Of a DNA stretch of 64,000 bases, positions 1 to 64,000 are shown one piece after another. The DNA comes from Deltaproteobacteria bacterium HGW-Deltaproteobacteria-6 (lineage in GTDB: Bacteria; Desulfobacterota; Syntrophia; Syntrophales; Smithellaceae), in NCBI GenBank assembly GCA_002840435.1, contig PHAT01000001.1, positions 366,300 to 430,299 of the forward strand, read 5' to 3'. The first letter of the stretch is position 1. The number at the start of each line of letters is the position of its first letter. The notes under the pieces were generated by a model, which saw nothing but the letters and a program-made list of their open reading frames with translations, ran no database searches and was not told where the DNA came from. The position numbers and the translations under genes were made by a program.

Positions 1-1
1 C

Positions 2-1087
2 ATGCGGGATGTTGCCAAAAGCATTCTCAATGCGCCGATGCCGGTCATTGTTTATGTCTATCCGTCAGGCGCACGGGCCGCTTCCGCCGGCGTAATTATC
101 GCGCAGGCCGCTCATATCGCCGCTATGGCGCCCGGCACCAACATCGGCGCCGCCCATCCGGTGGCCATCGGCATCGGGGGCCCTGCTGAGATGGACAAAA
201 CCATGTCCAGAAAAGTGGAGAATGACGCGGCGGCCTACGCCCGCAGCATTGCCAAAACCCGCGGTCGCAGCGAAGAATGGGTGGAGAAAGCGGTGCGCAA
301 GAGCGAATCGATCACGGCGGATGAGGCTCTGAAATTGAAAGTCATCGATGTTGTGGCTCCTGATATTCAAACCCTTTTAACGGCGATTGATAACAAAGAG
401 GTTACGGTCGCAGGACAAAAAAAGAAGCTGTCCACCGCCAATGCCGTTCTGGACACAAAAAAGATCGGCACACGGCAGGGAATTCTTTCGGCGATATCCA
501 ATCCCAACATTGCTTACCTGCTTTTATTGATCGGTCTGGCCGGTCTGTATTTCGAATTTTCCACGCCCGGCGCGATTTTGCCCGGTGTAATCGGCGGGAT
601 ATCTCTGCTGCTGGCTTTTGTCGGCATATCCGCGCTTCCGGTGAGCTATACAGGCGTATTGCTGATCCTGTTCAGCATTATTTTATTTATTGCGGAGATC
701 AAGATTATGAGCCATGGTATGTTGGCCGTCGGCGGCGTGATATCCCTGGCGCTGGGGTCATTTCTCCTTTTTGACACGCCGGAACCGGCGCTGAGAATCT
801 CTTTGCAGGTTTTGGTTCCGGCTGTACTGGTTGCTTCCGCATTTTTTATCGTCGTCATCTGGCTGGCTGTTAAAGCGCAACTGAGGAAACATTATTCGGG
901 AAAAGAGTCGATGATCGAAGGACAGGGTGAAGCCCAAACGGCCATCGACGGCGAAGGGAAGGTGTTTTACCAGGGAGAATACTGGACGGCCGGGAGTGAT
1001 CAGTTTATCCCTCAGGGAGCAAAAGTCAGGATTAAAGAGGTTGACGGCCTGAAACTGATTGTTGAAGAAATTAAAGAAAGAAAATAA
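2..1087 (+). CDS. NfeD-family membrane serine protease, 5' truncated
   Basis: The reading frame is already open at the window edge and lacks the signal peptide and first part of the protease domain, so this is the C-terminal 361 residues of an NfeD1b-type protein. It starts in the ClpP/crotonase-like serine protease domain. The motif ARAASAG at residues 24-30 carries the expected nucleophile Ser28, and Lys71 in RKVENDA matches the catalytic Lys of the Ser/Lys dyad known from Pyrococcus 1510-N. About four membrane segments follow (roughly 165-290), then a C-terminal OB-fold NfeD domain (about 300-358). The family cleaves or regulates the slipin encoded next to it in membrane microdomains. The slipin gene begins 29 bases downstream, so the two are almost certainly one operon. 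Confidence 0.9.
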   Translation: MRDVAKSILNAPMPVIVYVYPSGARAASAGVIIAQAAHIAAMAPGTNIGAAHPVAIGIGGPAEMDKTMSRKVENDAAAYARSIAKTRGRSEEWVEKAVRKSESITADEALKLKVIDVVAPDIQTLLTAIDNKEVTVAGQKKKLSTANAVLDTKKIGTRQGILSAISNPNIAYLLLLIGLAGLYFEFSTPGAILPGVIGGISLLLAFVGISALPVSYTGVLLILFSIILFIAEIKIMSHGMLAVGGVISLALGSFLLFDTPEPALRISLQVLVPAVLVASAFFIVVIWLAVKAQLRKHYSGKESMIEGQGEAQTAIDGEGKVFYQGEYWTAGSDQFIPQGAKVRIKEVDGLKLIVEEIKERK

Positions 1088-1116
1088 AATAAATTAATAT
1101 ATAAGGAGGACGCATT

Positions 1117-1881
1117 ATGGTGGGAGCTTTACCTTTACCCCTGCTGGTTGTTGTTGTATTGGTCGTTATGTTTCTGGCTTCGGCGATTAAGGTGCTCAAT
1201 GAATATGAACGGGCGGTTCTGTTTCGGCTGGGCAGAATTCGTGACATCAAAGGGCCCGGCTTAATCATTATCATTCCCGGTATTGATAAAATTGTCCGGA
1301 TCGACATGCGGACGATTACCATGGATGTACCCCCTCAGGATGTTATTACCAAAGACAACGTATCGATTAAAGTCAATGCGGTCGTTTATTTCAGAGTTGT
1401 GGATGCGAATGCCGCTGTTGTCAATGTCGAGAATTTCCTTTTTGCCACCTCGCAGCTTTCTCAGACAACGCTCCGGAGTGTCTGCGGCCAGATGGAATTG
1501 GACGAAATTCTGTCCGAGCGCGAGAAAATCAATCTGCGGCTCCAGGAGATCCTGGATCGCAGCACGGAACCCTGGGGGATCAAAGTATCTCATGTAGAAG
1601 TCAAACAAATTGACCTTCCGGAGGAAATGAAACGGGCTATTGCCAAGCAGGCGGAAGCGGAAAGAGAAAGACGGGCGAAGGTCATCAATGCGGAAGGCGA
1701 ATTTCAGGCCGCCCAGAAGCTGATTGATGCCGCCGCCGTGATGGAAACGCAACCGATGTCGCTGCAATTACGTTATCTGCAGACGTTAAACCAGATCGCC
1801 GCGGAAAATAATTCAACAGTCGTATTTCCCATACCCATTGATTTGTTTAAGCCGTTTTTGAAAATGGCGGATAAAGCATAA
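1117..1881 (+). CDS. Slipin (SPFH/band 7 stomatin-like membrane protein)
   Basis: This 254-residue protein has one N-terminal membrane hairpin (residues 5-25), then a band 7/SPFH domain beginning at [13 protein letters not shown] and an alpha-helical region rich in Ala, Glu and Arg (about 170-200, [10 protein letters not shown]) typical of stomatin oligomerisation. The family forms scaffold rings on the inner membrane and is the known substrate and partner of NfeD proteases. The start is supported by a strong ribosome site (AAGGAGG, about 8 bases upstream). It sits directly behind the NfeD gene, the usual arrangement. Length is normal for bacterial slipins. Confidence 0.93.
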
Positions 1882-1895
1882 ATCGTTATTCGGTA

Positions 1896-1913
1896 AGGGG
1901 ACGAAGGTCCCCT
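1896..1913 (+). other. RNA hairpin between slipin and the next gene
   Basis: A perfect 7-base-pair stem (AGGGGAC / GTCCCCT) with the tetraloop GAAG lies 15 bases after the slipin stop codon. No T-run follows, so it is not a standard intrinsic terminator. It could stabilise the upstream mRNA or give partial termination before the small membrane protein gene. Confidence 0.5.
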
Positions 1914-1948
1914 GCCGTCAAAATAAATTTATTTTCAAGGAGAGACTT

Positions 1949-2260
1949 ATGCCAAATGAAAAGAAAAACATTCTTACCGGCGGACTTATTTTAATTACTC
2001 TGGGTGTTCTGATCTTTGTCGGCAAAACCACCAGTTGCAGCTTTAGTCAGACCTGGCCGATTCTGCTGATTGTCATCGGTGTCAGCACGCTGATTTACAG
2101 AGTTCGGGCCATCGAAGGCTGGTTTGTAGCCACAGTCGGCGTCATTTTTTTAATCATTGAGTTCTATGGTTTTGATCTTTACAAGTATTCTCAGTATATA
2201 TTGCCGTTTGTTCTGGTTGTGCTGGGTATCTTTGTCATCATGAAACGCCGCAAGCAGTAA
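1949..2260 (+). CDS. Small membrane protein with LiaF/DUF5668-like transmembrane repeat
   Basis: This 103-residue protein consists almost wholly of four hydrophobic segments (about 9-24, 35-50, 58-72, 80-97) with a positively charged tail (KRRKQ). The pattern GGLILITLGVLIF...WPILLIVIGVSTLI matches the LiaI/LiaF-like membrane module (DUF5668), which in other bacteria precedes a sensory or adhesin-like domain. Here only the membrane part exists. A good ribosome site (AAGGAGAG) supports the start. Its place behind nfeD-slipin suggests a role in membrane stress or microdomains. The function is unknown. Confidence 0.75.
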   Translation: MPNEKKNILTGGLILITLGVLIFVGKTTSCSFSQTWPILLIVIGVSTLIYRVRAIEGWFVATVGVIFLIIEFYGFDLYKYSQYILPFVLVVLGIFVIMKRRKQ

Positions 2261-2288
2261 TGACAGGATCGTCGGCATAAACAATATC

Positions 2289-2948
2289 ATGGTTATTAAA
2301 CAAAAAAGGGCGCTTATTCTCAGCGATTTTGACGGTACGATCTGTAAGGCGGATATCGGTCATGCGGTCCTTCGTGAATTTACGGGCAAAAGCTGGGATG
2401 AACTGGACCGGGAATATGTCAAAGGCACCATGGGTTCGCGCGCCGCTTATGAGAAAATTGCTCCGCTCATTGCCGGCAATCGCGAAAAAATGAAGGAATT
2501 TATTCTCGCTCGCGGAAAACTGGCCCGGGGTTTTTCGCCGTTCTATCACCTGTGCGGAAAGAAGAACCTGGACGTAAAAATTGTTTCCGACGGTTTGGAT
2601 TTTTATATCCGGAGCATCCTGGAGCAGCATGGTTTTCCGGACATTGAATTCTATTCCAATGTGCTGGAATTCGGCGCCGGCGATTCCCTGGCCATCAAAT
2701 TTCCCGGGATGAATGCCTTATGCGGGCGTTGCGGGACCTGCAAAAACTCGGTATTGCATTCATTTCGCCTGATGTATGAACAGATCATTTATATTGGCGA
2801 CGGACATTCGGATATATGTCCGTCGCGCTCGGCTGATCTGGTATTTGCCAAAGGGGTTCTTTTGAAAAAATATCGCGAGGAGAATATCCCCTGTATTCCT
2901 TTTGAAGATTTCAGCACGATTAATAAATACCTGAAAAATAATTATTGA
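2289..2948 (+). CDS. HAD-superfamily (IB) phosphatase, MtnX/SerB-like
   Basis: This 219-residue haloacid dehalogenase-type phosphatase has motif I as SDFDGTI (the two Asp are nucleophile and acid/base), motif II around KIVSDGLDFY, and motif IV as IGDGHSDIC. A helical cap follows motif I, as in subfamily IB, which holds phosphoserine phosphatase and MtnX. A CGRCGTCK cluster near residue 145 is typical of the MtnX-like branch and may bind metal. The substrate cannot be read from sequence. Its stop region meets the following aminotransferase gene, which suggests co-transcription. No clear ribosome site precedes this start. Confidence 0.75.
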   Translation: MVIKQKRALILSDFDGTICKADIGHAVLREFTGKSWDELDREYVKGTMGSRAAYEKIAPLIAGNREKMKEFILARGKLARGFSPFYHLCGKKNLDVKIVSDGLDFYIRSILEQHGFPDIEFYSNVLEFGAGDSLAIKFPGMNALCGRCGTCKNSVLHSFRLMYEQIIYIGDGHSDICPSRSADLVFAKGVLLKKYREENIPCIPFEDFSTINKYLKNNY

Positions 2949-2980
2949 AACACTCGAGACAAGATCGGAGCCATCATAAA

Positions 2981-4186
2981 ATGTCCATATCAAAAAAAAT
3001 TAAAGCATCTATTTCACAGTCATCCATGATCAGGAAAATGTTTGAGCAGGGGATCATTCTGAAAAAGAAACATGGCGCTGATAAAGTCTATGATTTCAGT
3101 CTGGGAAATCCCAATGTGGATCATCCCGAAGAATTTAAAAAAGAACTCATCTCCGTCGCCGATGAGGAAATTGCGCTGAAACACGGCTATACGCCAAACG
3201 CGGGATATCCGGAAACAAGGCAGGCTGTCGCCAAAAAAATAAGCAAAACGAGCGGTTTAAAAATAACAGCCGATCATGTCGTGATGTCCTGCGGGGCGGG
3301 CGGCGCGCTCAATGTAATTTTGAAGTCGCTTCTTGATCCGGGCGATGAAGTCATCATTCTCAAACCTTTTTTTGTCGAGTATCCCTTTTACATAGAGAAT
3401 TATGACGGTGTTGTGAAATATGCATCGACGAAGCCGGATTTTTCTCTGGATATTGACGCCATTTCCAAAGCCATCACCCGGAAGACGAAAGCCATTATCA
3501 TCAATTCGCCCAACAACCCGACCGGCAGGGTTTACAGCAAAAAAAATATAGAGGACCTTGCCCGATTGCTGAGGGAAAAAAGCCGGGTGCGCCGGAAACC
3601 CGTCTATCTGCTGGCCGATGAACCGTATGCCGAAATTGTTTTTGATGGTTTGACGGTGCCCAGTATATTGAAAGCTTACCAAAACAGCATCATTGCTTAT
3701 TCTTATTCCAAAACATTGTCCTTGCCGGGAGAAAGAATCGGCTACATTGCCGTTCATCCCAAAATTCATGATGCAGATGATTTGGTCAACGCGCTGATTT
3801 TATGCACGCGGATTATGGGGTTTGTGAATGCCCCGGCCCTGATGCAGCGGATCGTGGCGAGGCTTCAGCACGTGACCGTTGATGTAGACATCTACCAGAA
3901 GAAGCGCGATTTGCTGTGCCGGGGACTGTCGAAAGCCGGTTATCAGTTTATAAAACCGCAGGGCGCTTTTTATTTATTTGTAAAAAGTCCGATTCCTGAT
4001 GACGTGAAATTCGTTCACATGCTGCTGCAAAAAAACATTCTGGTTGTTCCCGGAAGCGGTTTTGGCTCTCCCGGTTACTTCCGCATCGCCTTCTGCGTTG
4101 ATGATGCGACGATCGCCAATGCCATGGATGGATTTACCGCGGCATTGAAAGAGTGCAAACAGCATTTGTCCGGGATCAATAAATGA
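2981..4186 (+). CDS. Class I/II PLP-dependent aminotransferase
   Basis: This 401-residue fold-type I aminotransferase shows the substrate/PLP-binding SLGNPNV, the NSPNNPTGR motif, the ADEPYAEIV segment with the PLP-contacting Asp, and SYSKTLSLPGERIG, where the Lys forms the Schiff base. I place the start at 2981 because GGAG lies 10 bases upstream; an in-frame ATG at 2945 would add 12 poorly conserved residues. It is of the AspB/YbdL-like branch, and the amino donor is uncertain. It lies directly after a MtnX-like phosphatase and overlaps the convergent hrpA-like gene by 11 bases at its 3' end. Confidence 0.85.
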   Translation: MSISKKIKASISQSSMIRKMFEQGIILKKKHGADKVYDFSLGNPNVDHPEEFKKELISVADEEIALKHGYTPNAGYPETRQAVAKKISKTSGLKITADHVVMSCGAGGALNVILKSLLDPGDEVIILKPFFVEYPFYIENYDGVVKYASTKPDFSLDIDAISKAITRKTKAIIINSPNNPTGRVYSKKNIEDLARLLREKSRVRRKPVYLLADEPYAEIVFDGLTVPSILKAYQNSIIAYSYSKTLSLPGERIGYIAVHPKIHDADDLVNALILCTRIMGFVNAPALMQRIVARLQHVTVDVDIYQKKRDLLCRGLSKAGYQFIKPQGAFYLFVKSPIPDDVKFVHMLLQKNILVVPGSGFGSPGYFRIAFCVDDATIANAMDGFTAALKECKQHLSGINK

Positions 4187-7100
4187 TATTCTCAATTTCC
4201 CGGATCAGTTGATTCAGCCTTTTGGGTGAAACCGGGTAGGGGGTTTTGAGCTCCTGGGCGAAGAGGGAAACTTTGTATTCCTCGATCATCCAGTAAAGTT
4301 CATCCGTTTTATTCTTTTTCTCCGCTGAAGCCATAGGCGCCGTGTTGTCCACGATTTTCTGATGTTGTTTTGCATATATTGCCACATCCTGCAATTTGCT
4401 TTCGGTTGCCGCCAGGTTCAGACTGCCGCGCTCGGCCCTGATCGACAGCGCCTTACAATAACGGGGCAAGTCGCGCAGACGATCGAAAGAGTATAGTGCG
4501 GGGAAATTAATGGGAATAAGGCCGTGCAATTCCATAAGCGTAGTTTTAAGAAATTTCAACACGGGATTGTTTGTCCGGTTTTTTTGCATCAGCTTTTGCA
4601 GTAAATCATATGCATCCGTAAAGCTCTTGATGACCGGTGCTATGGCAGTAATAACCTGCTGTCCATAGGACAGGATTTTCGTGTCGATGGCATTGGCGTG
4701 ATTGATAAACTCCTCGGGACTGCGCCAGGGTTGATAAAAAAAATCTTTTTTGACACGATCCATGATGGACTGTTCCAACTGCTTGGGATTCCCGATGTTC
4801 GCAACCTGAATTTTTAACCCGCCGCCCGGGGCGATATTTTTTTTGAGTTGTTTGAGCTTTTCCGCGAAACGAATATCGTAAAGCGCGGCAACCCCCTGAA
4901 GGTGATTTATGGCTGATTCCTGCGGATTGGAAAACAGACGGAGATTGATGACGCCGTCTGTTGCCTGCAGGGCCGGATAGGCGTAGCCCGCCAAACCGTG
5001 CTTCCCCATGAGTTCAATATTTTCGGGTAACCGGCCGAAATTCCAGCCGGTAATGTTATTCTTTTCCCATTGACCGCGGTAGGCATCAAGAGAGGTCCGG
5101 TGCACCTGTTCGATCAGCTCTTTTTGCAGTTCCCCGATATTCCGGCTATTGGTGACTTCGCTGCCCTGATCATCAATCACACTGTAGCGGATGTTTAAAT
5201 GCGGCGGTAATTTGTCCAGAGCCCATGAATTAACGGGCACCGTCAGTTGATATTCATGCAGTAAATACTTGCTTAGAGCCATCGGCAGTGAATTCTCCGC
5301 AATAGTTTCCCGTTTACTGAATATTTTAGCGATCTGAACGAGAGGCGGCAGCTTTTGTCTGACGTTTTTAGGCAGAGATTTCAGCATATAAAAGACTTTC
5401 TCCTGCAGGAGAGACGGCAGATGCTTTTCAATATTTTCCGAAGCGGCCCTGGAAAGCAGTCCAAGAGGAACCGAGACGGTTACGCCATCCTGTGCAAGGC
5501 CCGGTTCAAAGCGATAACGGCAAGCCAGGGCGGCGCTGCCGATTTTAATATGATCGGGATATTGATTCAGATCCTGCGGATCGGGATCTTCTGCAATGAA
5601 GTCTTCTTCACGGAGACGCAGAAAATCGTCGCTTCCTTTGTCTCTGATCAGTTTCTGTAATGACCGGATGTCCGAAATCAGCGGAAGTCTTTGCTCATAG
5701 AGCCGCGCGACCGTTTCTTCATCAACGGCGATGCCGCGCTTTCTCAGCTTGTCTTCCATGGTCTTTATTTTTTCCCACAAAGACAGATTGTGTGTGAGAA
5801 AGGGAAGTTTACGTCCGACTTCGCCCATGACCAGCGCTTCGCGGATGAATATCTTTTTGGCTTCCTCCGGGTTGATCCGTTCATAGGCTACCGTTCTTTG
5901 TTCAACAATGGTCAAGCCGAACAGGATTACTTTTTCCAGCGCCACAACCTGTCCGCGATTCTTTTCCCAGTGAGCCGCCCACCAGGTATAACGGCAATGA
6001 TCCCTGCCCAGTTCTTCGAGCCATTCACTTTTGATATTGGCCGCGTTGCGGGCAAAGACTCTGGACGTCAGGCTGATTTCCGAGGCGACAATCCAGTCGC
6101 CCCCCTTGTTGAAAAGTCCGGAGCCCGGATAAAGCATCACGTCGCGGCTTTTGGCAGCCGTGTAAAAATTCTTTTCTTTTTTCCGGGCGATGTTGGAAAG
6201 GTAGCCGCTGAGAATCGAGCGGTGAATCTTATCGGATATGGTCTGATCAATTTCGATTTTTACGGATTTTCTGTTTTTGTAAATAATGTTTTTGCCGCTG
6301 CTGATTTCCAGGATCTGATGATAAATGTCCCGCCATTCCACCATGCGCCGATAGGAAAGAAAATGATCGCGGCAGAATTTTCTTAGCTTGCTTTGCGACT
6401 GCATTTTTTCAAGGATATCGGAATAGCGGTTCCAGATCTGCAGGTAAGTGAGAAAATCCGACTCAGGATGCGCAAATTGAGCGTGAGCGGCCGCGGCCTG
6501 GTCAATCTTGTCATAAGGGCGTTCTCTGGGGTCCTGGATGCTCAGTGCCGCGGCAATGACGGCTATTTCATTGACGCAGCCTTCTTTTTTGGCTTCAATG
6601 ATCATCCGGGACACTCTGGGGTCCAGAGGAAATTGGGACATGGTCCGGCCGATATCAGTCAGTTTGTAATGTTCCGCCTCTGTTTCGCTTTCGTCGCGGA
6701 TCAGCGCGCCCAGATCGCGTAGTATTTCAATGCCGTCGCGGATATTTTTCGGGTGAGGTCGGTCAATAAACGGAAACGACGTGATCAATCCCAGATTTAA
6801 AGCCAGCATCCGTAGAATTACCCCGGCCAGATTGGAACGCAGGATTTCCGGTGTCGTATAAAGGGGCCTCTCGGCAAAATCTTCCCGGGAATATAGGCGG
6901 ATGCAGATGCCGTCCTGAACGCGGCCGCAGCGCCCTTTTCGCTGTTCGGCGCTGCTCTTCGAAACGGGTTTGATCGGCAGTCCGGTAGTCTGACTGCGGG
7001 GATTATATTCCAGAATGCGGGCAAGACCGGCGTCAATCACATATTTGATGCCGGGGATCGTCAGGGATGTTTCCGCGATATTCGTCGCTACAATGATTTT

Positions 7101-8138
7101 CTGCTCGGGGGCGGGATTAAAAACGAGCCGCTGGTTTCCAGCGGAAAGTCTGGCAAATAAAGGCAATACAAGGCCTGAACAACGCTTTCCCAGCCGTTCG
7201 CACGTTTCGCGAATGTCCTGTTCCGTGGGTAAAAATATTAAAATATCTTCAAAACGTCTTTCGTTCTGCAAGGCTTCCACGCAGGCCACGACTTCATCAA
7301 CGTAGGTCGTTTCACCCTTTTCTTCCAGGACGGGATCGATTGGCCGGTAACGCACCTCGACCGGATACATCCGTCCGGAAACTTCAATGACCGGAGCATC
7401 TTGAAAGGCCTGGGCAAATTTGGACGTGTCGATCGTGGCGGAGGTGATAATCAGTTTCAGGTCTTTTCTTTTCGCAAGCAGCGTGCGCAGATAGCCTAAA
7501 ATGAAATCGATGTTGAGGCTGCGTTCATGAGCTTCATCCACGATAATCGTATCGTAAGCCAGTAAGTCACCGTCCTGGGCCGTTTCGGCAAGCAGCATGC
7601 CGTCGGTCATGACTTTGATCAGCGGCTCAGTAGACGTTTTCTCCTCAAAGCGGATTTTATAAGATACGGCTTCCCCCACGGTCTGGCCAAGTTCAGAAGC
7701 GATGCGCGCGGCGATAGTGACGGCGGCAATCCGCCGGGGCTGAGTCAGGCCGATCATGCCGCGCAGTCCACGGCCTGCCGCGAGGCACATCTTGGGGATT
7801 TGGGTTGTCTTGCCTGAGCCCGTTTCGCCGGTAATGACGACGACCTGATTTTTCCTGATGGTATCAATAATCAGTTGTCGTTTGGCTGAAATAGGCAGGT
7901 CGGGAGGAAATCCGAAAGCGGGGATGCTCCGTTTTCGATTCTGCACGCGAAGACGGGACATATCATATTTTTTTTGCAGCCCGGCAAGATGATTCCGTAT
8001 TATTTCCGGCCGCCCGGAAGCCCGGCGGTTTGCGGCTTTGAGCGTCTGCAGAAGATGGTGATAATCGGCAATCATAAGATCATCAGCATGATGCTCAATA
8101 TGATGGCCAAACCGGTTGAAGGGATTATTCTGGGGCAA
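4176..8138 (-). CDS. hrpA: ATP-dependent RNA helicase HrpA (DEAH family)
   Basis: At 1320 residues this is a full-length HrpA. An N-terminal region of about 80 residues is followed by RecA-like domain 1 with Walker A GETGSGKTT, the DEAH box in VDEAHERS and SAT in motif III. RecA-like domain 2 has TNIAETSLTIPG and QRKGRCGRV (the usual QRxGRAGR with Ala replaced by Cys). Helicase-associated HA2, OB-fold and the long C-terminal DUF3418 region follow. HrpA unwinds mRNA secondary structure and resolves stalled ribosomes in Escherichia coli. It is the last gene of a minus-strand operon, 11 bases after the MuiA-like gene. Confidence 0.95.
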   Translation of the reverse strand: MPQNNPFNRFGHHIEHHADDLMIADYHHLLQTLKAANRRASGRPEIIRNHLAGLQKKYDMSRLRVQNRKRSIPAFGFPPDLPISAKRQLIIDTIRKNQVVVITGETGSGKTTQIPKMCLAAGRGLRGMIGLTQPRRIAAVTIAARIASELGQTVGEAVSYKIRFEEKTSTEPLIKVMTDGMLLAETAQDGDLLAYDTIIVDEAHERSLNIDFILGYLRTLLAKRKDLKLIITSATIDTSKFAQAFQDAPVIEVSGRMYPVEVRYRPIDPVLEEKGETTYVDEVVACVEALQNERRFEDILIFLPTEQDIRETCERLGKRCSGLVLPLFARLSAGNQRLVFNPAPEQKIIVATNIAETSLTIPGIKYVIDAGLARILEYNPRSQTTGLPIKPVSKSSAEQRKGRCGRVQDGICIRLYSREDFAERPLYTTPEILRSNLAGVILRMLALNLGLITSFPFIDRPHPKNIRDGIEILRDLGALIRDESETEAEHYKLTDIGRTMSQFPLDPRVSRMIIEAKKEGCVNEIAVIAAALSIQDPRERPYDKIDQAAAAHAQFAHPESDFLTYLQIWNRYSDILEKMQSQSKLRKFCRDHFLSYRRMVEWRDIYHQILEISSGKNIIYKNRKSVKIEIDQTISDKIHRSILSGYLSNIARKKEKNFYTAAKSRDVMLYPGSGLFNKGGDWIVASEISLTSRVFARNAANIKSEWLEELGRDHCRYTWWAAHWEKNRGQVVALEKVILFGLTIVEQRTVAYERINPEEAKKIFIREALVMGEVGRKLPFLTHNLSLWEKIKTMEDKLRKRGIAVDEETVARLYEQRLPLISDIRSLQKLIRDKGSDDFLRLREEDFIAEDPDPQDLNQYPDHIKIGSAALACRYRFEPGLAQDGVTVSVPLGLLSRAASENIEKHLPSLLQEKVFYMLKSLPKNVRQKLPPLVQIAKIFSKRETIAENSLPMALSKYLLHEYQLTVPVNSWALDKLPPHLNIRYSVIDDQGSEVTNSRNIGELQKELIEQVHRTSLDAYRGQWEKNNITGWNFGRLPENIELMGKHGLAGYAYPALQATDGVINLRLFSNPQESAINHLQGVAALYDIRFAEKLKQLKKNIAPGGGLKIQVANIGNPKQLEQSIMDRVKKDFFYQPWRSPEEFINHANAIDTKILSYGQQVITAIAPVIKSFTDAYDLLQKLMQKNRTNNPVLKFLKTTLMELHGLIPINFPALYSFDRLRDLPRYCKALSIRAERGSLNLAATESKLQDVAIYAKQHQKIVDNTAPMASAEKKNKTDELYWMIEEYKVSLFAQELKTPYPVSPKRLNQLIREIENIIY

Positions 8139-8149
8139 GGTATATCTCC

Positions 8150-9709
8150 CTAGCGCCGCCAGCCGAAATCGATGTTCATATCTTTCGGCGCCTCAAGCTC
8201 CACGCCGGTTTCAATGGTCTTCTTCTGCAAAGCGGGCAAATCCAAAATCCAGACAAATTTTGTGTTATCCTTTTCCGACGGCTCGGGATTGTGTTTGAAA
8301 GTCAGGATAATTCTTTCATCGCGAACTTGCGGGACCGGTTCTTCAATACGCAGCCTGACGGGAGATTTGCCCGCGTTTTTTGCTTCGATCAGCCATTGCC
8401 ATTGACGGGTTTGTTTCGTCTGAAAGATTCTGGCAACGCCCGATTTGTCGGCTGTTGTGGAAGCATTGACGGTAATGAAAGGACTGTTGCCGAAATAAAT
8501 GTCCGCCTCCGTTCCGGCAAGGGAGAATTGTCGTTTGCCGATCATGGCGCCGTCAATAATAAAAGTTGCCTGCCCGGACGGTATTTCGACGGGCTGGGTC
8601 AGTTTGATTTGTGCCTGAAGAAAAGCCTGCGGTGACTGACTGGGACGGGCCAGAAAAAGAAATTGAGCAGGCCAGCTCTCTTCTTTTATTTTTAAACGCT
8701 GTTGACTTCCCGCCGTTACATTTTTTTTCCCCAGCGACCAGACCGAGTAAGTAGCATGGGTTGTTTCAACCGGAGCTGATTCATCCGGTGCGTTGGACAT
8801 TTCGGCCATCATCGGCGCGGCGGCTAATTTCTGACGTGCAGATTTTGAATAGACGACGTCTGTTTTCGGTTTGATAATCCACTGGGGCAGTTCCTGAGGC
8901 GTGATGGTGCGGATCGGCTGGAGAGTCGCCAGATTGATTTGAGCCAGTTTCCAGTCATCGCCTGAGGATTGCCAGATTTCCGCGTCCCAGGAAAAAAGTA
9001 TACTCTTGGCGGAGGGGGTGGCTTCCAGCCGGTAAAGGGGGCGCCAGCCGCAGCCGCCCAGCGTGTAGGTATAGTTCAGGTATGAATTGTTTGTCACGGG
9101 ACCGGACAGGGTGATGGTTGCTTCCCAGACTTTTTCATTTTTCCCGGCAGCCCGGGTTAATTGATCCTGAAGCTCTTTGATCTGTTTGTCGAGTTTTCCC
9201 AGCTCTGTTTCGACCGAATATTTTTCAGAATAGATTTTGCGGCTGTTTCTGCCGATGGCCGCTGCCAGATTATCCGCATCAGCGACAGTCTTGGTTTTGG
9301 CCTTGGTCTGGGCTTGCCAGAAAAGAAGCTGAATTTCCAGCGCCTGAAGTCTGGCCTGCATTTCTTTTTTATCATTCTGGAGTTTCTTAATTTGTCCGCG
9401 CAGGGCGTCGATTCTTTTTTCATCAACCCGTTCAATGGATTTGATCTGTACGTCATCAATTTTTATCCGGCCGGCGGGTGGAGAAACAATCAGGGATTCC
9501 GGGTCGGCCTGTGACGGTAAAATAATGATTGCCTTATTGGTATCGGCTGATTGCGAAGGTATTTTTACCGTTTCTTCCAGTCTGGCTGAATCGGGAAAGA
9601 AGGTGACTTCTTTAACCATGCCCGAAGATACATCAGGCGTCATCAGGCAAAAAATGAAAGTGACCGGCAATGCCACTGCGAATGCAAGCAGCTTTTTAGA
9701 TAGAAACAT
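8150..9709 (-). CDS. Mucoidy inhibitor MuiA-family protein (DUF4140/DUF4139)
   Basis: This 519-residue exported protein starts with a signal peptide (about 1-30). A DUF4140 N-terminal domain follows, beginning at VKEVTFFPDSARLEETV, then a coiled coil (about 95-190, rich in Lys, Glu, Gln, Leu), then DUF4139 from about residue 200 to the end, beginning near YTLGGCGWRPLYRLEA. The biochemical role is unknown; the family name comes from a Vibrio/Streptomyces mucoidy phenotype. The gene lies 16 bases after the amidohydrolase gene and 11 bases before hrpA, in the same orientation. Confidence 0.85.
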   Translation of the reverse strand: MFLSKKLLAFAVALPVTFIFCLMTPDVSSGMVKEVTFFPDSARLEETVKIPSQSADTNKAIIILPSQADPESLIVSPPAGRIKIDDVQIKSIERVDEKRIDALRGQIKKLQNDKKEMQARLQALEIQLLFWQAQTKAKTKTVADADNLAAAIGRNSRKIYSEKYSVETELGKLDKQIKELQDQLTRAAGKNEKVWEATITLSGPVTNNSYLNYTYTLGGCGWRPLYRLEATPSAKSILFSWDAEIWQSSGDDWKLAQINLATLQPIRTITPQELPQWIIKPKTDVVYSKSARQKLAAAPMMAEMSNAPDESAPVETTHATYSVWSLGKKNVTAGSQQRLKIKEESWPAQFLFLARPSQSPQAFLQAQIKLTQPVEIPSGQATFIIDGAMIGKRQFSLAGTEADIYFGNSPFITVNASTTADKSGVARIFQTKQTRQWQWLIEAKNAGKSPVRLRIEEPVPQVRDERIILTFKHNPEPSEKDNTKFVWILDLPALQKKTIETGVELEAPKDMNIDFGWRR

Positions 9710-9725
9710 ATGATTGTCCTTTCCT

Positions 9726-11051
9726 TTACATATTCATGCTTTTTTTGATTTTGACGGCAATTTTCCGTACTTCATTCATGACTTCGTTTTCATTGATTGT
9801 TAACAGCCGGCGATCTTCCATGACCACCCGGCCGTTGATGACGACACCATCAACATCCGCGCCGCCTGCCGCGTAAACCAGATGGGAATATTCATTGTAG
9901 AGCGGTGTCAGATGCGGTTTGTTCAGGTCCAGAATAATGATGTCCGCTTTTTTGCCGGCTTCCAGCGAGCCTGCCAGATGCCCCATCCCCAGAGCCCTGG
10001 CGCCGTTGATGGTTGCCATGCGCACGACCGTTTGCGCGTCCATGACGGTTGGATCAAGCCTCGCGACTTTATGAAGTTTGGCCGCCGTGGACATTTCCCT
10101 GATCATATCCAGTGTGTTGTTGCTGGCGCAGCCATCCGTGCCCAAACCCACGGTAATACCGGCCTTGAGCATTTCCGGCACCGGAGCCACGCCGCTGGCC
10201 AGTTTCATGTTGCTGGCCGGATTGTGGGAGACTTTACAGCCATGATCCGCAAACAGCTTGATGTCATCTGCCGAAAAGTCAACGCAGTGAAAAGCAAGCA
10301 GTCTTTCGTTGAGGCAGCCGGTTTCTTTCAGGAAGGCGACCGCGCTTTTCCCGAATTTATCCCGAAGCTGACGAAGCTCCGATTGATTTTCCAGAAGGTG
10401 AACGCCCAGCATCAGGTGATAATCATCGGCGATTTTCTTCGCGTCCCTAAGCAGGGCAGGCGAACACGTGTAAAGAGCATGAGGTTCAACAATAATGTTA
10501 ACCAGTGGATCGTTTTGCCATTTTTCAGCAAGCATGCGCGTGTAAGCAAGTCCTTCATCCGGGTTCTTGCAGCTCGGGGAAGGAAAATCAAAAAGCACTT
10601 CGCCGAGCAGACAGCGCAAGCCTGCTTCTTTTGCCGCCCGGGCCGTTTCGTCTTCGAAGATATACATATCGCAGAAGGTTGTTGTGCCGGATTTGATCAT
10701 TTCCGCGCAGGCCAGGAGCGATCCCCAGTAGGCAAGATGGGGATTGACGTTTTTCGCTTCGGCGGGGAAAATATAGTTGTTGAGCCAGTTCATCAGTTCC
10801 AGGTCATCCGCGATGCCGCGGAAGCAGGTCATGGCTGCATGGGTATGGCAGTTGACAAGGCCCGGCATGATCAGGGAGTCTTCCGCGTTCATGGTTTTTT
10901 TGGCCGTATATTTTGACTGAAGGGCTTCTTTTTTGCCGATGTCCAGAATCGATGATGCGCTAATTGCGATGGCGGCGTTTTCCAGACAGGTGTTATTATT
11001 ATCCATCAGCAGGGCTTTCCCGCCGTAAATAATAAGGTCAATGTCTTGCAT
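9726..11051 (-). CDS. mtaD: 5-methylthioadenosine/S-adenosylhomocysteine deaminase-like amidohydrolase
   Basis: This 441-residue metal-dependent amidohydrolase carries the HTH metal motif (NCHTHAAM), a GVHLLENQSE segment with metal His and catalytic Glu, AFHCVDF with a further His, and GTDGCASNN with the metal Asp. These match the MtaD/TrzN subgroup that deaminates MTA and SAH to the inosyl compounds and recycles methyl-transfer by-products. I choose the ATG at 11051, which has AAGGAC about 7 bases upstream; an open extension of 15 residues exists but has no ribosome site. Other aryl-amino deaminations remain possible. First gene of the minus-strand operon. Confidence 0.85.
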   Translation of the reverse strand: MQDIDLIIYGGKALLMDNNNTCLENAAIAISASSILDIGKKEALQSKYTAKKTMNAEDSLIMPGLVNCHTHAAMTCFRGIADDLELMNWLNNYIFPAEAKNVNPHLAYWGSLLACAEMIKSGTTTFCDMYIFEDETARAAKEAGLRCLLGEVLFDFPSPSCKNPDEGLAYTRMLAEKWQNDPLVNIIVEPHALYTCSPALLRDAKKIADDYHLMLGVHLLENQSELRQLRDKFGKSAVAFLKETGCLNERLLAFHCVDFSADDIKLFADHGCKVSHNPASNMKLASGVAPVPEMLKAGITVGLGTDGCASNNTLDMIREMSTAAKLHKVARLDPTVMDAQTVVRMATINGARALGMGHLAGSLEAGKKADIIILDLNKPHLTPLYNEYSHLVYAAGGADVDGVVINGRVVMEDRRLLTINENEVMNEVRKIAVKIKKSMNM

Positions 11052-11159
11052 GCGTTTGTCCTTTCGATTATATAGTTGATGCTTATCACAAAACAAAGAT
11101 GCGCTTCAAGACACAAAAAAGATATTATTCCCGGCGATGACAATAGCAGCTACAAATCC

Positions 11160-11188
11160 TTGACACGCCAAATTAAAAATAATATAAG
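11160..11188 (+). promoter_or_regulatory. Sigma-70 promoter of tRNA-Leu
   Basis: A perfect -35 box TTGACA at 11160-11165 and a -10 box TATAAG at 11183-11188 are separated by 17 bases. Transcription would start near 11195, about 26 bases before the mature tRNA. Confidence 0.8.
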
Positions 11189-11220
11189 CCGCACAGTTTC
11201 TTCAGTGATTTGACCATTGG

Positions 11221-11308
11221 GCCTGGGTGGCGGAACTGGTAGACGCAAGGGACTTAAAATCCCTCGGTCCTTGCGGCTGTGTGGGTTCAATTCCCACCCC
11301 AGGTACCA
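11221..11308 (+). tRNA. tRNA-Leu (anticodon UAA)
   Basis: An 88-nucleotide class II tRNA. The acceptor stem GCCTGGG pairs with CCCAGGT (one G-T pair at the end), followed by A and an encoded CCA. The anticodon stem AGGGA/TCCCT encloses loop CTTAAAA with anticodon TAA at 11255-11257. A long variable arm follows (CGGTCCTTGCGGCTG region) and the T-loop is GTTCAATTC. All features fit leucine. Confidence 0.97.
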
Positions 11309-11312
11309 ATTT

Positions 11313-11355
11313 AAAACAATAGGTTGCAGCCTTTCAGGTTGCAACCTATTGTTTT
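11313..11355 (+). terminator. Rho-independent-type terminator after tRNA-Leu
   Basis: A perfect 16-base inverted repeat (AAAACAATAGGTTGCA and its complement) with an 11-base loop starts 5 bases after the tRNA CCA end. The 5' arm begins with A4 and the 3' arm ends with T4 followed by GTTG, so the hairpin can act on both strands, ending the tRNA transcript and shielding the minus-strand operon. Confidence 0.85.
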
Positions 11356-11651
11356 GTTGTCTGTCTGGCAGGTCGTTTGCCCCCCCCGCTTCTTAAATTC
11401 AGGTTGTTTTTCCTTTGTTGAACGATCTTACTTTCCTCTGACTCATCCTCATAAACCTCAGCTTAGGCATCAGTATTGGCGCCGATCAGGTCCAGGAAGA
11501 AAAAGTTGTCAAAACTCGACATTTTAGGGTAGTTTCCAGATAGGCGAACTTGTTGAATATCTTGATCCCTCTTCACCATAGTCTGCCTTTACTATTGACT
11601 GGCGGACTGTTCGTGTGCAGACTATAAAGAGATTAATGCGCTGGGATTGAT
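11356..11651. other. Intergenic region upstream of clpS, no gene seen
   Basis: About 300 bases without a supported gene. A C8 run occurs near 11383. Just before clpS, a 7-base inverted repeat (AGTCTGC 11580-11586, GCAGACT 11617-11623) flanks TTGACT (11595) and touches TATAAA (11623-11628). The 22-base spacing of those boxes is too long for a normal sigma-70 promoter, so the clpS promoter is unresolved. Confidence 0.5.
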
Positions 11652-11966
11652 ATGAACGAAGAGAAATTTCAATCAGACGAAAATGTTGCCGAAAAAGAGA
11701 GGCAGGAGACTAAAGAGCCTTCACTCTATCGGGTCATCATTCTTAACGATGACTATACCACCATGGAGTTTGTCATCCAGGTGTTGGAAACTGTTTTCCA
11801 CAAATCGCCTGCCGAGGCCACCCAGATCATGCTGAGTGTGCATAAAAAGGGGGCAGGCCTTTGCGGCGTATATACGCGTGAAATTGCCGAGACAAAAGTA
11901 GCCGTGGTGCATGAAATGGCGGCCGAAAATCAATTCCCGCTGAAATGTGTGATGGAGAAAGAATGA
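11652..11966 (+). CDS. clpS: ATP-dependent Clp protease adaptor ClpS
   Basis: This 104-residue protein has a disordered, charged N-terminal arm (about 1-25) and then the ClpS fold. The motif [14 protein letters not shown] contains the Asn-Asp pair that binds the alpha-amino group of the N-degron, and [19 protein letters not shown] covers the ClpA-binding face. ClpS delivers proteins with N-terminal Leu, Phe, Tyr or Trp to ClpAP. The stop codon overlaps the clpA start in an ATGA junction, implying translational coupling. Confidence 0.96.
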
Positions 11967-14239
11967 TCAATAAAGAATTGAGTCTGGCGCTGGATGCGAT
12001 TATCAAAGATGCAAAAAACCGCCGGCATGAGTATCTTACCGCCGAACATATCCTGTTTGCGCTCATCCATGACGAACTGGGCATCAACATCATCACAGGC
12101 TGCGGCGGCAATGTCGGCAGTATCAAGGAGAAAATCGAGACATTCTTCGCAAAGAATATACCTTTACTGCCTCCCGGCAAGACATCAAACCCTGTGCCTG
12201 CGCTCGGATTCCAGAGGGTTATTCAGCGGGCTATCATTCATGTGCAATCCGCTGAAAAGACGGAGGTGGAGGCGGGTGACCTGCTTGCGGCGCTTTATGA
12301 AGAATCCGATTCCTTTGCCGCGCATTTCCTTGAGCAGGAAGGCATCTCGCGTCTTGATGTGCTGAATTACATATCCCACGGCGGCGCAGATTTTGCCAAA
12401 GACGACCCAAGCGGAGCGCCGTTCGAAGAACCGGTGCGCAAAACAGACCCCGGCCAGACAGAGCCGCAGCGGCCCGTTTCCAAAGATCCCTTGAAACTTT
12501 ATACCGTTAACCTGATTAAAAAAGCCGCCGCGGGGGAGATTGACCCGCTGGTAGGCCGTGAAGACGAGCTGAAACGCACCATACAGGTGCTCTGCCGGCG
12601 CCGGAAAAACAATATTGTGTTTGTCGGCGAACCGGGCGTCGGCAAGACCGCTCTGGTAGAAGGTCTGGCGCTGAATATCCACAGTGGTTCCGTTCCTGAT
12701 CCGATTCAGAACACGGTCATTTACGCGCTCGACATGGGATCACTGCTTGCCGGCACAAAATACCGGGGCGATTTCGAGGCGCGCCTGAAGGCCACTATCC
12801 GGGAACTCGAAAAGATTCCCGGCTGTATCCTCTTCATTGATGAGATTCACACGATCGTGGGAGCAGGAGCTACAAGCGGCGGTTCGATGGATGCATCGAA
12901 TATATTGAAGCCCGCGCTGAATTCCGGGAAACTGCGCTGCATCGGCGCCAGCACGTATGAGGAATTCAAAAACCATTTTGATCGCGACCGCGCCCTTTCG
13001 AGGCGGTTCCAGAAGATAGAAATATTTGAGCCCACCATAGAAGAAACAATTGATATATTGAAAGGTCTGCGCTCCTATTACGAGGATTTTCACGGCGTCG
13101 GTTATACGGACGCTGCGATCAAGGCTGCGGCTGTTCTCTCTGCAAAATATATCAACGATAAATTCATGCCGGACAAGGCCATTGACGTGATCGACGAGGC
13201 AGGTGCGACAAGAAAGCTGCAACCCTCCGGCAAAAGCAAACCTGTGGTCGGGGTAAAGGAGATCGAACGCATCGTCGCGCATATCGCCAAGATACCTTCC
13301 ATAAACGTATCCGCGTCCGACACGGAAAAATTGAAGGATCTTGAACCGGAGCTCAAAGCCGCGGTCTTTGGACAGGACAGCGCCATCCATTCGCTTGTAT
13401 CGGCCATCAAGAGATCGCGTGCAGGACTAGGCGCTCCCGAGAAGCCGATCGGCTCCTTCCTTTTTACGGGGCCCACGGGTGTCGGCAAAACCGAAGTCTC
13501 CAAGCAGATGGCCAATGTGCTTGGTGTACAATTCATCCGTTTCGACATGAGCGAATATATGGAAAAGCATGCGGTGGCCAGGTTGATCGGCGCGCCTCCG
13601 GGCTATGTCGGCTTTGAACAGGGCGGCATGCTGACCGATGCGATCAGGAAGCATCCATACTCCGTGTTGCTGCTCGATGAGATTGAAAAAGCACACCCGG
13701 ATATATTCAGCATATTGCTGCAAGTGATGGATTACGCCACACTGACGGATAACAACGGGAAGAAGGCTGACTTCCGGAATGTCATCCTCATTATGACCTC
13801 CAATGCCGGAGCAAAGGCGATGGACATAGGGACCATAGGATTCGGTGACAGAAAAGACGATGCCAGATCAAAAGGCGGCGATGCGATAAAGAAGCTCTTT
13901 AACCCGGAATTCAGGAATCGGCTTGACGCAGTCATTACCTTCAATCCGCTTACCTCCGAAGTCATGAAAATGGTCGTCGACAAGTTTATTAATGACCTGG
14001 CGGGACAGCTTGAAGGGAAAAAGGTAGCAATGGACTTAACCGGTGCTGCCAGAGACTGGCTGGCTGAAAAGGGGTATGATGATAAATTCGGAGCAAGGCC
14101 TCTGGCCAGACTCATTCAGACGGAGATTAAGGATGCGCTATCCGAGGAGCTGCTCTTCGGCAGATTGAAAAAGGGCGGCAGCGTAACAGTCGACCTTAAA
14201 GAGGGAAAGCTGGATTTAGTGTATCGTGTTCCCGATTAA
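11963..14239 (+). CDS. clpA: ATP-dependent Clp protease ATP-binding subunit ClpA
   Basis: The 758-residue AAA+ unfoldase has a double Clp N-domain (about 1-145) that docks ClpS, a first AAA module with Walker [10 protein letters not shown] and Walker B FIDEIHTI, and a second with GPTGVGKTE and [10 protein letters not shown]. An IGF sequence near 630 (GTIGFGD) is the loop that inserts into ClpP. I start it at 11963, where ATG overlaps the clpS stop and GGAGAAAGA lies just upstream; an ATG 18 bases earlier lies inside clpS and has no such site. Length matches E. coli ClpA. ClpP is not in the window. Confidence 0.96.
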
Positions 14240-14248
14240 ACCAATAAC

Positions 14249-14899
14249 ATGACCGTTTATAAATTGACCCGGAAACTTGTTTTTCCACCGCCGGAACTGG
14301 CCGACGACGACGGCCTGCTGGCGATTGGCGGCGACTTGAGCGTTGACCGGTTGGTGCTCGCTTATTCAATGGGGATCTTCCCGTGGTACTCGGAAAAGAA
14401 TCCCATCCTCTGGTGGTCGCCTGACCCGCGCCTCATCTTATTTCCCGCGGAGCTGAAGGTCTCGCGCAGCCTACGACAGACCATTAAAAAAGGCCTTTAC
14501 CGCGTTACGACCAATACGGCCTTTGAAGAGGTTATCAGAAGTTGTGCCACCATCACCAGAAAGGGAGAGAAAGGCACCTGGATAACCACTGATATGATTG
14601 AGGCTTATATCAGGCTGCACAGGGCCGGTTATGCCCACTCTGTCGAGGCATGGGACGGCGATGACCTTGCCGGTGGCTTCTATGGCGTTATCATGAACAA
14701 AGCCTTTTTCGGGGAATCGATGTTCGCAAAAAAGAACGACGCATCAAAGGTCGCCTTTGCCACATACGCCTTACAGCTTGCTGACAGAGGCTTTGAACTG
14801 ATCGACTGCCAGGTGACAACAGAGCATATGAAAAGATTCGGCGCGAGAGAAATTTCACGCGCCGAATTCATGAAGAATCTTAAAAAAGCGCTTCATTAA
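14249..14899 (+). CDS. aat: Leucyl/phenylalanyl-tRNA-protein transferase
   Basis: This 216-residue L/F-transferase has the family signature beginning FPPPELADDDGLLAIGGDL, then YSMGIFPWYSE and PILWWSPDPRLILFP, and the central AHSVEAWDGDDLAGGFYG segment with FFGESMFA, all diagnostic of Aat. The enzyme adds Leu or Phe from aminoacyl-tRNA to proteins with N-terminal Lys or Arg, creating the degron that ClpS reads. It starts 9 bases after clpA, so recognition (ClpS), unfolding (ClpA) and degron synthesis (Aat) share one transcript. Confidence 0.96.
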   Translation: MTVYKLTRKLVFPPPELADDDGLLAIGGDLSVDRLVLAYSMGIFPWYSEKNPILWWSPDPRLILFPAELKVSRSLRQTIKKGLYRVTTNTAFEEVIRSCATITRKGEKGTWITTDMIEAYIRLHRAGYAHSVEAWDGDDLAGGFYGVIMNKAFFGESMFAKKNDASKVAFATYALQLADRGFELIDCQVTTEHMKRFGAREISRAEFMKNLKKALH

Positions 14900-15477
14900 T
14901 CCTCTGGTCTTTTTATTCCACTACCGGGGGATGGGCCACTGTTTCGGAGTCTTGAGGGGCGGGGTAATGAGCAAAAATGAGAATCAACCGTGAAGATTGC
15001 TCGCGGGATGCTCATTCCAACAGGCGAAGGCTGAAAATTTATGCCTTCAAAACTAATCGAAAATACGGTATGTTTCATCCGGCATGCCTATTGCCGCTAT
15101 TCATATATAAACGATACAGTAAGATAAACGGGCAGTCTCCTCTATCTTACTGTCCCCGGGCATCCTAAAAAAGCTTTTATGAATGGACACTAACATCAGA
15201 TGAAACATATTCACCACCACAGACCATGGTGGGGTTATGTGGAGGTCGCGGATTAGGTAAAACCTTCATACTTGCAGGAAATTCATTTTCGTCTTTGATT
15301 AAAATTAATGAAAAGGATTCGGTTGAATGAATGTCTGCATTGCCGTTAAATACAGCGGCTGAAAAACAAGAAGTCTGATGGAGGCATCTTGCAGGTCATA
15401 GTTTATTGGAAAATACGTCCAGTATTAAGATAGAAGGCACTGATGGATCAGAGAGGAAAAATACAAGGGAGGCTTCT
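14900..15477. other. Non-coding stretch after aat
   Basis: About 580 bases without a convincing gene. It holds a perfect 11-base inverted repeat (15116-15153, listed separately) and a possible 18-codon frame at 15200-15256 encoding consecutive His and Trp codons (HHHRPWWGY). The latter resembles an attenuation leader peptide but has no amino-acid biosynthesis gene after it and no ribosome site. No promoter with good boxes was found for the gene at 15478. Confidence 0.45.
15116..15153. repeat. 11-bp perfect inverted repeat
   Basis: ACAGTAAGATA (15116-15126) and TATCTTACTGT (15143-15153) are separated by 16 bases. No T-run follows on either side, so a classical terminator is unlikely. It could be a weak terminator of the clpS-clpA-aat unit or an operator. 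Confidence 0.55.
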
Positions 15478-15888
15478 ATGAAAAGGGGTACGAACATCGG
15501 CGTTGTTATGACATTTATTATGGTGATCGGTTTTGCAACACAGGCAGGCGCGGTAGGGCTCACTTTTGCCAACACCAGCGAGCTTCCAAATAATGCCGTG
15601 AAGTATCGTGCATATATGTCGGTTCTGTGTGAGGGGCAGGAATGGAACTTTGCTCCAAACGATACAAAAACGATAAACAGTTGCGGTGTCCACCGCATCG
15701 GCGTTTACATTTCCCCCGTTGGTACATGGACCGATAAGTGCTGTGCCGTCAAAGTCCCCAGCCACAGTGATGCGAATTTCCGTGTCACATTTGACGGAAA
15801 TCTCAAGGTCCATTATGAAGGCAGCGGGGATAATCCGCCCCGGAACGACTATTCCTGCACGCCCAAAGTGGGCAGCTGTGTTTGGTGA
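15478..15888 (+). CDS. Small secreted cysteine-rich protein, unknown function
   Basis: I place the start at 15478, giving 136 residues, because GGGAGG lies 6 bases upstream and a clean signal peptide (MKRGTNIGVVMTFIMVIGFATQAGA) begins there; the frame is open 72 bases further 5' but without support. The mature part of about 110 residues has six cysteines (VLCEG, NSCGV, DKCC, YSCTP, GSCVW), compatible with three disulfides, and ends in Trp. I recognise no family. It lies 11 bases before the serine hydrolase gene and probably shares its mRNA, so both products would be periplasmic or secreted. Confidence 0.7.
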   Translation: MKRGTNIGVVMTFIMVIGFATQAGAVGLTFANTSELPNNAVKYRAYMSVLCEGQEWNFAPNDTKTINSCGVHRIGVYISPVGTWTDKCCAVKVPSHSDANFRVTFDGNLKVHYEGSGDNPPRNDYSCTPKVGSCVW

Positions 15889-15899
15889 AAGGAGCAGCC

Positions 15900-17456
15900 A
15901 TGAAAAGGATTATTGCCGTTTTGCTGGTATTACTTATTCTTATGGCCGGCGGAGCTTTTGCGCAGGACAATGCTGCAAAGCCAAACGATGAAGCGCTTAA
16001 AAAAATAATATCTGATTTTGATCAGTATGCCGCCAAAGCAAGAACTGATTGGAAGATTCCCGGAATGGCCATCGGGATTGTCCAGGATGGCCGGCTTATA
16101 TTTGCCAGGGGCTATGGCGTTAAGACCCTGGGCCGCAAAGATCCTGTAACAAAAAATACTATTTTTCAGATTGGTTCAACCTCCAAAGCTTTTACCGCAA
16201 CGCTTGCCGCAATGCTGGTGGATGAAGGGAAGTTCAAGTGGGAAGATAAAGTTATCGATCATCTGGCAGACTTCAGGATGTATGATCCCTGGGTGACACG
16301 CGAATTTCAGGTTGTTGATTTAATGTCTCAGCGAAGCGGCATGCCTGCCTATGCCGCGGATGCCCTTTATATTCTGGGCTTTGACCGCTCATATATTAAA
16401 CGGGCCATCCGTCATATTAAACCGGTGGCCAGCTTCCGCGCCCAATATGCTTATCAGAACGGGCTGTGGCTTGTGGCGTCGGATCTTATCGAGAAATATA
16501 CCGGTAAAACCTGGGAGCAGGCGCTTCAGGAGCGTCTTTTCAACCCCCTGGGGATGTCTGATTCTTCGGCGGATAAGCAGTCTTTTTTGAATGCCGGAGA
16601 TGTTTCTTCATTGCATGCATCTGAAGGAGACAAGGTCATTGTTTTACCCAAAAATTGGGAATTTCTTGACTGGAGCTATACGGCCGGTCCGGCAGGCGCC
16701 ATCAATTCAAATATTGTCGATATGGCGAAGTGGCTCACCTTTCAAATGGATAACGGCAAGGTTAATGATAAGCAGTTAGTCTCCACGGCCGGCATGCAAG
16801 TCGTCCATTCACCGAAAACCATCGTCACTTCGGGAAGTGACGTGCACAAAAACATCTTTTATTGTTTAGGCTGGTTATACATGGAGCATTCGCCGTTTCC
16901 GATTATCTGGCATAACGGCGGGACCTCCATGAAAACCATGGTGGCCTACGTTCCGGAACAAAAAATCGGAATCGTCATCCTTTCAAATTATGTGACGCAA
17001 CTGCCCGAGTTGCTGGCTTTCAGGTTTTTTGACCAGTATGCAGGCAAGCCTGCCAAGGATTTGAGCGCGGAAGCATTGGCCGAGTTGGAAAAAATGAAGA
17101 AGGAAGAAAAAACCCGGCAACCCGTGGCGCCAAAAAAACCTCTTCCTGCCATGCCCCTGGAAAAATACGCCGGAGATTATCATAACGATGTTTACGCCGG
17201 GATAAGCATCTCTATCGTTAACGGGAAATTAAACCTTGTGATGGGGCCCAAAAAAGTAAAAATGGCTCTCCGGGAATGGGATAAAGATGTTTTTGCCATG
17301 CATTGGCTGGGTGACAACCCCGGCGCAGCGTCCGGATTTGCAGCTTTTCAGGTTGACCCGCAAGGCAAAGTAACAGGGGTGACTATTGACTTTCTCAACC
17401 AGGATAATGATTTGGGCATTTTCAAGCGCATTGAAAAAGAAGCTGCCCAAAAATGA
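15900..17456 (+). CDS. Serine hydrolase, class C beta-lactamase/penicillin-binding family
   Basis: This 518-residue exported enzyme has a signal peptide ending near AFAQ (residue 22). The beta-lactamase-like domain has the SxxK nucleophile STSK at 93-96, YxN as YQN at 185-187 and the third motif as HNG in IIWHNGGTS. A C-terminal DUF3471-like domain (about 430-518) follows a charged linker, as in many peptide hydrolases and esterases of this group. It could be a D-amino-acid peptidase or esterase; true beta-lactamase activity is not implied. The start at 15900 is fixed by AGGAG 7 bases upstream. Confidence 0.88.
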   Translation: MKRIIAVLLVLLILMAGGAFAQDNAAKPNDEALKKIISDFDQYAAKARTDWKIPGMAIGIVQDGRLIFARGYGVKTLGRKDPVTKNTIFQIGSTSKAFTATLAAMLVDEGKFKWEDKVIDHLADFRMYDPWVTREFQVVDLMSQRSGMPAYAADALYILGFDRSYIKRAIRHIKPVASFRAQYAYQNGLWLVASDLIEKYTGKTWEQALQERLFNPLGMSDSSADKQSFLNAGDVSSLHASEGDKVIVLPKNWEFLDWSYTAGPAGAINSNIVDMAKWLTFQMDNGKVNDKQLVSTAGMQVVHSPKTIVTSGSDVHKNIFYCLGWLYMEHSPFPIIWHNGGTSMKTMVAYVPEQKIGIVILSNYVTQLPELLAFRFFDQYAGKPAKDLSAEALAELEKMKKEEKTRQPVAPKKPLPAMPLEKYAGDYHNDVYAGISISIVNGKLNLVMGPKKVKMALREWDKDVFAMHWLGDNPGAASGFAAFQVDPQGKVTGVTIDFLNQDNDLGIFKRIEKEAAQK

Positions 17457-17520
17457 GATCGGTCGTCGACGGGGATACAGGATTTTTTATTGTTGCCGTT
17501 ATTGCATGTCAAAAAAATAT

Positions 17521-18654
17521 TCAGAGCAGACGATCAAAAAGTTGCGCGATATAGGCGTCCAGACCCTTCTTGTCGTATTCCACGATATGTGAAGTGCAAT
17601 CCATTTCTCCCATGCTGATAATATAGCTGGTTCCGGTTTCCGTTATTGTGGTTGGAAATTGGATTCGCCTCGGTTTTTCAGGAAATGAATGGCCATGACT
17701 CCACTTGATCTTCCATTCCCCTGAGTCCATCAGGGATAATAAGATGAAGTGGGACATATATCGGTAGAAAACCAATTCACCAACAGATACCGGATGTGCT
17801 TTTTTCGAATGTCCGATGCCCCAGAAAACCTGCCGTTCATCAGGAAGAATCTTTCCGCTGAAGCGGATGAATTGCGTCGAACCGCTGATTCTGTATTGGT
17901 CAACGGGATTTTCCGCGTCATCCTGCGCGTACCATATCTCTGTTTTGCCCGTATTAATGTCGCTCCAGATAATTCGCAAAGGTTCGATGGAGTAGACGAA
18001 TGCTATTTGCTGCTTTCGCCCCGCCGGTTTGTTTTCAAGAGGAATATGCATCCAGTTTTTCTCGGGGATATTTTCATAAAGTTGTAAATCCACGGATTTT
18101 CCGAATTGAATGGCTCCTGACTCGCCCAAAGATTTTACGCTTGTCAAAAACTGTTTGGGTTTCGAATGGATTTCCTTGACGGAAAGCAAATAGATATTGC
18201 CTTCATCAACTATCCAGCGGGGATCCTCATGCCCGAAATGATAATTTCCATCATAGCCTGTGATGATGTTATTGTCCAATTTGTTCCGAAGCTGAATAAC
18301 AGCATCATCCGGTTTTCCGGCAGTTCCGACCAGGACATGGCTGACAGCCGGTTGGGTCAGCGCAAAAATGGTCTTGAACATGCCGGTAATTCCCCCGGGC
18401 TGGCACCGGGTTGATTCCCTGACGGCAACCGCGTAAAAACCATTCATATACAGTACGGACGGATTCCAGTAATAGTAAGGACCTGCACAGGTTTCGTTCC
18501 GTATCGAGTCACCTGTGTTCAGGAATTTCAATTCTGCTTTTGTAATTGTCCGTGCTTTTGGAAAAGGAAGTGCCAGCGCACTGTTTAAAGCGTGAAAAAA
18601 AACAGCGTACGAAATAATAATGAGCACAGCCAGTGATATTAATAATACCGTCAT
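17521..18654 (-). CDS. Membrane-anchored GH130-like beta-propeller protein
   Basis: This 377-residue protein has one N-terminal membrane anchor (residues 3-30) and an extracytoplasmic domain with repeated blade-like motifs: WNPSVLYMNGFYAVAVRES, HFGHEDPRWIV, EKNWMHIPLE with FVYSIEPLRI, and GSTQFIRF with VFWGIGHSKK. The EDPR and NPS...R motifs are typical of five-bladed propellers of the GH130 superfamily, which includes beta-mannoside phosphorylases and the related GT108 beta-1,2-mannosyltransferases. Which reaction applies cannot be decided from sequence. Its position behind the flippase gene on the same strand points to surface glycan metabolism. Confidence 0.6.
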   Translation of the reverse strand: MTVLLISLAVLIIISYAVFFHALNSALALPFPKARTITKAELKFLNTGDSIRNETCAGPYYYWNPSVLYMNGFYAVAVRESTRCQPGGITGMFKTIFALTQPAVSHVLVGTAGKPDDAVIQLRNKLDNNIITGYDGNYHFGHEDPRWIVDEGNIYLLSVKEIHSKPKQFLTSVKSLGESGAIQFGKSVDLQLYENIPEKNWMHIPLENKPAGRKQQIAFVYSIEPLRIIWSDINTGKTEIWYAQDDAENPVDQYRISGSTQFIRFSGKILPDERQVFWGIGHSKKAHPVSVGELVFYRYMSHFILLSLMDSGEWKIKWSHGHSFPEKPRRIQFPTTITETGTSYIISMGEMDCTSHIVEYDKKGLDAYIAQLFDRLL

Positions 18655-18717
18655 GATTTTTCTCTTTTTTCTTTTTTCAAAAAGTATAAATGCCTTTCCG
18701 TAGTTTCTTGCGATGAA

Positions 18718-21561
18718 CTATATAACAAGCTTTCTTTTTTCTTCCGTCAAAATTTTAGCTTCAGCCATGGCGATATCGTATCCCTTGACCGGGAAATGAT
18801 TTTTCCAGGGGGAGCAGCGGTGTCCGAATTCCGTTACCTTGTAAAAAGTGAAGAAAAACTTTCGCACCAGTTTGATGACCTGCAGCCCGCGCTTGAATTG
18901 CTCCAGAGTGTTTTCGTCCCACCCGCCAAAAAATCCGATCAGGAAAAGGTACAGGAAAAGACTGCTGGGCACAGCGACGAGGAACAGGGTGATGCTGGCA
19001 GGGAGGGTGGGCTGCCAGATGAGGGCGAGAAGCAGGCGATTGAAGAAATAAAGCACCAACGCGGCCAGGCCGGGAACGATAAAATTATGCATGACGGCCC
19101 AGTCGAATTTGACAATCCTCCTGCGAATAATCGCGTATTCCGCCACTTCCTTGACGATAACGGCCGGGATGGCGGCATATAAAATACCTTCATAGAGTCG
19201 CAGGCCGGGGATGATTAATATCAATAGTAGCGCCCGTGTCAATTGCTCCAGAATCCACACATAGGCGTTGTATTTTGTGCAGTCGGTTCCCTGAAGGATC
19301 GTGTCACCCACGGTTGAATAAATCGAAACGAGTTGCCACACGCACAAAATGACCACATACTGTCCGGCGGGCGCCCAGTTGGGGCCTGTAAATCCGACCA
19401 GGAGAGGTGCTCCGATGGCCAGAAGAACCGCGAACAATACATAAGTGATGATATTGATGTAATGCAATCCTTCCGTAATGTAATACCGCAATAAGTTTGT
19501 TTTCCCATTGCCGTGGGCTTCCGAAATTCCGGCGCGCATGTCGGCAAACATTGTCGCTCCGGAGCCGACAAAGGTCACTACGGTCGCCATCATTGCGTAA
19601 TAGCCCATCGACGCGTTCAGGTTGAGGACGTAGGAGACGACCAGTGTTGTTTCGAGGAAACCGACTACGGGGATGATCAGGGAGCCGGCGGTCAATTTCC
19701 ATCCGTACGCTACGGCCTGCTTCAATTCACCCTTGCTGAAGTCGGCGCGAAAAAGCGTTGTGACGGAAAACCCCAGTTTCTTGAAAGCTATCGCGTAGTA
19801 CAGGAAGGACATCCATGTCGTGACAATGCCACCCACGTACAGGGCAACCACTGTCCCGAAAGAGTCGCCGTACATGACCGCCCAGGCAGGATTACTCTGA
19901 AAAACAGCGCGGACCAGGAGGATCGTTCCAAACAGGATGCAGGTATTGAGAAACATGCCTCCGATCACGTCGCAAATGATCTTATAATCATACCGCTGCG
20001 TGCCGTCAAGGGTCGAGCCCAGAATGCCGGCGCATCCCGGAAATTGCTGCAACGCGATTAAAAGGACGATCCAGCCGAGATGGGCGATGTTGCCCTGAGT
20101 GAAGAAAAACATGCCCAGCGATGCGATGATGACCGTCTTGATTACAGCAGCAAGGATCGACCACCAGCAAAGCAGCTGGAGGAATCGCACCGCTTTTTGA
20201 GGGTCCTTCACACGGTATTCCGCAAAGTATTTCACCGCCGCCGTCCCGATACCAAGGTCCAGGATTGTCCATAACGGGCCGAAGAATCCCCCGGCGACAT
20301 TTTGCCATCCGACAACCTGGGGATAAGGCTGGATAAAGTTGGGATATATGTACAGGGATAAAAACAACCCGGGAACTGCGATGATAAGCATCAGGATCAG
20401 ATGGAAAAAAAACGAGGCTATTTGCCGGTGCATGCCCACCTGTTCCCATTCGGAAGAAGTGTTCTCTTTTTCTTCGGTTACCTGCTCAGTTTCCTGCCCT
20501 TTGGCAAGCCTGGGTTCTGTGCGTTTCTGTGCGCCCCGTTCAGCCTTGGAATGCGATTCCATAAGGGGCTTGGTAAAAAGTTCAGTCGCTTCAATGATTT
20601 CATTTTCCTGAATCCCTTCCTTGTGTCCCGCACTTAATCTAAGAAGATTTTTAAGGGATTGTGCAGTCAGGGGGCGCTTTGCCCGGTGCCTGGCGTACAT
20701 AAATCCGCCAATGCCCAGCAGACAGACCATGCCCAGCCAAACGAAAATAGCCGGACGGTCCGAAGTGTGTGGAACGGGGGAATACGGCCAGTCTGTATAG
20801 GATAATGAGGTCTGGCCGGCAAGATTCTTCAGAATGTGGTAGTTGATATAATTATATTGTAAAGATAATTCATAGTCCCGGTTATCCGTGGTGGACATCC
20901 ACGGCGTCATAATCAGCAGCCTGCCGGGATGGCTTTTCGCTTCGAGGAGCAGAGGCGCGCCTGCGGGAGTCTGCAATAAAATATTAATGGCGTTCAATCG
21001 CCAGGAGGCATTCGTGTATGTCCGGGCCTCCGGAATCGCTTTCCAATTGACATCTTTCACAATTGAGTCGGCGGGATCCGTGAAGTTCCAGATGGCTTGC
21101 TGCCGCATGGTCCTGACCTCCGGGGCCGCCAGCAAACCAAGCGTGTTCAGGAATAAAACCTGTGAGTCATGATTTTCACCCAGGATGATAAACAGCGCTC
21201 CACCGTTCACATCCAAAAATTTCCGGACATCTGCGACCAGGGCTGGAGAGTAGGTTAGATTGGCGAGCACCAGGACGTCGACTGCTAAAGTTCCCGCTGC
21301 CAGCTGCGACTGAAATTCAGTCACGGTTAATTGATGGACGACAAAGCTTTCACGGTCCAGAGCCAGTGACGGGGTTAATTTCGAGGCCTTGAAATTGTTG
21401 ATGACCCCGACCCGGACGGTTGTGCCTTCCGGAACACTTACGGGCCGAAAGTGCGTTTGAGCATCCGCCGTCGGGACTGCACCTGACAGGATGCAGGCGA
21501 AAAATATGATGATCGCCAGAGTTACAGCAGGAATTTTACTTGTCTTTGTTTGCAGCACCAT
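18718..21561 (-). CDS. Fusion of periplasmic sensor-like domain with MOP/Wzx-type polysaccharide flippase
   Basis: The 947-residue protein has two parts. Residues 1 to about 290 contain a signal peptide and an exported alpha/beta domain with a stretch like glutamine-amidotransferase-type folds (VDVLVLANLTYSP...GGALFIILGE), ending in a membrane helix (WLGMVCLLGIGGFMYARH). A charged cytoplasmic linker follows, and residues from about 375 carry 12-14 membrane helices of the MviN/Wzx multidrug-oligosaccharidyl-lipid-polysaccharide flippase type. The start at 21561 (ATG, with GAGG 9 bases upstream) is preferred over a TTG 15 bases earlier. Wzx proteins are normally about 450-500 residues without the exported domain. 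Confidence 0.8.
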   Translation of the reverse strand: MVLQTKTSKIPAVTLAIIIFFACILSGAVPTADAQTHFRPVSVPEGTTVRVGVINNFKASKLTPSLALDRESFVVHQLTVTEFQSQLAAGTLAVDVLVLANLTYSPALVADVRKFLDVNGGALFIILGENHDSQVLFLNTLGLLAAPEVRTMRQQAIWNFTDPADSIVKDVNWKAIPEARTYTNASWRLNAINILLQTPAGAPLLLEAKSHPGRLLIMTPWMSTTDNRDYELSLQYNYINYHILKNLAGQTSLSYTDWPYSPVPHTSDRPAIFVWLGMVCLLGIGGFMYARHRAKRPLTAQSLKNLLRLSAGHKEGIQENEIIEATELFTKPLMESHSKAERGAQKRTEPRLAKGQETEQVTEEKENTSSEWEQVGMHRQIASFFFHLILMLIIAVPGLFLSLYIYPNFIQPYPQVVGWQNVAGGFFGPLWTILDLGIGTAAVKYFAEYRVKDPQKAVRFLQLLCWWSILAAVIKTVIIASLGMFFFTQGNIAHLGWIVLLIALQQFPGCAGILGSTLDGTQRYDYKIICDVIGGMFLNTCILFGTILLVRAVFQSNPAWAVMYGDSFGTVVALYVGGIVTTWMSFLYYAIAFKKLGFSVTTLFRADFSKGELKQAVAYGWKLTAGSLIIPVVGFLETTLVVSYVLNLNASMGYYAMMATVVTFVGSGATMFADMRAGISEAHGNGKTNLLRYYITEGLHYINIITYVLFAVLLAIGAPLLVGFTGPNWAPAGQYVVILCVWQLVSIYSTVGDTILQGTDCTKYNAYVWILEQLTRALLLILIIPGLRLYEGILYAAIPAVIVKEVAEYAIIRRRIVKFDWAVMHNFIVPGLAALVLYFFNRLLLALIWQPTLPASITLFLVAVPSSLFLYLFLIGFFGGWDENTLEQFKRGLQVIKLVRKFFFTFYKVTEFGHRCSPWKNHFPVKGYDIAMAEAKILTEEKRKLVI

Positions 21562-21648
21562 CCAGAGGGACCTCAAGTATCTGAATTATAAATTGAATTA
21601 TTGACAAGAACTTTTGCCCGTGCAAAGAAGTATATTAAGGGTGTACTC

Positions 21649-21761
21649 GTGTCAAGGAGAGTTTGGCCTGATGAGGTGGCAGGACAGCGCACCTGCGGCA
21701 TGATCATGATGCGCAGGCGCTGTTGGACTCGCCCTGTCGGCAGGCAGGATCTCCTTGACAC
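21649..21761. repeat. 113-bp quasi-palindromic element
   Basis: Perfect 12-base terminal inverted repeats (GTGTCAAGGAGA and TCTCCTTGACAC) enclose a second hairpin (ACAGCGC..CTGCG with CGCAG.GCGCTGT) around the self-complementary centre CATGATCATG. Reading both strands, ends and centre are alike, so the whole element is an imperfect palindrome. A T6 run follows at about 21773 on the plus strand. It lies between divergent genes and could be a MITE-like repeat, or a structured leader or attenuator for the operon starting at 21891. Confidence 0.65.
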
Positions 21762-21890
21762 AGAAGAGAGCGTTTTTTATATTCACGTGTCCGGATATTT
21801 CTTCTAAAGTTAAAATAGAAGTGGTGCTGAGTATGTGGCAAACAAAGATGGAAGTTTATCATCAGCAGAAGGTGGAAAGGGTCAGGGCGA

Positions 21891-22115
21891 ATGTTAAGGA
21901 TGGATAAAAAAATTTTAATGCCGGGAGCCGTGTTCTCCTTATTTGTGGTATCGCCATCACCTGTTTATGCGTACATTGATCCCGCAACAGGCGGTTATGT
22001 TATGCAGGTCATTATTGCAGGGTTTTTGGCAACAGCGTACGCCGTGAAGGTTTTTTGGAAAAAGATAAAGAGTTTTTTAACCGCCTTGTTTAAAAGCAGA
22101 GATATTTCCGAGTAA
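21891..22115 (+). CDS. Small membrane protein of the YIDPxTG type, associated with envelope gene clusters
   Basis: This 74-residue protein has an N-terminal hydrophobic signal (about 10-25), then the motif YIDPATGGYVMQ and a second membrane helix (VIIAGFLATAYAVKVFW) with a Lys-rich tail. Similar small proteins occur beside sulfatase/alkaline-phosphatase-like membrane enzymes in polysaccharide loci of other bacteria; here such an enzyme is encoded at 25854. An ATG at 21900 is an alternative start, but AGGG spacing favours 21891. First gene of a plus-strand operon. Confidence 0.65.
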   Translation: MLRMDKKILMPGAVFSLFVVSPSPVYAYIDPATGGYVMQVIIAGFLATAYAVKVFWKKIKSFLTALFKSRDISE

Positions 22116-22150
22116 ACGCCCGCGCTTTTTTTCATTGAGGGATAGCTAAT

Positions 22151-23374
22151 TTGTTTCTAAAAATGCTGTCGGATTTTCGAAGAGAGTTTCATGATTATAA
22201 TCGGCTTTTTGCTGAAAGCAACAGGCAAAACAGGCGGCTTGTTTTCTATTCGGAACGGGATATCTATTATCAGTACTTCGACGACTATATTCAGTATGTG
22301 CTGGACCACTCCGATATCGATATCTGCTATATAACCTCAGATCCCGCCGACCCGGTTTTTCATACCGGTGACAGCCGCATTCATCCTTTTTACATCAGCA
22401 ATTTTCTTGCTTCCGCTTTAGCCCGTTTAGATGCTAAAGCCTTGGTTATGACCATGCCTGATCTTGATCAATATCATATTAAGAGATCCCGCAATTCAGT
22501 TAATCACATTTATCTGTTTCACGGGGTCGGGAGCACCCACCTGCAGTATAACAAAGACGCCTTCAATGCCTACGATACCATTTTCTGCATCGGCAAATAT
22601 GATATGAATGAGATTAGAAAAGCTGAACGACTTTACAAATTGCCCCCTAAAACACTTGTAGAGTGCGGCTACTGCCGGATCGAAAAAATATACGCCAAAC
22701 ACCGCAGCATGCCGGTTGCCGGCGAAAAAACCATACTGATTGCGCCCTCATGGCATAACGACAATATATTGGCTTGCTGTGCGGATGAACTGATCGACGC
22801 GTTAAAGAATTCCGGATATCGCGTCATTTTTCGTCCGCATCCGGAATTTATTAAAAGAAAAAGAAAGCTCGTTGACGCCCTGGCGGCAAAACTGCAGCAG
22901 ATCGAAAATATGGTTTTGGAACTGGATATGGTATCCGATACCAGCATCCATCGCGCCGACGTGCTGATTACGGATTGGTCGGCCATATCCTATGAATATG
23001 CTTTCGGCACGGAGCGGCCTGTTCTTTTTATTAATGCGCCCTGTAAAATCCACAATCAGGATTATCGGGAACTGGAAATTGAGCCGATAGAATTTGCCGT
23101 CCGCAGTCAGATCGGCAAAGAAATAGAGGTCGGGGAGATTGTCTCTATCCGCCCTGTGCTTGAAGAACTAATTTGCAACCGGGATGCCTACCGCCGGCAG
23201 ATTGTCGATCTTCGAGCCGACTGCATTTCCAACTGGCTCAACTCGTCACGGGCAGGCGGCGACTACTTAATCCAATGTTGTACCGGGCCTGTTGTAGACG
23301 TGAAAACAAAACATGACAACTTGAGTTTTAAGCCTGACACGACAGCACAGCGGACAAAGTCAGGTAAAGCATGA
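22151..23374 (+). CDS. CDP-glycerol/polyol-phosphate glycerophosphotransferase-like protein (TagB/TagF family)
   Basis: This 407-residue GT-B-type protein has the TagF-like elements IYLFHGVGSTHL (early His loop), IAPSWHND, FRPHPEF with the conserved HPE, and VLITDWSAISYEYAF, the equivalent of the LITDYSS motif that binds the CDP-alcohol. The family moves glycerol- or ribitol-phosphate from CDP donors to teichoic-acid-like chains; in Gram-negatives it decorates capsule or O-antigen. The start is TTG with GAGGG about 7-9 bases upstream. Neighbours are a nucleotidyltransferase fusion and a phosphotransferase of the sulfatase fold, so the operon likely adds phosphoalcohols to a glycan. Confidence 0.8.
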   Translation: MFLKMLSDFRREFHDYNRLFAESNRQNRRLVFYSERDIYYQYFDDYIQYVLDHSDIDICYITSDPADPVFHTGDSRIHPFYISNFLASALARLDAKALVMTMPDLDQYHIKRSRNSVNHIYLFHGVGSTHLQYNKDAFNAYDTIFCIGKYDMNEIRKAERLYKLPPKTLVECGYCRIEKIYAKHRSMPVAGEKTILIAPSWHNDNILACCADELIDALKNSGYRVIFRPHPEFIKRKRKLVDALAAKLQQIENMVLELDMVSDTSIHRADVLITDWSAISYEYAFGTERPVLFINAPCKIHNQDYRELEIEPIEFAVRSQIGKEIEVGEIVSIRPVLEELICNRDAYRRQIVDLRADCISNWLNSSRAGGDYLIQCCTGPVVDVKTKHDNLSFKPDTTAQRTKSGKA

Positions 23375-23399
23375 GACTTGAAACAGGGAGATACGGGCA

Positions 23400-25184
23400 A
23401 TGAAGGCAGTAATACTGGCGGCGGGTTTGGGCAACCGAATGAGGCCTTTGACGGACACGGTTCACAAAACACTGCTGAAAGTCGGAAATGAGAGCATTAT
23501 TGAACGCATTATCAACGGGCTTAAGGCCAATGGCATTAAGGATATTGTTGTTGTTACAGGATATCTTGCCGATGAATTAAAGCAGTATTTGCTTGACCGC
23601 TCAGGCGGGATTAATTTTACATTTGTCAACAATCCCCGCTATAGAGAAACCAACAATATCTACTCTCTGGCGCTGGCGTTCAACGAAATAGAAATTGATG
23701 ACGACATCCTGCTCGTCGAGTCCGATCTTATCTATGAGAATAAGATTATCGACAAAATCATCAACACCCCCCATCCGAACGCCGCCCTGCTGGATAAATA
23801 CCGCAGCGGCATGGACGGCACCGTGGTTTCGGTGGCGAGGGGGATCATCACCAATATCATCCCTCCACACCTCCAGGACGAAAAGTTTGATTTTTCCGAC
23901 AAATATAAAACGCTGAATATCTATAAATTCTCACGGGAATTCTGCAATAAGAACTTCCGGCAGCTTTTGACCTACTATGCCCGGGTGATCGATGACAACT
24001 GCTATTATGAGCTGATTCTGGGCATTTTGATTTATCTTCAGAAGGAGGTCATATACGCCGAAATACTGGAAGGCGAAGAGTGGTCGGAAGTTGATGATCC
24101 CAATGATCTCAGGGTATCCGAGTTTGTTTTTAATAAAGGAAAAAGAGGGGAAATTCTGGAAACAACATTTGGCGGCTTCTGGTCCCATGATATCGTCGAT
24201 TTCTGCTTTATCCGCAATATGTATTTCCCGAGCAGTTCGATGTTGTCCGAGATCAGAAACAACCTTGCCAACCTGGTTTGCAATTATGGATCAAAGCAAA
24301 CGATTCTCAATCAGAAACTGGCTTATTTTTTACTGTGCAATCCGGATCACGTAAATCTGCTCAACGGCTCTTCACAAATCTATCCGATTTTACAGGCGTC
24401 GTATCAAAACCGGAAAATTTTGCTTCCGGAACCGACATTCGGCGAATACCCCCGTATTTTTAAAAACGCAGTATTTTATGCGGACAAGATCGGCATCGAC
24501 ACTGATGAAATAGAAGCGAAAGGCAAAAGCTGTGATCTGGTGGTTTTTGTCAATCCCAACAACCCGACGGGAACTTTTCTGGAGAACTCATATCTGCATG
24601 ACTATGCCGCGGGCAATCCTGAAAAAACAATACTGGTGGATGAATCTTTCATTGATTTTTCCGGTTCGGTTTCCATGCTCGAGCTTCTGGAAAAAGACCA
24701 TTTGCCGAATGTCATCGTTCTGAAAAGCCTGAGCAAGGTCCTGGGTGTGCCGGGGATACGCCTGGGATTTGTTTATTCCCGAAACAGCCGGTTCAATACG
24801 CAGATCAGGGACGCATTGCCCATCTGGAACAGCAACAGCATTGCGGAATTCTTTATTGAAATCATTCTGAAGCATCGTCAATCTCTGGCGCAGTCCTTTT
24901 TGCAGACAATCGATGACCGCGCGGTATTTGCCGCAAAACTTGACGTACAGAATTTCATTGAAAAAGTTTATCCCGGCTCAGGAAATTTTATCCTGGTGAA
25001 ATTCAGGAACAATGAAAAATTATCCGGTCTTGCCGCCTGGCTTTTAGCCGAACACGCATGCTACATTAAGGACGTTTCCGGAAAATTTAATGACGGTTGT
25101 TACTATATTCGATTTGCCGTGAGGCTGCCGGAGGAAAACAACAGGCTTGTTTTGCAAATGCAGGCATATTTTTCCCGGCCGTAG
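23400..25184 (+). CDS. Bifunctional nucleotidyltransferase / class I aminotransferase-fold enzyme
   Basis: Residues 1 to about 235 form a LicC-like nucleotidyltransferase with AAGLGNRMRPLTD (NTP loop), HKTLLKVG, and VESDLIY with the metal Asp. Residues from about 265 to 594 are a fold-type I PLP enzyme of the HisC/CobD branch, with NPNNPTGTF, LVDESFIDF and LKSLSKVLGVPGIRLGF (Lys for PLP). CobD relatives decarboxylate threonine- or serine-phosphate. A reasonable inference is that the PLP half makes an aminoalcohol phosphate and the N-terminal half activates it with CTP. A phosphonate route as in PntC-transaminase fusions is the alternative, but that transaminase is of another class and no PepM or Ppd gene is present. 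Confidence 0.85.
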   Translation: MKAVILAAGLGNRMRPLTDTVHKTLLKVGNESIIERIINGLKANGIKDIVVVTGYLADELKQYLLDRSGGINFTFVNNPRYRETNNIYSLALAFNEIEIDDDILLVESDLIYENKIIDKIINTPHPNAALLDKYRSGMDGTVVSVARGIITNIIPPHLQDEKFDFSDKYKTLNIYKFSREFCNKNFRQLLTYYARVIDDNCYYELILGILIYLQKEVIYAEILEGEEWSEVDDPNDLRVSEFVFNKGKRGEILETTFGGFWSHDIVDFCFIRNMYFPSSSMLSEIRNNLANLVCNYGSKQTILNQKLAYFLLCNPDHVNLLNGSSQIYPILQASYQNRKILLPEPTFGEYPRIFKNAVFYADKIGIDTDEIEAKGKSCDLVVFVNPNNPTGTFLENSYLHDYAAGNPEKTILVDESFIDFSGSVSMLELLEKDHLPNVIVLKSLSKVLGVPGIRLGFVYSRNSRFNTQIRDALPIWNSNSIAEFFIEIILKHRQSLAQSFLQTIDDRAVFAAKLDVQNFIEKVYPGSGNFILVKFRNNEKLSGLAAWLLAEHACYIKDVSGKFNDGCYYIRFAVRLPEENNRLVLQMQAYFSRP

Positions 25185-25216
25185 CAAGGTGCAATAATGC
25201 AGAGTATCAGGAAAAT

Positions 25217-25843
25217 ATGACGGCAGAGCAGATATCCATAGCACCGGCAACTCCTGCCGATGCCCCTATGTTTTCAAAATTCATACGGATGTCCGGCAAA
25301 TTACTGGCCGCAATTTATGATCGGCGTACGGAATCGCTGCTGGCTCATTTGTATGTGCAGCCTGACAATCTATACAGCTATACCCATTCTTGCTTTCTGC
25401 AGGTTGATGGTAAAAAGGCCGGTCTGCTGCTCGCCTACAGTCAGGCGACAGCGCAAAATCAGCAGCCCGGGACAAACAGGCTGATGATTGAATATTTACG
25501 ATTCGGCTACTACCGCAGGCTGTTTCGAATGGTCAAGGCCGGCAGAGCTCTGGGGCCGCCAGCGCCCGATGAGTACCTGATCAGCAATATTGCGCTGGCT
25601 CCTGAATTCAGAAACCGCGGGCTGGGAAAAGCACTAATCCAGGAAGCCGTCCGGCAGGCACGGCAGGACGGATGCGAAAGGCTGATTTTGGATGTGATGG
25701 CCTCAAATACTGCGGCCATGCGGTGCTATACAAAAAACGGCTTTGCCGTAACGCAAAAATGGCCGATGATAAAGATGAAAGAAAATCAGTTTATATTTTA
25801 CAGAATGGCGCTCCATACCATGCCTTCAAAGAAAGAATACTGA
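25217..25843 (+). CDS. GNAT-family N-acetyltransferase
   Basis: This 208-residue acetyltransferase has the acetyl-CoA motif A in LISNIALAPEFRNRGLGKALI (Arg/Gln-x-x-Gly-x-Gly/Ala pattern) followed by LDVMASNTAAMRCYTKNGF, the usual motif B. The start at 25217 has AGGAA 5 bases upstream; an open extension of 40 residues overlaps the previous gene and is not supported. The acceptor is unknown; an amino sugar or the aminoalcohol made by the neighbouring enzyme is possible. Confidence 0.85.
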   Translation: MTAEQISIAPATPADAPMFSKFIRMSGKLLAAIYDRRTESLLAHLYVQPDNLYSYTHSCFLQVDGKKAGLLLAYSQATAQNQQPGTNRLMIEYLRFGYYRRLFRMVKAGRALGPPAPDEYLISNIALAPEFRNRGLGKALIQEAVRQARQDGCERLILDVMASNTAAMRCYTKNGFAVTQKWPMIKMKENQFIFYRMALHTMPSKKEY

Positions 25844-25853
25844 ACGAGGGGAC

Positions 25854-27557
25854 ATGCCTTTTCCCGTATTTAACCAAACTATTTCCGTGAAAATGAAAGA
25901 CAGATATTTCGACATATTCTGTTTTTTCCTTTTAGCCTGTACCTTGTTTATCTTCCTGCCTGCCCAGATCTACTACAACAATGTGGCGCAATATACTTAT
26001 TTCTTTTATGAGTATCTGGCCTATGCCGCCCTGGTCCTGATGGTTTCGACAATTATTTATACCCTTGCTGTTTTCGTCTTTAAAGAAAAAATGCAAACCG
26101 TCTCAGTCATCATCGTTGCTCTGGCGTTTCTGTGCATTCTGCAGGCGAATGTTCTGAGCTGGAATTACGGTGTGTTTGACGGCAGTGAGATTGAATGGAA
26201 GGAGCATTTCTGGGAGGGGATATTAGATTCTTTTTTGTGGATCGGTGTGACGGTTGCCGCGATGGTCTTTCGCAACAAAATATATCAACACCACCTTAAG
26301 GGAATAACTCTTTTTCTTTTTTTATTTCAACTGCTCAACGTGTCTTATATTTCATGGAATTATCATGTGTCGGGGAACAGTAAACATGACTATCTGAAAA
26401 TTAATGAATCGGATCGCCGCGATGATTTTTCCTTTTCCGGACAGGATAACGTGATGATCATCATGCTGGATTCTTACCGGTCCGACATTTTCAATGAGAT
26501 CATTGCCGATGAAGGATTCTACAGGAATATTTTCAGGGATTTTACCTACTATAGAAACAACATCGGCGGTTATCCCACCACGTTCCCGTCAATTCCGCTC
26601 ATGATGACCGGCAAGTATTATCAGAACCACATGCCCATCATGAAATTTATCGCACAGGAGTATGTCTCTGATTCCCTGCCGGGGATATTTCTAAAGAAGG
26701 GATATGACGTCTCCCTGGTTCCGTTTGACCGCATGATTTATCCCGCCACGGAAATATCCAATCACTTTATCCGGAAACAGCATAGCATCCGGCAGATGAT
26801 CGGGGAGGTAAGAGAAAGCAATCTGAATTCCGTTGTATTTTTTGCATGCATGCCCACTTTTGCAAGAGCGTTTCTTGTGGAAAAAGTTCAATTCTATAAT
26901 GATGATCTGGAGTTTATTAAAAAGTTTAAAGACGGATTTTCTTCTGACAACCCCAGGAAGGCGTTCAAGTATTATCATCTTCGGGGCGGGCATCCTCCGA
27001 TGATTTATGATGAAAACCTGAATGTAAAAAAAATGCCCAACAATAGCCGTGCATCGTATAAAGCTCAGGCCAAAGCCGATTTGAAAATGTGTCTGCAAAT
27101 ATTTGAATTACTCAAACGGGATAAAATATACGATCATTCGCTCATTGTTGTCATGAGCGATCACGGTAATCCGGAATGCGAGATGATCAATCCTTTCAAT
27201 CACAACCGGATACAGGAAGACACGGTCATCAAAACCGCAATTCCGATCCTGCTTGTGAAACAAAGACAATCGAAACAGAGAGACATCAGGATCAGCGACG
27301 AGCCGACGACCAATGGCGATCTTAAAAATATTGTAATGGGACGGAATTTGCCATTCAGCAATGATCGCCGATACTACTATTATGACTGGAAACACGAATG
27401 CTGGCGCAGTGATTATCTGCCTCCCTTTACCGAGTACCGTGTAAACGGTCATGCCTGGAGACAAGAAAGCTGGACTCCGACGGGAAATGTTTTATCAAAA
27501 CAAGGCGTAGTGAAAAATAATATTATAAATTACGATAATCAGCAGGATCGAAAATGA
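25854..27557 (+). CDS. Membrane phosphoalcohol transferase of the alkaline phosphatase/sulfatase superfamily
   Basis: This 567-residue protein has five N-terminal membrane helices (within about 18-170) and then a periplasmic sulfatase-fold domain. Metal site one is in IIMLDSYRSD; GGYPTTFPSIPLMMTG holds the Thr expected to carry the phospho-intermediate; VVMSDHGNPE holds Asp and His ligands. The layout is that of lipid A phosphoethanolamine transferases, lipoteichoic-acid synthases and, in eukaryotes, GPI phosphoethanolamine transferases. The donor is normally a phospholipid head group. A strong GAGGGG site precedes the start. It ends the operon that begins at 21891 and faces a convergent glycosyltransferase gene. 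Confidence 0.8.
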   Translation: MPFPVFNQTISVKMKDRYFDIFCFFLLACTLFIFLPAQIYYNNVAQYTYFFYEYLAYAALVLMVSTIIYTLAVFVFKEKMQTVSVIIVALAFLCILQANVLSWNYGVFDGSEIEWKEHFWEGILDSFLWIGVTVAAMVFRNKIYQHHLKGITLFLFLFQLLNVSYISWNYHVSGNSKHDYLKINESDRRDDFSFSGQDNVMIIMLDSYRSDIFNEIIADEGFYRNIFRDFTYYRNNIGGYPTTFPSIPLMMTGKYYQNHMPIMKFIAQEYVSDSLPGIFLKKGYDVSLVPFDRMIYPATEISNHFIRKQHSIRQMIGEVRESNLNSVVFFACMPTFARAFLVEKVQFYNDDLEFIKKFKDGFSSDNPRKAFKYYHLRGGHPPMIYDENLNVKKMPNNSRASYKAQAKADLKMCLQIFELLKRDKIYDHSLIVVMSDHGNPECEMINPFNHNRIQEDTVIKTAIPILLVKQRQSKQRDIRISDEPTTNGDLKNIVMGRNLPFSNDRRYYYYDWKHECWRSDYLPPFTEYRVNGHAWRQESWTPTGNVLSKQGVVKNNIINYDNQQDRK

Positions 27558-27566
27558 TAAAAGTTC

Positions 27567-28601
27567 CTAGCGTAAAAGTAAAACGTACAATTCGGCAACA
27601 GCCAGCAGGATTACAGCCGCAAGCAGCCACAGGCGGTTCTTGCGTGTCCGCGTTTTCTCGTTTGGGTAAGGCCGCTGATAGTCTTCGGGGTAAGATAACT
27701 TTACAAAATCATTCTTTTGATGAAGCCGCGGCGCTTCCGTATAATTGTAAGTCTGTATGGCAATGAAGATATCGCGCCATTTTGGGTTGTCATCGGCTTC
27801 CGTGAAATTAATTCCATCATGCATGCCGATATTGCGGACACGCCCCAGAACCGGCTTGTACGAAATCAGACCCAGTTTGCGCTGCAGCTTATCGAGTTCG
27901 AGGTCCCAACTGGCAAAAGACCAGTGCTTTCGCACCTGTTGCCATTTATCTCTGGTAATGCCCCAGCTCCAGCTGCAAAATTTGACATGATTGTTTTCTC
28001 TGTTTTCGACAAGGTCGTAAGGATAATCCTGCGGATGATAGTTGATGTCGGGTACCACACGCGAATCAATGTTGAAACCGGTTACCGACAGGACATTTGT
28101 GCCGGTCAAAACATGCTGAAATGCCCACTGGTAATAATTGAAAAAATCTACACAGGGCAAAATATCGTCTTCCAGAACAATGGCGCCCCTGGCGTGAGTT
28201 TTGCTGAAGGTGAATTTAAGCAGGAAATGGATATTGGCCGAGGCCGCCACGAGACTGTCCCAGAAATACGCAAGAATTCCAAGAAAAGGGCGGGTATGCT
28301 GAATGATGACCGTCCGCGTAAAATTGATCTCACTGATCAGTGCCGTCACTTCCGGATTGCTGCCGTCCTGAGAAATAATCAGGATGGTCTTGTCTATATC
28401 CTTGACCCTGGCGAGGGCCTGGAGTACTTCCTTTAAATAATGAGGACGTCCGTAAACCGGCATGATGATCGGATAAGTACAGGGAGGATCAATGCTACGG
28501 ATGGCCGCCGCCGCTTTTTCCATTTCTCCTGCATTACGATGCCGGGCAATGATTGACGACACAAGCATAAAGCCAATCAGGATGATGAGAAAGGTTATCA
28601 T
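27567..28601 (-). CDS. GT13-like (GnT-I type) glycosyltransferase with terminal membrane anchors
   Basis: This 344-residue protein has a membrane helix at each end (about 1-20 and 322-343). Between them it follows the GlcNAc-transferase I pattern: PIIMPVYGRPHYL, IISQDG (75-80), the metal-binding LEDD (143-146) in IVLEDDILPCVDFFNYY, then CSWSWGITRDKW, SWDLELDKL and RNIGMHDGINF. These correspond in order to VIACDR, VSQDC, VEDDLEVAPDFFEYF, GWLLLAELW, FWDDWMR and GVSHGQFF of animal GnT-I. In animals this enzyme adds beta-1,2-GlcNAc to mannose; the bacterial acceptor is unknown. The ribosome site is weak. Confidence 0.75.
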   Translation of the reverse strand: MITFLIILIGFMLVSSIIARHRNAGEMEKAAAAIRSIDPPCTYPIIMPVYGRPHYLKEVLQALARVKDIDKTILIISQDGSNPEVTALISEINFTRTVIIQHTRPFLGILAYFWDSLVAASANIHFLLKFTFSKTHARGAIVLEDDILPCVDFFNYYQWAFQHVLTGTNVLSVTGFNIDSRVVPDINYHPQDYPYDLVENRENNHVKFCSWSWGITRDKWQQVRKHWSFASWDLELDKLQRKLGLISYKPVLGRVRNIGMHDGINFTEADDNPKWRDIFIAIQTYNYTEAPRLHQKNDFVKLSYPEDYQRPYPNEKTRTRKNRLWLLAAVILLAVAELYVLLLR

Positions 28602-28625
28602 TCTTAATATTATTCCATTTTCATT

Positions 28626-29474
28626 TCATTCCGGCGGCAGTTTCCAGTAAGGCCGGAAATAGTCCATAACGGTATCGTCATTGCCGCCGCCTTTATTTTC
28701 GCCGTGGTCCAGCGCTGGTCCGGAAAGGGTGGTCAGCGTCGTAAGATAAACGTAGCTTCCCGTGAAAGGTATCACATAGCGGGGAATGTTGCGCTTTGCC
28801 AAGTTGCCGCTGGTCCAGATATCGTCAACAAAAAAGGCCGCAGCCGGGGCGTTTTCATAATTGAAAAAATCGGCGGTAAAGAACTTCGGTTTCACCAGAA
28901 TGCCTCCGCAGCCGGTGATGATCTCCACGGAAGCGGGTTTGGAAATGGCCGTTCCTTTAAATGCGTGACAATCTTTCCAGCGCAGCGTCCGGGACATCGG
29001 GGCTCCTCTGAGGCTCAAGGCGGCCTCAGGCAGCATTTTCGAGTATTTCCAGAAGGCTTCTACAAATTGAGCCGGATAAATATTGTCATCATCGGTTGTA
29101 AGAATAATATCATCGGGCCGGGTTGAGGGGTGAAGAAGTGCCGGAATAAGTTTGGTCGCCGGTCCCCAGTCCTTCCGGGCATCGATGATTTCGATAGCCG
29201 GGCAATGGGCAAGCCTGGCCGGTATGATATATGCTTTTTGTTCCCTGATGGAAAAAGGCGGTATGGCCAGACAGATCCGGCGGGGCGGCATAGTCTGATC
29301 CATAAGAGAATTCAAGGCGGGATAAATATTTTCTATCCTGCCGGGTATTGTGGACAGAGAAACGGTCATATCCGCTTTCTCATTATCGGATTTCTGCAGG
29401 TATTTGTCTGCGTAATGCTCAAAAGAACGGAGATGCAGCGCCGCATAACGATATATTTCAGAAAGGATTGACAT
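28626..29474 (-). CDS. GT-A glycosyltransferase, unclassified
   Basis: This 282-residue protein begins its catalytic domain at MTVSLSTIPGRIENIYPALNSL and carries a DDD metal motif in ILTTDDDNIYP, followed by FVDDIWTSGNLAKRNIP, a pattern common in GT-A enzymes of capsule and LPS loci. No signal peptide or membrane helix is evident, so it should act on the cytoplasmic face. Substrates cannot be predicted. It lies 24 bases upstream of the GT13-like gene and 44 bases downstream of the GT32 gene on the minus strand, within one operon. Confidence 0.7.
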   Translation of the reverse strand: MSILSEIYRYAALHLRSFEHYADKYLQKSDNEKADMTVSLSTIPGRIENIYPALNSLMDQTMPPRRICLAIPPFSIREQKAYIIPARLAHCPAIEIIDARKDWGPATKLIPALLHPSTRPDDIILTTDDDNIYPAQFVEAFWKYSKMLPEAALSLRGAPMSRTLRWKDCHAFKGTAISKPASVEIITGCGGILVKPKFFTADFFNYENAPAAAFFVDDIWTSGNLAKRNIPRYVIPFTGSYVYLTTLTTLSGPALDHGENKGGGNDDTVMDYFRPYWKLPPE

Positions 29475-29518
29475 GCGATAGTTTTTTTCCTCTTATCGGT
29501 GTAAATAAATTAATCGGG

Positions 29519-30355
29519 TTATTGTCTGCTCCGGAGTGGGTTTTTCCTGCCGGGAAAAAAATCTTCCCGCCAGACCGGCGACGGCGGCAATTTGTAGTAC
29601 AGCTCACGGATGTCAAATAATGTTTCCTTGATTCGTTCGGGGAAGCCTCTCCCCTGCGGCCTGACGAATGCCTTTCCGTTTTTGCCATTATTATCTTTCC
29701 ATGTCCCGCTAAAATGATGTTTCGCATACATGTGCAGGTTAAACGGGAAGATGTTCGGGTAATCCGGCCTTGTCGGCGGTATCCAGCAGATTCGCGGCAG
29801 GATGTGCAGATCATATTGCCGCTGGTACAGGTGCACAACATCCGATAACATTCCCGGTCCCGTGGTTTCTATCACTTCATCGGGTGGAAAACGGCCGTCA
29901 AGGCGAAGAGCAATCTCATCCATGATTTTAGTAAAAACGGGATGATTTTTTTTAGCGGCAAAAATACAGTTGGCGATCTGCTGGGGGTGACGGCGGTTAA
30001 AAAATCGCGCTTCCCGGGGTGACAGAACAATTTCTTCCCCAAAGACACATTCTTTGCCGTCGAGGAGCGTTTCCATATTTTTATAACATTCCATGTCCAG
30101 ATCAGCGTAAAGGCCGCCTTCTGCGGCAATGACGAGATAGCGGAAAATATCGGCGCGTTGTATGGGAAACAGGCATCTGTCATAGAGTGTTAAAAGATCG
30201 GGGAAAGCGTTTTGCACAACAGTTCGGCAGGCCGCGTCATCATAAAAGCGGTACTCCCATTGGGGATGATGACGAATCCATGTTTCCCGGTAAGTGTGGA
30301 ATTGTTCCGGAAGGCTGCTCGTTTTCCAGGTCTGGTGAATGATCTTCGGTATCAT
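29519..30355 (-). CDS. GT32-family glycosyltransferase (OCH1-like), copy 1
   Basis: Starting at the ATG at 30355 the 278-residue protein opens with the family hallmark MIPKIIHQTWK; a TTG 24 bases earlier has no ribosome site. The nucleotide-sugar and metal site DLD lies at residues 85-87 in GGLYADLDMEC, preceded by QRADIFRYLVI. GT32 includes yeast OCH1 alpha-1,6-mannosyltransferase and bacterial capsule and LPS enzymes. It shares this start and DxD spacing with the protein encoded at 34131-34829. Confidence 0.85.
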   Translation of the reverse strand: MIPKIIHQTWKTSSLPEQFHTYRETWIRHHPQWEYRFYDDAACRTVVQNAFPDLLTLYDRCLFPIQRADIFRYLVIAAEGGLYADLDMECYKNMETLLDGKECVFGEEIVLSPREARFFNRRHPQQIANCIFAAKKNHPVFTKIMDEIALRLDGRFPPDEVIETTGPGMLSDVVHLYQRQYDLHILPRICWIPPTRPDYPNIFPFNLHMYAKHHFSGTWKDNNGKNGKAFVRPQGRGFPERIKETLFDIRELYYKLPPSPVWREDFFPGRKNPLRSRQ

Positions 30356-30409
30356 AATGTTTCCGATTTTCGACTTCAATCTTAAGGAGAACCGCCCAGC
30401 GCTTTCGGG

Positions 30410-31555
30410 TTAATACAGTTCGGCGGGATCAGCCTTCAGAACTTTTTTCATGGCAAAAAAACTGGCCGCAAGACACATCAAAATTGTCAAAATAAAAACG
30501 AAGAGAATTCGCCATGGCGTCATGAACATCAGAATTTTGGTGGAATACTGGATGATGAAATAAAGAATTCCACCGCCGATCAGACCGGGGACAAATCCTA
30601 AAACGGATAGCCACAGGGATTGTTTGATTACGAGCGAGACCAGGAACTTTTTGGAAAAGCCGACGGCTTTCATTGTGGCGTACTGGGGAAGGTGATCGGT
30701 GATCTCATTGAACAAAATCTGATAACAGATGATGATGCCGATAATAAAGCCGATGATGACACCGATTCCGAATACCGCGCCGGTCGGTGTGGATTCAATC
30801 GTAAATCTAACCTCTCTTTGCCGGGCTTCTTCCGGTGTCATTAAAATCGTGTCAGAAGGCAGGATGTCGCGGAGTTTCTTTTTAACGGCCTCTATATCCG
30901 CCCCGGGCTTCAGACGAATCAATCCCATATTTATTTTGTCGGCGTTTCCCGTATGATTAATCCAGGTGGACTCACCCATGATGACATAACCGTCCAGTTT
31001 GATGTTCGGACCGATTTTTACCGTACCGACTACGTTTTGCAGCTCGCCACCCAGCTTGATTTCCGCTCCGGGTTTGATGTCGCCGTAAATTTCCCGCGAC
31101 AGGCTGTCATAAAGAACATTTCCCCTGATTTTTAATTGTTCCTGATATTTTTCCAGGCCTTCCACCAGCAACGGTGCGGCTGTGTCCTGCGGAAATGCCA
31201 GAATCGAGATGGCGCGGATTCTCTTCTCCTGCTCATTAAACAGAGTATCCGTCCCTTCATAAAAGGGTATGGCTTCGGCGACTTCAGAAAGAGCGGCTGC
31301 CTGTCCCAGGCGGTGCCTGGAGATGGTGGAAGTTTCCAGCATGGAATAACGGCGATGATGCATGATCAGGATATCGGCATTGAGCAAAGGCGGAAGATTG
31401 GCCTGGCTGTCATTGAGTCCGTTGAAAAAACCGATTTCCATGAACATGATAACAACGGCAAAGGCAATTCCCAGCAGGGAAAGCGTCAGACGCCCTTTTT
31501 TATGAAGAAGCATTTTGGAAGCCAGGGGAATTTTTTTGCCGGAAAATAATTTCAT
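30410..31555 (-). CDS. DevC-like ABC transporter permease, second of a pair
   Basis: This 381-residue FtsX-fold permease has one N-terminal membrane helix (about 22-45), a large periplasmic domain, and three C-terminal helices (about 255-280, 305-330, 345-370), ending in the KADPAELY tail typical of DevC proteins. Its ATG begins 1 base after the stop codon of the paralogous upstream gene, so the two are translationally coupled and probably form a heterodimer. No ATPase gene is adjacent; the matching DevA- and DevB-like genes are at 50489-52586. Confidence 0.85.
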   Translation of the reverse strand: MKLFSGKKIPLASKMLLHKKGRLTLSLLGIAFAVVIMFMEIGFFNGLNDSQANLPPLLNADILIMHHRRYSMLETSTISRHRLGQAAALSEVAEAIPFYEGTDTLFNEQEKRIRAISILAFPQDTAAPLLVEGLEKYQEQLKIRGNVLYDSLSREIYGDIKPGAEIKLGGELQNVVGTVKIGPNIKLDGYVIMGESTWINHTGNADKINMGLIRLKPGADIEAVKKKLRDILPSDTILMTPEEARQREVRFTIESTPTGAVFGIGVIIGFIIGIIICYQILFNEITDHLPQYATMKAVGFSKKFLVSLVIKQSLWLSVLGFVPGLIGGGILYFIIQYSTKILMFMTPWRILFVFILTILMCLAASFFAMKKVLKADPAELY

Positions 31556-31556
31556 A

Positions 31557-32696
31557 TTAAAACAAGTCCGCCGGATCCGCTTTTCTGACTTTTTGAAGCG
31601 CCAGAATACCGGAAATAACGCTCATCAATATTGCCAGAAAGAAAACAAACACAGCCAGCTCCCACGGCAAATACATGGGCAGACGGCTGGCCTTCTGCAC
31701 CAGAAAGGAGACCAGATAACCCAACGGCAGGGCCGGAATATAGCTCATTATTGTAAATAACAGGGCCTGCGTTGCGCCGACCTTGTAGATGTAATAATTA
31801 CTGAATCCGACCGCTTTGAGGGTGGCGAATTCTCTTAACTTGTTTGAAATTTCCGTGGAAAGCACCTGAAAGAGGATAACTGCGCCGACGACAAATGCGA
31901 CAAAAGCTCCCGCCTGGAACATGATGCCGATCGGTTTGACATTGATGAAATAATTTTGTTCCGCCTCGATGAACTTTTTCTTTTCGAAAACAAGCACATC
32001 ATCGGGGAGCGTGGCCTGCAGGTTTTGCCTGACCTTTTCCACATCCGCGCCCGGTGCCACTTTAATCAGGCCGAAAGTAACCTGCCGGGGATCTGAGCGG
32101 GTAATGCTCTGAAAGGTTTCCAGATTCACTATCGCGGAGCCGTCTCCCAGAAAACTGATTCCCAGCTTATACAAGGCATTGATGGTGATCGGCATATGAT
32201 TCAGCGTGGCATCCGTCCGTCCGATACGCTTTTCGCCGTAATCGGGATGAGAAGAAACATCGAGCATCACCATGTCTTTTGGCAAAATCGCCGGAAGATT
32301 CTCCCTGACCTCTTCATCCGGAACAAAATGAGGATTGAGATCAAACCCCATCAGCATGCATGATCTCATCTGCAGGTTGGATTCCGGAACACGCCACCAT
32401 ACCCGGGTGAAATTGAGGGTGGATATTTCCTGAACGCCCTGGGCGACCTGAGCCTGCACGAGGCGGGTTTTATCGAAGCTGCCGGTGGTATCCATACTTT
32501 CGTAAGTGGCGGACGTCATAATCAGGTCATAATCAAAAAAGCCGTAAACCAGGCTGGAGGTAATGCGGGCCGTCACCAGAAATCCCAGTTGCATAAAAAT
32601 AAGCAGGAGGGAAAAGCAAATGCCGCCAATGGCGGCCAGTGTTCTTTTTTTATTCTGAAAAGTGTTGTACCAGGCAAGGGGTGTTCTCAGAATCAT
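31557..32696 (-). CDS. DevC-like ABC transporter permease, first of a pair
   Basis: This 379-residue protein shares the layout of the next gene: N-terminal helix (about 18-40), periplasmic MacB/FtsX core, three C-terminal helices and the end motif KADPADLF. In cyanobacteria the DevBCA-TolC system of this type exports heterocyst glycolipids. The start has AAGGA 8 bases upstream, and a consensus promoter lies just beyond (32735-32763), making this the first gene of a minus-strand unit that may run on through both permeases to the glycosyltransferases down to 27567. Confidence 0.85.
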   Translation of the reverse strand: MILRTPLAWYNTFQNKKRTLAAIGGICFSLLLIFMQLGFLVTARITSSLVYGFFDYDLIMTSATYESMDTTGSFDKTRLVQAQVAQGVQEISTLNFTRVWWRVPESNLQMRSCMLMGFDLNPHFVPDEEVRENLPAILPKDMVMLDVSSHPDYGEKRIGRTDATLNHMPITINALYKLGISFLGDGSAIVNLETFQSITRSDPRQVTFGLIKVAPGADVEKVRQNLQATLPDDVLVFEKKKFIEAEQNYFINVKPIGIMFQAGAFVAFVVGAVILFQVLSTEISNKLREFATLKAVGFSNYYIYKVGATQALLFTIMSYIPALPLGYLVSFLVQKASRLPMYLPWELAVFVFFLAILMSVISGILALQKVRKADPADLF

Positions 32697-32734
32697 TATA
32701 AATCCTTGTGACGAAACAGATTAATATTGCTTTA

Positions 32735-32763
32735 TCTATAAATTAAATCGGTATCGAAGTCAA
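32735..32763 (-). promoter_or_regulatory. Sigma-70 promoter for the DevC-like permease operon
   Basis: On the minus strand a -35 box TTGACT (32763-32758) and a -10 box TATAGA (32740-32735) are exactly 17 bases apart. Transcription would start near 32728, giving a leader of about 32 bases with AAGGA before the ATG at 32696. Confidence 0.7.
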
Positions 32764-32996
32764 TGACGGCGGTTTGTTTAAAGATGGTTGCAAAAGATCA
32801 TCAAAAATGACATCTTTAATCCCAATTTTGGCTTAACAGAGAATGAGAATGACTTTATTGAAACATCAGGGCGTCAACGGATTTTTTCATAATGACTCTC
32901 CGGCCGTAACATGTGATGATCCCGGGTACTTTATGCGGACCGGGTCATCCAGCTCCGAAAAGGCCAGACTGCGAATAACGGCGAAAAGGAGCGTGC

Positions 32997-34175
32997 ATGA
33001 ATGAGAAATCATTCTACCGTGAGCTCCTGGAGACCGCTTATGCCTGTTTTCCCGACTATCCCGAGGGGCGCTTTCGGGGCAGGGGAATTGTCCTTTGCGC
33101 GGGAGGCTTCGGGCACCTTTCCAATGCTTATGTCTGTCTGAAATTTTTGAGAACTTATACGGATCTGCCCGTCGAACTCTTCTATGCGGGGCCGGAGGAA
33201 ATGCCGGAAGGGGTGCGTGATCTCCTCCAAAAGGATTTTGCTCCCATCGCCCTTACGGACATTACGCAGTGCAGATTCCCTGAAGACCAACTCTCTTTTT
33301 CCATCCGGGATTTCAAGGGATTCCAGATCAAACCCTACGCCCTGCTTTATTCCTCTTTTGAGGAAATCTTTTACATGGACGCGGATAATATTCCCCTGCG
33401 ATCGCCTGTGCCTCTCTTTGCGATGGAAGAGTATGAGCAAACCGGCGCGCTTTTCTGGCCGGATCTCCCCGGCATGAAACAAACAACGGATGATCTTTTT
33501 GCGGTATTTGGCATTGCGTCCCGGTTCATCAGGCAGGGGTCCGAATTCGAATCGGGACAAATTGTCCTCGATAAACGCCGTTGCTGGAAGGCTCTTCTTA
33601 CCGTGTGTCTCGCCAACTCGGACACGGAGGGATTTCGGAATTTCTGCTACCGCAATACTCTGGGAGACAAGGACACTTTCAGGCTTTCCTTTCAGTTTGC
33701 CGGAAAATCCTATCATCTGGAACAGCATCCGCCCCTCCAGATCGGCAACATGTACTTTATCATCCCCATTCCCCTGACGGACTTCACCATCAAAATCCAG
33801 CACGATCGGGGGGCATTTTATGCCACGGGCATCCTGCAGCATGATCCGGAAGGCCAACCTCTCTTTGCCCATAAAACGGTTTGCGAGTGGGATCTTTATC
33901 AGCCTTTTCAGAATCTGCTCTATCTTGAAAGCGGAAAGGGAGATGTTCAGCACATGAGTTGGTTGGCTCAGAGGGAAAATGAAGGCTATGAATTTCTCGA
34001 AGAGTTTCATAGCCGCTGCAAACGTTTTTTTGGATGGCAATATCTCAGGCGTTTCCGGGGATTACTTGCGGTTGTGATCATCGCGTTTCTCAACACCGTC
34101 AAATTTCGGCGAAACGGACGGGCCTCAATATTATCTCAAAAGCAACCAGCCGAAAAAGAGAGCGGCAAGCACTAG
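32997..34175 (+). CDS. GT71/MNN1-MNN2-like alpha-mannosyltransferase family protein
   Basis: This 392-residue protein matches the Mannosyltransferase-3 pattern: GRGIVLCAGGFGHLSNAY at the start of the catalytic domain, FQIKPYALLYSSFEEIFYMDADNIPL with the metal DAD at 128-130, GALFWPDLPG, and ESGQIVLDKRRCWKALL. Yeast MNN1/MNN2 proteins with these motifs add alpha-linked mannose to Golgi glycans. There is no N-terminal anchor; a hydrophobic stretch near residue 355-368 may bind membrane. The start has AAGGAG 5 bases upstream. It overlaps the convergent GT32 gene by 45 bases. Confidence 0.78.
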   Translation: MNEKSFYRELLETAYACFPDYPEGRFRGRGIVLCAGGFGHLSNAYVCLKFLRTYTDLPVELFYAGPEEMPEGVRDLLQKDFAPIALTDITQCRFPEDQLSFSIRDFKGFQIKPYALLYSSFEEIFYMDADNIPLRSPVPLFAMEEYEQTGALFWPDLPGMKQTTDDLFAVFGIASRFIRQGSEFESGQIVLDKRRCWKALLTVCLANSDTEGFRNFCYRNTLGDKDTFRLSFQFAGKSYHLEQHPPLQIGNMYFIIPIPLTDFTIKIQHDRGAFYATGILQHDPEGQPLFAHKTVCEWDLYQPFQNLLYLESGKGDVQHMSWLAQRENEGYEFLEEFHSRCKRFFGWQYLRRFRGLLAVVIIAFLNTVKFRRNGRASILSQKQPAEKESGKH

Positions 34176-34829
34176 CAGGATCATCGGGCCACGATAAAAC
34201 AGGAACCCGAGAAGCCGGCTGTCCCAAGCATGCCAGCTGCCGCCCGGGATATGCCGGACAATGGTTGCCGCCTTATCACTGCCATAGAGCGGCTGCGGCA
34301 GAATGTATATCCCATCCTTTCCGCGAAAGGCACGGTACTGTTTTGTAAAATACAAAGGGCCTGTGGAGAGCATCACCCGAAAATGCCGCAGGAGAAGCGG
34401 GTGACGGCTGAATTTGCGGTGGGCCTTTTCAAGATTCTCAATCACCTGCAGGAAGAAAGGATGCTTCGGTTCGGACATCAGGAGATCGTTGGAAAACCCG
34501 AGAGGTTCCGTTTTCGGGATGATGGCCGGATGAGACAGAAGAAAATCGCAGCTTCGTTCACAGACAATATCCAGATCGGAATAGATCCCGCCTAATTCAT
34601 AAAGGATAAAATACCGGGCTGCATCAATCCGCTGAATGTTGTAGGGGTAACTCCTGTATGTGTCGAGAAACCAGGGGTAACGCTCCGTAATGAAACGTTC
34701 CAGGTCGGAGTCGGTCCAGAACATGTACCGCCAATCCGGGTGAAACCGCTGCCAGGAAGTTCTCGACTCCTCCCACTCCGGGGGAACTGCGATAGTTTTC
34801 CATGTCTGGTGGATGATTTTAGGTATCAT
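34131..34829 (-). CDS. GT32-family glycosyltransferase (OCH1-like), copy 2, with C-terminal anchor
   Basis: Starting at the ATG at 34829 gives 232 residues beginning MIPKIIHQTWK; the frame stays open 28 residues further without homology to the family. DLD at 85-87 in GGIYSDLDIVC and QRIDAARYFIL agree residue for residue in spacing with the paralogue at 29519-30355. Unlike that copy, it ends in a membrane helix (GPMILLVLAALFFGWLLLR). Its 3' end overlaps the convergent GT71-like gene. Confidence 0.82.
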   Translation of the reverse strand: MIPKIIHQTWKTIAVPPEWEESRTSWQRFHPDWRYMFWTDSDLERFITERYPWFLDTYRSYPYNIQRIDAARYFILYELGGIYSDLDIVCERSCDFLLSHPAIIPKTEPLGFSNDLLMSEPKHPFFLQVIENLEKAHRKFSRHPLLLRHFRVMLSTGPLYFTKQYRAFRGKDGIYILPQPLYGSDKAATIVRHIPGGSWHAWDSRLLGFLFYRGPMILLVLAALFFGWLLLR

Positions 34830-35077
34830 AAAAAAGGACCCGCTTTTCCGGGAGTGAAAAAACTTTATTAACGGCAAAACATTCGTCAAATTGCCCAATC
34901 GATTCTTCATCAATGCATAACAGTCAAAGGAGAAATTGTCAAAGACCGGTTGACTGTGCGTGAGATTGATGCTCCGGGGTCATGATAAATTATCAGGCAA
35001 AACCGTTATTTTCTTTTCTCCGGAAGAATGCTATTAAATAGTAGAATGCAAGACAAAAATAATTATCCGTGCCTCCT

Positions 35078-35845
35078 ATGATGAAAAGACCAGCCAGAAA
35101 GCCGCAAATTTTCCTGACCGTTGACCTGGAACCGGACTGTCCCCCGTACCTCAATACTTGCCGGGGGATTACCGAGGGAACTGTTTTGCTTCTTTCTTTA
35201 CTGGATGAGGAAAACGTAAAAGCGACATTCTTTGTCACCGGACAAATAGCCCGGGACTATCCCGATATTATCCGCGATTTGATTGACCGCGGACATGAAG
35301 CAGGCAGCCACGGCTTCAGTCACAGCGACTTTACAACTCTGGGGCGCGACGCTGCGCAGCGTGATATAGAGCTTTCTCTGGAAGTGCTGAGGCCATTCGG
35401 ACCTGTTTATTCTTTCCGGTCCCCTTATCTTAATTTTCCGCAGGGCTATCTCAGCCTTCTGGAAAAAGTAGGCTTGTCGGTTGATTCTTCGCAGGCGAAG
35501 TATAAGCCGTCTTACCTGCAGAACTCGCGGCAAACAACCTTGCGCCGAATTCCGGCTTCGGTCACGTCATCCGTTTTGCGACTGCCTGCCTGGCTCAGGA
35601 ACCGCTGGCTTGGTGCTCTGGAAAGCCCGGTGGTTTTATTCGTTCATCCCTGGGAATTTGTTGATTTGCGGAAGGCGAATATTCCTTTGGATTGCCGTTT
35701 TAAAACGGGCGGCGCGGCGCTTCGCTGCCTCCGGGAAGTCATTCAGTTTTATAAAGGGCGCGACTTTCAATTCAGAAAAATGCAGGATGTCCTGACGGAG
35801 CCGGACAAAATCTCTACAAACCAGGCGGCCGCAGCAATTCGGTAA
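35078..35845 (+). CDS. Polysaccharide deacetylase (CE4, NodB homology domain)
   Basis: This 255-residue protein has the NodB domain: FLTVDLEPDC with the catalytic Asp, ATFFVTGQIARDYP, and HEAGSHGFSHSDF with the zinc-binding HxxxH. RSPYLNFPQGYL follows as motif 3. No signal peptide is apparent, so it should act in the cytoplasm, as PIG-L does in GPI synthesis, although it belongs to another fold. A GTG 9 bases upstream is an alternative start; neither has a clear ribosome site. CE4 enzymes remove N-acetyl groups from GlcNAc-containing glycans. Confidence 0.85.
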   Translation: MMKRPARKPQIFLTVDLEPDCPPYLNTCRGITEGTVLLLSLLDEENVKATFFVTGQIARDYPDIIRDLIDRGHEAGSHGFSHSDFTTLGRDAAQRDIELSLEVLRPFGPVYSFRSPYLNFPQGYLSLLEKVGLSVDSSQAKYKPSYLQNSRQTTLRRIPASVTSSVLRLPAWLRNRWLGALESPVVLFVHPWEFVDLRKANIPLDCRFKTGGAALRCLREVIQFYKGRDFQFRKMQDVLTEPDKISTNQAAAAIR

Positions 35846-35899
35846 GGCAGTGAGAGCGTCTGTCGGCGGTATTTTTATTCAATGACCGGCCGGTGATTT

Positions 35900-37213
35900 T
35901 TATTTAAGGATTCTTTTCTTCTTTGCCACGAGCAACTCCAGAAAGGCGCTGTAGCGGGTCTTGTGCTGTTCCAGCCCGCAGCTCGCCGCGTCAACGCAAT
36001 CACCATTCACATTCAGGAAGGGGATGTCCCGCTGGGAAAAGTGCTTTTGCAGAAGCGGTGTCACGCCGGAGGCCTGGTGACAGCCCCAGTGCGAGAAATG
36101 GACGATGCCGTCGGCGCCGGCATCGGTATATATCTTTTCCAGATTCTTTAATCGTCTTTCCAGCGGACCGTTGCCGGGCGTATGGATAAGTCGCCGGGCA
36201 ATGATTTCAAGAGCGCCGCAACTCTTGATGTCGTCTTCCATATATCCGGTGCATTCTTCCAGATACACCTTGGAGCGCGTCCCGTCGTCAATAAACGGCC
36301 AGACATCGTTATATTGAAAAACAGGTGCAATATGCGCCCAGATAATTTTAATCGTTTCCGGAGAAATCCGGGACGGAAAAGCCCGGTTGTAAATCCGGTC
36401 ATTCTCCAGATCGGCAATAATGGTCCGGCATATTTTCAGTAATCGTTCGGAGCCGGACATGGCGGCAAGCGGCAGCATGAAATTGATCATCTGATGCCCG
36501 TAATAAACATTGCGCTGCAAACGGCAGCGAAGCCGGTAGATGGTTTTCATCAATTGCCCGGTGACGAGAATATTTCGGGCGGCGGCATCAAGTTTTGACA
36601 GATCCAGAGGTTTTCCGGTCAGTGTTTCGATATGGCCGATCAGCTCCTGCAGCTGGCTGACGAGATAAGCAACGCCTGTCTGATCATCATTTTGAGGAAT
36701 ATCCAGAAAGAAAAAAGGCACGCCGGTTTTTTCGGCCAGATGCCGGAATGTTTTGATATTGCCGTCGCATAAAGCCGATGACGACAGCACAAAGAGGGGC
36801 CTGGGCAAAACACCGGAAGATGCGATGTCAATGGAAAGTCTGTGAAAATTACACATGGTATTAGGAACAAAATGGGTGCCGTGTCTGCCTAGAAAATTTT
36901 TGGCAATTCCCATGCTGGCAAATAAAGCGGACAGACCCTCCAGGCATAAGGGGGACAGGCCGGAAGCATAAAGAATTTCAGTGGGAACAAAGATGGATGT
37001 CCAGACGTTCTGCTCCGACGTCAATCCCTCCCGGTAGTAGTTCAGATATTCCCTCTCCAGCATACGGACGGAAGGAACCTTCCCCAGAGAAACAATTTTC
37101 ACCACCATCTGGAAAATTTGAAAGGCCACGGGCAGCGGCAGGCGCAGGCCTTCCCGGGTCATGCTGCGGTAAAGGATACGGCGCAGTTTGCTGTCCACGA
37201 GCGGGTTGCTCAT
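35900..37213 (-). CDS. 2-hydroxyacyl-CoA dehydratase/benzoyl-CoA reductase subunit (HgdB/BcrC-like)
   Basis: This 437-residue protein belongs to the HgdB-type iron-sulfur family. Cysteines in FVPNTMCNFHR, SSALCDGN, LEECTGYM and HWGCHQASG lie where the family binds its cluster and shapes the active site. Characterised members accept an electron from an ATP-driven activase and reduce or dehydrate acyl-CoA thioesters through ketyl radicals. The start overlaps the end of the activase-fusion gene by 4 bases (ATGA), so its electron donor is surely the product of that gene. Co-expression with a lipid-type glycosyltransferase is unusual and suggests a substrate other than central acyl-CoAs. Confidence 0.8.
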   Translation of the reverse strand: MSNPLVDSKLRRILYRSMTREGLRLPLPVAFQIFQMVVKIVSLGKVPSVRMLEREYLNYYREGLTSEQNVWTSIFVPTEILYASGLSPLCLEGLSALFASMGIAKNFLGRHGTHFVPNTMCNFHRLSIDIASSGVLPRPLFVLSSSALCDGNIKTFRHLAEKTGVPFFFLDIPQNDDQTGVAYLVSQLQELIGHIETLTGKPLDLSKLDAAARNILVTGQLMKTIYRLRCRLQRNVYYGHQMINFMLPLAAMSGSERLLKICRTIIADLENDRIYNRAFPSRISPETIKIIWAHIAPVFQYNDVWPFIDDGTRSKVYLEECTGYMEDDIKSCGALEIIARRLIHTPGNGPLERRLKNLEKIYTDAGADGIVHFSHWGCHQASGVTPLLQKHFSQRDIPFLNVNGDCVDAASCGLEQHKTRYSAFLELLVAKKKRILK

Positions 37214-38958
37214 AATCCTCCCCGGCCGGCAATGGATTCCTGCCCGCTCGCGATGACCGCGGCGCCGATTGCTCCGGCAAGTTGCGCTTCAGCAAAAATG
37301 GTGACCCGACAGGCGAGGGCATTTTCCAGCTCTCCGGTAAAGCCGGCATTAAGCGAAAGTCCGCCGGTAAGGATAAAGGGCGCCTCCCCCTGAATTTTAC
37401 GGACCAGAGCGCATACTCTTTCCGCAATGGCGAAATTCAGGCCTCTGGCAATGCTTCCCACCGGTATTCCTTTCGTCATCAGGGATACAACCTCGGATTC
37501 GGCAAACACGGAGCACATGCTGCTGATGGGTGTGGGATGATCAGCCTCAAGAGAAAGATCGCTGAACCGGGCAAAGTTTATATTCATTCTCTGAACCATG
37601 GACTCGAGGAAACGCCCCGTTCCAGCCGCGCATTTGTCATTCATGGCAAATCTCAGCACGTTGCCGGCTTCGTCTATCCGGATAGCCTTGCTGTCCTGGC
37701 CGCCGATGTCAATAATGGTTCCGGATTGCGGGTTCAGAAAATTAACCCCCACGGCATGACAGGTTATTTCTGTCGTCTGTTCCCTGTCCGCAAAGGCCGT
37801 TCTGCCGTAACCGGTATAGATTGTCCGGAAAATATTATCTTCAGGAACAGCGCTTTGTTCGATCAGTTTGCCGAAGGCGGCATCGGCGGAATCTTTCATG
37901 TTGATGGAAGTGGGTATGATGATGGACGCAATAATTTCCTTCCCGTTTTTCAGCATGATTCCTTTGGTTGTGGTACTGCCGACATCCAATCCGATGGAAT
38001 AGATTTCCGACGGTACGACCGCCCGGGCGCGGGATTTTTTTGTTGTTTTTTGACCGGATATAATTTTTTCCATAAAGGCCTCTATTCTTGTAACATTTTG
38101 TTCATCACTGTTTACGGAAAGATCATTTTCCAGATACAGACAGGGAAACCCGGCGGGTAATTTATTTTTTAACTTTTCCAGTTCAAAGGCATAAAAATCA
38201 CAAAACTTCAGCGTGGTGAAAATCAATCCGGCCAGCTGCCGGTTTTCAATTTCGGCAATGATGTAATGCGTCAGGCTGCCGCTGTCACTGCGCGGGCAGA
38301 TCGTATTTTGCAGGGAATGACGCGCCAGTTGTAAAAGTTTTTCTTCGAGAGAAGCAGCCGGGGAAAATTGTTTCTCTGCGGAGGGTATTATCCCCTGACC
38401 GCAATGACGCAGGAAAATACCGCCGGCGTTGAACTTTTTTAAAATATCCCGAAACAGGGAAGGGCGGTAGGATGAACCGGCAATGCCGATTTTTACGGAT
38501 TGTTGATGGTCTTCTTCCCGATTCAGAGAACGCGAAAAGAGGGTCGGGGCATTCTCTTCGGTGAACAAAAGATCTGCTTTCCCCTGATGGAAATGATCAG
38601 GAGCAATTTTCTCAAGCAAAGACAGGTATTGAGCACTCAGATATTTTGCGCTCCGGTCGCCGGTCCGTCCGGGTACATCCAATAAAAAAGATTTTATTTT
38701 TCCGGAATAGCACAGAGAAGAATGCAGCTGCTTCATGGCATCGCAGACTTTCGGCACAATCACGAAATCGAATTGATGATCGTCATCAATAATGTTAGAG
38801 AAAAGATACTTGGCGTAAGAACAGATATTATCATGCAGCGAACAGCTGTACTCCAGCGAATATATTTCATTTTCAAAAAATGAAATATCCACGACGTCAT
38901 GGCCGCAGGCGGTCAGCAGTTCCGCGGGGATATAGGAGCAGAAATACGGTATTTTCAT
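37210..38958 (-). CDS. Fusion of HgdB-like subunit and ASKHA activase (HgdC/BadF type)
   Basis: The 582-residue protein joins two modules normally encoded apart. Residues 1-300 resemble a dehydratase subunit with Cys-rich segments (PYFCSYIPAELLTACG, KVCDAMKQL, LKFCDFYAFELEKLK). Residues 319-575 are an activase: GLDVGSTTTKG, IDIGGQDSKAI, and the two Cys that bind the [4Fe-4S] at the dimer interface, Cys443 in NDKCAAGTG and Cys482 in SSMCSVFAESEV. The activase hydrolyses ATP to inject a low-potential electron. It overlaps the upstream GT4 gene and the downstream HgdB-like gene by 4 bases each. Confidence 0.85.
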   Translation of the reverse strand: MKIPYFCSYIPAELLTACGHDVVDISFFENEIYSLEYSCSLHDNICSYAKYLFSNIIDDDHQFDFVIVPKVCDAMKQLHSSLCYSGKIKSFLLDVPGRTGDRSAKYLSAQYLSLLEKIAPDHFHQGKADLLFTEENAPTLFSRSLNREEDHQQSVKIGIAGSSYRPSLFRDILKKFNAGGIFLRHCGQGIIPSAEKQFSPAASLEEKLLQLARHSLQNTICPRSDSGSLTHYIIAEIENRQLAGLIFTTLKFCDFYAFELEKLKNKLPAGFPCLYLENDLSVNSDEQNVTRIEAFMEKIISGQKTTKKSRARAVVPSEIYSIGLDVGSTTTKGIMLKNGKEIIASIIIPTSINMKDSADAAFGKLIEQSAVPEDNIFRTIYTGYGRTAFADREQTTEITCHAVGVNFLNPQSGTIIDIGGQDSKAIRIDEAGNVLRFAMNDKCAAGTGRFLESMVQRMNINFARFSDLSLEADHPTPISSMCSVFAESEVVSLMTKGIPVGSIARGLNFAIAERVCALVRKIQGEAPFILTGGLSLNAGFTGELENALACRVTIFAEAQLAGAIGAAVIASGQESIAGRGGL

Positions 38959-40088
38959 CTGGATGGCTCCTTCTTTGACCGATCCTGGCCGGATTTCCGC
39001 ACCGCTTTTTCATATATTTCGAGATGCCGGGCCAGAGAAGACTGCCAAGTCCAGGTCGTGGATACCGTCCGGTTATGGAGCGCTATCCGTTCCCGCAATG
39101 CATCGTTTTGAATCAGGGCGGTCAGATGCCGGACCAATTCCTCATCATCCGTCGCCAGCAGCCCTTCTTTCCCGTCTTCAATCAGATGCTGCAGACCGGA
39201 CATCCGCATTCCGACAACCGGCAACCCGGCAACCCGCGCTTCAAGAGCCGCCAGACCAAACGCTTCCTGACTGGTCGGTAAAACAAATATATCCGCCCCG
39301 GAGAAGAGATCGGCAATTTCTTCCTGAGAACGGATACCGGCCAGTTCCACTATTTCCTGCAATCCCAGAGACCTGATCAGACGATCCAGAGAGTTACGCT
39401 GCGTACCGTCACCCACAATGATCAGGCGAACGCGCCGCGGACTTGTCAGTAGTATAATTTCCGGTATCATTTTAATCAGCAGATGCGCCCTTTTACGAAT
39501 AGACAAACGCATGACGGAAATCAAGGTTAAGTCTTCACGGGGACGGGGAAGGCGGGGCCGGCGCCAGGGGGACTCCCGCACGGCATTGGGCAGCACATAA
39601 ACCCGGTCAATCCTGCCGGCCTTGCTCATGATCCGGGCAGCACTCGGGCTTACGGATGTAAAAATAACCGGCCATTTAGACCAGCCGAACAGGCCGTCGA
39701 GAATAGAGAAAAGCAAATGATAATAATGCAGCACCGAATGGCAGGTTACCACGGTGGGAATTTGCAGGTTTTTCGCCACATACAAACAGCCGTAGGCCAG
39801 CGGAGACAGGATGCTGCCGTGGCAGTGTACCACATCAAAAGAACCCTTCTTCAACAGAACGGCTGCCTGGCGGAATGCGGCAGGCGACGTGATAAAGCCA
39901 AAGCGTGTTTTCACGGGAACATCCAGGCGATGAACTGGAAAGCCGTATTCGCGGCCGTTTCCCTTCGTGGCTGTAATGATTTCCGGCTGGTGCCCCGCGG
40001 CCCGCAGGGATTCAGCCAGGCCTTGCAAATGAATTTCAATGCCGCCGACGCGGGGATGGAACCAGTCACAAATTAAAGCAATTTTCAT
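38955..40088 (-). CDS. GT4 glycosyltransferase, PIG-A/PimA/MshA-like
   Basis: This 377-residue GT-B enzyme has the acceptor-loop motif HPRVGGIEIHLQGLAESLRAAGH, then FDVVHCHGSILSPLAYGC and VVTCHSVLHYYHLL, and the donor-site EAFGLAALEARVAGLPVVG with the E-x7-E pattern. The N-terminal half resembles PIG-A, which adds GlcNAc to phosphatidylinositol, as well as PimA and MshA, which also act on inositol compounds. The nearby inositol-phosphate synthase and CDP-alcohol transferase genes support an inositol lipid as acceptor. The sugar is unknown. Its stop overlaps the start of the activase-fusion gene (ATGA). Confidence 0.78.
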   Translation of the reverse strand: MKIALICDWFHPRVGGIEIHLQGLAESLRAAGHQPEIITATKGNGREYGFPVHRLDVPVKTRFGFITSPAAFRQAAVLLKKGSFDVVHCHGSILSPLAYGCLYVAKNLQIPTVVTCHSVLHYYHLLFSILDGLFGWSKWPVIFTSVSPSAARIMSKAGRIDRVYVLPNAVRESPWRRPRLPRPREDLTLISVMRLSIRKRAHLLIKMIPEIILLTSPRRVRLIIVGDGTQRNSLDRLIRSLGLQEIVELAGIRSQEEIADLFSGADIFVLPTSQEAFGLAALEARVAGLPVVGMRMSGLQHLIEDGKEGLLATDDEELVRHLTALIQNDALRERIALHNRTVSTTWTWQSSLARHLEIYEKAVRKSGQDRSKKEPSR

Positions 40089-40156
40089 AAGAAGTAATTT
40101 TCACAGCAGGTATTATTTTTGTGTCGGTTTACCAAAGCCTTATTAGACTTGTCTTT

Positions 40157-40870
40157 CTATTTCCGGTTATCCCGACCGGCCTCAAGAGATTTTTCCTGCA
40201 GGAGTATTCTTCCGACATAAATAAAGCGATGGATCGCTGTTATATTGGTCAGCAAGGCAAAAACGGCCAGGGAGATTTTCATCAGCAAAATACCCGCCAC
40301 AGGAACAGAGCCCAGTGCGGAAGCCACCAGCAAAAGGACAAAGCGTTCCGTTCGCTGCATTCTTCCGACAGTGCAGGCAACGCCCGCCGCTTCCGCACGC
40401 GCCCGCACATAGCTGGTCAGGAAGGAACCTGTGATGGCAAAAATAATGAACATGACGGCCAGGGGGCTGTAACCGTCCGGATGTCCGGCATTTGGAGACC
40501 AGAACAAGGCCGGGCCTCCGGCAAAATACCAGGCCAGCCCCATAAAGATAAAAGCTTCACTGAAACGATCCAGGCAGCTGTCATAAAAAGCGCCGAAGCG
40601 CGATGAGGTGCCGGTCTGCCGGGATAACTGGCCGTCCAGAATATCGCAGGTGCCGGCCAGCGCAACCGTTAATCCTCCCAGAAAGAAATTGCCCGTGCTG
40701 AAAATCAACCCTGCCGCGGCGCTGAATATACAGCCTGCAGTGGTTACGGCATTGGGTGAAACTTTCATCCGAACAAGCCAATTCAAAACAGGATTGATCA
40801 TTTCCCGATAAACGCGGCGGGTGCTTTGATTAAAGAGAAAAAATTCGGGCAGACGCAATGCTCTTATCAC
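40157..40870 (-). CDS. CDP-alcohol phosphatidyltransferase, probable phosphatidylinositol(phosphate) synthase
   Basis: This 237-residue membrane enzyme shows the CDP-alcohol phosphotransferase signature D76-x2-D79-G80-x2-S83-R84-x8-G93-x3-D97-x3-D101. The usual Ala before Arg is Ser; all four Asp are present. About six membrane helices surround it. These enzymes join CDP-diacylglycerol to an alcohol or alcohol phosphate. The gene starts 12 bases after the inositol-phosphate synthase gene, so inositol 1-phosphate is the likely acceptor, as in mycobacterial and Bacteroidetes PIP synthases. The start is GTG. A PgsA-type role cannot be excluded by sequence alone. Confidence 0.8.
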   Translation of the reverse strand: MIRALRLPEFFLFNQSTRRVYREMINPVLNWLVRMKVSPNAVTTAGCIFSAAAGLIFSTGNFFLGGLTVALAGTCDILDGQLSRQTGTSSRFGAFYDSCLDRFSEAFIFMGLAWYFAGGPALFWSPNAGHPDGYSPLAVMFIIFAITGSFLTSYVRARAEAAGVACTVGRMQRTERFVLLLVASALGSVPVAGILLMKISLAVFALLTNITAIHRFIYVGRILLQEKSLEAGRDNRK

Positions 40871-40882
40871 CTCACGGATTAT

Positions 40883-41986
40883 TTACCGGCTACGCCGTCC
40901 CAGGATAAAATCCTCGGTCATTTTGAGCGCCTCATCATCAGGGTACTGGTTGGGGGGATGTTTCATAAAAAATGCCGACGGTGAGACCAGAACTCCGCCG
41001 ATACGGCGATCCAAAGCCAGTTTGCAGCAGCGGATGGCGTCAATGACAACGCCGCCTGAATTCGGAGAATCCTCCACGGACAGCCGCAGTTCAAGGTTCA
41101 TCGGCACATCGCCGAAGATCCGCCCTTCCATCCGGATATAGGCAACCTTGTTGTCATTTTGCCAGGGAACATAATCCGTCGGACTGATATGGATATCATC
41201 ATTGGACAGTCTTATGGACGCAACGGATTGAATAGACTCGGTCTTGGACTGCTTTTTGGAGGACAGCCTTTCAGGATTCTTCATATTCAGAAAATCAGTG
41301 TTGCCGCCGAAATTGAGTTGATAGGTATGATCGAGATTAACACCGCGTTGACGAAAAAGATTGGTGAGAGAGCGATGGATTATGGTGGCGCCAATCTGGG
41401 ATTTGACATCATCACCGATGATGGGAATGTTCCGTTCGCGGAAACGTTTTGCCCAGATTTTATTGCTGGCTATAAATACGGGCATGTTGTTGATCACCGC
41501 CACACCGGCATCCAATGCGCATTCCATATAAAAATGGGCGGCCTTTTCCGAACCGACCGGAAGATAATTAAGCAAGATGTCGGGACGGCATTTCTTCAGA
41601 ACGGCAATAACCTCCTGATGCGTGGTCTCGGGAAGCCGCGCCGGAACAAATCTTCTTTTTTCCGGATATTTCGCCATATGACTGGAAAGACTGTCTTCTA
41701 TACGGCCCATCTGCACACAAACGCCGGTTTGCGGAATATCGCGTTGAAATATTTGCGTACAGTTGGGTTTTGCAAAAATGGCGGAGGCCAGATCTTCTCC
41801 AACTTTGCGTGCATCGATGTCCCAGGCGGCAACGACTTCGATATCGCCGGGCTTATATCCTCCGATCATCCAATGCATCAAGCCACAAGCTTCGTTTGCC
41901 TTACGGGTTCGATAATAAGTAATGCCCTGCAGGAGAGAAGATGCGCAATTTCCCACGCCGATTATGGCAATACGGATTTTTTTCAC
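40883..41986 (-). CDS. ino1: myo-Inositol-1-phosphate synthase
   Basis: The 367-residue protein matches the short actinobacterial/archaeal type in length (mycobacterial Ino1 is about the same). An NAD-binding Rossmann motif IGVGNCASSLLQG opens it. DILLNYLPVGSEKA, NNMPVFIAS, GDDVKSQIGATIIHR and LNFGGNTDFLNM with a Lys-rich loop are hallmarks of the family, including the catalytic Lys residues. It turns glucose 6-phosphate into inositol 1-phosphate. The start is GTG, with GAGAGG about 12 bases upstream. First gene of a five-gene minus-strand unit. Confidence 0.92.
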   Translation of the reverse strand: MKKIRIAIIGVGNCASSLLQGITYYRTRKANEACGLMHWMIGGYKPGDIEVVAAWDIDARKVGEDLASAIFAKPNCTQIFQRDIPQTGVCVQMGRIEDSLSSHMAKYPEKRRFVPARLPETTHQEVIAVLKKCRPDILLNYLPVGSEKAAHFYMECALDAGVAVINNMPVFIASNKIWAKRFRERNIPIIGDDVKSQIGATIIHRSLTNLFRQRGVNLDHTYQLNFGGNTDFLNMKNPERLSSKKQSKTESIQSVASIRLSNDDIHISPTDYVPWQNDNKVAYIRMEGRIFGDVPMNLELRLSVEDSPNSGGVVIDAIRCCKLALDRRIGGVLVSPSAFFMKHPPNQYPDDEALKMTEDFILGRRSR

Positions 41987-42061
41987 GTCGTATAATAACC
42001 TCTCGTTTCTTCACATCTATGTTTGGCTGGACTGTTTAAGCTGGACCAGGTATTCATGCTT

Positions 42062-43486
42062 TTATAGGTCCATGTGTTTGATTTTCTGCTTAGCTGAAAG
42101 CACATTATAACAATTATCCAGCACACATTTCATGCTATTAGTCAATATATACCGCAGGGGAAACATCTTCCAAAAAGCATTAATAAAGATCATTTTCGGG
42201 TCGAAAACTTTTCGTAGCGTAAGAGATTTCAGGCACCGGAATAGTTCCTGTTCCGTGAGGTGGCGTGTGCGGATATTACAGGTAAACCCGTCATAGCGGC
42301 TGAAATCATTGTTGGTAATCAAAGATTCAGCCTGCAATTCCTCGCGGACGCGCGTCTGCGGGTAAGGCGTCAGGAACTGAGCGTAAATGGAATCGGGCTG
42401 CAGGTCTTTGATCATTCTATATTGCCGGCTGACCGATTCCCAGTCGTCATCGGGATAACCAACCACGCAACCGGCAATAATGGCAATATGATGCCGGCGC
42501 AGAAGCTGTGCCGCCCGGCGGTTCTTTTCAGGACTGGTCGGTTTCTTCATCTCTTTGAGAGCCGAAGGCTCCATTGATTCAAATCCGACAAAGGCAACCT
42601 TAAAGTTGGCCTTTTCCATTTTCGCGACCAGATCAGGATTATCCGCAAGACCGACCGCCGTCACCTGGGTCAAATAAATCATATCATTCAGGCCATTGCC
42701 GATAATGGCATCGCAAATGGCCTGAAAGTGGGCAATATCGTAAGTGATGTTGTCGTCGGAGAAAAAAACGGCCCTGGTGCCCCGGGCACGGATATTTTGC
42801 AGATCGGCAATAACTCTTTCAATGGGAAACGGACGAAATACCGAACCATACATATGCATAATCGAACAGAACTTGCAGTGAAAGGGGCATCCCCGGGAGG
42901 TTTCGGCGACATCCAGTGACCAGGTACCGAAGAAGAAGTTTTGCGACAGACGCGCCGTCCGCAGCGGAAGATTAATCTTGGTAAGATCCAGGAGCGGTCG
43001 TTCATCGTTATGAATCCATCGGCTGCCGCGGCGGTAGCTGAGACCCGGGATGCCGTCGTAAGCATGGCCGTTTTTTTCAATAGCTGCAACCAGTTCCCCG
43101 AAAGTCTCTTCGCCTTCACCACGGACGATAAAATCCAGCATATCCGTCCAATGCACGGCACTTTCATCGCGCGCCATCAATGTAGCATGATAACCGCCGG
43201 CAATCATGACGATCTGTTGATCCAACGACCGGATATACCGGGAAACGCGCAGCAACGTATCAAACTGAAAAGACATGGCGCTCAAGCCGACGATTTGTGG
43301 ACGGAAGGTTTTCAAGATATCGGCAATAGGCTGACGCAGATGAGGTTTGTGAACAACGAGATCGAGCACCCGCACGTCGTGGCCGGGAAGATTACCCGCG
43401 AGAGAAACAAGCGCAAGGTTCGGTTGACGGGTTATGTTGTCAATGTAATCGGCGGTGTCCGGCATGGCAATGAGCAGTATTCTCAT
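42062..43486 (-). CDS. B12-binding-domain radical SAM enzyme
   Basis: Using the ATG at 43486 the protein has 474 residues and begins MRILLIAMPDT, the normal start for this family; the frame is open 32 residues further without similarity. An N-terminal Rossmann-like cobalamin-type domain (about 1-150, lacking an obvious DxHxxG motif) precedes the radical SAM core with Cys200-x3-Cys204-x2-Cys207 (RGCPFHCKFC). Enzymes of this layout methylate or couple unactivated carbons and include many hopanoid and lipid-modifying proteins. It lies 75 bases upstream of the inositol-phosphate synthase gene on the same strand. Confidence 0.85.
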   Translation of the reverse strand: MRILLIAMPDTADYIDNITRQPNLALVSLAGNLPGHDVRVLDLVVHKPHLRQPIADILKTFRPQIVGLSAMSFQFDTLLRVSRYIRSLDQQIVMIAGGYHATLMARDESAVHWTDMLDFIVRGEGEETFGELVAAIEKNGHAYDGIPGLSYRRGSRWIHNDERPLLDLTKINLPLRTARLSQNFFFGTWSLDVAETSRGCPFHCKFCSIMHMYGSVFRPFPIERVIADLQNIRARGTRAVFFSDDNITYDIAHFQAICDAIIGNGLNDMIYLTQVTAVGLADNPDLVAKMEKANFKVAFVGFESMEPSALKEMKKPTSPEKNRRAAQLLRRHHIAIIAGCVVGYPDDDWESVSRQYRMIKDLQPDSIYAQFLTPYPQTRVREELQAESLITNNDFSRYDGFTCNIRTRHLTEQELFRCLKSLTLRKVFDPKMIFINAFWKMFPLRYILTNSMKCVLDNCYNVLSAKQKIKHMDL

Positions 43487-43775
43487 TTGATTCAAATCAT
43501 CCTTAGCTTCTGATTCAAGAGTTAAATGAATATCATAGGGAATACGGTAAATACAACCATAAATAATGTTAATGACGTCCAACTTATTGTTATGAAATGA
43601 TTATTTAAGGTAATATTCTTTTTTCATGACACCGGTTTATGTCTTTGCTAAGGTTGAATCAGAAAGATAGAGTTTTAAAATACCTTGGGTCCGGGCAAAG
43701 GATTGATAATCCCCTTGATTAAGTGTATTAACTGCCGGCTTCATTCAAAGTCAGCAACCTTTTTCTGGTTTATTT
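43487..43775. other. Divergent intergenic region
   Basis: About 290 bases between the radical SAM gene (minus) and the giant activase gene (plus). AT-rich; TTGAAT at 43654 with a poor -10 (AAAATA) 17 bases on is the best plus-strand promoter I see, and it is weak. Nothing else recognisable. Confidence 0.4.
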
Positions 43776-46700
43776 ATGACAGGTAAAACAACTTATTTTA
43801 TAGATGCCGGCATGGAAAAATTGCATGTTCGGCATACCGGCGGCAACGGCCGGAGATATCATGACCATATCTATCTGCATCGCGGGCATCTGGAGCATTT
43901 TCTGGAAGGCATCAGAAAAAATATCCGGAATGAATCAAAAGAAAAGGCCGGCGGCAATCCCGAAATCTATTTAACGGGGAAATTATCGGCGCAGGCAAAA
44001 AACGTCCTCGGATATGGAAAACGTCTGCATCCGGAAACCGTTTTGTGGCAAGCGTCTCACAATCTTCTGATGAATCCGCCGGACCATCTGCGCCCCGTGC
44101 AGTCCTTGGCGATAATTGATTTTTCGGCATCCGGGTTTTGTATTGCGGCGGCGCATAAGCAAGAAGGCATTACCCCGCGCTTTATAGAAAAAAACCCTTC
44201 CTGCGGGGCCGGATCGGGAATAAATCTACGGCGCGTTCTGGAGAAACTGAATATTGCCGCCGACGATGTGGATTCAATACTCAAGGACTATCTGGAGGAG
44301 GACGGACAAGCGCTGCGGAATGCCCTGCCGGTCCGGATGGAGCGCTGCGGCGTATTCAGTGTTTCGGCAACTGTATCCGACAAAAATCAGGGGCTTCCCG
44401 TCGAGCATGCCCTGGCCGTAACCATGAAATCGGAAGCCGCCAAAGCGGCGTCGCGCGTGCCGCGGGGTATCAGCCGTGTGTATCTGGCCGGTGGAATGTT
44501 CCGCTGGCAATTTCTGCGGAATTGCGTGGCCGACTTTCTCTGTGCACAGGGCGTTAACGACATTATATACGATGAAAAGCAGTCGCTCATCTTCCTGGGA
44601 ATGAAGGCTTTAAAGAAGAAGCAGGATGATAGGAAAGATGGCTCCTCCATATCGGCAGGATTGCGGCAAAGAAAAGAGGCGCAGATCTTCCTGCCTTCTT
44701 TTCAAGAGCTGAAAATTAAGCTCACCGGCTCAGACCGATATGTCAACTGTCAGGACGAAGATGAAAAAATACCTGCAGCCGCTATTTTAGAGACTGAACC
44801 GGTGAATATTGCTCTGGACATCGGTTCCAGCATGGCAAAGATGATCATTACAGATGCCGTAAACGGCAAAACGCTCTGGCTAAACAGCATTGTTAACAAA
44901 GGGGACGCCCTGCAAACCGTCCGCCGTTTTCTGGAAACAATCCGGCAAGCAGGTTGCCACGGACTTCCGGTGCAGCACTGGGGGCTTACCGGAAGCGGCC
45001 GCTACCAGATTCAGAGAATACTCCAGACGATATATCCGCACCTGCGGGAGCGCGTTTTCACGCGGGTCGAAAATGAAGTCCACGTCCTGGGCTCCCTGCA
45101 AATATTGGAAGAACATATTGCCGGTTTGAAACGTCGGGGATACGACGAAATCAATGACAAAAGTGGTATTCTGGTCGACATCGGCGGTGAAGACACAAAA
45201 ATATCCATTATTGACTTGCGGCGGAAATCTTTGAGGGAAAATGCCATGAACTGCAAATGTTCGGCGGGAACAGGAAGCCTTATGGATATACTCCGTGAGC
45301 TGCTGGACATTCCTGATGTTGCCACCGCTTACCGGATGGCATCCCGGGCTTCGAAGGCGAGGCGCATCAACGCCACCTGCGCCGTTTTCCTGATGGAGGA
45401 AGCCCGGAAGATGCAGGCCCGGGGTGTGGATGTCGGTGAAATCCTGGCCTCCTGCTGTTATGCGATTGTAGAAAACATGGCCAGAACCCTGTGGCCTCAA
45501 GTCAATATTTTACCGAATAGCGTCGTCCTTCTCCACGGCCAAACGATGCAAAGCGATCCGCTGGCATTGGCTGCCATCGACCGGCTGGAAGCTCATTGCC
45601 GCGGACCGATCTATGGATTGATTCCGCCTCACCCCGGCTACCGTGCCTGCTTTGGCCTGCAAAGCCTGATGCCCGCTCAACAGGAAATAATCGGGCAAAT
45701 CTGCAACTGGGAAAGCCTTACCGCATGGTCATACAAGCGGCAATTATTTGCGTGTTCCGGATCGGCCTGCGGCAACGATTTAATGCGCTGTACCCGCACA
45801 ACCATATCTTCCGGGCAGGAAGAGTTGCCGATCAAACTGAACATCGGCGGTTGCACATCCGTCAATGACCGGGAAGCCCTCCGCCAATCTTCCGTTAATA
45901 GTGTCCCCGATGCCTACCGGGAAATATGGCAATGGATAACACGCCAGCACCCGCAAACAAAAAGCGCCGACAGGCTTGTCATTCCGCGGTGCTTCGCCCT
46001 GTCGCAGCAGGCTTATCTGCTGGCAAAATGCTTTGAACAGTCCGGCATTCCCGTGCATACCGATGCGGTTTGCGCGGAGGATATTCGGACGGGACAAAAA
46101 AATTTCGATCTGGACACCTGTGCACCCAACATCGGTGCGGCCGGGCAACTCATTCGTCTGGCGGCGACACCGCACCGTTTGATTTTTGTGCCGCAGATTG
46201 ATTTTCTGCCCACTATCGGGGCAAGTCTGGGCAGAACCTGCACAACCAATCAGGGCGGAATCTGGGCGGCAATCCAGTTTGCCCGTCTTGCCCATCCTCA
46301 TGCGCGTTTCATGGTTAAACCGGTCAACCTGGGAGAGGGCGACCCGCTGGCGATGACCCGTCAGCTTTACCGGTCGTTTCAGGAAGTATTTGCCGTTTAT
46401 GGCATCCATATCACTTCGTCCCGCTTTCAGGATATCTGGCAGGCAAGCCTTGACGCTCAGGCGAAACTGAATGAAAAAACGGCTGATCTCACGGCGGGGT
46501 ATCTGGAACAGGCCGCTTCGGGCGATATTCCCGTCACGGTTGTCTGCGGCCGTGAATACGTGCTCAATCCCGGCATTTATGACCAGCACATCAGTAAACT
46601 TCTCAGGGACAAGGGCATCATGCCCATACCCTCATATGCCCTTGACGCAATACTTGATCCGGAATATTCCCATATTTACTGGAGGAACACCCACGACGTT

Positions 46701-48539
46701 TTAAGCAAAGTCAAAGCTATTGCCGATGGGACGCTTTCTTCAAAAATTACTCATCCCCGCCTGCGGGAGGCCGTCCATCGTCTGGAAAATGCCGCTTCCG
46801 GACACAGGTTGACATACGCTCTGGTGACGACTTTCCGCTGCGGTCCGGACAGCGTTACCGCTCCGTTGCTGCAGGAAGTCGCCAGATCCGTGCCTGCGCT
46901 TTGGATTCAATCGGATGGAACAATCGCCGAATTGGCCCACCTGGAAAACAGGATCAGCACGCATCTGCGCCGGATTCAACAAAAGCGGGAACAGGGCAGG
47001 GCTTATCCGCCGGGCCTGCGGATGGAGATCCTCAATCAATTTAATCTGGATGCCTTAAACGATAAAACCGATGTTGTTTATTTCCCCACGCTGAGCGACA
47101 ACCGCGTGATGACCGCGTTTGCCAGGGGCCTTGGATTTGCGGCCATTGACAATTACATCGAAGAAGATTTCGACATGGAGGAAAAAGGCCGTCTGGGACG
47201 CCGGTATGTCGGCAATGACGTCTGTCTCCCGCTGGCGGCCGTGTTTGCCGACATGCTCCTGGCCATTGAGGATTTTATGAAGCGGCAGAAAGCAGATGAT
47301 CCGCTCGTCCGGGATAAAAGCCGCATTATCCTGTTCATGAACGGCGGCGACGGACCCTGCCGGCTGGGACAATATATTCAGGTTTTTAAACTGGCCTTTT
47401 TCAAGACTTTCGGTTCTTCCCGGGTTTCTGATGCCACGGGATCAGGTTTGGTGAACATCCGCCTTCTGGAAAATCTTTCCAGCAGTATCGCCGGGAGAAA
47501 TGACTATTCATCCGTGGTGGAACCGTGGGTCGGAATTCTCGGCTATCAGGCAGTCGTCGTTCACGGGCTTTGCCACAGCATGCTGTTTGCGGCTGCGGCA
47601 AACTGCCGGGATGAAAAAACCTATGACGCCATGATATCCGACTATCGGCAGCTTCAGCAAAATATACGCGATCAGGTTGAATTCAAAGCCCGGCCTAACA
47701 GCATAGCGCAACAAACGGTCAATCTGATCAGCCGGCAATATCCGGCCTTAGCCCCGGCGGCAAAATATTTGGGATACGGTCTCTGGCGCAATTTCGGACT
47801 GCGCAAAATCATCCGGCAATTCGCCGGGTCCTGGATTCTGCCCGGCCTCAAAAACCATAAGCAGGACCAATCTTTAATGCGCATTCATCTGGATGGAGAA
47901 ATCTATATGAGGACCAGCCAATCCGGAGAAATATTGCGCTTATTATTGCAATATCTGGGTTTCGGCTCTTTTGCCATGACTATGACGCCGACCTGGAGCT
48001 TCTTTGAGGCAGTTCTGCATACGAGAATTCTGACGGCTCAGGAGAGGATTGCCGATCTGGATAATGCCGGAGATGGAAATGACCTGTCGGTTGCCGCGGA
48101 GAAGAAAATCCAACAGATGATTATCCATGAAGCCGGAAATACGATCAGCAACCTGAGAAATGTGCTGGCGCGCCCGCTGTATGATGCCGCCGGTGTGACA
48201 ATGCCGCATCCCATGCGCGACGTTTATCAAGCCGCTTCAGCCGTCATTCCGACAGCGAAGCCTTACGGAGAGCTGGTTCCCTTTGTGGGTGAGGCCATCC
48301 TGCGCTGCCGGGAGAATGTTGATCTGATTTTAAATTTATCGCCGGAAGGGTGCATGGTTTCCGGAATGGGAGAAATGCTGATACCTTCCATTACCGCTCA
48401 GGCCGGGCCAACAAACAGGACGGCCGTTGTCTCTATATTTTCAAGGGACGGGGAAGTGCAGGAGGAGCAGTTGAGTCTTGCCCTGCTCAAAGCGCCGCGG
48501 TTTCACTGGGGCGGTGTCCTGCCCGATTGCGCGCCATGA
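43776..48539 (+). CDS. Giant double-activase/2-hydroxyacyl-CoA dehydratase protein, PlsA-PlsR/glycerol ester reductase-like
   Basis: The 1587-residue cytoplasmic protein contains two ASKHA activase modules and dehydratase-type modules. Module 1 (about 5-285) has SCGAGSG with Cys143 and a second Cys191. Module 2 (about 343-640) has LDIGSSMAKM, DIGGEDTK (468-475), Cys495 in CKCSAGTG and Cys535 in NATCAVF. Both modules keep the pair of Cys used for the bridging [4Fe-4S]. A Cys-rich DUF2229-like region follows (C660, C665, C672, C693), then an HgdB-like C-terminal half. This layout is that of the plasmalogen synthase PlsA-PlsR of Clostridium and the glycerol ester reductase implicated in bacterial ether lipids. 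Acyl-CoA reductase functions remain possible. No clear ribosome site. Confidence 0.8.
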   Translation: MTGKTTYFIDAGMEKLHVRHTGGNGRRYHDHIYLHRGHLEHFLEGIRKNIRNESKEKAGGNPEIYLTGKLSAQAKNVLGYGKRLHPETVLWQASHNLLMNPPDHLRPVQSLAIIDFSASGFCIAAAHKQEGITPRFIEKNPSCGAGSGINLRRVLEKLNIAADDVDSILKDYLEEDGQALRNALPVRMERCGVFSVSATVSDKNQGLPVEHALAVTMKSEAAKAASRVPRGISRVYLAGGMFRWQFLRNCVADFLCAQGVNDIIYDEKQSLIFLGMKALKKKQDDRKDGSSISAGLRQRKEAQIFLPSFQELKIKLTGSDRYVNCQDEDEKIPAAAILETEPVNIALDIGSSMAKMIITDAVNGKTLWLNSIVNKGDALQTVRRFLETIRQAGCHGLPVQHWGLTGSGRYQIQRILQTIYPHLRERVFTRVENEVHVLGSLQILEEHIAGLKRRGYDEINDKSGILVDIGGEDTKISIIDLRRKSLRENAMNCKCSAGTGSLMDILRELLDIPDVATAYRMASRASKARRINATCAVFLMEEARKMQARGVDVGEILASCCYAIVENMARTLWPQVNILPNSVVLLHGQTMQSDPLALAAIDRLEAHCRGPIYGLIPPHPGYRACFGLQSLMPAQQEIIGQICNWESLTAWSYKRQLFACSGSACGNDLMRCTRTTISSGQEELPIKLNIGGCTSVNDREALRQSSVNSVPDAYREIWQWITRQHPQTKSADRLVIPRCFALSQQAYLLAKCFEQSGIPVHTDAVCAEDIRTGQKNFDLDTCAPNIGAAGQLIRLAATPHRLIFVPQIDFLPTIGASLGRTCTTNQGGIWAAIQFARLAHPHARFMVKPVNLGEGDPLAMTRQLYRSFQEVFAVYGIHITSSRFQDIWQASLDAQAKLNEKTADLTAGYLEQAASGDIPVTVVCGREYVLNPGIYDQHISKLLRDKGIMPIPSYALDAILDPEYSHIYWRNTHDVLSKVKAIADGTLSSKITHPRLREAVHRLENAASGHRLTYALVTTFRCGPDSVTAPLLQEVARSVPALWIQSDGTIAELAHLENRISTHLRRIQQKREQGRAYPPGLRMEILNQFNLDALNDKTDVVYFPTLSDNRVMTAFARGLGFAAIDNYIEEDFDMEEKGRLGRRYVGNDVCLPLAAVFADMLLAIEDFMKRQKADDPLVRDKSRIILFMNGGDGPCRLGQYIQVFKLAFFKTFGSSRVSDATGSGLVNIRLLENLSSSIAGRNDYSSVVEPWVGILGYQAVVVHGLCHSMLFAAAANCRDEKTYDAMISDYRQLQQNIRDQVEFKARPNSIAQQTVNLISRQYPALAPAAKYLGYGLWRNFGLRKIIRQFAGSWILPGLKNHKQDQSLMRIHLDGEIYMRTSQSGEILRLLLQYLGFGSFAMTMTPTWSFFEAVLHTRILTAQERIADLDNAGDGNDLSVAAEKKIQQMIIHEAGNTISNLRNVLARPLYDAAGVTMPHPMRDVYQAASAVIPTAKPYGELVPFVGEAILRCRENVDLILNLSPEGCMVSGMGEMLIPSITAQAGPTNRTAVVSIFSRDGEVQEEQLSLALLKAPRFHWGGVLPDCAP

Positions 48540-48581
48540 TGATTTACGTCTGCGGAGATTCAAGAGGATCCTAAATTTCGT

Positions 48582-48610
48582 TTGACAAATCATCCCTTTT
48601 TGAATACTTT
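48582..48610 (+). promoter_or_regulatory. Probable sigma-70 promoter for the tolC-hlyD-ABC operon
   Basis: A perfect -35 TTGACA (48582-48587) is followed after 17 bases by TACTTT (48605-48610). Initiation near 48617 would leave a 5' leader of about 190 bases, which holds the small palindrome ATCCGTtACGGAT near 48716. Confidence 0.5.
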
Positions 48611-48809
48611 TCACATCCGGTCTGCTTTGACTTCTTACCTGCAGTTCAAGAGCCAGGAAAAGAATATTGATGCACGATACGGCAAAAACAGGCTCATAAC
48701 AGTGTACCCGGGGATCCGTTACGGATGAGGAGTTATCGCTGCAAAATTTAAAATGGATAACTTGTTTGCCTTTCGCACACCTGAAGAGACAGTTGATTAG
48801 GGTAATTAC

Positions 48810-50492
48810 GTGTTCATAAAGTTTATTCGCTTTTCTTTTCTGGCTTTCAGTTTGTTGTTTTTACCGTTAACAGCGGTAAGTATCATGGCCGCCCAGCCCA
48901 CGTCCGTTGTTCAGAGTCAACCGGATGCTAATGCAACACTCCCCAAACCCGTTTTGCAGAAAATACCGGAAATATCCTTATCCGATGCCGTGTTGAAAAC
49001 ACTCAAGGTTAATCCCGGCGTCTCCGTCTATCAGGAGAAAGTGGTGCAAAGCGAAGGGCTGCAGCAGAAAGCCGCAGGGCAGTTTGACTGGTCCGTGCGG
49101 TCCCTGGTCTCCTACGACCGTCAAAAAGCTTCGTTAGACAGCTATGACCAAAAGGATGCGCTGGCCTATTCGCTGCTCAATAAAACTCCTTATTATGATT
49201 ATTTACAGGAAGACACCAAAACATATTCACTGGGGCTGGCCAAACAATTCCGTTCCGGTATTACAGTAGCGCCAAATGTTGCGGTGGTCGATTATGATTC
49301 CAATGCCGATGTCAAGGGGCCAATCAGCCGTTCGGAAATGCGCATCGAACTCAATGTTCCTTTGTTGAGAGGTCTGGGAACCCAGGCGACCGGAGCCGAT
49401 GAACTGGCGGCAATATCGCAGGCCAAGTCCACCAGGCTGCTGGCCCGGCAGAATATCGCCCAGGCCATATACAATACCGCCATCAGTTACTGGAACTCTC
49501 TGGCGGCAAAAATGAGTTTTGAACTGACGGCCGATACGCAGGAAAGATCAAAAAAATTACTCGACTTGGTTGAGAAACTTGTGCGGGCCGGGTTACTGGA
49601 ACCGGCGGCGCTCAATCAGGCCAGAGCCAACCTGCTGATCGGTCAGGTGGACGTCAGCACCGGAGAAACATCTTTTTACAGAAGCAGACAGGCCCTGGCC
49701 TTGGCCATGGGCATGACACCCCGGGAACTCCCTGATGCTCCGAATCCCGGAAGCCGGTTTCCCGGCGTCATCGACGCGTCTGCATTGAACAACGTTGATA
49801 TCAACCGGTTCATTGACGAAGCCATGCGCAGGAGAGGCGATTATCTCGCCGCCCAGACCGATATCGAAACCGCCAGAACATTGCTGGCGAAAGCCGAGAA
49901 CGAAACCAAACCCAAACTGGATTTGGGATTAAAGCTGGGATATGCCGGGGAGGATGAAGCTTTCAGCTCCAATCGGTATTTAAGTTCAATGAGCCGCAAT
50001 GTTACCGGACTTAACTCATTGGTATCACTGTCCCTGGAATTGCCCGTTTTCAATAATGTGGCGCGCGGCAATATGGTTTACCGCAAGTCACTGTTTCGGG
50101 AAGCGGAACTCATTCAGAATGATTTAGCCAACCGGATTGCTTCGGATATATTGAATGCCTATAGATCCCTCTCCTCGGCCATCAATGAACATCAACTCGC
50201 TTCCGAATCGGAAAAAGCCTATAAGAAAGCCGTGGAATTCGAAAATCAGAAATACAAGGCGGGTTCATCGACGCTCACGGCGCTGATCGATATTGAAGAC
50301 CGTTATCTCCGCTCCAGAATAGCGACCATTGAGGCGCTGCGTAAATATTCGGTTGCCATGGCGCAATTCCGTCTGGTTACCGGAACCATGCTGGACGTTC
50401 AGGATAAAACATTGAATTTTGATGAACAAAAATTACTGGAATTTCCTTTAATTATTCAGGCAGGCGTTAATAATGACAGGATGATAAAATGA
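48810..50492 (+). CDS. TolC-family outer membrane efflux protein
   Basis: This 560-residue protein has a signal peptide (about 1-30) and two outer membrane efflux repeats. The first begins near LSDAVLKTLKVNPGVSVYQEKV; helical periplasmic segments rich in Ala, Gln and Glu include AISQAKSTRLLARQNIAQAIYNTAISYWNSL (in two stretches). Conserved YKAGSSTLTALIDIE near the end matches the second repeat. It forms the outer membrane duct of a tripartite exporter. The start is GTG with AGGGTAA upstream. It overlaps the HlyD gene by 4 bases. Confidence 0.9.
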   Translation: MFIKFIRFSFLAFSLLFLPLTAVSIMAAQPTSVVQSQPDANATLPKPVLQKIPEISLSDAVLKTLKVNPGVSVYQEKVVQSEGLQQKAAGQFDWSVRSLVSYDRQKASLDSYDQKDALAYSLLNKTPYYDYLQEDTKTYSLGLAKQFRSGITVAPNVAVVDYDSNADVKGPISRSEMRIELNVPLLRGLGTQATGADELAAISQAKSTRLLARQNIAQAIYNTAISYWNSLAAKMSFELTADTQERSKKLLDLVEKLVRAGLLEPAALNQARANLLIGQVDVSTGETSFYRSRQALALAMGMTPRELPDAPNPGSRFPGVIDASALNNVDINRFIDEAMRRRGDYLAAQTDIETARTLLAKAENETKPKLDLGLKLGYAGEDEAFSSNRYLSSMSRNVTGLNSLVSLSLELPVFNNVARGNMVYRKSLFREAELIQNDLANRIASDILNAYRSLSSAINEHQLASESEKAYKKAVEFENQKYKAGSSTLTALIDIEDRYLRSRIATIEALRKYSVAMAQFRLVTGTMLDVQDKTLNFDEQKLLEFPLIIQAGVNNDRMIK

Positions 50493-51406
50493 AGAATAAA
50501 ATATTTCTTGTATGTTGTTTGGCAGTCGCCTCGATATTTACCGTCCTCGCGGCAACGGCGACGTTTGCCGCCGAGAAAAAGATCGGCGCTCTGGGCAGAA
50601 TAAAACCCCACGGGGGCGTTGTTCTTGTCAGCATCCCTCCGGGCAATATTATTTCTTCCGTGCTGGTGAAGAGAGGGGATGTCGTTAAGAAAGGAACGCT
50701 TCTGCTCATCTCCCGGGAAGCCTATCCGAATGAGGCGGAAATAGCCGCGGCGGAAATGGATTTGAAAGAAGCGAATACCGCCGGGAAAAAAGCAATCGAA
50801 ATAAAAAAACTGGAAGCGAATATTGACAAGATGCAACTGGACCATGCCCGGTCATCTTTAAAACGCATGCTGGAAGGGGGAAGTGACACGTATTCAACCC
50901 AGGCCAAGGAAGAAAAGGAGCATGCGGTCAGCCTTGCCGAAGCAAAATTCAATTTATCCACCAAAGAGCTGGAGCGACTGAAATTAAATCAGGAGATTAA
51001 TGCATCCAGGGCATCGGCCAAAGTCAAGGCGGGCAGAATCAAGGCGCAGCAGTCAAGGGTTTGCGCGCCCATTGACGGAACCATACTGGAAATCAGCCAG
51101 AACATAGGCGGTTCAGCCGAAGGTGAAGCGGTCGTAAAAATGGCGGATCTGAGCCGGATGGATGTATTGGCGGATGTCTTCGAGGGAGACGTTTTCAAAC
51201 TTTTTGTGGGAGCAAAAGCAACCATCACCAGCAAGGCGCTTTCCCATTCATTGACAGGCAAAATTACCGCGATTGGAAGAATTGTTTCAACAAAATCCCG
51301 CAATGTCGAGATTATGATCAGGCTGGATAATGCGGATGCGGCTTCCCGATTGATTAATCATGAAGTTAATGTTTCCTTTGATTTGCCCGGTACTGCCCGG
51401 AAGTAA
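50489..51406 (+). CDS. HlyD/DevB-family membrane fusion protein
   Basis: This 305-residue adaptor has a signal/anchor helix (about 7-27), a biotinyl-lipoyl-like half (LGRIKPHGGVVLVSIPPGNIISSVLVKRGDVVKKGTLL, in stretches), a coiled-coil hairpin (about 80-185), then ICAPIDGTILE-like second half (VCAPIDGTILEIS) and a beta-barrel domain. These link an inner membrane ABC transporter to TolC. It resembles DevB in length and lipoyl motif. The ATG overlaps the tolC stop, and the ATPase gene follows after 43 bases. Confidence 0.88.
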   Translation: MKNKIFLVCCLAVASIFTVLAATATFAAEKKIGALGRIKPHGGVVLVSIPPGNIISSVLVKRGDVVKKGTLLLISREAYPNEAEIAAAEMDLKEANTAGKKAIEIKKLEANIDKMQLDHARSSLKRMLEGGSDTYSTQAKEEKEHAVSLAEAKFNLSTKELERLKLNQEINASRASAKVKAGRIKAQQSRVCAPIDGTILEISQNIGGSAEGEAVVKMADLSRMDVLADVFEGDVFKLFVGAKATITSKALSHSLTGKITAIGRIVSTKSRNVEIMIRLDNADAASRLINHEVNVSFDLPGTARK

Positions 51407-51449
51407 ATGCGGATACGGGTGTACCGCCGCTTTGTAACCTGGAGAAAAT

Positions 51450-52586
51450 GTGAATACACAACCTGATAAAGCAACCGCTAAATCCGCCGGTTCAGCCGTC
51501 AAGACGCCGGTCGTCGAGGTTAAGGGTGTTAACTTTTCTTTCGGACAGGGCGAAGGACGCAAACAGGTTCTTTATGACAACAATCTGAGTTTATATTCAG
51601 GCGAAATTATTATCATGACCGGTCCATCGGGTTCCGGAAAGACAACTTTGCTGACGCTGATCGGCGCCCTGAGGGGATTGCAGGAAGGCAGCCTCAAAGT
51701 ATTCGGCAACGAACTGGCCGGACTTGGCGCAGCCGAGCAGGAAAAAATACGCCGAAATATCGGCTTTATCTTTCAGGCCCATAATCTGCTGGATTCCCTG
51801 ACCTGTTATCAGAACGTTAAACTGGTGACAGAATTAATCGATTACTCGCCGGGAGAAGCGGACCGTCTGACTTCGGATATCCTGACAAAGCTCGGGATGA
51901 AAGAACGCATGCTTTACAAGCCCCAGAGTCTTTCCGGCGGACAACGGCAACGGGTAGCCATAGGCCGCGCACTGGTCAACCGTCCGGGTTTGATTCTGGC
52001 CGATGAACCGACAGCCGCCCTGGACAAGGAAACCGGACGCCAGGTTGTCGACCTTTTGCGTGATCTGGCGGAAAATGAAGGCTGCACCATCATGATTGTT
52101 ACACATGACAACCGCATCCTGGATGTGGCCGACCGCATCGTTACCATGGTGGACGGTTATGTCGCATCCGATGTAGACGTCAATGAATCGCTGACCATCG
52201 TGCAATTCCTGAAAAAATGTTCCGTGTTTGAAACGTTCACGCCGACGCTGCTCGCCGACGTGGCCAACAAGATGCAGCGGGAGGCCCATCCGGCCGGCAC
52301 GGTCATCATCAAACAGGGAGACGAAGGCGATAAGTTTTACATCATACGGCGGGGTAAATTAGACGTGCTGAAAGAAAGCACGGGAAGGGTGGATGTTGTT
52401 GCTACTCTGGAAGCCGGTGCTTTCTTCGGCGAACTTGCCCTCCTGAGAAAAGAACCACGGGCCGCTACCGTCAAAGCAGTGGAAGAAGTTGAACTGTTGA
52501 CGCTTTCCAAAGACATATTCATGGATGTTGTAGAAAAGAGTGCGAGCTTCGAAGAACAATTACGCCGGGTATATTTCGCCAGATAG
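51450..52586 (+). CDS. DevA/LolD-like ABC ATPase with C-terminal cyclic-nucleotide-binding domain
   Basis: Residues about 20-245 form an ABC ATPase with Walker A GPSGSGKTT, signature LSGGQRQR, Walker B LILADEP and H-loop VTHD, closest to DevA/LolD/MacB types. Residues about 250-378 are a CRP-like cNMP-binding domain with GDEGDKFYIIRRGKLDVL and an intact phosphate-binding cassette FGELALLRKEPRAATV, including the Arg that contacts cyclic phosphate. Export may thus be gated by cAMP or cGMP. The start is GTG. No permease gene lies in this operon; the DevC-like pair at 30410-32696 is the obvious candidate. Confidence 0.88.
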   Translation: MNTQPDKATAKSAGSAVKTPVVEVKGVNFSFGQGEGRKQVLYDNNLSLYSGEIIIMTGPSGSGKTTLLTLIGALRGLQEGSLKVFGNELAGLGAAEQEKIRRNIGFIFQAHNLLDSLTCYQNVKLVTELIDYSPGEADRLTSDILTKLGMKERMLYKPQSLSGGQRQRVAIGRALVNRPGLILADEPTAALDKETGRQVVDLLRDLAENEGCTIMIVTHDNRILDVADRIVTMVDGYVASDVDVNESLTIVQFLKKCSVFETFTPTLLADVANKMQREAHPAGTVIIKQGDEGDKFYIIRRGKLDVLKESTGRVDVVATLEAGAFFGELALLRKEPRAATVKAVEEVELLTLSKDIFMDVVEKSASFEEQLRRVYFAR

Positions 52587-52703
52587 TAGGTTTTCGAAAA
52601 AATTATTCGCCGTTCATATTTCTAAGAAAAACAACTTCCGATATATTATCCTGCACAATTTTAATTACAAAGAAACCAGACAGGGCCAGTCAGTCGACGG
52701 CGA

Positions 52704-53030
52704 TCATTCTTTGCTGCTTTTGTGAATCAGGCGCGTTTTTTCAGTACCCCTGCCCGGAAGATAGCTATATTCCTGCTCCAGGTCGGAAGCAATTCTTTCC
52801 CGCCAGTTGATCCGGATCAGACAGGGCAGGGCCGTCAATGAATTAAAGTCCGCAGGTAAGTCCTCAGGGTCGATATCGCACTGGTTCTTGTAATAGACAA
52901 CGGTATAGTTGCCGACAACCACGGATTCATGCTGGAAAAAATAACAAACAGGCATCAGTGCTAAAATACAAAAAGCTCCCGCAGCGGCGATCCAGATATT
53001 TTTAGCATTTTTTTGTTTCTTTATTCCCAT
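52704..53030 (-). CDS. Single-pass membrane protein, unknown
   Basis: This 108-residue protein has a Lys-rich cytoplasmic start (MGIKKQKNAKN), one membrane helix (IWIAAAGAFCILALMPVCYFF) and a soluble extracytoplasmic part of about 75 residues with a Cys at CDIDPED and CLIRI. I recognise no family. It lies 50 bases downstream of the acetate kinase fusion gene in the same direction and could be its operon partner. The ribosome site is poor, so the gene is less certain than its neighbours. Confidence 0.5.
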   Translation of the reverse strand: MGIKKQKNAKNIWIAAAGAFCILALMPVCYFFQHESVVVGNYTVVYYKNQCDIDPEDLPADFNSLTALPCLIRINWRERIASDLEQEYSYLPGRGTEKTRLIHKSSKE

Positions 53031-53080
53031 GGTTGCGAAATATAGGAAATAAAATACAGTTTAGCAAGGTATACTTTTCA

Positions 53081-55408
53081 TTACGTATAGTTCCGGTGCT
53101 GAATGGCTTCTATATACCCGAAGGTTCCGGTGGAAATCTGGGCGGCATTGGCTTCATCCGTATCCAGATGCATATCCAGCCGATATTTGGGATTGACGCG
53201 CACCAGCACGTCGCCAAAAATCAGTTCCCTCACACCCTTGACTTTAACCATGACCACGTCTTTATCCCGCAATCCGAGGTTCAACGCTTCTTCAGGCGAT
53301 ATGTGGATGTGGCGCTTGGCGCAGATAACGCCTTTGTCCAGTTTTACCGTGCCCGCATCTCCTTCAATGGTTATTCCCGGAGTTCCCTCAAGATCACCGG
53401 AGTCTCTGACGGGAGGATCGATGCCCAGCTTGAACTGTTCGGTGCGCGAGATCTCCACCTGGGATTCTTTGCGCGCGGGACCGAGAATCCGGACGCGTTC
53501 AATTCTGCCTTTCGGGCCGATCAGGTTAACCGTTTCAACGGCTGCAAACTGATCCGGCTGGCTCAGTTCGGAACGGGGGGTCATGGTCTTCCCAGCGCCG
53601 AAAAGCATTTCAAAATGCTCCTGGGTCAGATGAACATGATGCGCCGATGTGGATATGACGATCGGCCGTGATCTGAGCTGCTTAATATCTTCTATAGACC
53701 GTGTACGGCCCAGTGCGTGGACTGTCTCCCGGGCAATCATTTTTTCTTCATCCGCCGGAACGACAAGAATTCTGATTTTAGAGGCGGGTTCGGAAATATC
53801 GGTGATCCGGCCGCGCCGGGCTTTCATTTTGGTGTTAATGTCATCGAACACAATAATGCCGAGCGCTTGCATGCCATGACAGATGCGGGCGCGTATGTCG
53901 ATGGAATTTTCCCCGATGCCGCCGGTGAAGATGAGGGCATCGAGCCCGCCCATGGCCGCAAAGTAGGCTCCGATATATTTTCTGATCCGGTAGCAGAAAG
54001 CACTGACCGCCTTTTCACACCTGACATCTCCCGCTTCCGCCTCTTTTAAAAGGGTCCGCATGTCGTTGCTCTTGCCGGAAATTCCCAATAAACCGCTTTG
54101 GCAGTTGAGCATCCGGTCAATCTCATCGGCAGTCATCTCCCGATGCCGCAGCAGATGAAGGATGACCCCGGGATCAACATCTCCGGCGCGTGTTCCCATA
54201 ATCAGGCCTTCCAGCGGCGTCATGCCCATGCTGGTATCCACGCTGCGGCCATGATCAATCGCGCAAACCGAAGCGCCGCTTCCCAGATGGCAGGAAATAA
54301 TTTTTAATTCACCCAGCGGGCGTTTCAGAAACGTTGCCGCGCTCAAGGCGACAAACTTGTGATTGGTGCCGTGAAAGCCGTAGCGGCGAATTTGTTCTTC
54401 ATCGCAGACCGTGTAAGGCAGCGCGTAGGTATAAGCATCTTCCGGCATGCCCACGTGAAAGGACGTGTCGAAAACAGCAACCTGCGGAGCATCGGGAATG
54501 AGCTTCTGCATCAGCTCGATTCCTTCCAGATTATAGGGATTGTGCAGCGGCGCCAGGGGAATCAGATCTTTAATCGCCGCGGAGACCTCAGGGTTGACCA
54601 TGATGGAATTGGGAAACCGCACACCGCCATGAACGACACGGTGGCCGACCGCTTTGATTTCGCTTAAATCGCCCATGCCCGTATAAGCCATGTCGGTGAT
54701 TGTGGAAACCATCAGGGTAAAGGCATTTTCAACGGCTGCGACCTCCTTCACCGGAAACTTTTTTTCAGCATCCGGTGTCCTGATCACATGGGAGGCGTCG
54801 CCGGAACCGATTTTTTCAATGAGCCCTTCAATCACCGGGGATGTTTTCGTCGTATCAAATAACGTATACTTCAGGGATGAACTGCCGCAGTTCACGGTCA
54901 GGATCTTCATGGGCTCATAGACGGAAGAAAAATTCAGATCGTAAGGATCTTCATTTTCCTTGTGAATATTTTTCAGCCGTTCCCGGGCGTCATCCTGTTC
55001 ATTCCGCAAGAGCCTTTTGGTCACGAGTCGCGTGAATTTGACGAGCGTTTGGGGATTCCTGGCAATCATTCCGGAAAATATTTCGCGTGGAATCCGGATA
55101 ATTCTGGCGGCCCGAAAGGCAACGACGTCCAGCACCGCCGGTTCTCCGGTTAACAGGGACATTTCACCGAAGACTTGCTCCCGTTCCAGAGAGGCAACCG
55201 TGCGCTGACTGCCGTCGTCCTCCGTGAGCAATACTTCCACTTCACCGTCATAGACCACCCACAGGAAACGGCCGGGTTCTCCCCGTTTGATAATCAGGCT
55301 GCCGTCCGGAAAATCGATGACCTGCGCGTTTCCGGCAAGGAGGGCAATGTCATCGTCGGGCAAATCGGCAAGAATCTCGATTTTTTTCAGAAACAAGGGA
55401 AGTTCCAT
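53081..55408 (-). CDS. Triple fusion: cNMP-binding-like domain, acetate kinase, PduL-type phosphotransacylase
   Basis: The 775-residue protein has three modules. Residues 1-140 form a CRP-like domain whose cassette reads FGEMSLLTGEPAVLDVV and lacks the usual Arg. Acetate kinase starts at Met167 (MKILTVNCGSSSLKY), with GHRVVHGG, FDTSFHVGMP, RYGFHGTNHK, HLGSGASVC, MGTRAGDVDPG and FTGGIGENS, the full active-site set. From about 575, PduL-type phosphate acyltransferase has STSAHHVHLTQEHF and AKRHIHISPEEA, the zinc-ligand His clusters. Together they convert acetyl-CoA and phosphate to acetate, making ATP. AAGGAGG fixes the start. Confidence 0.92.
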   Translation of the reverse strand: MELPLFLKKIEILADLPDDDIALLAGNAQVIDFPDGSLIIKRGEPGRFLWVVYDGEVEVLLTEDDGSQRTVASLEREQVFGEMSLLTGEPAVLDVVAFRAARIIRIPREIFSGMIARNPQTLVKFTRLVTKRLLRNEQDDARERLKNIHKENEDPYDLNFSSVYEPMKILTVNCGSSSLKYTLFDTTKTSPVIEGLIEKIGSGDASHVIRTPDAEKKFPVKEVAAVENAFTLMVSTITDMAYTGMGDLSEIKAVGHRVVHGGVRFPNSIMVNPEVSAAIKDLIPLAPLHNPYNLEGIELMQKLIPDAPQVAVFDTSFHVGMPEDAYTYALPYTVCDEEQIRRYGFHGTNHKFVALSAATFLKRPLGELKIISCHLGSGASVCAIDHGRSVDTSMGMTPLEGLIMGTRAGDVDPGVILHLLRHREMTADEIDRMLNCQSGLLGISGKSNDMRTLLKEAEAGDVRCEKAVSAFCYRIRKYIGAYFAAMGGLDALIFTGGIGENSIDIRARICHGMQALGIIVFDDINTKMKARRGRITDISEPASKIRILVVPADEEKMIARETVHALGRTRSIEDIKQLRSRPIVISTSAHHVHLTQEHFEMLFGAGKTMTPRSELSQPDQFAAVETVNLIGPKGRIERVRILGPARKESQVEISRTEQFKLGIDPPVRDSGDLEGTPGITIEGDAGTVKLDKGVICAKRHIHISPEEALNLGLRDKDVVMVKVKGVRELIFGDVLVRVNPKYRLDMHLDTDEANAAQISTGTFGYIEAIQHRNYT

Positions 55409-55741
55409 TTTTGCCTCCTTGGAAATAAAAAGGTTTCATTGTCGGGAAGAAAAGTATCCTGCTTCAGCAGATATTGTTTTATGATTTGCCGGCAAACCGG
55501 GAGCACGTGCCATACCCGAGCCGGCGCATGATAATAAATGAAACTCATGATGCGGACTTCGTTTCATTCGTTTTCAGTAAGTGCCATTAGTATTACAACA
55601 TCTGGAAAACAATGCAATACAAAATAAAGCATGCCCAATAAAGCTGAAAAATAAAAAAAGCTGAACTCTGGCATAACATATGTTACAAATAACGAAACAA
55701 TGGCGTATTTTAAATGCGCAGATAAATTTTCTTTGAGGGAT
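55409..55741. other. Divergent intergenic region with a 12-bp palindrome
   Basis: About 330 bases between the acetate kinase fusion and the Cache lipoprotein genes. It holds a perfect 12-base palindrome TAACATATGTTA at 55674-55685, a candidate operator, in an AT-rich setting. TTGCCG and TATCTG 16 bases apart on the minus strand near 55480-55500 may be a weak promoter for the fusion gene. No gene seen. Confidence 0.4.
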
Positions 55742-56674
55742 ATGAGTAAATTTATACGAACAAGCCGGCTTATTGCCTTCTCACCATTCCTGGCGCTGAT
55801 GTTTCTGTGCATATCGGGCTGTGAAAGCCGGTATGAAAATTTAGATCTCAGCGCCTATCAGTACCGGGATACAAAAGATCTTGTCAAATTTGTTTACAAT
55901 GCTTCGCTGATCCTCAAAAAAGACGGTTTGAAAAGTCTGGAATATTTCCGCAGCAACCGGAAGCTTCATTACACGCCGGACTACTACCTTTACATTTACG
56001 AAATGAACGGCGTGAATCTCTACCACGCAGGCATGCCGCATCTCGAGGGTAAAAATCTTTGGAATCTGACGGACAAAAACGGTAAAAAACCCATTCAGAT
56101 GGTGATAGCGGCCCTGGCTGATAAGAATAATCCCCATGGCTGGGTGCATTATTCCTGGTGGGAGCCGGGAAAATTCTATCCTGTTCCTAAATCCTCATGT
56201 CATTTCCGGGTTACAACCCCCGAAGGCAAAACATTATTCGTCGGCGGCGGTTTGAATTATCCACATGAAGAAAAAGAATTCATCAGAATTATCGTCGATG
56301 ATGCCGCTCAACTGCTCAAGGAAAAAGGTGATTCTGCGCTGCCCTTGATCGAAGACCCCGTTTCTGAATATATTTTCCGGGATGTGAAAGTATTTGTATT
56401 TACCAGGGCGGGCAAGCTGCTTGTATCGCCCGTGATGAACGACAGCCTTGCGGAATTCAAACTGCTGGATTGCGTCGATGAAATGGGCCACAAACCATTC
56501 GAGAAGGCGCTGAAAGAGCTGATGGATAAGAATTCAGTCTGGGAAATATTTCTGACGAAGAACCGGTATCAGCGGACCCTGGTCAAGAAGAGTTTGTACC
56601 TGCGCAAAACATCTGTCGCCGGCCAGGAAATCTACGTCGGCGCGATAACAGACCTTCCCCAGCCACCGGGATAA
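55742..56674 (+). CDS. Lipoprotein with Cache-type ligand-binding domain
   Basis: Starting at 55742 gives 310 residues with a lipoprotein signal (MSKFIRTSRLIAFSPFLALMF, then LCISGC, Cys being lipidated). An upstream in-frame ATG adds 14 residues but spoils the signal. The mature part looks like two PAS-like Cache units: DLVKFVYNASLILKKDGLKSLEYF...YYLYIYEMNGVNLYHAGMPHLEGKNLWNLTDKNGKKPIQ (in stretches) and later VKVFVFTRAGKLLVSP...KLLDCVDEMGHKPFEKAL. Cache domains bind small molecules outside the cell. It is 12 bases before an NCS2 permease gene, so it may be an accessory binding protein for that carrier or a sensor. Confidence 0.8.
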   Translation: MSKFIRTSRLIAFSPFLALMFLCISGCESRYENLDLSAYQYRDTKDLVKFVYNASLILKKDGLKSLEYFRSNRKLHYTPDYYLYIYEMNGVNLYHAGMPHLEGKNLWNLTDKNGKKPIQMVIAALADKNNPHGWVHYSWWEPGKFYPVPKSSCHFRVTTPEGKTLFVGGGLNYPHEEKEFIRIIVDDAAQLLKEKGDSALPLIEDPVSEYIFRDVKVFVFTRAGKLLVSPVMNDSLAEFKLLDCVDEMGHKPFEKALKELMDKNSVWEIFLTKNRYQRTLVKKSLYLRKTSVAGQEIYVGAITDLPQPPG

Positions 56675-56686
56675 TTGAGGCGGTAA

Positions 56687-58027
56687 ATGGCAGAGAACGA
56701 ACAATACGAATATTCTGTAAATGAAGTGCCGCCATTAGGACATTTATTGTTGTCGGCGTTTCAGCATGTGCTGATCATGGTTGTCGCGATCGGCCTCCCT
56801 ATTATTTTTGCCGGTCAGCTTAACGAAACACCTGAATTTACGGCTTCTCTGGTAACCTTTTCCATGCTGGCGTCGGGTATCGGCTCAATTCTCCAGGCAC
56901 TGCGCCTGCCTTATCTCGGGTCCGGTTATTTATGCCCGAATCTTTGCGGTCCTTCTTATTTGAGTCTGTCGCTTTCGGCGGCGTGGATTGGCGGCCTGCC
57001 TCTGATGCGCGGCATTACGATTGTTGCCGGTTTGATTGAGATGCTGCTTGCGCCGGTCATTCACAAGCTTAAAAACGTATTCCCGATATATATTGTCGGA
57101 CTGGTTGTCGCGCTGGTGGGAATCAGCGTTATTCAAATTTCGATAACATCGTTTTTCGGTCTTACTTTTCAAGGCGATGCCGTACGGAATATCGATATTT
57201 TTATCGGAACAGTTTCACTATTGATTATGGTCTGCTGCAATATCTGGGGGAAGGGATTTGTGAAGGTTTATTGCCTGATTATCGGGATATTCCTGGGTTG
57301 GATGCTGGCGCTGATCCTGACTCCCGAGTACTGGCAAAACCTTGTCTCAATCAAAAACAGTCCGCTTTTTGCGCTGCCTCAGTTTCATACGCTGCAAAAC
57401 CCGATTGCATTCCGTTTCGATCTGCTGATTCCTTTAATTGTTATTGCCATCGGCAGCACCTTGAAAACCTTCGGCAATCTTTTGGCTGCGCAGAAAATGT
57501 CGGAGCCTGCGCTGGAAAAGATAAACTTCATTCCCATACGCAACGGCATTATTGCCGACGGCCTGGCGACCACTCTGTCGGGATTTTTAGGTTCGATGGC
57601 CGTGGACACCTCTTCGAGCAATATCGGCCTGGCCGGCGCCACAAAAGTGCTCAGCCGATGGATCAGCGTGGCGGCCGGAATTATTTTTATTGTACTGGCG
57701 TTTTTCCCGATGCTGACCAATGCCCTCTCTCATATTCCCAAACCTGTTCTTGGCGCTTCGCTCATTTTCAGCGGATGTTTTATGATTTGCGCGGGGTTAA
57801 TACAGATGCTGAATGAAAACTGGGACCAGCGAAAAACATTTGTGGTCGGGATTGCGTTGTTTTTCGGTTTAAGCACCGCTTTTCTGCCTTCGCTGTATGC
57901 CCGGGCGCCGAAAATTATCCAGACGTTTTTTACCGACCCGTTGCCGACGGCAACAATTCTTGCCGTGATATTGAATCAATTATTTAATCTGGACATCATT
58001 TATAAAAAAATAAGAAAGAGAGATTAG
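56687..58027 (+). CDS. NCS2/NAT-family nucleobase permease (uracil/xanthine type)
   Basis: This 446-residue carrier has 12-14 membrane helices. It opens with PPLGHLLLSAFQHVLIMVVAIGLPIIFAG, where QH in the first helix is a family hallmark. A long signature near GDGLATTLSGFLGSMAVDTSSSNIGL (here ADGLATTLSG) follows the region where nucleobase carriers place the substrate Glu. The family couples uptake of uracil, xanthine or urate to protons. The substrate-loop sequence GSGYLCPNLCGPSYL is unusual, so the exact base is uncertain. Probably co-transcribed with the Cache lipoprotein. Confidence 0.82.
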   Translation: MAENEQYEYSVNEVPPLGHLLLSAFQHVLIMVVAIGLPIIFAGQLNETPEFTASLVTFSMLASGIGSILQALRLPYLGSGYLCPNLCGPSYLSLSLSAAWIGGLPLMRGITIVAGLIEMLLAPVIHKLKNVFPIYIVGLVVALVGISVIQISITSFFGLTFQGDAVRNIDIFIGTVSLLIMVCCNIWGKGFVKVYCLIIGIFLGWMLALILTPEYWQNLVSIKNSPLFALPQFHTLQNPIAFRFDLLIPLIVIAIGSTLKTFGNLLAAQKMSEPALEKINFIPIRNGIIADGLATTLSGFLGSMAVDTSSSNIGLAGATKVLSRWISVAAGIIFIVLAFFPMLTNALSHIPKPVLGASLIFSGCFMICAGLIQMLNENWDQRKTFVVGIALFFGLSTAFLPSLYARAPKIIQTFFTDPLPTATILAVILNQLFNLDIIYKKIRKRD

Positions 58028-58044
58028 AACCATTTTTTCACCGG

Positions 58045-58067
58045 CTTCCGGCCCCCCCGGAGGTTTT
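58045..58067 (+). terminator. Likely intrinsic terminator after the NCS2 permease gene
   Basis: A 7-base stem CTTCCGG / CCGGAGG (one G-T pair) with a C5 loop is followed by TTTT, 18 bases after the stop codon. Confidence 0.5.
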
Positions 58068-58204
58068 GAGCGGAAAAAAAATAATACTGCATCGATTCTC
58101 CGTCACGGATGGCCGCAATGCCCGGCCATGAACGCTTCGTCCGGGCGTCCCGAGATAAACGGAGTTCGCTTTCAATTCTTGATTGATGCATGACCAAAAT
58201 ATCC

Positions 58205-58233
58205 TTGACAGACATGATTGCGTTCCCTATAGT
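58205..58233 (+). promoter_or_regulatory. Sigma-70 promoter of the Wsp-like chemosensory operon
   Basis: TTGACA at 58205-58210 and TATAGT at 58228-58233 with a 17-base spacer. Initiation near 58240 leaves a 20-base leader with AAGGA before the ATG at 58259, which excludes the longer in-frame start at 58190 as part of this transcript. Confidence 0.82.
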
Positions 58234-58258
58234 TTGCCAACAAAAAGGACAGGTTGCC

Positions 58259-60463
58259 ATGATGAAACCGACACTCACCCTCAAACGAAAGATCATCGGC
58301 CTTGCCGTACTGGCTGCGGTTTTACCCGTTGTGGTCATGATGATTTTTATGGGATCGTTCCAATCCTCCGTCTCCAAGCTGGCATCGAAAGAGTTGAGCG
58401 ATGTCGCCATGACGAACATGGCCCAGATTGCCAAGGATGTCTACGGGCTTTGTGAAACATCCAATGATCTCATCCAGAAAAAAATCAACAACGGTTTGAA
58501 TGTGGCAAGAGATGTTCTGAAGCAGCATAAGGGCATCGAGACGGGCAGGGAAACGGTCAGCTGGGATGCCGTCAATCAAATCACCAAACAGACCCGGAAA
58601 GTCGAGCTGCCTAAACTGATGACGGGCGGCGCCTGGCTTGGTCAGAACAGAAATCCCGCAACACCGACGCCCATTGTCGATGAAGTGAAACACCTGGTCG
58701 GCATCACCTGCACCATTTTTCAGCGCATGAACGAAAACGGCGACATGCTGCGGGTGGCAACCAACGTGCAGGACTTGGAAAACCGGCGGGCCATCGGGAC
58801 CTATATTCCGGCTGCCCTGCCGGATGGAACGGCTAACCCGGTTATCGAGACCGTTATGAAGGGCCAGCCTTACCGGGGGCTTGCCTATGTGGTTAACACC
58901 TGGTACCTGACCGCCTATGAACCGGTCAAAGACAAGGCCGGAAAAATTATCGGCATGCTCTATGTGGGAGAGAAACTGGAAGCCGTCGGATCGCTCAGGA
59001 AGGCTATCCAGGGCATGAAGGTGGGAAAACTGGGCTATGTCGGCGTTGTTGGCGGCAAAGGGGAGCACAGAGGCCGCTACATCATCTCCAAAGACGGCGC
59101 CCGTGACGGTGAAAATATCTGGGATCAAAAGGATATCCATGGCAACGCCATTATCAGGACCCTCATAACCACTGCCCTGAAACAGCCAAAGGGCGAGTCC
59201 TTCTATCATGAATACATCTGGCAGAATCCCGGCGACCCGCAGCCCCGGAAAAAGGTTTCCTCCGTGATTTATTTTGAACCCTTCGACTGGGTCATCGTAG
59301 CAGGAACCTATGAAGATGACTTCTTCAGGCCCGTCGGCCATGTCAATGAAATGATCAAATCCCTGTTCCTGAAAGTGCTGCTGGCGGGCGCACTGATCAT
59401 TCTGCTGTCCGTGTTTCTCGCGGTGTTTCTGGCACGCCGCCTGACCCATCCCCTGGAACTGACCACCAGCCTGGCCCGGAAAATTGCCACAGGAGACATT
59501 CAACAAACCCGTGAAGAATTGGCGGGAGCGGAGTCGGTGCGGATTATCCAGTCGGGAGATGAAACGGGAGAACTCCTGCGGGCTTTCCAGACCATGACGG
59601 GCAATCTCGATTCCCTGATCGGCCAGGTTCATCGGTCCGGCATTCAGGTAACCACGTCCGCGACCGAGATTGCCGCCTCAGCCCGTGAGCTGGAGGCAAC
59701 CGTGGCCCAGCAGGCGGCATCCACGACCGAGGTAACGGCCACCAGCCGCGAGATTTCCGCGACGGCAGACGATCTTGCCCAAACCATGGACGGCGTCAAC
59801 GTCTCTCTCAATGAAACCATCGGTATGGCTGAATCAGGCCGCAATGACCTGACGCATATGGAAATGGCCATGCGCGAACTGGTCAAGGCCACGACATCGA
59901 TCTCTTCCAAGCTGGCCGTTATCAACGACCGGGCCAATAAAATCTCCCATGTGGTCACCACGATCAATAAAATTTCCGATCAAACCAATCTGCTGTCTTT
60001 GAATGCCGCCATCGAGGCGGAAAAAGCCGGTGAATTCGGGCGGGGCTTCTCTGTCGTTGCCCGTGAGATCAGCCGTCTGGCCGATCAAACGGCCATCGCC
60101 ACCCAGGACATTCAACAGGTGGTGGCTGAGATGCAGACCTCTGTTTCAACCGGTGTGATGGAGATGGACAAGTTTACCGACGAAGTCCGGCGCGGGGTGG
60201 AAACCGTGTCTACCCAGAGCGGACAACTCGCCAGGATCATCGATCAGGTGCGTATCCACGGCCCCCAGTTTACCGCCGTAAAGGACGGCATGTACGGCCA
60301 GTCTCAGGGAGCACAGCAGATCAGCGAAGCCATGAGTCAGTTGTCCCTGGCGGCAGGGCAGACCAAGGAATCGCTGCATGAATTTAAACTGGCGACGGAG
60401 CAGCTCAACGAGGCCATAGGCGGGCTTCAGTCAGAGGTCTCCCGGTTCAAAATCAGTTCCTGA
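58259..60463 (+). CDS. Methyl-accepting chemotaxis protein with Cache sensor (WspA-like)
   Basis: This 734-residue receptor has membrane helix 1 (about 10-32), a large periplasmic Cache_3-Cache_2-type domain (about 35-350, with YGLCETSNDLIQKKI, TCTIFQRMNENGDMLRVAT and GKIIGMLYVGEKL), helix 2 (about 358-385), HAMP, and a signalling domain whose tip reads KISDQTNLLSLNAAIEAEKAG. The tip contacts CheW and CheA. The promoter and AAGGA fix the start at 58259. Followed by wspB, wspC, wspD and wspE homologues, it should control diguanylate cyclase or another output rather than flagella. Confidence 0.9.
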   Translation: MMKPTLTLKRKIIGLAVLAAVLPVVVMMIFMGSFQSSVSKLASKELSDVAMTNMAQIAKDVYGLCETSNDLIQKKINNGLNVARDVLKQHKGIETGRETVSWDAVNQITKQTRKVELPKLMTGGAWLGQNRNPATPTPIVDEVKHLVGITCTIFQRMNENGDMLRVATNVQDLENRRAIGTYIPAALPDGTANPVIETVMKGQPYRGLAYVVNTWYLTAYEPVKDKAGKIIGMLYVGEKLEAVGSLRKAIQGMKVGKLGYVGVVGGKGEHRGRYIISKDGARDGENIWDQKDIHGNAIIRTLITTALKQPKGESFYHEYIWQNPGDPQPRKKVSSVIYFEPFDWVIVAGTYEDDFFRPVGHVNEMIKSLFLKVLLAGALIILLSVFLAVFLARRLTHPLELTTSLARKIATGDIQQTREELAGAESVRIIQSGDETGELLRAFQTMTGNLDSLIGQVHRSGIQVTTSATEIAASARELEATVAQQAASTTEVTATSREISATADDLAQTMDGVNVSLNETIGMAESGRNDLTHMEMAMRELVKATTSISSKLAVINDRANKISHVVTTINKISDQTNLLSLNAAIEAEKAGEFGRGFSVVAREISRLADQTAIATQDIQQVVAEMQTSVSTGVMEMDKFTDEVRRGVETVSTQSGQLARIIDQVRIHGPQFTAVKDGMYGQSQGAQQISEAMSQLSLAAGQTKESLHEFKLATEQLNEAIGGLQSEVSRFKISS

Positions 60464-60476
60464 TCGGAAAACCATC

Positions 60477-60941
60477 ATGTTACTACTTCAGTTTCAAGCC
60501 GGCACCGATCGCTACGGTCTCGATATTGAACAGATCATCGAAGTATCTTCTCTTGTATCGCTCAGGGCCATTCCTCACGCGCCTCCGGAAGTGGCGGGAA
60601 CGTTCAACTACCGGGGAACCCTCACGCCAGTTGTGGATTTGACAGCCCTGCTGACGGGTATTCCTTCGCGCCACCGGATGAGCACGCGCATTATTCTGGT
60701 GACCTATCAGGGCGAAGACGGCCGTTCGCACGTCCTGGGGCTGCTGGCCGAAGCGGTAACGGAAATGATTCACTGCAGGAAAGAAGACCTCCAGCAGCCG
60801 GTTGTATCGGTGAGCGGCTCAGCTTATCTGGGAGACATGATCTACGATGAGCAGGGGTCCATCCAGGTTCTGGACATGGAGCGGCTGTTAACCCGTGATC
60901 TGCTCTTCACCCTTTTTCCGCCGGAGGTCAGTAACGGATGA
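60477..60941 (+). CDS. CheW-type coupling protein (WspB-like)
   Basis: This 154-residue CheW-domain protein begins LLLQFQAGTDRYGLDIEQIIEV, with RAIPHAPPEVAGTFNYRGTLTPVVDLTALL as the conserved receptor/kinase-binding core. It bridges the receptor to the CheA-type kinase. The start is 13 bases after the receptor gene; the stop overlaps cheR in ATGA, so the two are coupled. Confidence 0.9.
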   Translation: MLLLQFQAGTDRYGLDIEQIIEVSSLVSLRAIPHAPPEVAGTFNYRGTLTPVVDLTALLTGIPSRHRMSTRIILVTYQGEDGRSHVLGLLAEAVTEMIHCRKEDLQQPVVSVSGSAYLGDMIYDEQGSIQVLDMERLLTRDLLFTLFPPEVSNG

Positions 60942-62302
60942 ATACGCTTCCCGCCATTTCACGATTCCTCACCGTAACCCTGGGTATGGCGGAGGATGCT
61001 ATCGGCAAAGGGGCTGTCAGCCGGGCCATTGCCGCAGCCATGCACAATGAAGGCATCTCCGATCAAAAAGAATATGCACGGTTGTTCGTTTCGTCCGAAG
61101 CCGTACGGCAAAGGCTCACGGATGCCGTCGTTGTCGGGGAAACCTGGTTCTTCCGTGACCGGGGCCCTTTCACTTATTTGGCCCGCCATAGCCGGGAATT
61201 GCACAATATTCGCCCCGGGGCGCCTTTGAGCATACTGTCCGCTCCCTGCGCAACCGGCGAGGAGCCTTATTCCATCGCCATGACCCTGCTTGCCGCGGGT
61301 GTTCCGCCTGAAGACTTTAACGTCGATGGGGTGGATGTCAGCATAGAAGCGCTGAACAAGGCGCGGCAGGCCTGTTATGGAACCGGCGCCTTCCGGGGAC
61401 ATATGGGAGAGGATGTCGCCCGGTATTTTCAGGAAACGCCCCACGGCCGGAAGGTTGCGGATCAGGTGATTGAAAAGGTCGCCTTTCATCATGACAATCT
61501 GGTCATGCCCGGCTGCCTTGACGGACGAGGCCCTTATGAGATCATCTTCTGCAGAAACCTGCTGATTTACCTGACTCCCGAGGCCCGCCGCAAAGTCTTC
61601 GAGCGGCTGGACAGTCTTTTGCTGCCGGGAGGGTTGCTCTTTACCGGCCATACGGAAACGATTTTCTGGCATCAGCAGGGCTATCTGCCTCGCAAGTGGG
61701 ATCGGGCTTTTGCTTTGACCAAACCGGCCTTGCAGCCGTTGCAGAAAAAGGCTGCCGCAACAACAGCTCCGAACACCAGGCATCAGGACGCAAAGATCGC
61801 AGTCAAGCCCGGCCCGGCAGCAGGCAGCAAACCGCAAAATGAAGCAAACGGCGAGGATTCTTCGACAGGGCTTACAGACAGGAAGCAGCCGGTCAGGCCT
61901 GCCAGGGAAAATGAGGAACCATCCCCGGATGAGCGGATTTTGGAGGCCAGGAGGCTTGCCGATCGGGGTGACATGGATGGCGCCGTCAGTCTTTGTCAGG
62001 AACATATCCGGAAGACCGGGCCGTCCGCGGAGGCGTATTGCCTCATGGGAGTGATCCGGATGGCCAGGCAGGATATGAACTCCGCGTTGGATTTCTTTCT
62101 CAAATCCATCTATCTCGATCCCGGCCATTACGAGAGCCTTATCCATATCAGCCTTATTTACAGGGAAAAGGGGGATAAACAAAAAGAAGCTCTTTACCGC
62201 GAACGAGCCGAAAGAAAAGCAGGGACTGAAGCAAAGAAGATGGAAACGTCCCAAGCGCCTTCCATGACGGAGAACATCAGGCGAAGGACGACCAATGGAT
62301 AG
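60938..62302 (+). CDS. CheR-type methyltransferase with C-terminal TPRs (WspC-like)
   Basis: Residues 1 to about 265 form the CheR methyltransferase: an N-terminal helical domain, VVGETWFFRD, the SAM-binding LSAPCATGEEPYSIAM, VDGVDVSIEALNKAR and IIFCRNLLIYL. A Pro/Ala/Lys-rich linker (about 270-330) leads to TPR-like repeats (ARRLADRGDMDGAVSLCQEHI, AYCLMGVIRMARQDMNSALDFFLKSIYLDPGHYE in stretches) at about 335-430. It methylates receptor glutamates using SAM. The CheR-TPR layout is that of WspC. GGAGG 9 bases upstream supports the start. Confidence 0.92.
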   Translation: MNTLPAISRFLTVTLGMAEDAIGKGAVSRAIAAAMHNEGISDQKEYARLFVSSEAVRQRLTDAVVVGETWFFRDRGPFTYLARHSRELHNIRPGAPLSILSAPCATGEEPYSIAMTLLAAGVPPEDFNVDGVDVSIEALNKARQACYGTGAFRGHMGEDVARYFQETPHGRKVADQVIEKVAFHHDNLVMPGCLDGRGPYEIIFCRNLLIYLTPEARRKVFERLDSLLLPGGLLFTGHTETIFWHQQGYLPRKWDRAFALTKPALQPLQKKAAATTAPNTRHQDAKIAVKPGPAAGSKPQNEANGEDSSTGLTDRKQPVRPARENEEPSPDERILEARRLADRGDMDGAVSLCQEHIRKTGPSAEAYCLMGVIRMARQDMNSALDFFLKSIYLDPGHYESLIHISLIYREKGDKQKEALYRERAERKAGTEAKKMETSQAPSMTENIRRRTTNG

Positions 62303-62969
62303 ACATATGGAAAGCGTGAATAAATATTGCTGGAAAGAGAAGGGAATCTTCGGAGACGGATCGTGCCGGGAACTGGCGCTTCTGATCCATTGCCGCCGTT
62401 GTCCGGTCTATGCCACGGCGGGAAGACGGCATCTCGATCGGGAATTGCCGGCAAAATACCTGGAGGAACGGGCAAAAGTCATGGCCATGCCCAAAGAGAT
62501 GGCCAGGATGGGAACCCTGTCCGTCATGGTCTTTCGCCTGGCGGAAGAACGATTTGCCATCAAAACCATTTTTTTTCAGGAAGCGGCGGAGCCGTCCCCG
62601 ATCCATACTTTGCCGCTGAAGGTCAACCGCGTTTTTCGGGGCATTGCCAACATTAACGGAGAACTTTTGCTGTGCGTTTCCATTGCGGATCTTCTGGAAC
62701 TGACGACGGATGTTGAAAGCGATGCGCCGCCCGTGGTTCATGAGCGAATGCTGGTCATCGGAAGGGAAGGGCAGCGTTTTGTGTTTCCGGTGGAACAGAT
62801 TCTGGGGGTTCACCGGGTTGCCCCGGAAGATCTCGGTGAAGTTCCGGCCACGTTATCCCGTTCGGCAAGATCCCTGACGCGCGGTATTTTTCTGCTCGAT
62901 GGCCGTCATGTGGGGCTTCTGGACGAAGAACGGCTTTTCCCGGCTATGACGAGGAATCTTAATCAATGA
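62295..62969 (+). CDS. CheW-type coupling protein with Cys-rich N-terminus (WspD-like)
   Basis: The 224-residue protein has an N-terminal segment with four Cys (CWKEKGIFGDGSCREL and HCRRCPVY), which is a hallmark of WspD and may bind metal, then a CheW domain from about residue 75 (MARMGTLSVMVFRLAEERFAIK, RVFRGIANINGELLLCVSIADLL). AAGGA 6 bases upstream supports the ATG at 62295, which overlaps the cheR gene by 8 bases; an ATG at 62307 is less likely. The stop overlaps the kinase gene in ATGA. Confidence 0.9.
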   Translation: MDRHMESVNKYCWKEKGIFGDGSCRELALLIHCRRCPVYATAGRRHLDRELPAKYLEERAKVMAMPKEMARMGTLSVMVFRLAEERFAIKTIFFQEAAEPSPIHTLPLKVNRVFRGIANINGELLLCVSIADLLELTTDVESDAPPVVHERMLVIGREGQRFVFPVEQILGVHRVAPEDLGEVPATLSRSARSLTRGIFLLDGRHVGLLDEERLFPAMTRNLNQ

Positions 62970-64000
62970 CCGCCGCATCTGCCAATACACCCATCGATCC
63001 TCTCATGCTGGATTTGTTCCGCGTGGAGCTTACGACCAACACCCGGACGCTGGAGTCGGGGCTGGTTACGGCGGAACGGGACCAGACACCCGGGCGGATA
63101 GAACCGCTCATGCGGGCCGCTCACTCCATCAAGGGCGCCGCCCGGATTGTGGGTTTGAATACGGCCGTCACCCTTGCCCATGCCATGGAGGACGTGTTGT
63201 CCGCCGCTCAGCAGGGGAAAAGGCCTCTGACGCCCGATGCGGTAGACCGGCTCTTGAAGGGAAACGATTTTTTTGCAGGCCTTGCCAGCCTGGATATCAG
63301 TGAACTGCCGGCTGCTCTGGAAAAAGGAACCGATGAAATTCAGGTTATGGCAGGTCAGCTGCGGGAGTTTCTGTCCGCGCCGCCCGAAGCGGTTCAGGCA
63401 ACACCTCCCCCAGTTGCGGCCGTAGCAGCGGAGATGAAAACCGTCCCGGCAGCGCCTTGTGTTCCATCTGTTGCCGCCCCGACCGTCATTTCCCAAAAAC
63501 CTGTGCCGCAGCCAACGCCCGATGCTTCCATTCAGGACGTTGCCTCTGCGGGGCCTTCAATCGCGCCGCCGGCCGTTCGCAATCGCCGCACACAGGATCA
63601 GGGAGAAGGGGGGCTGGTGCGTGTCAGGGCGGAAAACATGAATCGCCTTATGGCCCTGGCCGGGGAATGCCTTGTCCAGGCGCAATCCGTCAAAACGGTC
63701 TATCAAAGTCTTCTGACCCTGAAGAAGGACATTGTTGAACTGGAGAAACCCCTCCAGCTTTCCCTGGAATCCCGGGTGAAAGACACCGACGGCGTCCATG
63801 AGGAAAACCTTAAGGAATCACTGATCCGCGCTGCCGCCGCCCAGCAGACGATTTCCCAGGATATTGTAAGATTCGAGCGTTTCTCCCGCCGTCTGGAGCA
63901 TCTGGCTCATCGCCTGTACAACGAAGTCATCAGCAGCCGGATGGTGCCTTTTTCCGACGGTCTTCACGGTTTTTCCCGGATGGTCAGAGACCTGGCCCGG
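62966..64000 (+). CDS. CheA-type histidine kinase (WspE-like), 3' truncated by window end
   Basis: The first 345 residues are present and the frame is open at base 64000. An Hpt domain (about 10-125) contains the phosphorylation motif AAHSIKGAAR with His53. A Pro/Ala-rich linker (about 140-215) is followed by the CheA dimerisation/catalytic entry (LVRVRAENMNRLMALAGECLVQAQS, SSRMVPFSDGLHGFSRMVRDLAR in stretches). ATP-binding, CheW-like and probable receiver domains lie beyond the window. Translation is coupled to the wspD-like gene through ATGA. Confidence 0.93.
   Translation, partial: MTAASANTPIDPLMLDLFRVELTTNTRTLESGLVTAERDQTPGRIEPLMRAAHSIKGAARIVGLNTAVTLAHAMEDVLSAAQQGKRPLTPDAVDRLLKGNDFFAGLASLDISELPAALEKGTDEIQVMAGQLREFLSAPPEAVQATPPPVAAVAAEMKTVPAAPCVPSVAAPTVISQKPVPQPTPDASIQDVASAGPSIAPPAVRNRRTQDQGEGGLVRVRAENMNRLMALAGECLVQAQSVKTVYQSLLTLKKDIVELEKPLQLSLESRVKDTDGVHEENLKESLIRAAAAQQTISQDIVRFERFSRRLEHLAHRLYNEVISSRMVPFSDGLHGFSRMVRDLAR

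Follow-up and report, generated by a model that had tools for sequence, protein, structure and literature searches.

A cyclic nucleotide-binding-type domain fused to acetate kinase and PduL phosphotransacylase in a Syntrophales genome

Gene, domains, and catalytic positions

We analyzed a 64,000-nucleotide stretch of contig PHAT01000001.1 (here called the window) from Deltaproteobacteria bacterium HGW-Deltaproteobacteria-6, a relative of the propionate degrader Smithella, and focused on a minus-strand gene that starts with an ATG at position 55408, ends with a stop codon at 53081-53083, and has 775 codons. A preliminary description, made from the sequence alone, had given the coordinates 53081-55408, which are exact, without stating the strand. 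It had also proposed that a cNMP-type domain, an acetate kinase, and a PduL phosphotransacylase are joined in one chain, and Pfam indeed recognized all three. The cNMP_binding profile (PF00027) matched residues 32 to 118 with 66 bits against a cut-off of 27.5, which makes the domain a member of the cyclic nucleotide-binding (CNB) fold, the Acetate_kinase profile (PF00871) matched over its whole length (residues 168 to 560, 472 bits), and the PTAC/PduL profile (PF06130) matched over nearly its whole length (residues 585 to 758, 255 bits). NCBIfam calls agreed with Pfam for both enzyme domains. The features of the gene are as follows.

53081..55408, minus strand: whole gene, CNB, acetate kinase, and PduL; 775 aa in a single open frame (Pfam)
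55414..55420, minus strand: AAGGAGG, resembling a ribosome-binding site, 5 bases upstream of the ATG (direct reading of the sequence)
54959..55408, minus strand: N-terminal CNB-type domain, residues 1-150 (Pfam PF00027 at 32-118, structural model, VIA)
55124..55171, minus strand: cassette for the cyclic phosphate, residues 80-95, FGEMSLLTGEPAVLDV (alignments)
54911..54955, minus strand: linker, residues 152-166, with the DPYDLxF motif (alignments)
53729..54907, minus strand: acetate kinase domain, residues 168-560 (Pfam, alignment to 1tuu, fold match to 1g99)
53135..53656, minus strand: PduL phosphotransacylase domain, residues 585-758 (Pfam, alignment to 5cuo, fold match to 5cuo)

A full-length AlphaFold2 model, built with 36 aligned fusion sequences, contained three well-formed domains (mean pLDDT, 88.3; pTM, 0.83). 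No Rfam match was found in window positions 50000-58000, and the promoter and terminator scans returned about what was expected from shuffled sequence (6 versus 3.8 and 5 versus 4.0, respectively). Just downstream of the gene, on the same strand, lies a 108-aa open frame without a Pfam match (52704-53030).

The acetate kinase domain belongs to the AckA family (TIGR00016; residues 167 to 564, 471 bits against a cut-off of 293), and a Foldseek search with the full-length model matched it to the Methanosarcina thermophila acetate kinase 1g99 with a TM score of 0.95 on target length. We checked ten positions that we take to be functional residues of the Methanosarcina enzyme. In the alignment to 1tuu, N173, S176, S178, K180, and R257 correspond to N7, S10, S12, K14, and R91 of M. 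thermophila, and H289, D314, H346, R407, and E554 correspond to H123, D148, H180, R241, and E384. All ten are standard in every row of an alignment of the window protein with 15 copies from related genomes (A2; 16 rows).

The same Foldseek search matched the PduL domain to the Rhodopseudomonas palustris PduL 5cuo (TM score of 0.96 on target length). PduL has a two-zinc site formed by His48, His50, Glu109, His157, His159, and His204, to which Arg103 is added (excerpted text of PMC4784909). In the alignment to 5cuo, the zinc-ligand positions are occupied by H591, H593, E652, H700, H702, and H747 and the phosphate position by Arg646, so that the window protein reads HHREHHH at the seven positions and belongs to the two-zinc-site type. 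The seven residues are standard in all 16 rows of A2. We also compiled a broader alignment (A3; 36 rows) of the window protein, 20 named three-domain chains, and 15 of 49 named two-domain chains, the named rows being drawn from the best 80 of 555 stretches; here the six zinc ligands are kept in 36/36 rows, and Arg103 is replaced by Lys in two (L062 and L085). A single chain that carries acetyl-CoA to acetate plus ATP, as first suggested, is supported by these residues, the checked active-site positions being intact for both steps.

The kinase positions are less uniform in A3. Two three-domain chains (L050 and L069) and one two-domain chain (L055) lack four or five of the ten, and three Nitrospirae rows differ at S10 (L044, L046, and L048), the last also at K14. 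In L050 and L069, H123 is replaced by Glu or Asp and N7 by Ser; in L055, H180 is replaced by Phe and R91 by Gln; the PduL zinc ligands are intact in all three. The kinase domains of these three proteins are possibly pseudo-acetate-kinases.

Conservation, distribution, and metabolic setting

We found the unbroken three-domain chain, in one frame, in 16 of 59 related genomes, the host included, and the other 15 copies are 62 to 92% identical to the window protein. In G022, a further relative, a contig end interrupts the chain, and another three have acetate kinase-PduL (Ack-PduL) only. Compared with the nearest copy (92% identical), the overall dN/dS was 0.088, with 0.095 for the CNB domain, 0.085 for the kinase, and 0.079 for PduL, which points to purifying selection on each of the three domains; the value of 0.33 for residues 140 to 170, around the linker, rests on few changes. 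A sequencing frameshift joining separate genes, which the preliminary description had named as a possible objection, is ruled out by the recurrence of the chain in these relatives and by the purifying selection. The host genome is a 53-contig assembly, which could make one suspect an error of this kind, but the relatives were assembled independently and the intact chain also occurs in 20 of the 80 named loci (best 80 of 555), leaving an artefact with a negligible probability.

To place the fusion more widely, named loci were scanned with two peptide patterns, and the best 80 of 555 confirmed stretches were kept. Acetate kinase and PduL lie in one chain in 70 of these 80: 20 loci have the intact three-domain chain, one has it with a split frame (L045, a metagenome-assembled genome [MAG] titled Syntrophus aciditrophicus), and 49, a few of them cut by contig ends, have Ack-PduL without a detected CNB domain. 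In the remaining 10, PduL alone was detected. According to the record titles within this set, three-domain carriers include Syntrophaceae/Smithella, Deltaproteobacteria, Phycisphaerae, a Kuenenia MAG, Lentisphaerae, Hydrogenedentes, and Nitrospirae such as "Candidatus Magnetobacterium casense" and Magnetominusculus. The concern that the same order might be common in databases thus holds for Ack-PduL, which was already in print in 2016 (excerpted text of PMC4784909). The three-domain order is less ordinary but no isolated case, as it recurs under the titles of several phyla. Among 198 sampled genomes of the phylum, we found the intact chain in five (G000, which is the host, G013, G043, G106, and G141) and a chain split over two frames in G069. 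The three carriers from outside the window's order (G106, G141, and G069) share one family code, so the chain is uncommon in this sample.

In a quick tree of 85 rows, with SH-aLRT support only, all 28 three-domain rows fell inside one set of 35 rows (SH-aLRT, 86). The set also contains seven other rows: L055, L049 (truncated at its start by the contig), and five Syntrophales rows with two domains, of which two are identical. Among the named rows (best 80 of 555), Syntrophaceae bacterium UBA8930 and a Smithella MAG lie nearest to the window protein. A single gain of the CNB domain, followed by occasional loss and by occasional transfer from phylum to phylum, would be the simplest account compatible with these sequences. 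Since the five Syntrophales rows have Ack-PduL alone, the N-terminal domain is not an obligatory part of the fused enzyme. Two other sequences (L096 and L098) have long N-terminal extensions, which we rejected as candidate domains because they look like an upstream open frame; L098 has no further family match.

We then examined the host genome for other enzymes of acetate metabolism. It has no match to the classical phosphotransacetylase Pta (PF01515), and its only PF06130 match is the fusion protein, which is therefore the only phosphotransacylase found in it with these two profiles. PF06130 is present in 20 of the 59 related genomes, each with a full match inside an Ack-PduL fusion; one of the genomes, G005, has a further fragment of 66 bases at a contig start. 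A replacement of the classical Pta by the fusion across the order is not supported, as PF01515 matches, each of them partial, also occur in nine of the 20 fusion-bearing relatives (G012, G022, G023, G025, G037, G038, G043, G050, and G056). Among the 59 relatives, a full-length PF01515 match was found in G052 alone, which lacks the fusion.

That the fusion is the only acetate route of the host is likewise ruled out, since the genome encodes two AMP-forming acetyl-CoA synthetases over the family cut-off, and a domain of ADP-forming synthetases is matched 14 times. Several routes are thus possible, the fusion among them, and the bulk of the acetate flux does not have to pass through it. In Syntrophus aciditrophicus, which has no homologues of phosphate acetyltransferase and acetate kinase, an AMP-forming synthetase is run backwards (excerpted text of PMC4992975). 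The host also has a second, free acetate kinase (L002, C1:129423-130655), which adjoins a DsrP family membrane subunit and a sulfoacetaldehyde acetyltransferase (Xsc; TIGR03457 over cut-off, partial sequence). Given its position beside Xsc, this kinase probably serves acetyl phosphate derived from sulfonates.

A BLASTP comparison of the genetic surroundings of the fusion covered the open frames of window positions 40000-64000 and of 20 named three-domain loci (from the best 80 of 555), some of which have little flanking sequence. No neighbor gene family common to at least three of these loci was found: the groups that reached three loci consisted of the fusion, frame shadows of it, and CNB-like matches, all others being limited to two loci. 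The fusion therefore has no conserved neighbor in this comparison and stands alone. In the window, its divergent neighbors are a Cache-domain protein (55700-56674, plus strand) and a permease of the NCS2 type (xanthine/uracil family; 56687-58027, plus strand), for neither of which the comparison with the 20 named loci revealed an adjacent counterpart. The convergent neighbor (51450-52586, plus strand) is a DevA-type ABC exporter ATPase with a C-terminal CNB domain; this domain has a canonical PRAAT cassette and is 30% identical to the N-terminal domain of the fusion. Further away (43776-48539, plus strand) lies a gene for a 1,587-aa protein in which regions of a BadF/BcrA-type acyl-CoA dehydratase activase and of DUF2229 were recognized.

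The N-terminal domain and its altered cassette

A model of residues 1 to 180 (pLDDT, 82.5) predicted a beta roll at about residues 29 to 107, followed by helices at 108 to 116 and 119 to 151, the long helix being broken into 119 to 138 and 141 to 151 in the full-length model. VIA gave Z scores of about 20 to the CRP-type proteins GlxR, Clr, and MtbCRP. The domain had been called CRP-like, and the predicted structure agrees, with a CNB fold that would carry a CRP-like helical tail. In the linker that follows, D154, P155, Y156, D157, L158, F160, and S162 are invariant in 16/16 rows of A2. DPYDLxF was also found in six Nitrospirae rows, and it is absent or changed in several others (for example, L050, L052, L053, L056, L057, and L069).

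The alignment with cGMP-dependent kinase showed that the cassette keeps the ribose-binding Glu (Glu82) and has Ala91 opposite the phosphate-contacting Arg and Asp94 opposite the usual Thr/Ser. We extended this comparison to 36 distinct copies of the CNB domain: the 16 of A2, 16 nonduplicate named copies, L134, L135, and the split copies L136 and L045, after removal of duplicates (L038, L039, L040, and L042, identical to L011, L017, L019, and L022, respectively). Position 91 is Ala in 20 copies, Thr in nine, Ser in four, and Asn, Glu, and Val in one each. Arg or Lys thus occurs in 0/36, in agreement with the loss of the phosphate-contacting Arg noticed in the preliminary description, and none of the copies has the Arg expected of a cAMP or cGMP binder. 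Position 94 is Asp in 29 copies, Asn in three, Ser in three, and Glu in one, so that an acidic residue stands where Thr/Ser is usual in 30/36. The ribose Glu is kept in 35/36, with Asp in L045, in line with CNB membership. Among the 15 other PF00027 domains of the host genome, 10 keep the Arg and five do not, as read from their alignment; its absence is therefore not rare in itself, but in the fusion family it is uniform.

The domain might still bind cAMP or cGMP weakly and act as an ordinary cyclic-nucleotide switch. The Pfam CNB match is well over its cut-off, the best PDB sequence matches are cGMP- and cAMP-dependent kinases, and the host genome has eight matches to class III cyclase domains, which suggests that cyclic nucleotides are made in the host. 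By the same token, the loss of the Arg is not simply due to an absence of cyclic nucleotides. The missing Arg in every copy and the Asp/Glu at the Thr/Ser position in 30/36 speak against such a switch, which we regard as improbable.

Column identity over 21 diverse rows is 0.68 in the cassette versus 0.41 in the linker and 0.29 to 0.33 in the rest of the domain. The FGE motif and the Pro are conserved in CNB domains generally, so this high value is only partly specific to the fusion. We nevertheless lean towards a ligand other than a cyclic nucleotide, which the conservation of the cassette and its acidic residue would favor at the sequence level. Alternatively, the domain could be a purely structural module for dimer or oligomer formation, without a ligand, on a constitutively active enzyme. 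This would fit with the absence of the Arg in 36/36 copies, with the helix at 119 to 151 of the domain model and the fold match to CRP-type proteins, and with the lack of the whole domain in the five Syntrophales two-domain rows. A mere spacer would have no need for a cassette conserved at 0.68 when the helical tail is at 0.30 and the roll at 0.33 (21 rows), and we hold this structural role to be a serious but lesser possibility.

A more specific alternative is that the domain binds a neutral ribose ligand, for example, a purine nucleoside, and lets the enzyme respond to the energy or purine status, as in trypanosome protein kinase A (PKA), which has switched from cAMP to purine nucleosides (excerpted text of PMC10959531). 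The kept ribose Glu, the lost Arg, and an acidic cassette residue that may repel phosphate recall the trypanosome regulatory subunit TbPKAR (same source), and wild-type nucleoside-binding trypanosome PKAR structures appeared at Foldseek ranks 18 and 41 to 43 among the 50 matches listed. Rank 4, however, was an engineered TbPKAR mutant changed back towards cAMP, cAMP-bound CRP and PKA structures matched the model at least as well, and no trypanosome entry was present among the 50 VIA matches listed; the fold therefore does not single out nucleoside reading. The acidic residue also sits at another cassette position: it is Asp94 in the fusion, and E311 of TbPKAR corresponds to Ser84. At this position, two residues after the Glu of FGE, none of the 36 copies has the Glu of the TbPKAR type (33 have Ser and three have Ala). 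We therefore consider a nucleoside-type ligand doubtful.

Proposed function and relation to known systems

Taking these results together, we think it probable that the protein is a bifunctional enzyme that converts acetyl-CoA into acetate plus ATP and that its CNB-derived domain serves in dimerization or allostery and does not read cAMP or cGMP. The C-terminal PduL domain would use two zinc ions to form acetyl phosphate from the acyl-CoA and phosphate, and it might also make propionyl phosphate. The acetate kinase domain in the middle would then transfer the phosphate of acetyl phosphate to ADP, yielding acetate and ATP, both steps being reversible. Being fused, the two enzymes would be present in constant proportion, and less acetyl phosphate may escape. 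The N-terminal domain would most likely provide a dimer interface, allosteric control of the chain, or both. That it should not read cyclic nucleotides is suggested by the lost phosphate Arg and the acidic residue usually present near the phosphate site, the ribose Glu being kept.

A bolder reading, which we put forward as a speculation with rather low expectations, is that a lineage of anaerobes placed the conversion of acetyl-CoA to acetate and ATP under an allosteric CNB domain that had switched to a neutral ligand, either nucleoside-like or another ribose compound. Bacteria would then have evolved, independently and on an ATP-making enzyme, a parallel to the switch of trypanosome PKA, and in a side branch of Phycisphaerae and Lentisphaerae with a decayed kinase, PduL would be controlled by the CNB domain together with a pseudokinase.

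For syntrophic and related anaerobes the available energy is very small, and it has been an open question how members of the Syntrophales gain ATP from acetyl-CoA. The fusion offers an alternative, single-chain route in a Syntrophus-related genome, with a sensor-like domain of its own, that a PF01515 search misses. Should the N-terminal domain act as a ligand switch, it would couple ATP formation at the substrate level with a small-molecule signal within one protein and would be a simple test case for ligand change in CNB domains.

Both enzyme domains have relatives of known structure. The kinase domain shares whole-domain homology, fold, and the ten checked positions with the M. thermophila enzyme (1tuu/1g99), which is a free enzyme, whereas the domain here is fused on both sides. 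The R. palustris PduL (5cuo) is 45% identical in the structural match and has the six zinc ligands and the phosphate Arg in common with our domain; it comes from a microcompartment, whereas PduL is here one domain of a three-domain chain. The Ack-PduL fusion itself and the channeling idea are already in print: Erbilgin et al. (2016) noted two-domain fusions of acetate kinase and PduL in one chain and made the same channeling proposal (excerpted text of PMC4784909). The present protein adds the N-terminal CNB-type domain and the DPYDLxF linker, the CNB domain being unmentioned in the excerpted text of that paper. We found no publication linking a cyclic nucleotide-binding domain to acetate kinase, nor a description of the CNB addition, in the literature searched, which included few subscription papers; we regard the CNB-Ack-PduL chain as a variant of a known fusion enzyme.

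The N-terminal domain has two parallels. In mycobacterial Pat (Rv0998; 4ava/4avb), which was among the VIA and Foldseek matches, a CNB domain likewise stands N-terminal to an enzyme of acetyl-CoA chemistry, but Pat acetylates lysine residues, its structures contain cAMP and acetyl-CoA according to the entry titles, and its catalytic domain differs from those of the fusion. The trypanosome PKA regulatory subunits (6FLO, 6HYI; excerpted text of PMC10959531) resemble our domain in the CNB fold, the kept ribose Glu, the lost Arg, and the presence of an acidic cassette residue. They are eukaryotic tandem CNB domains on a protein-kinase regulator, with the acidic residue at another position of the cassette, and their likeness to the domain described here is an analogy and not a membership.
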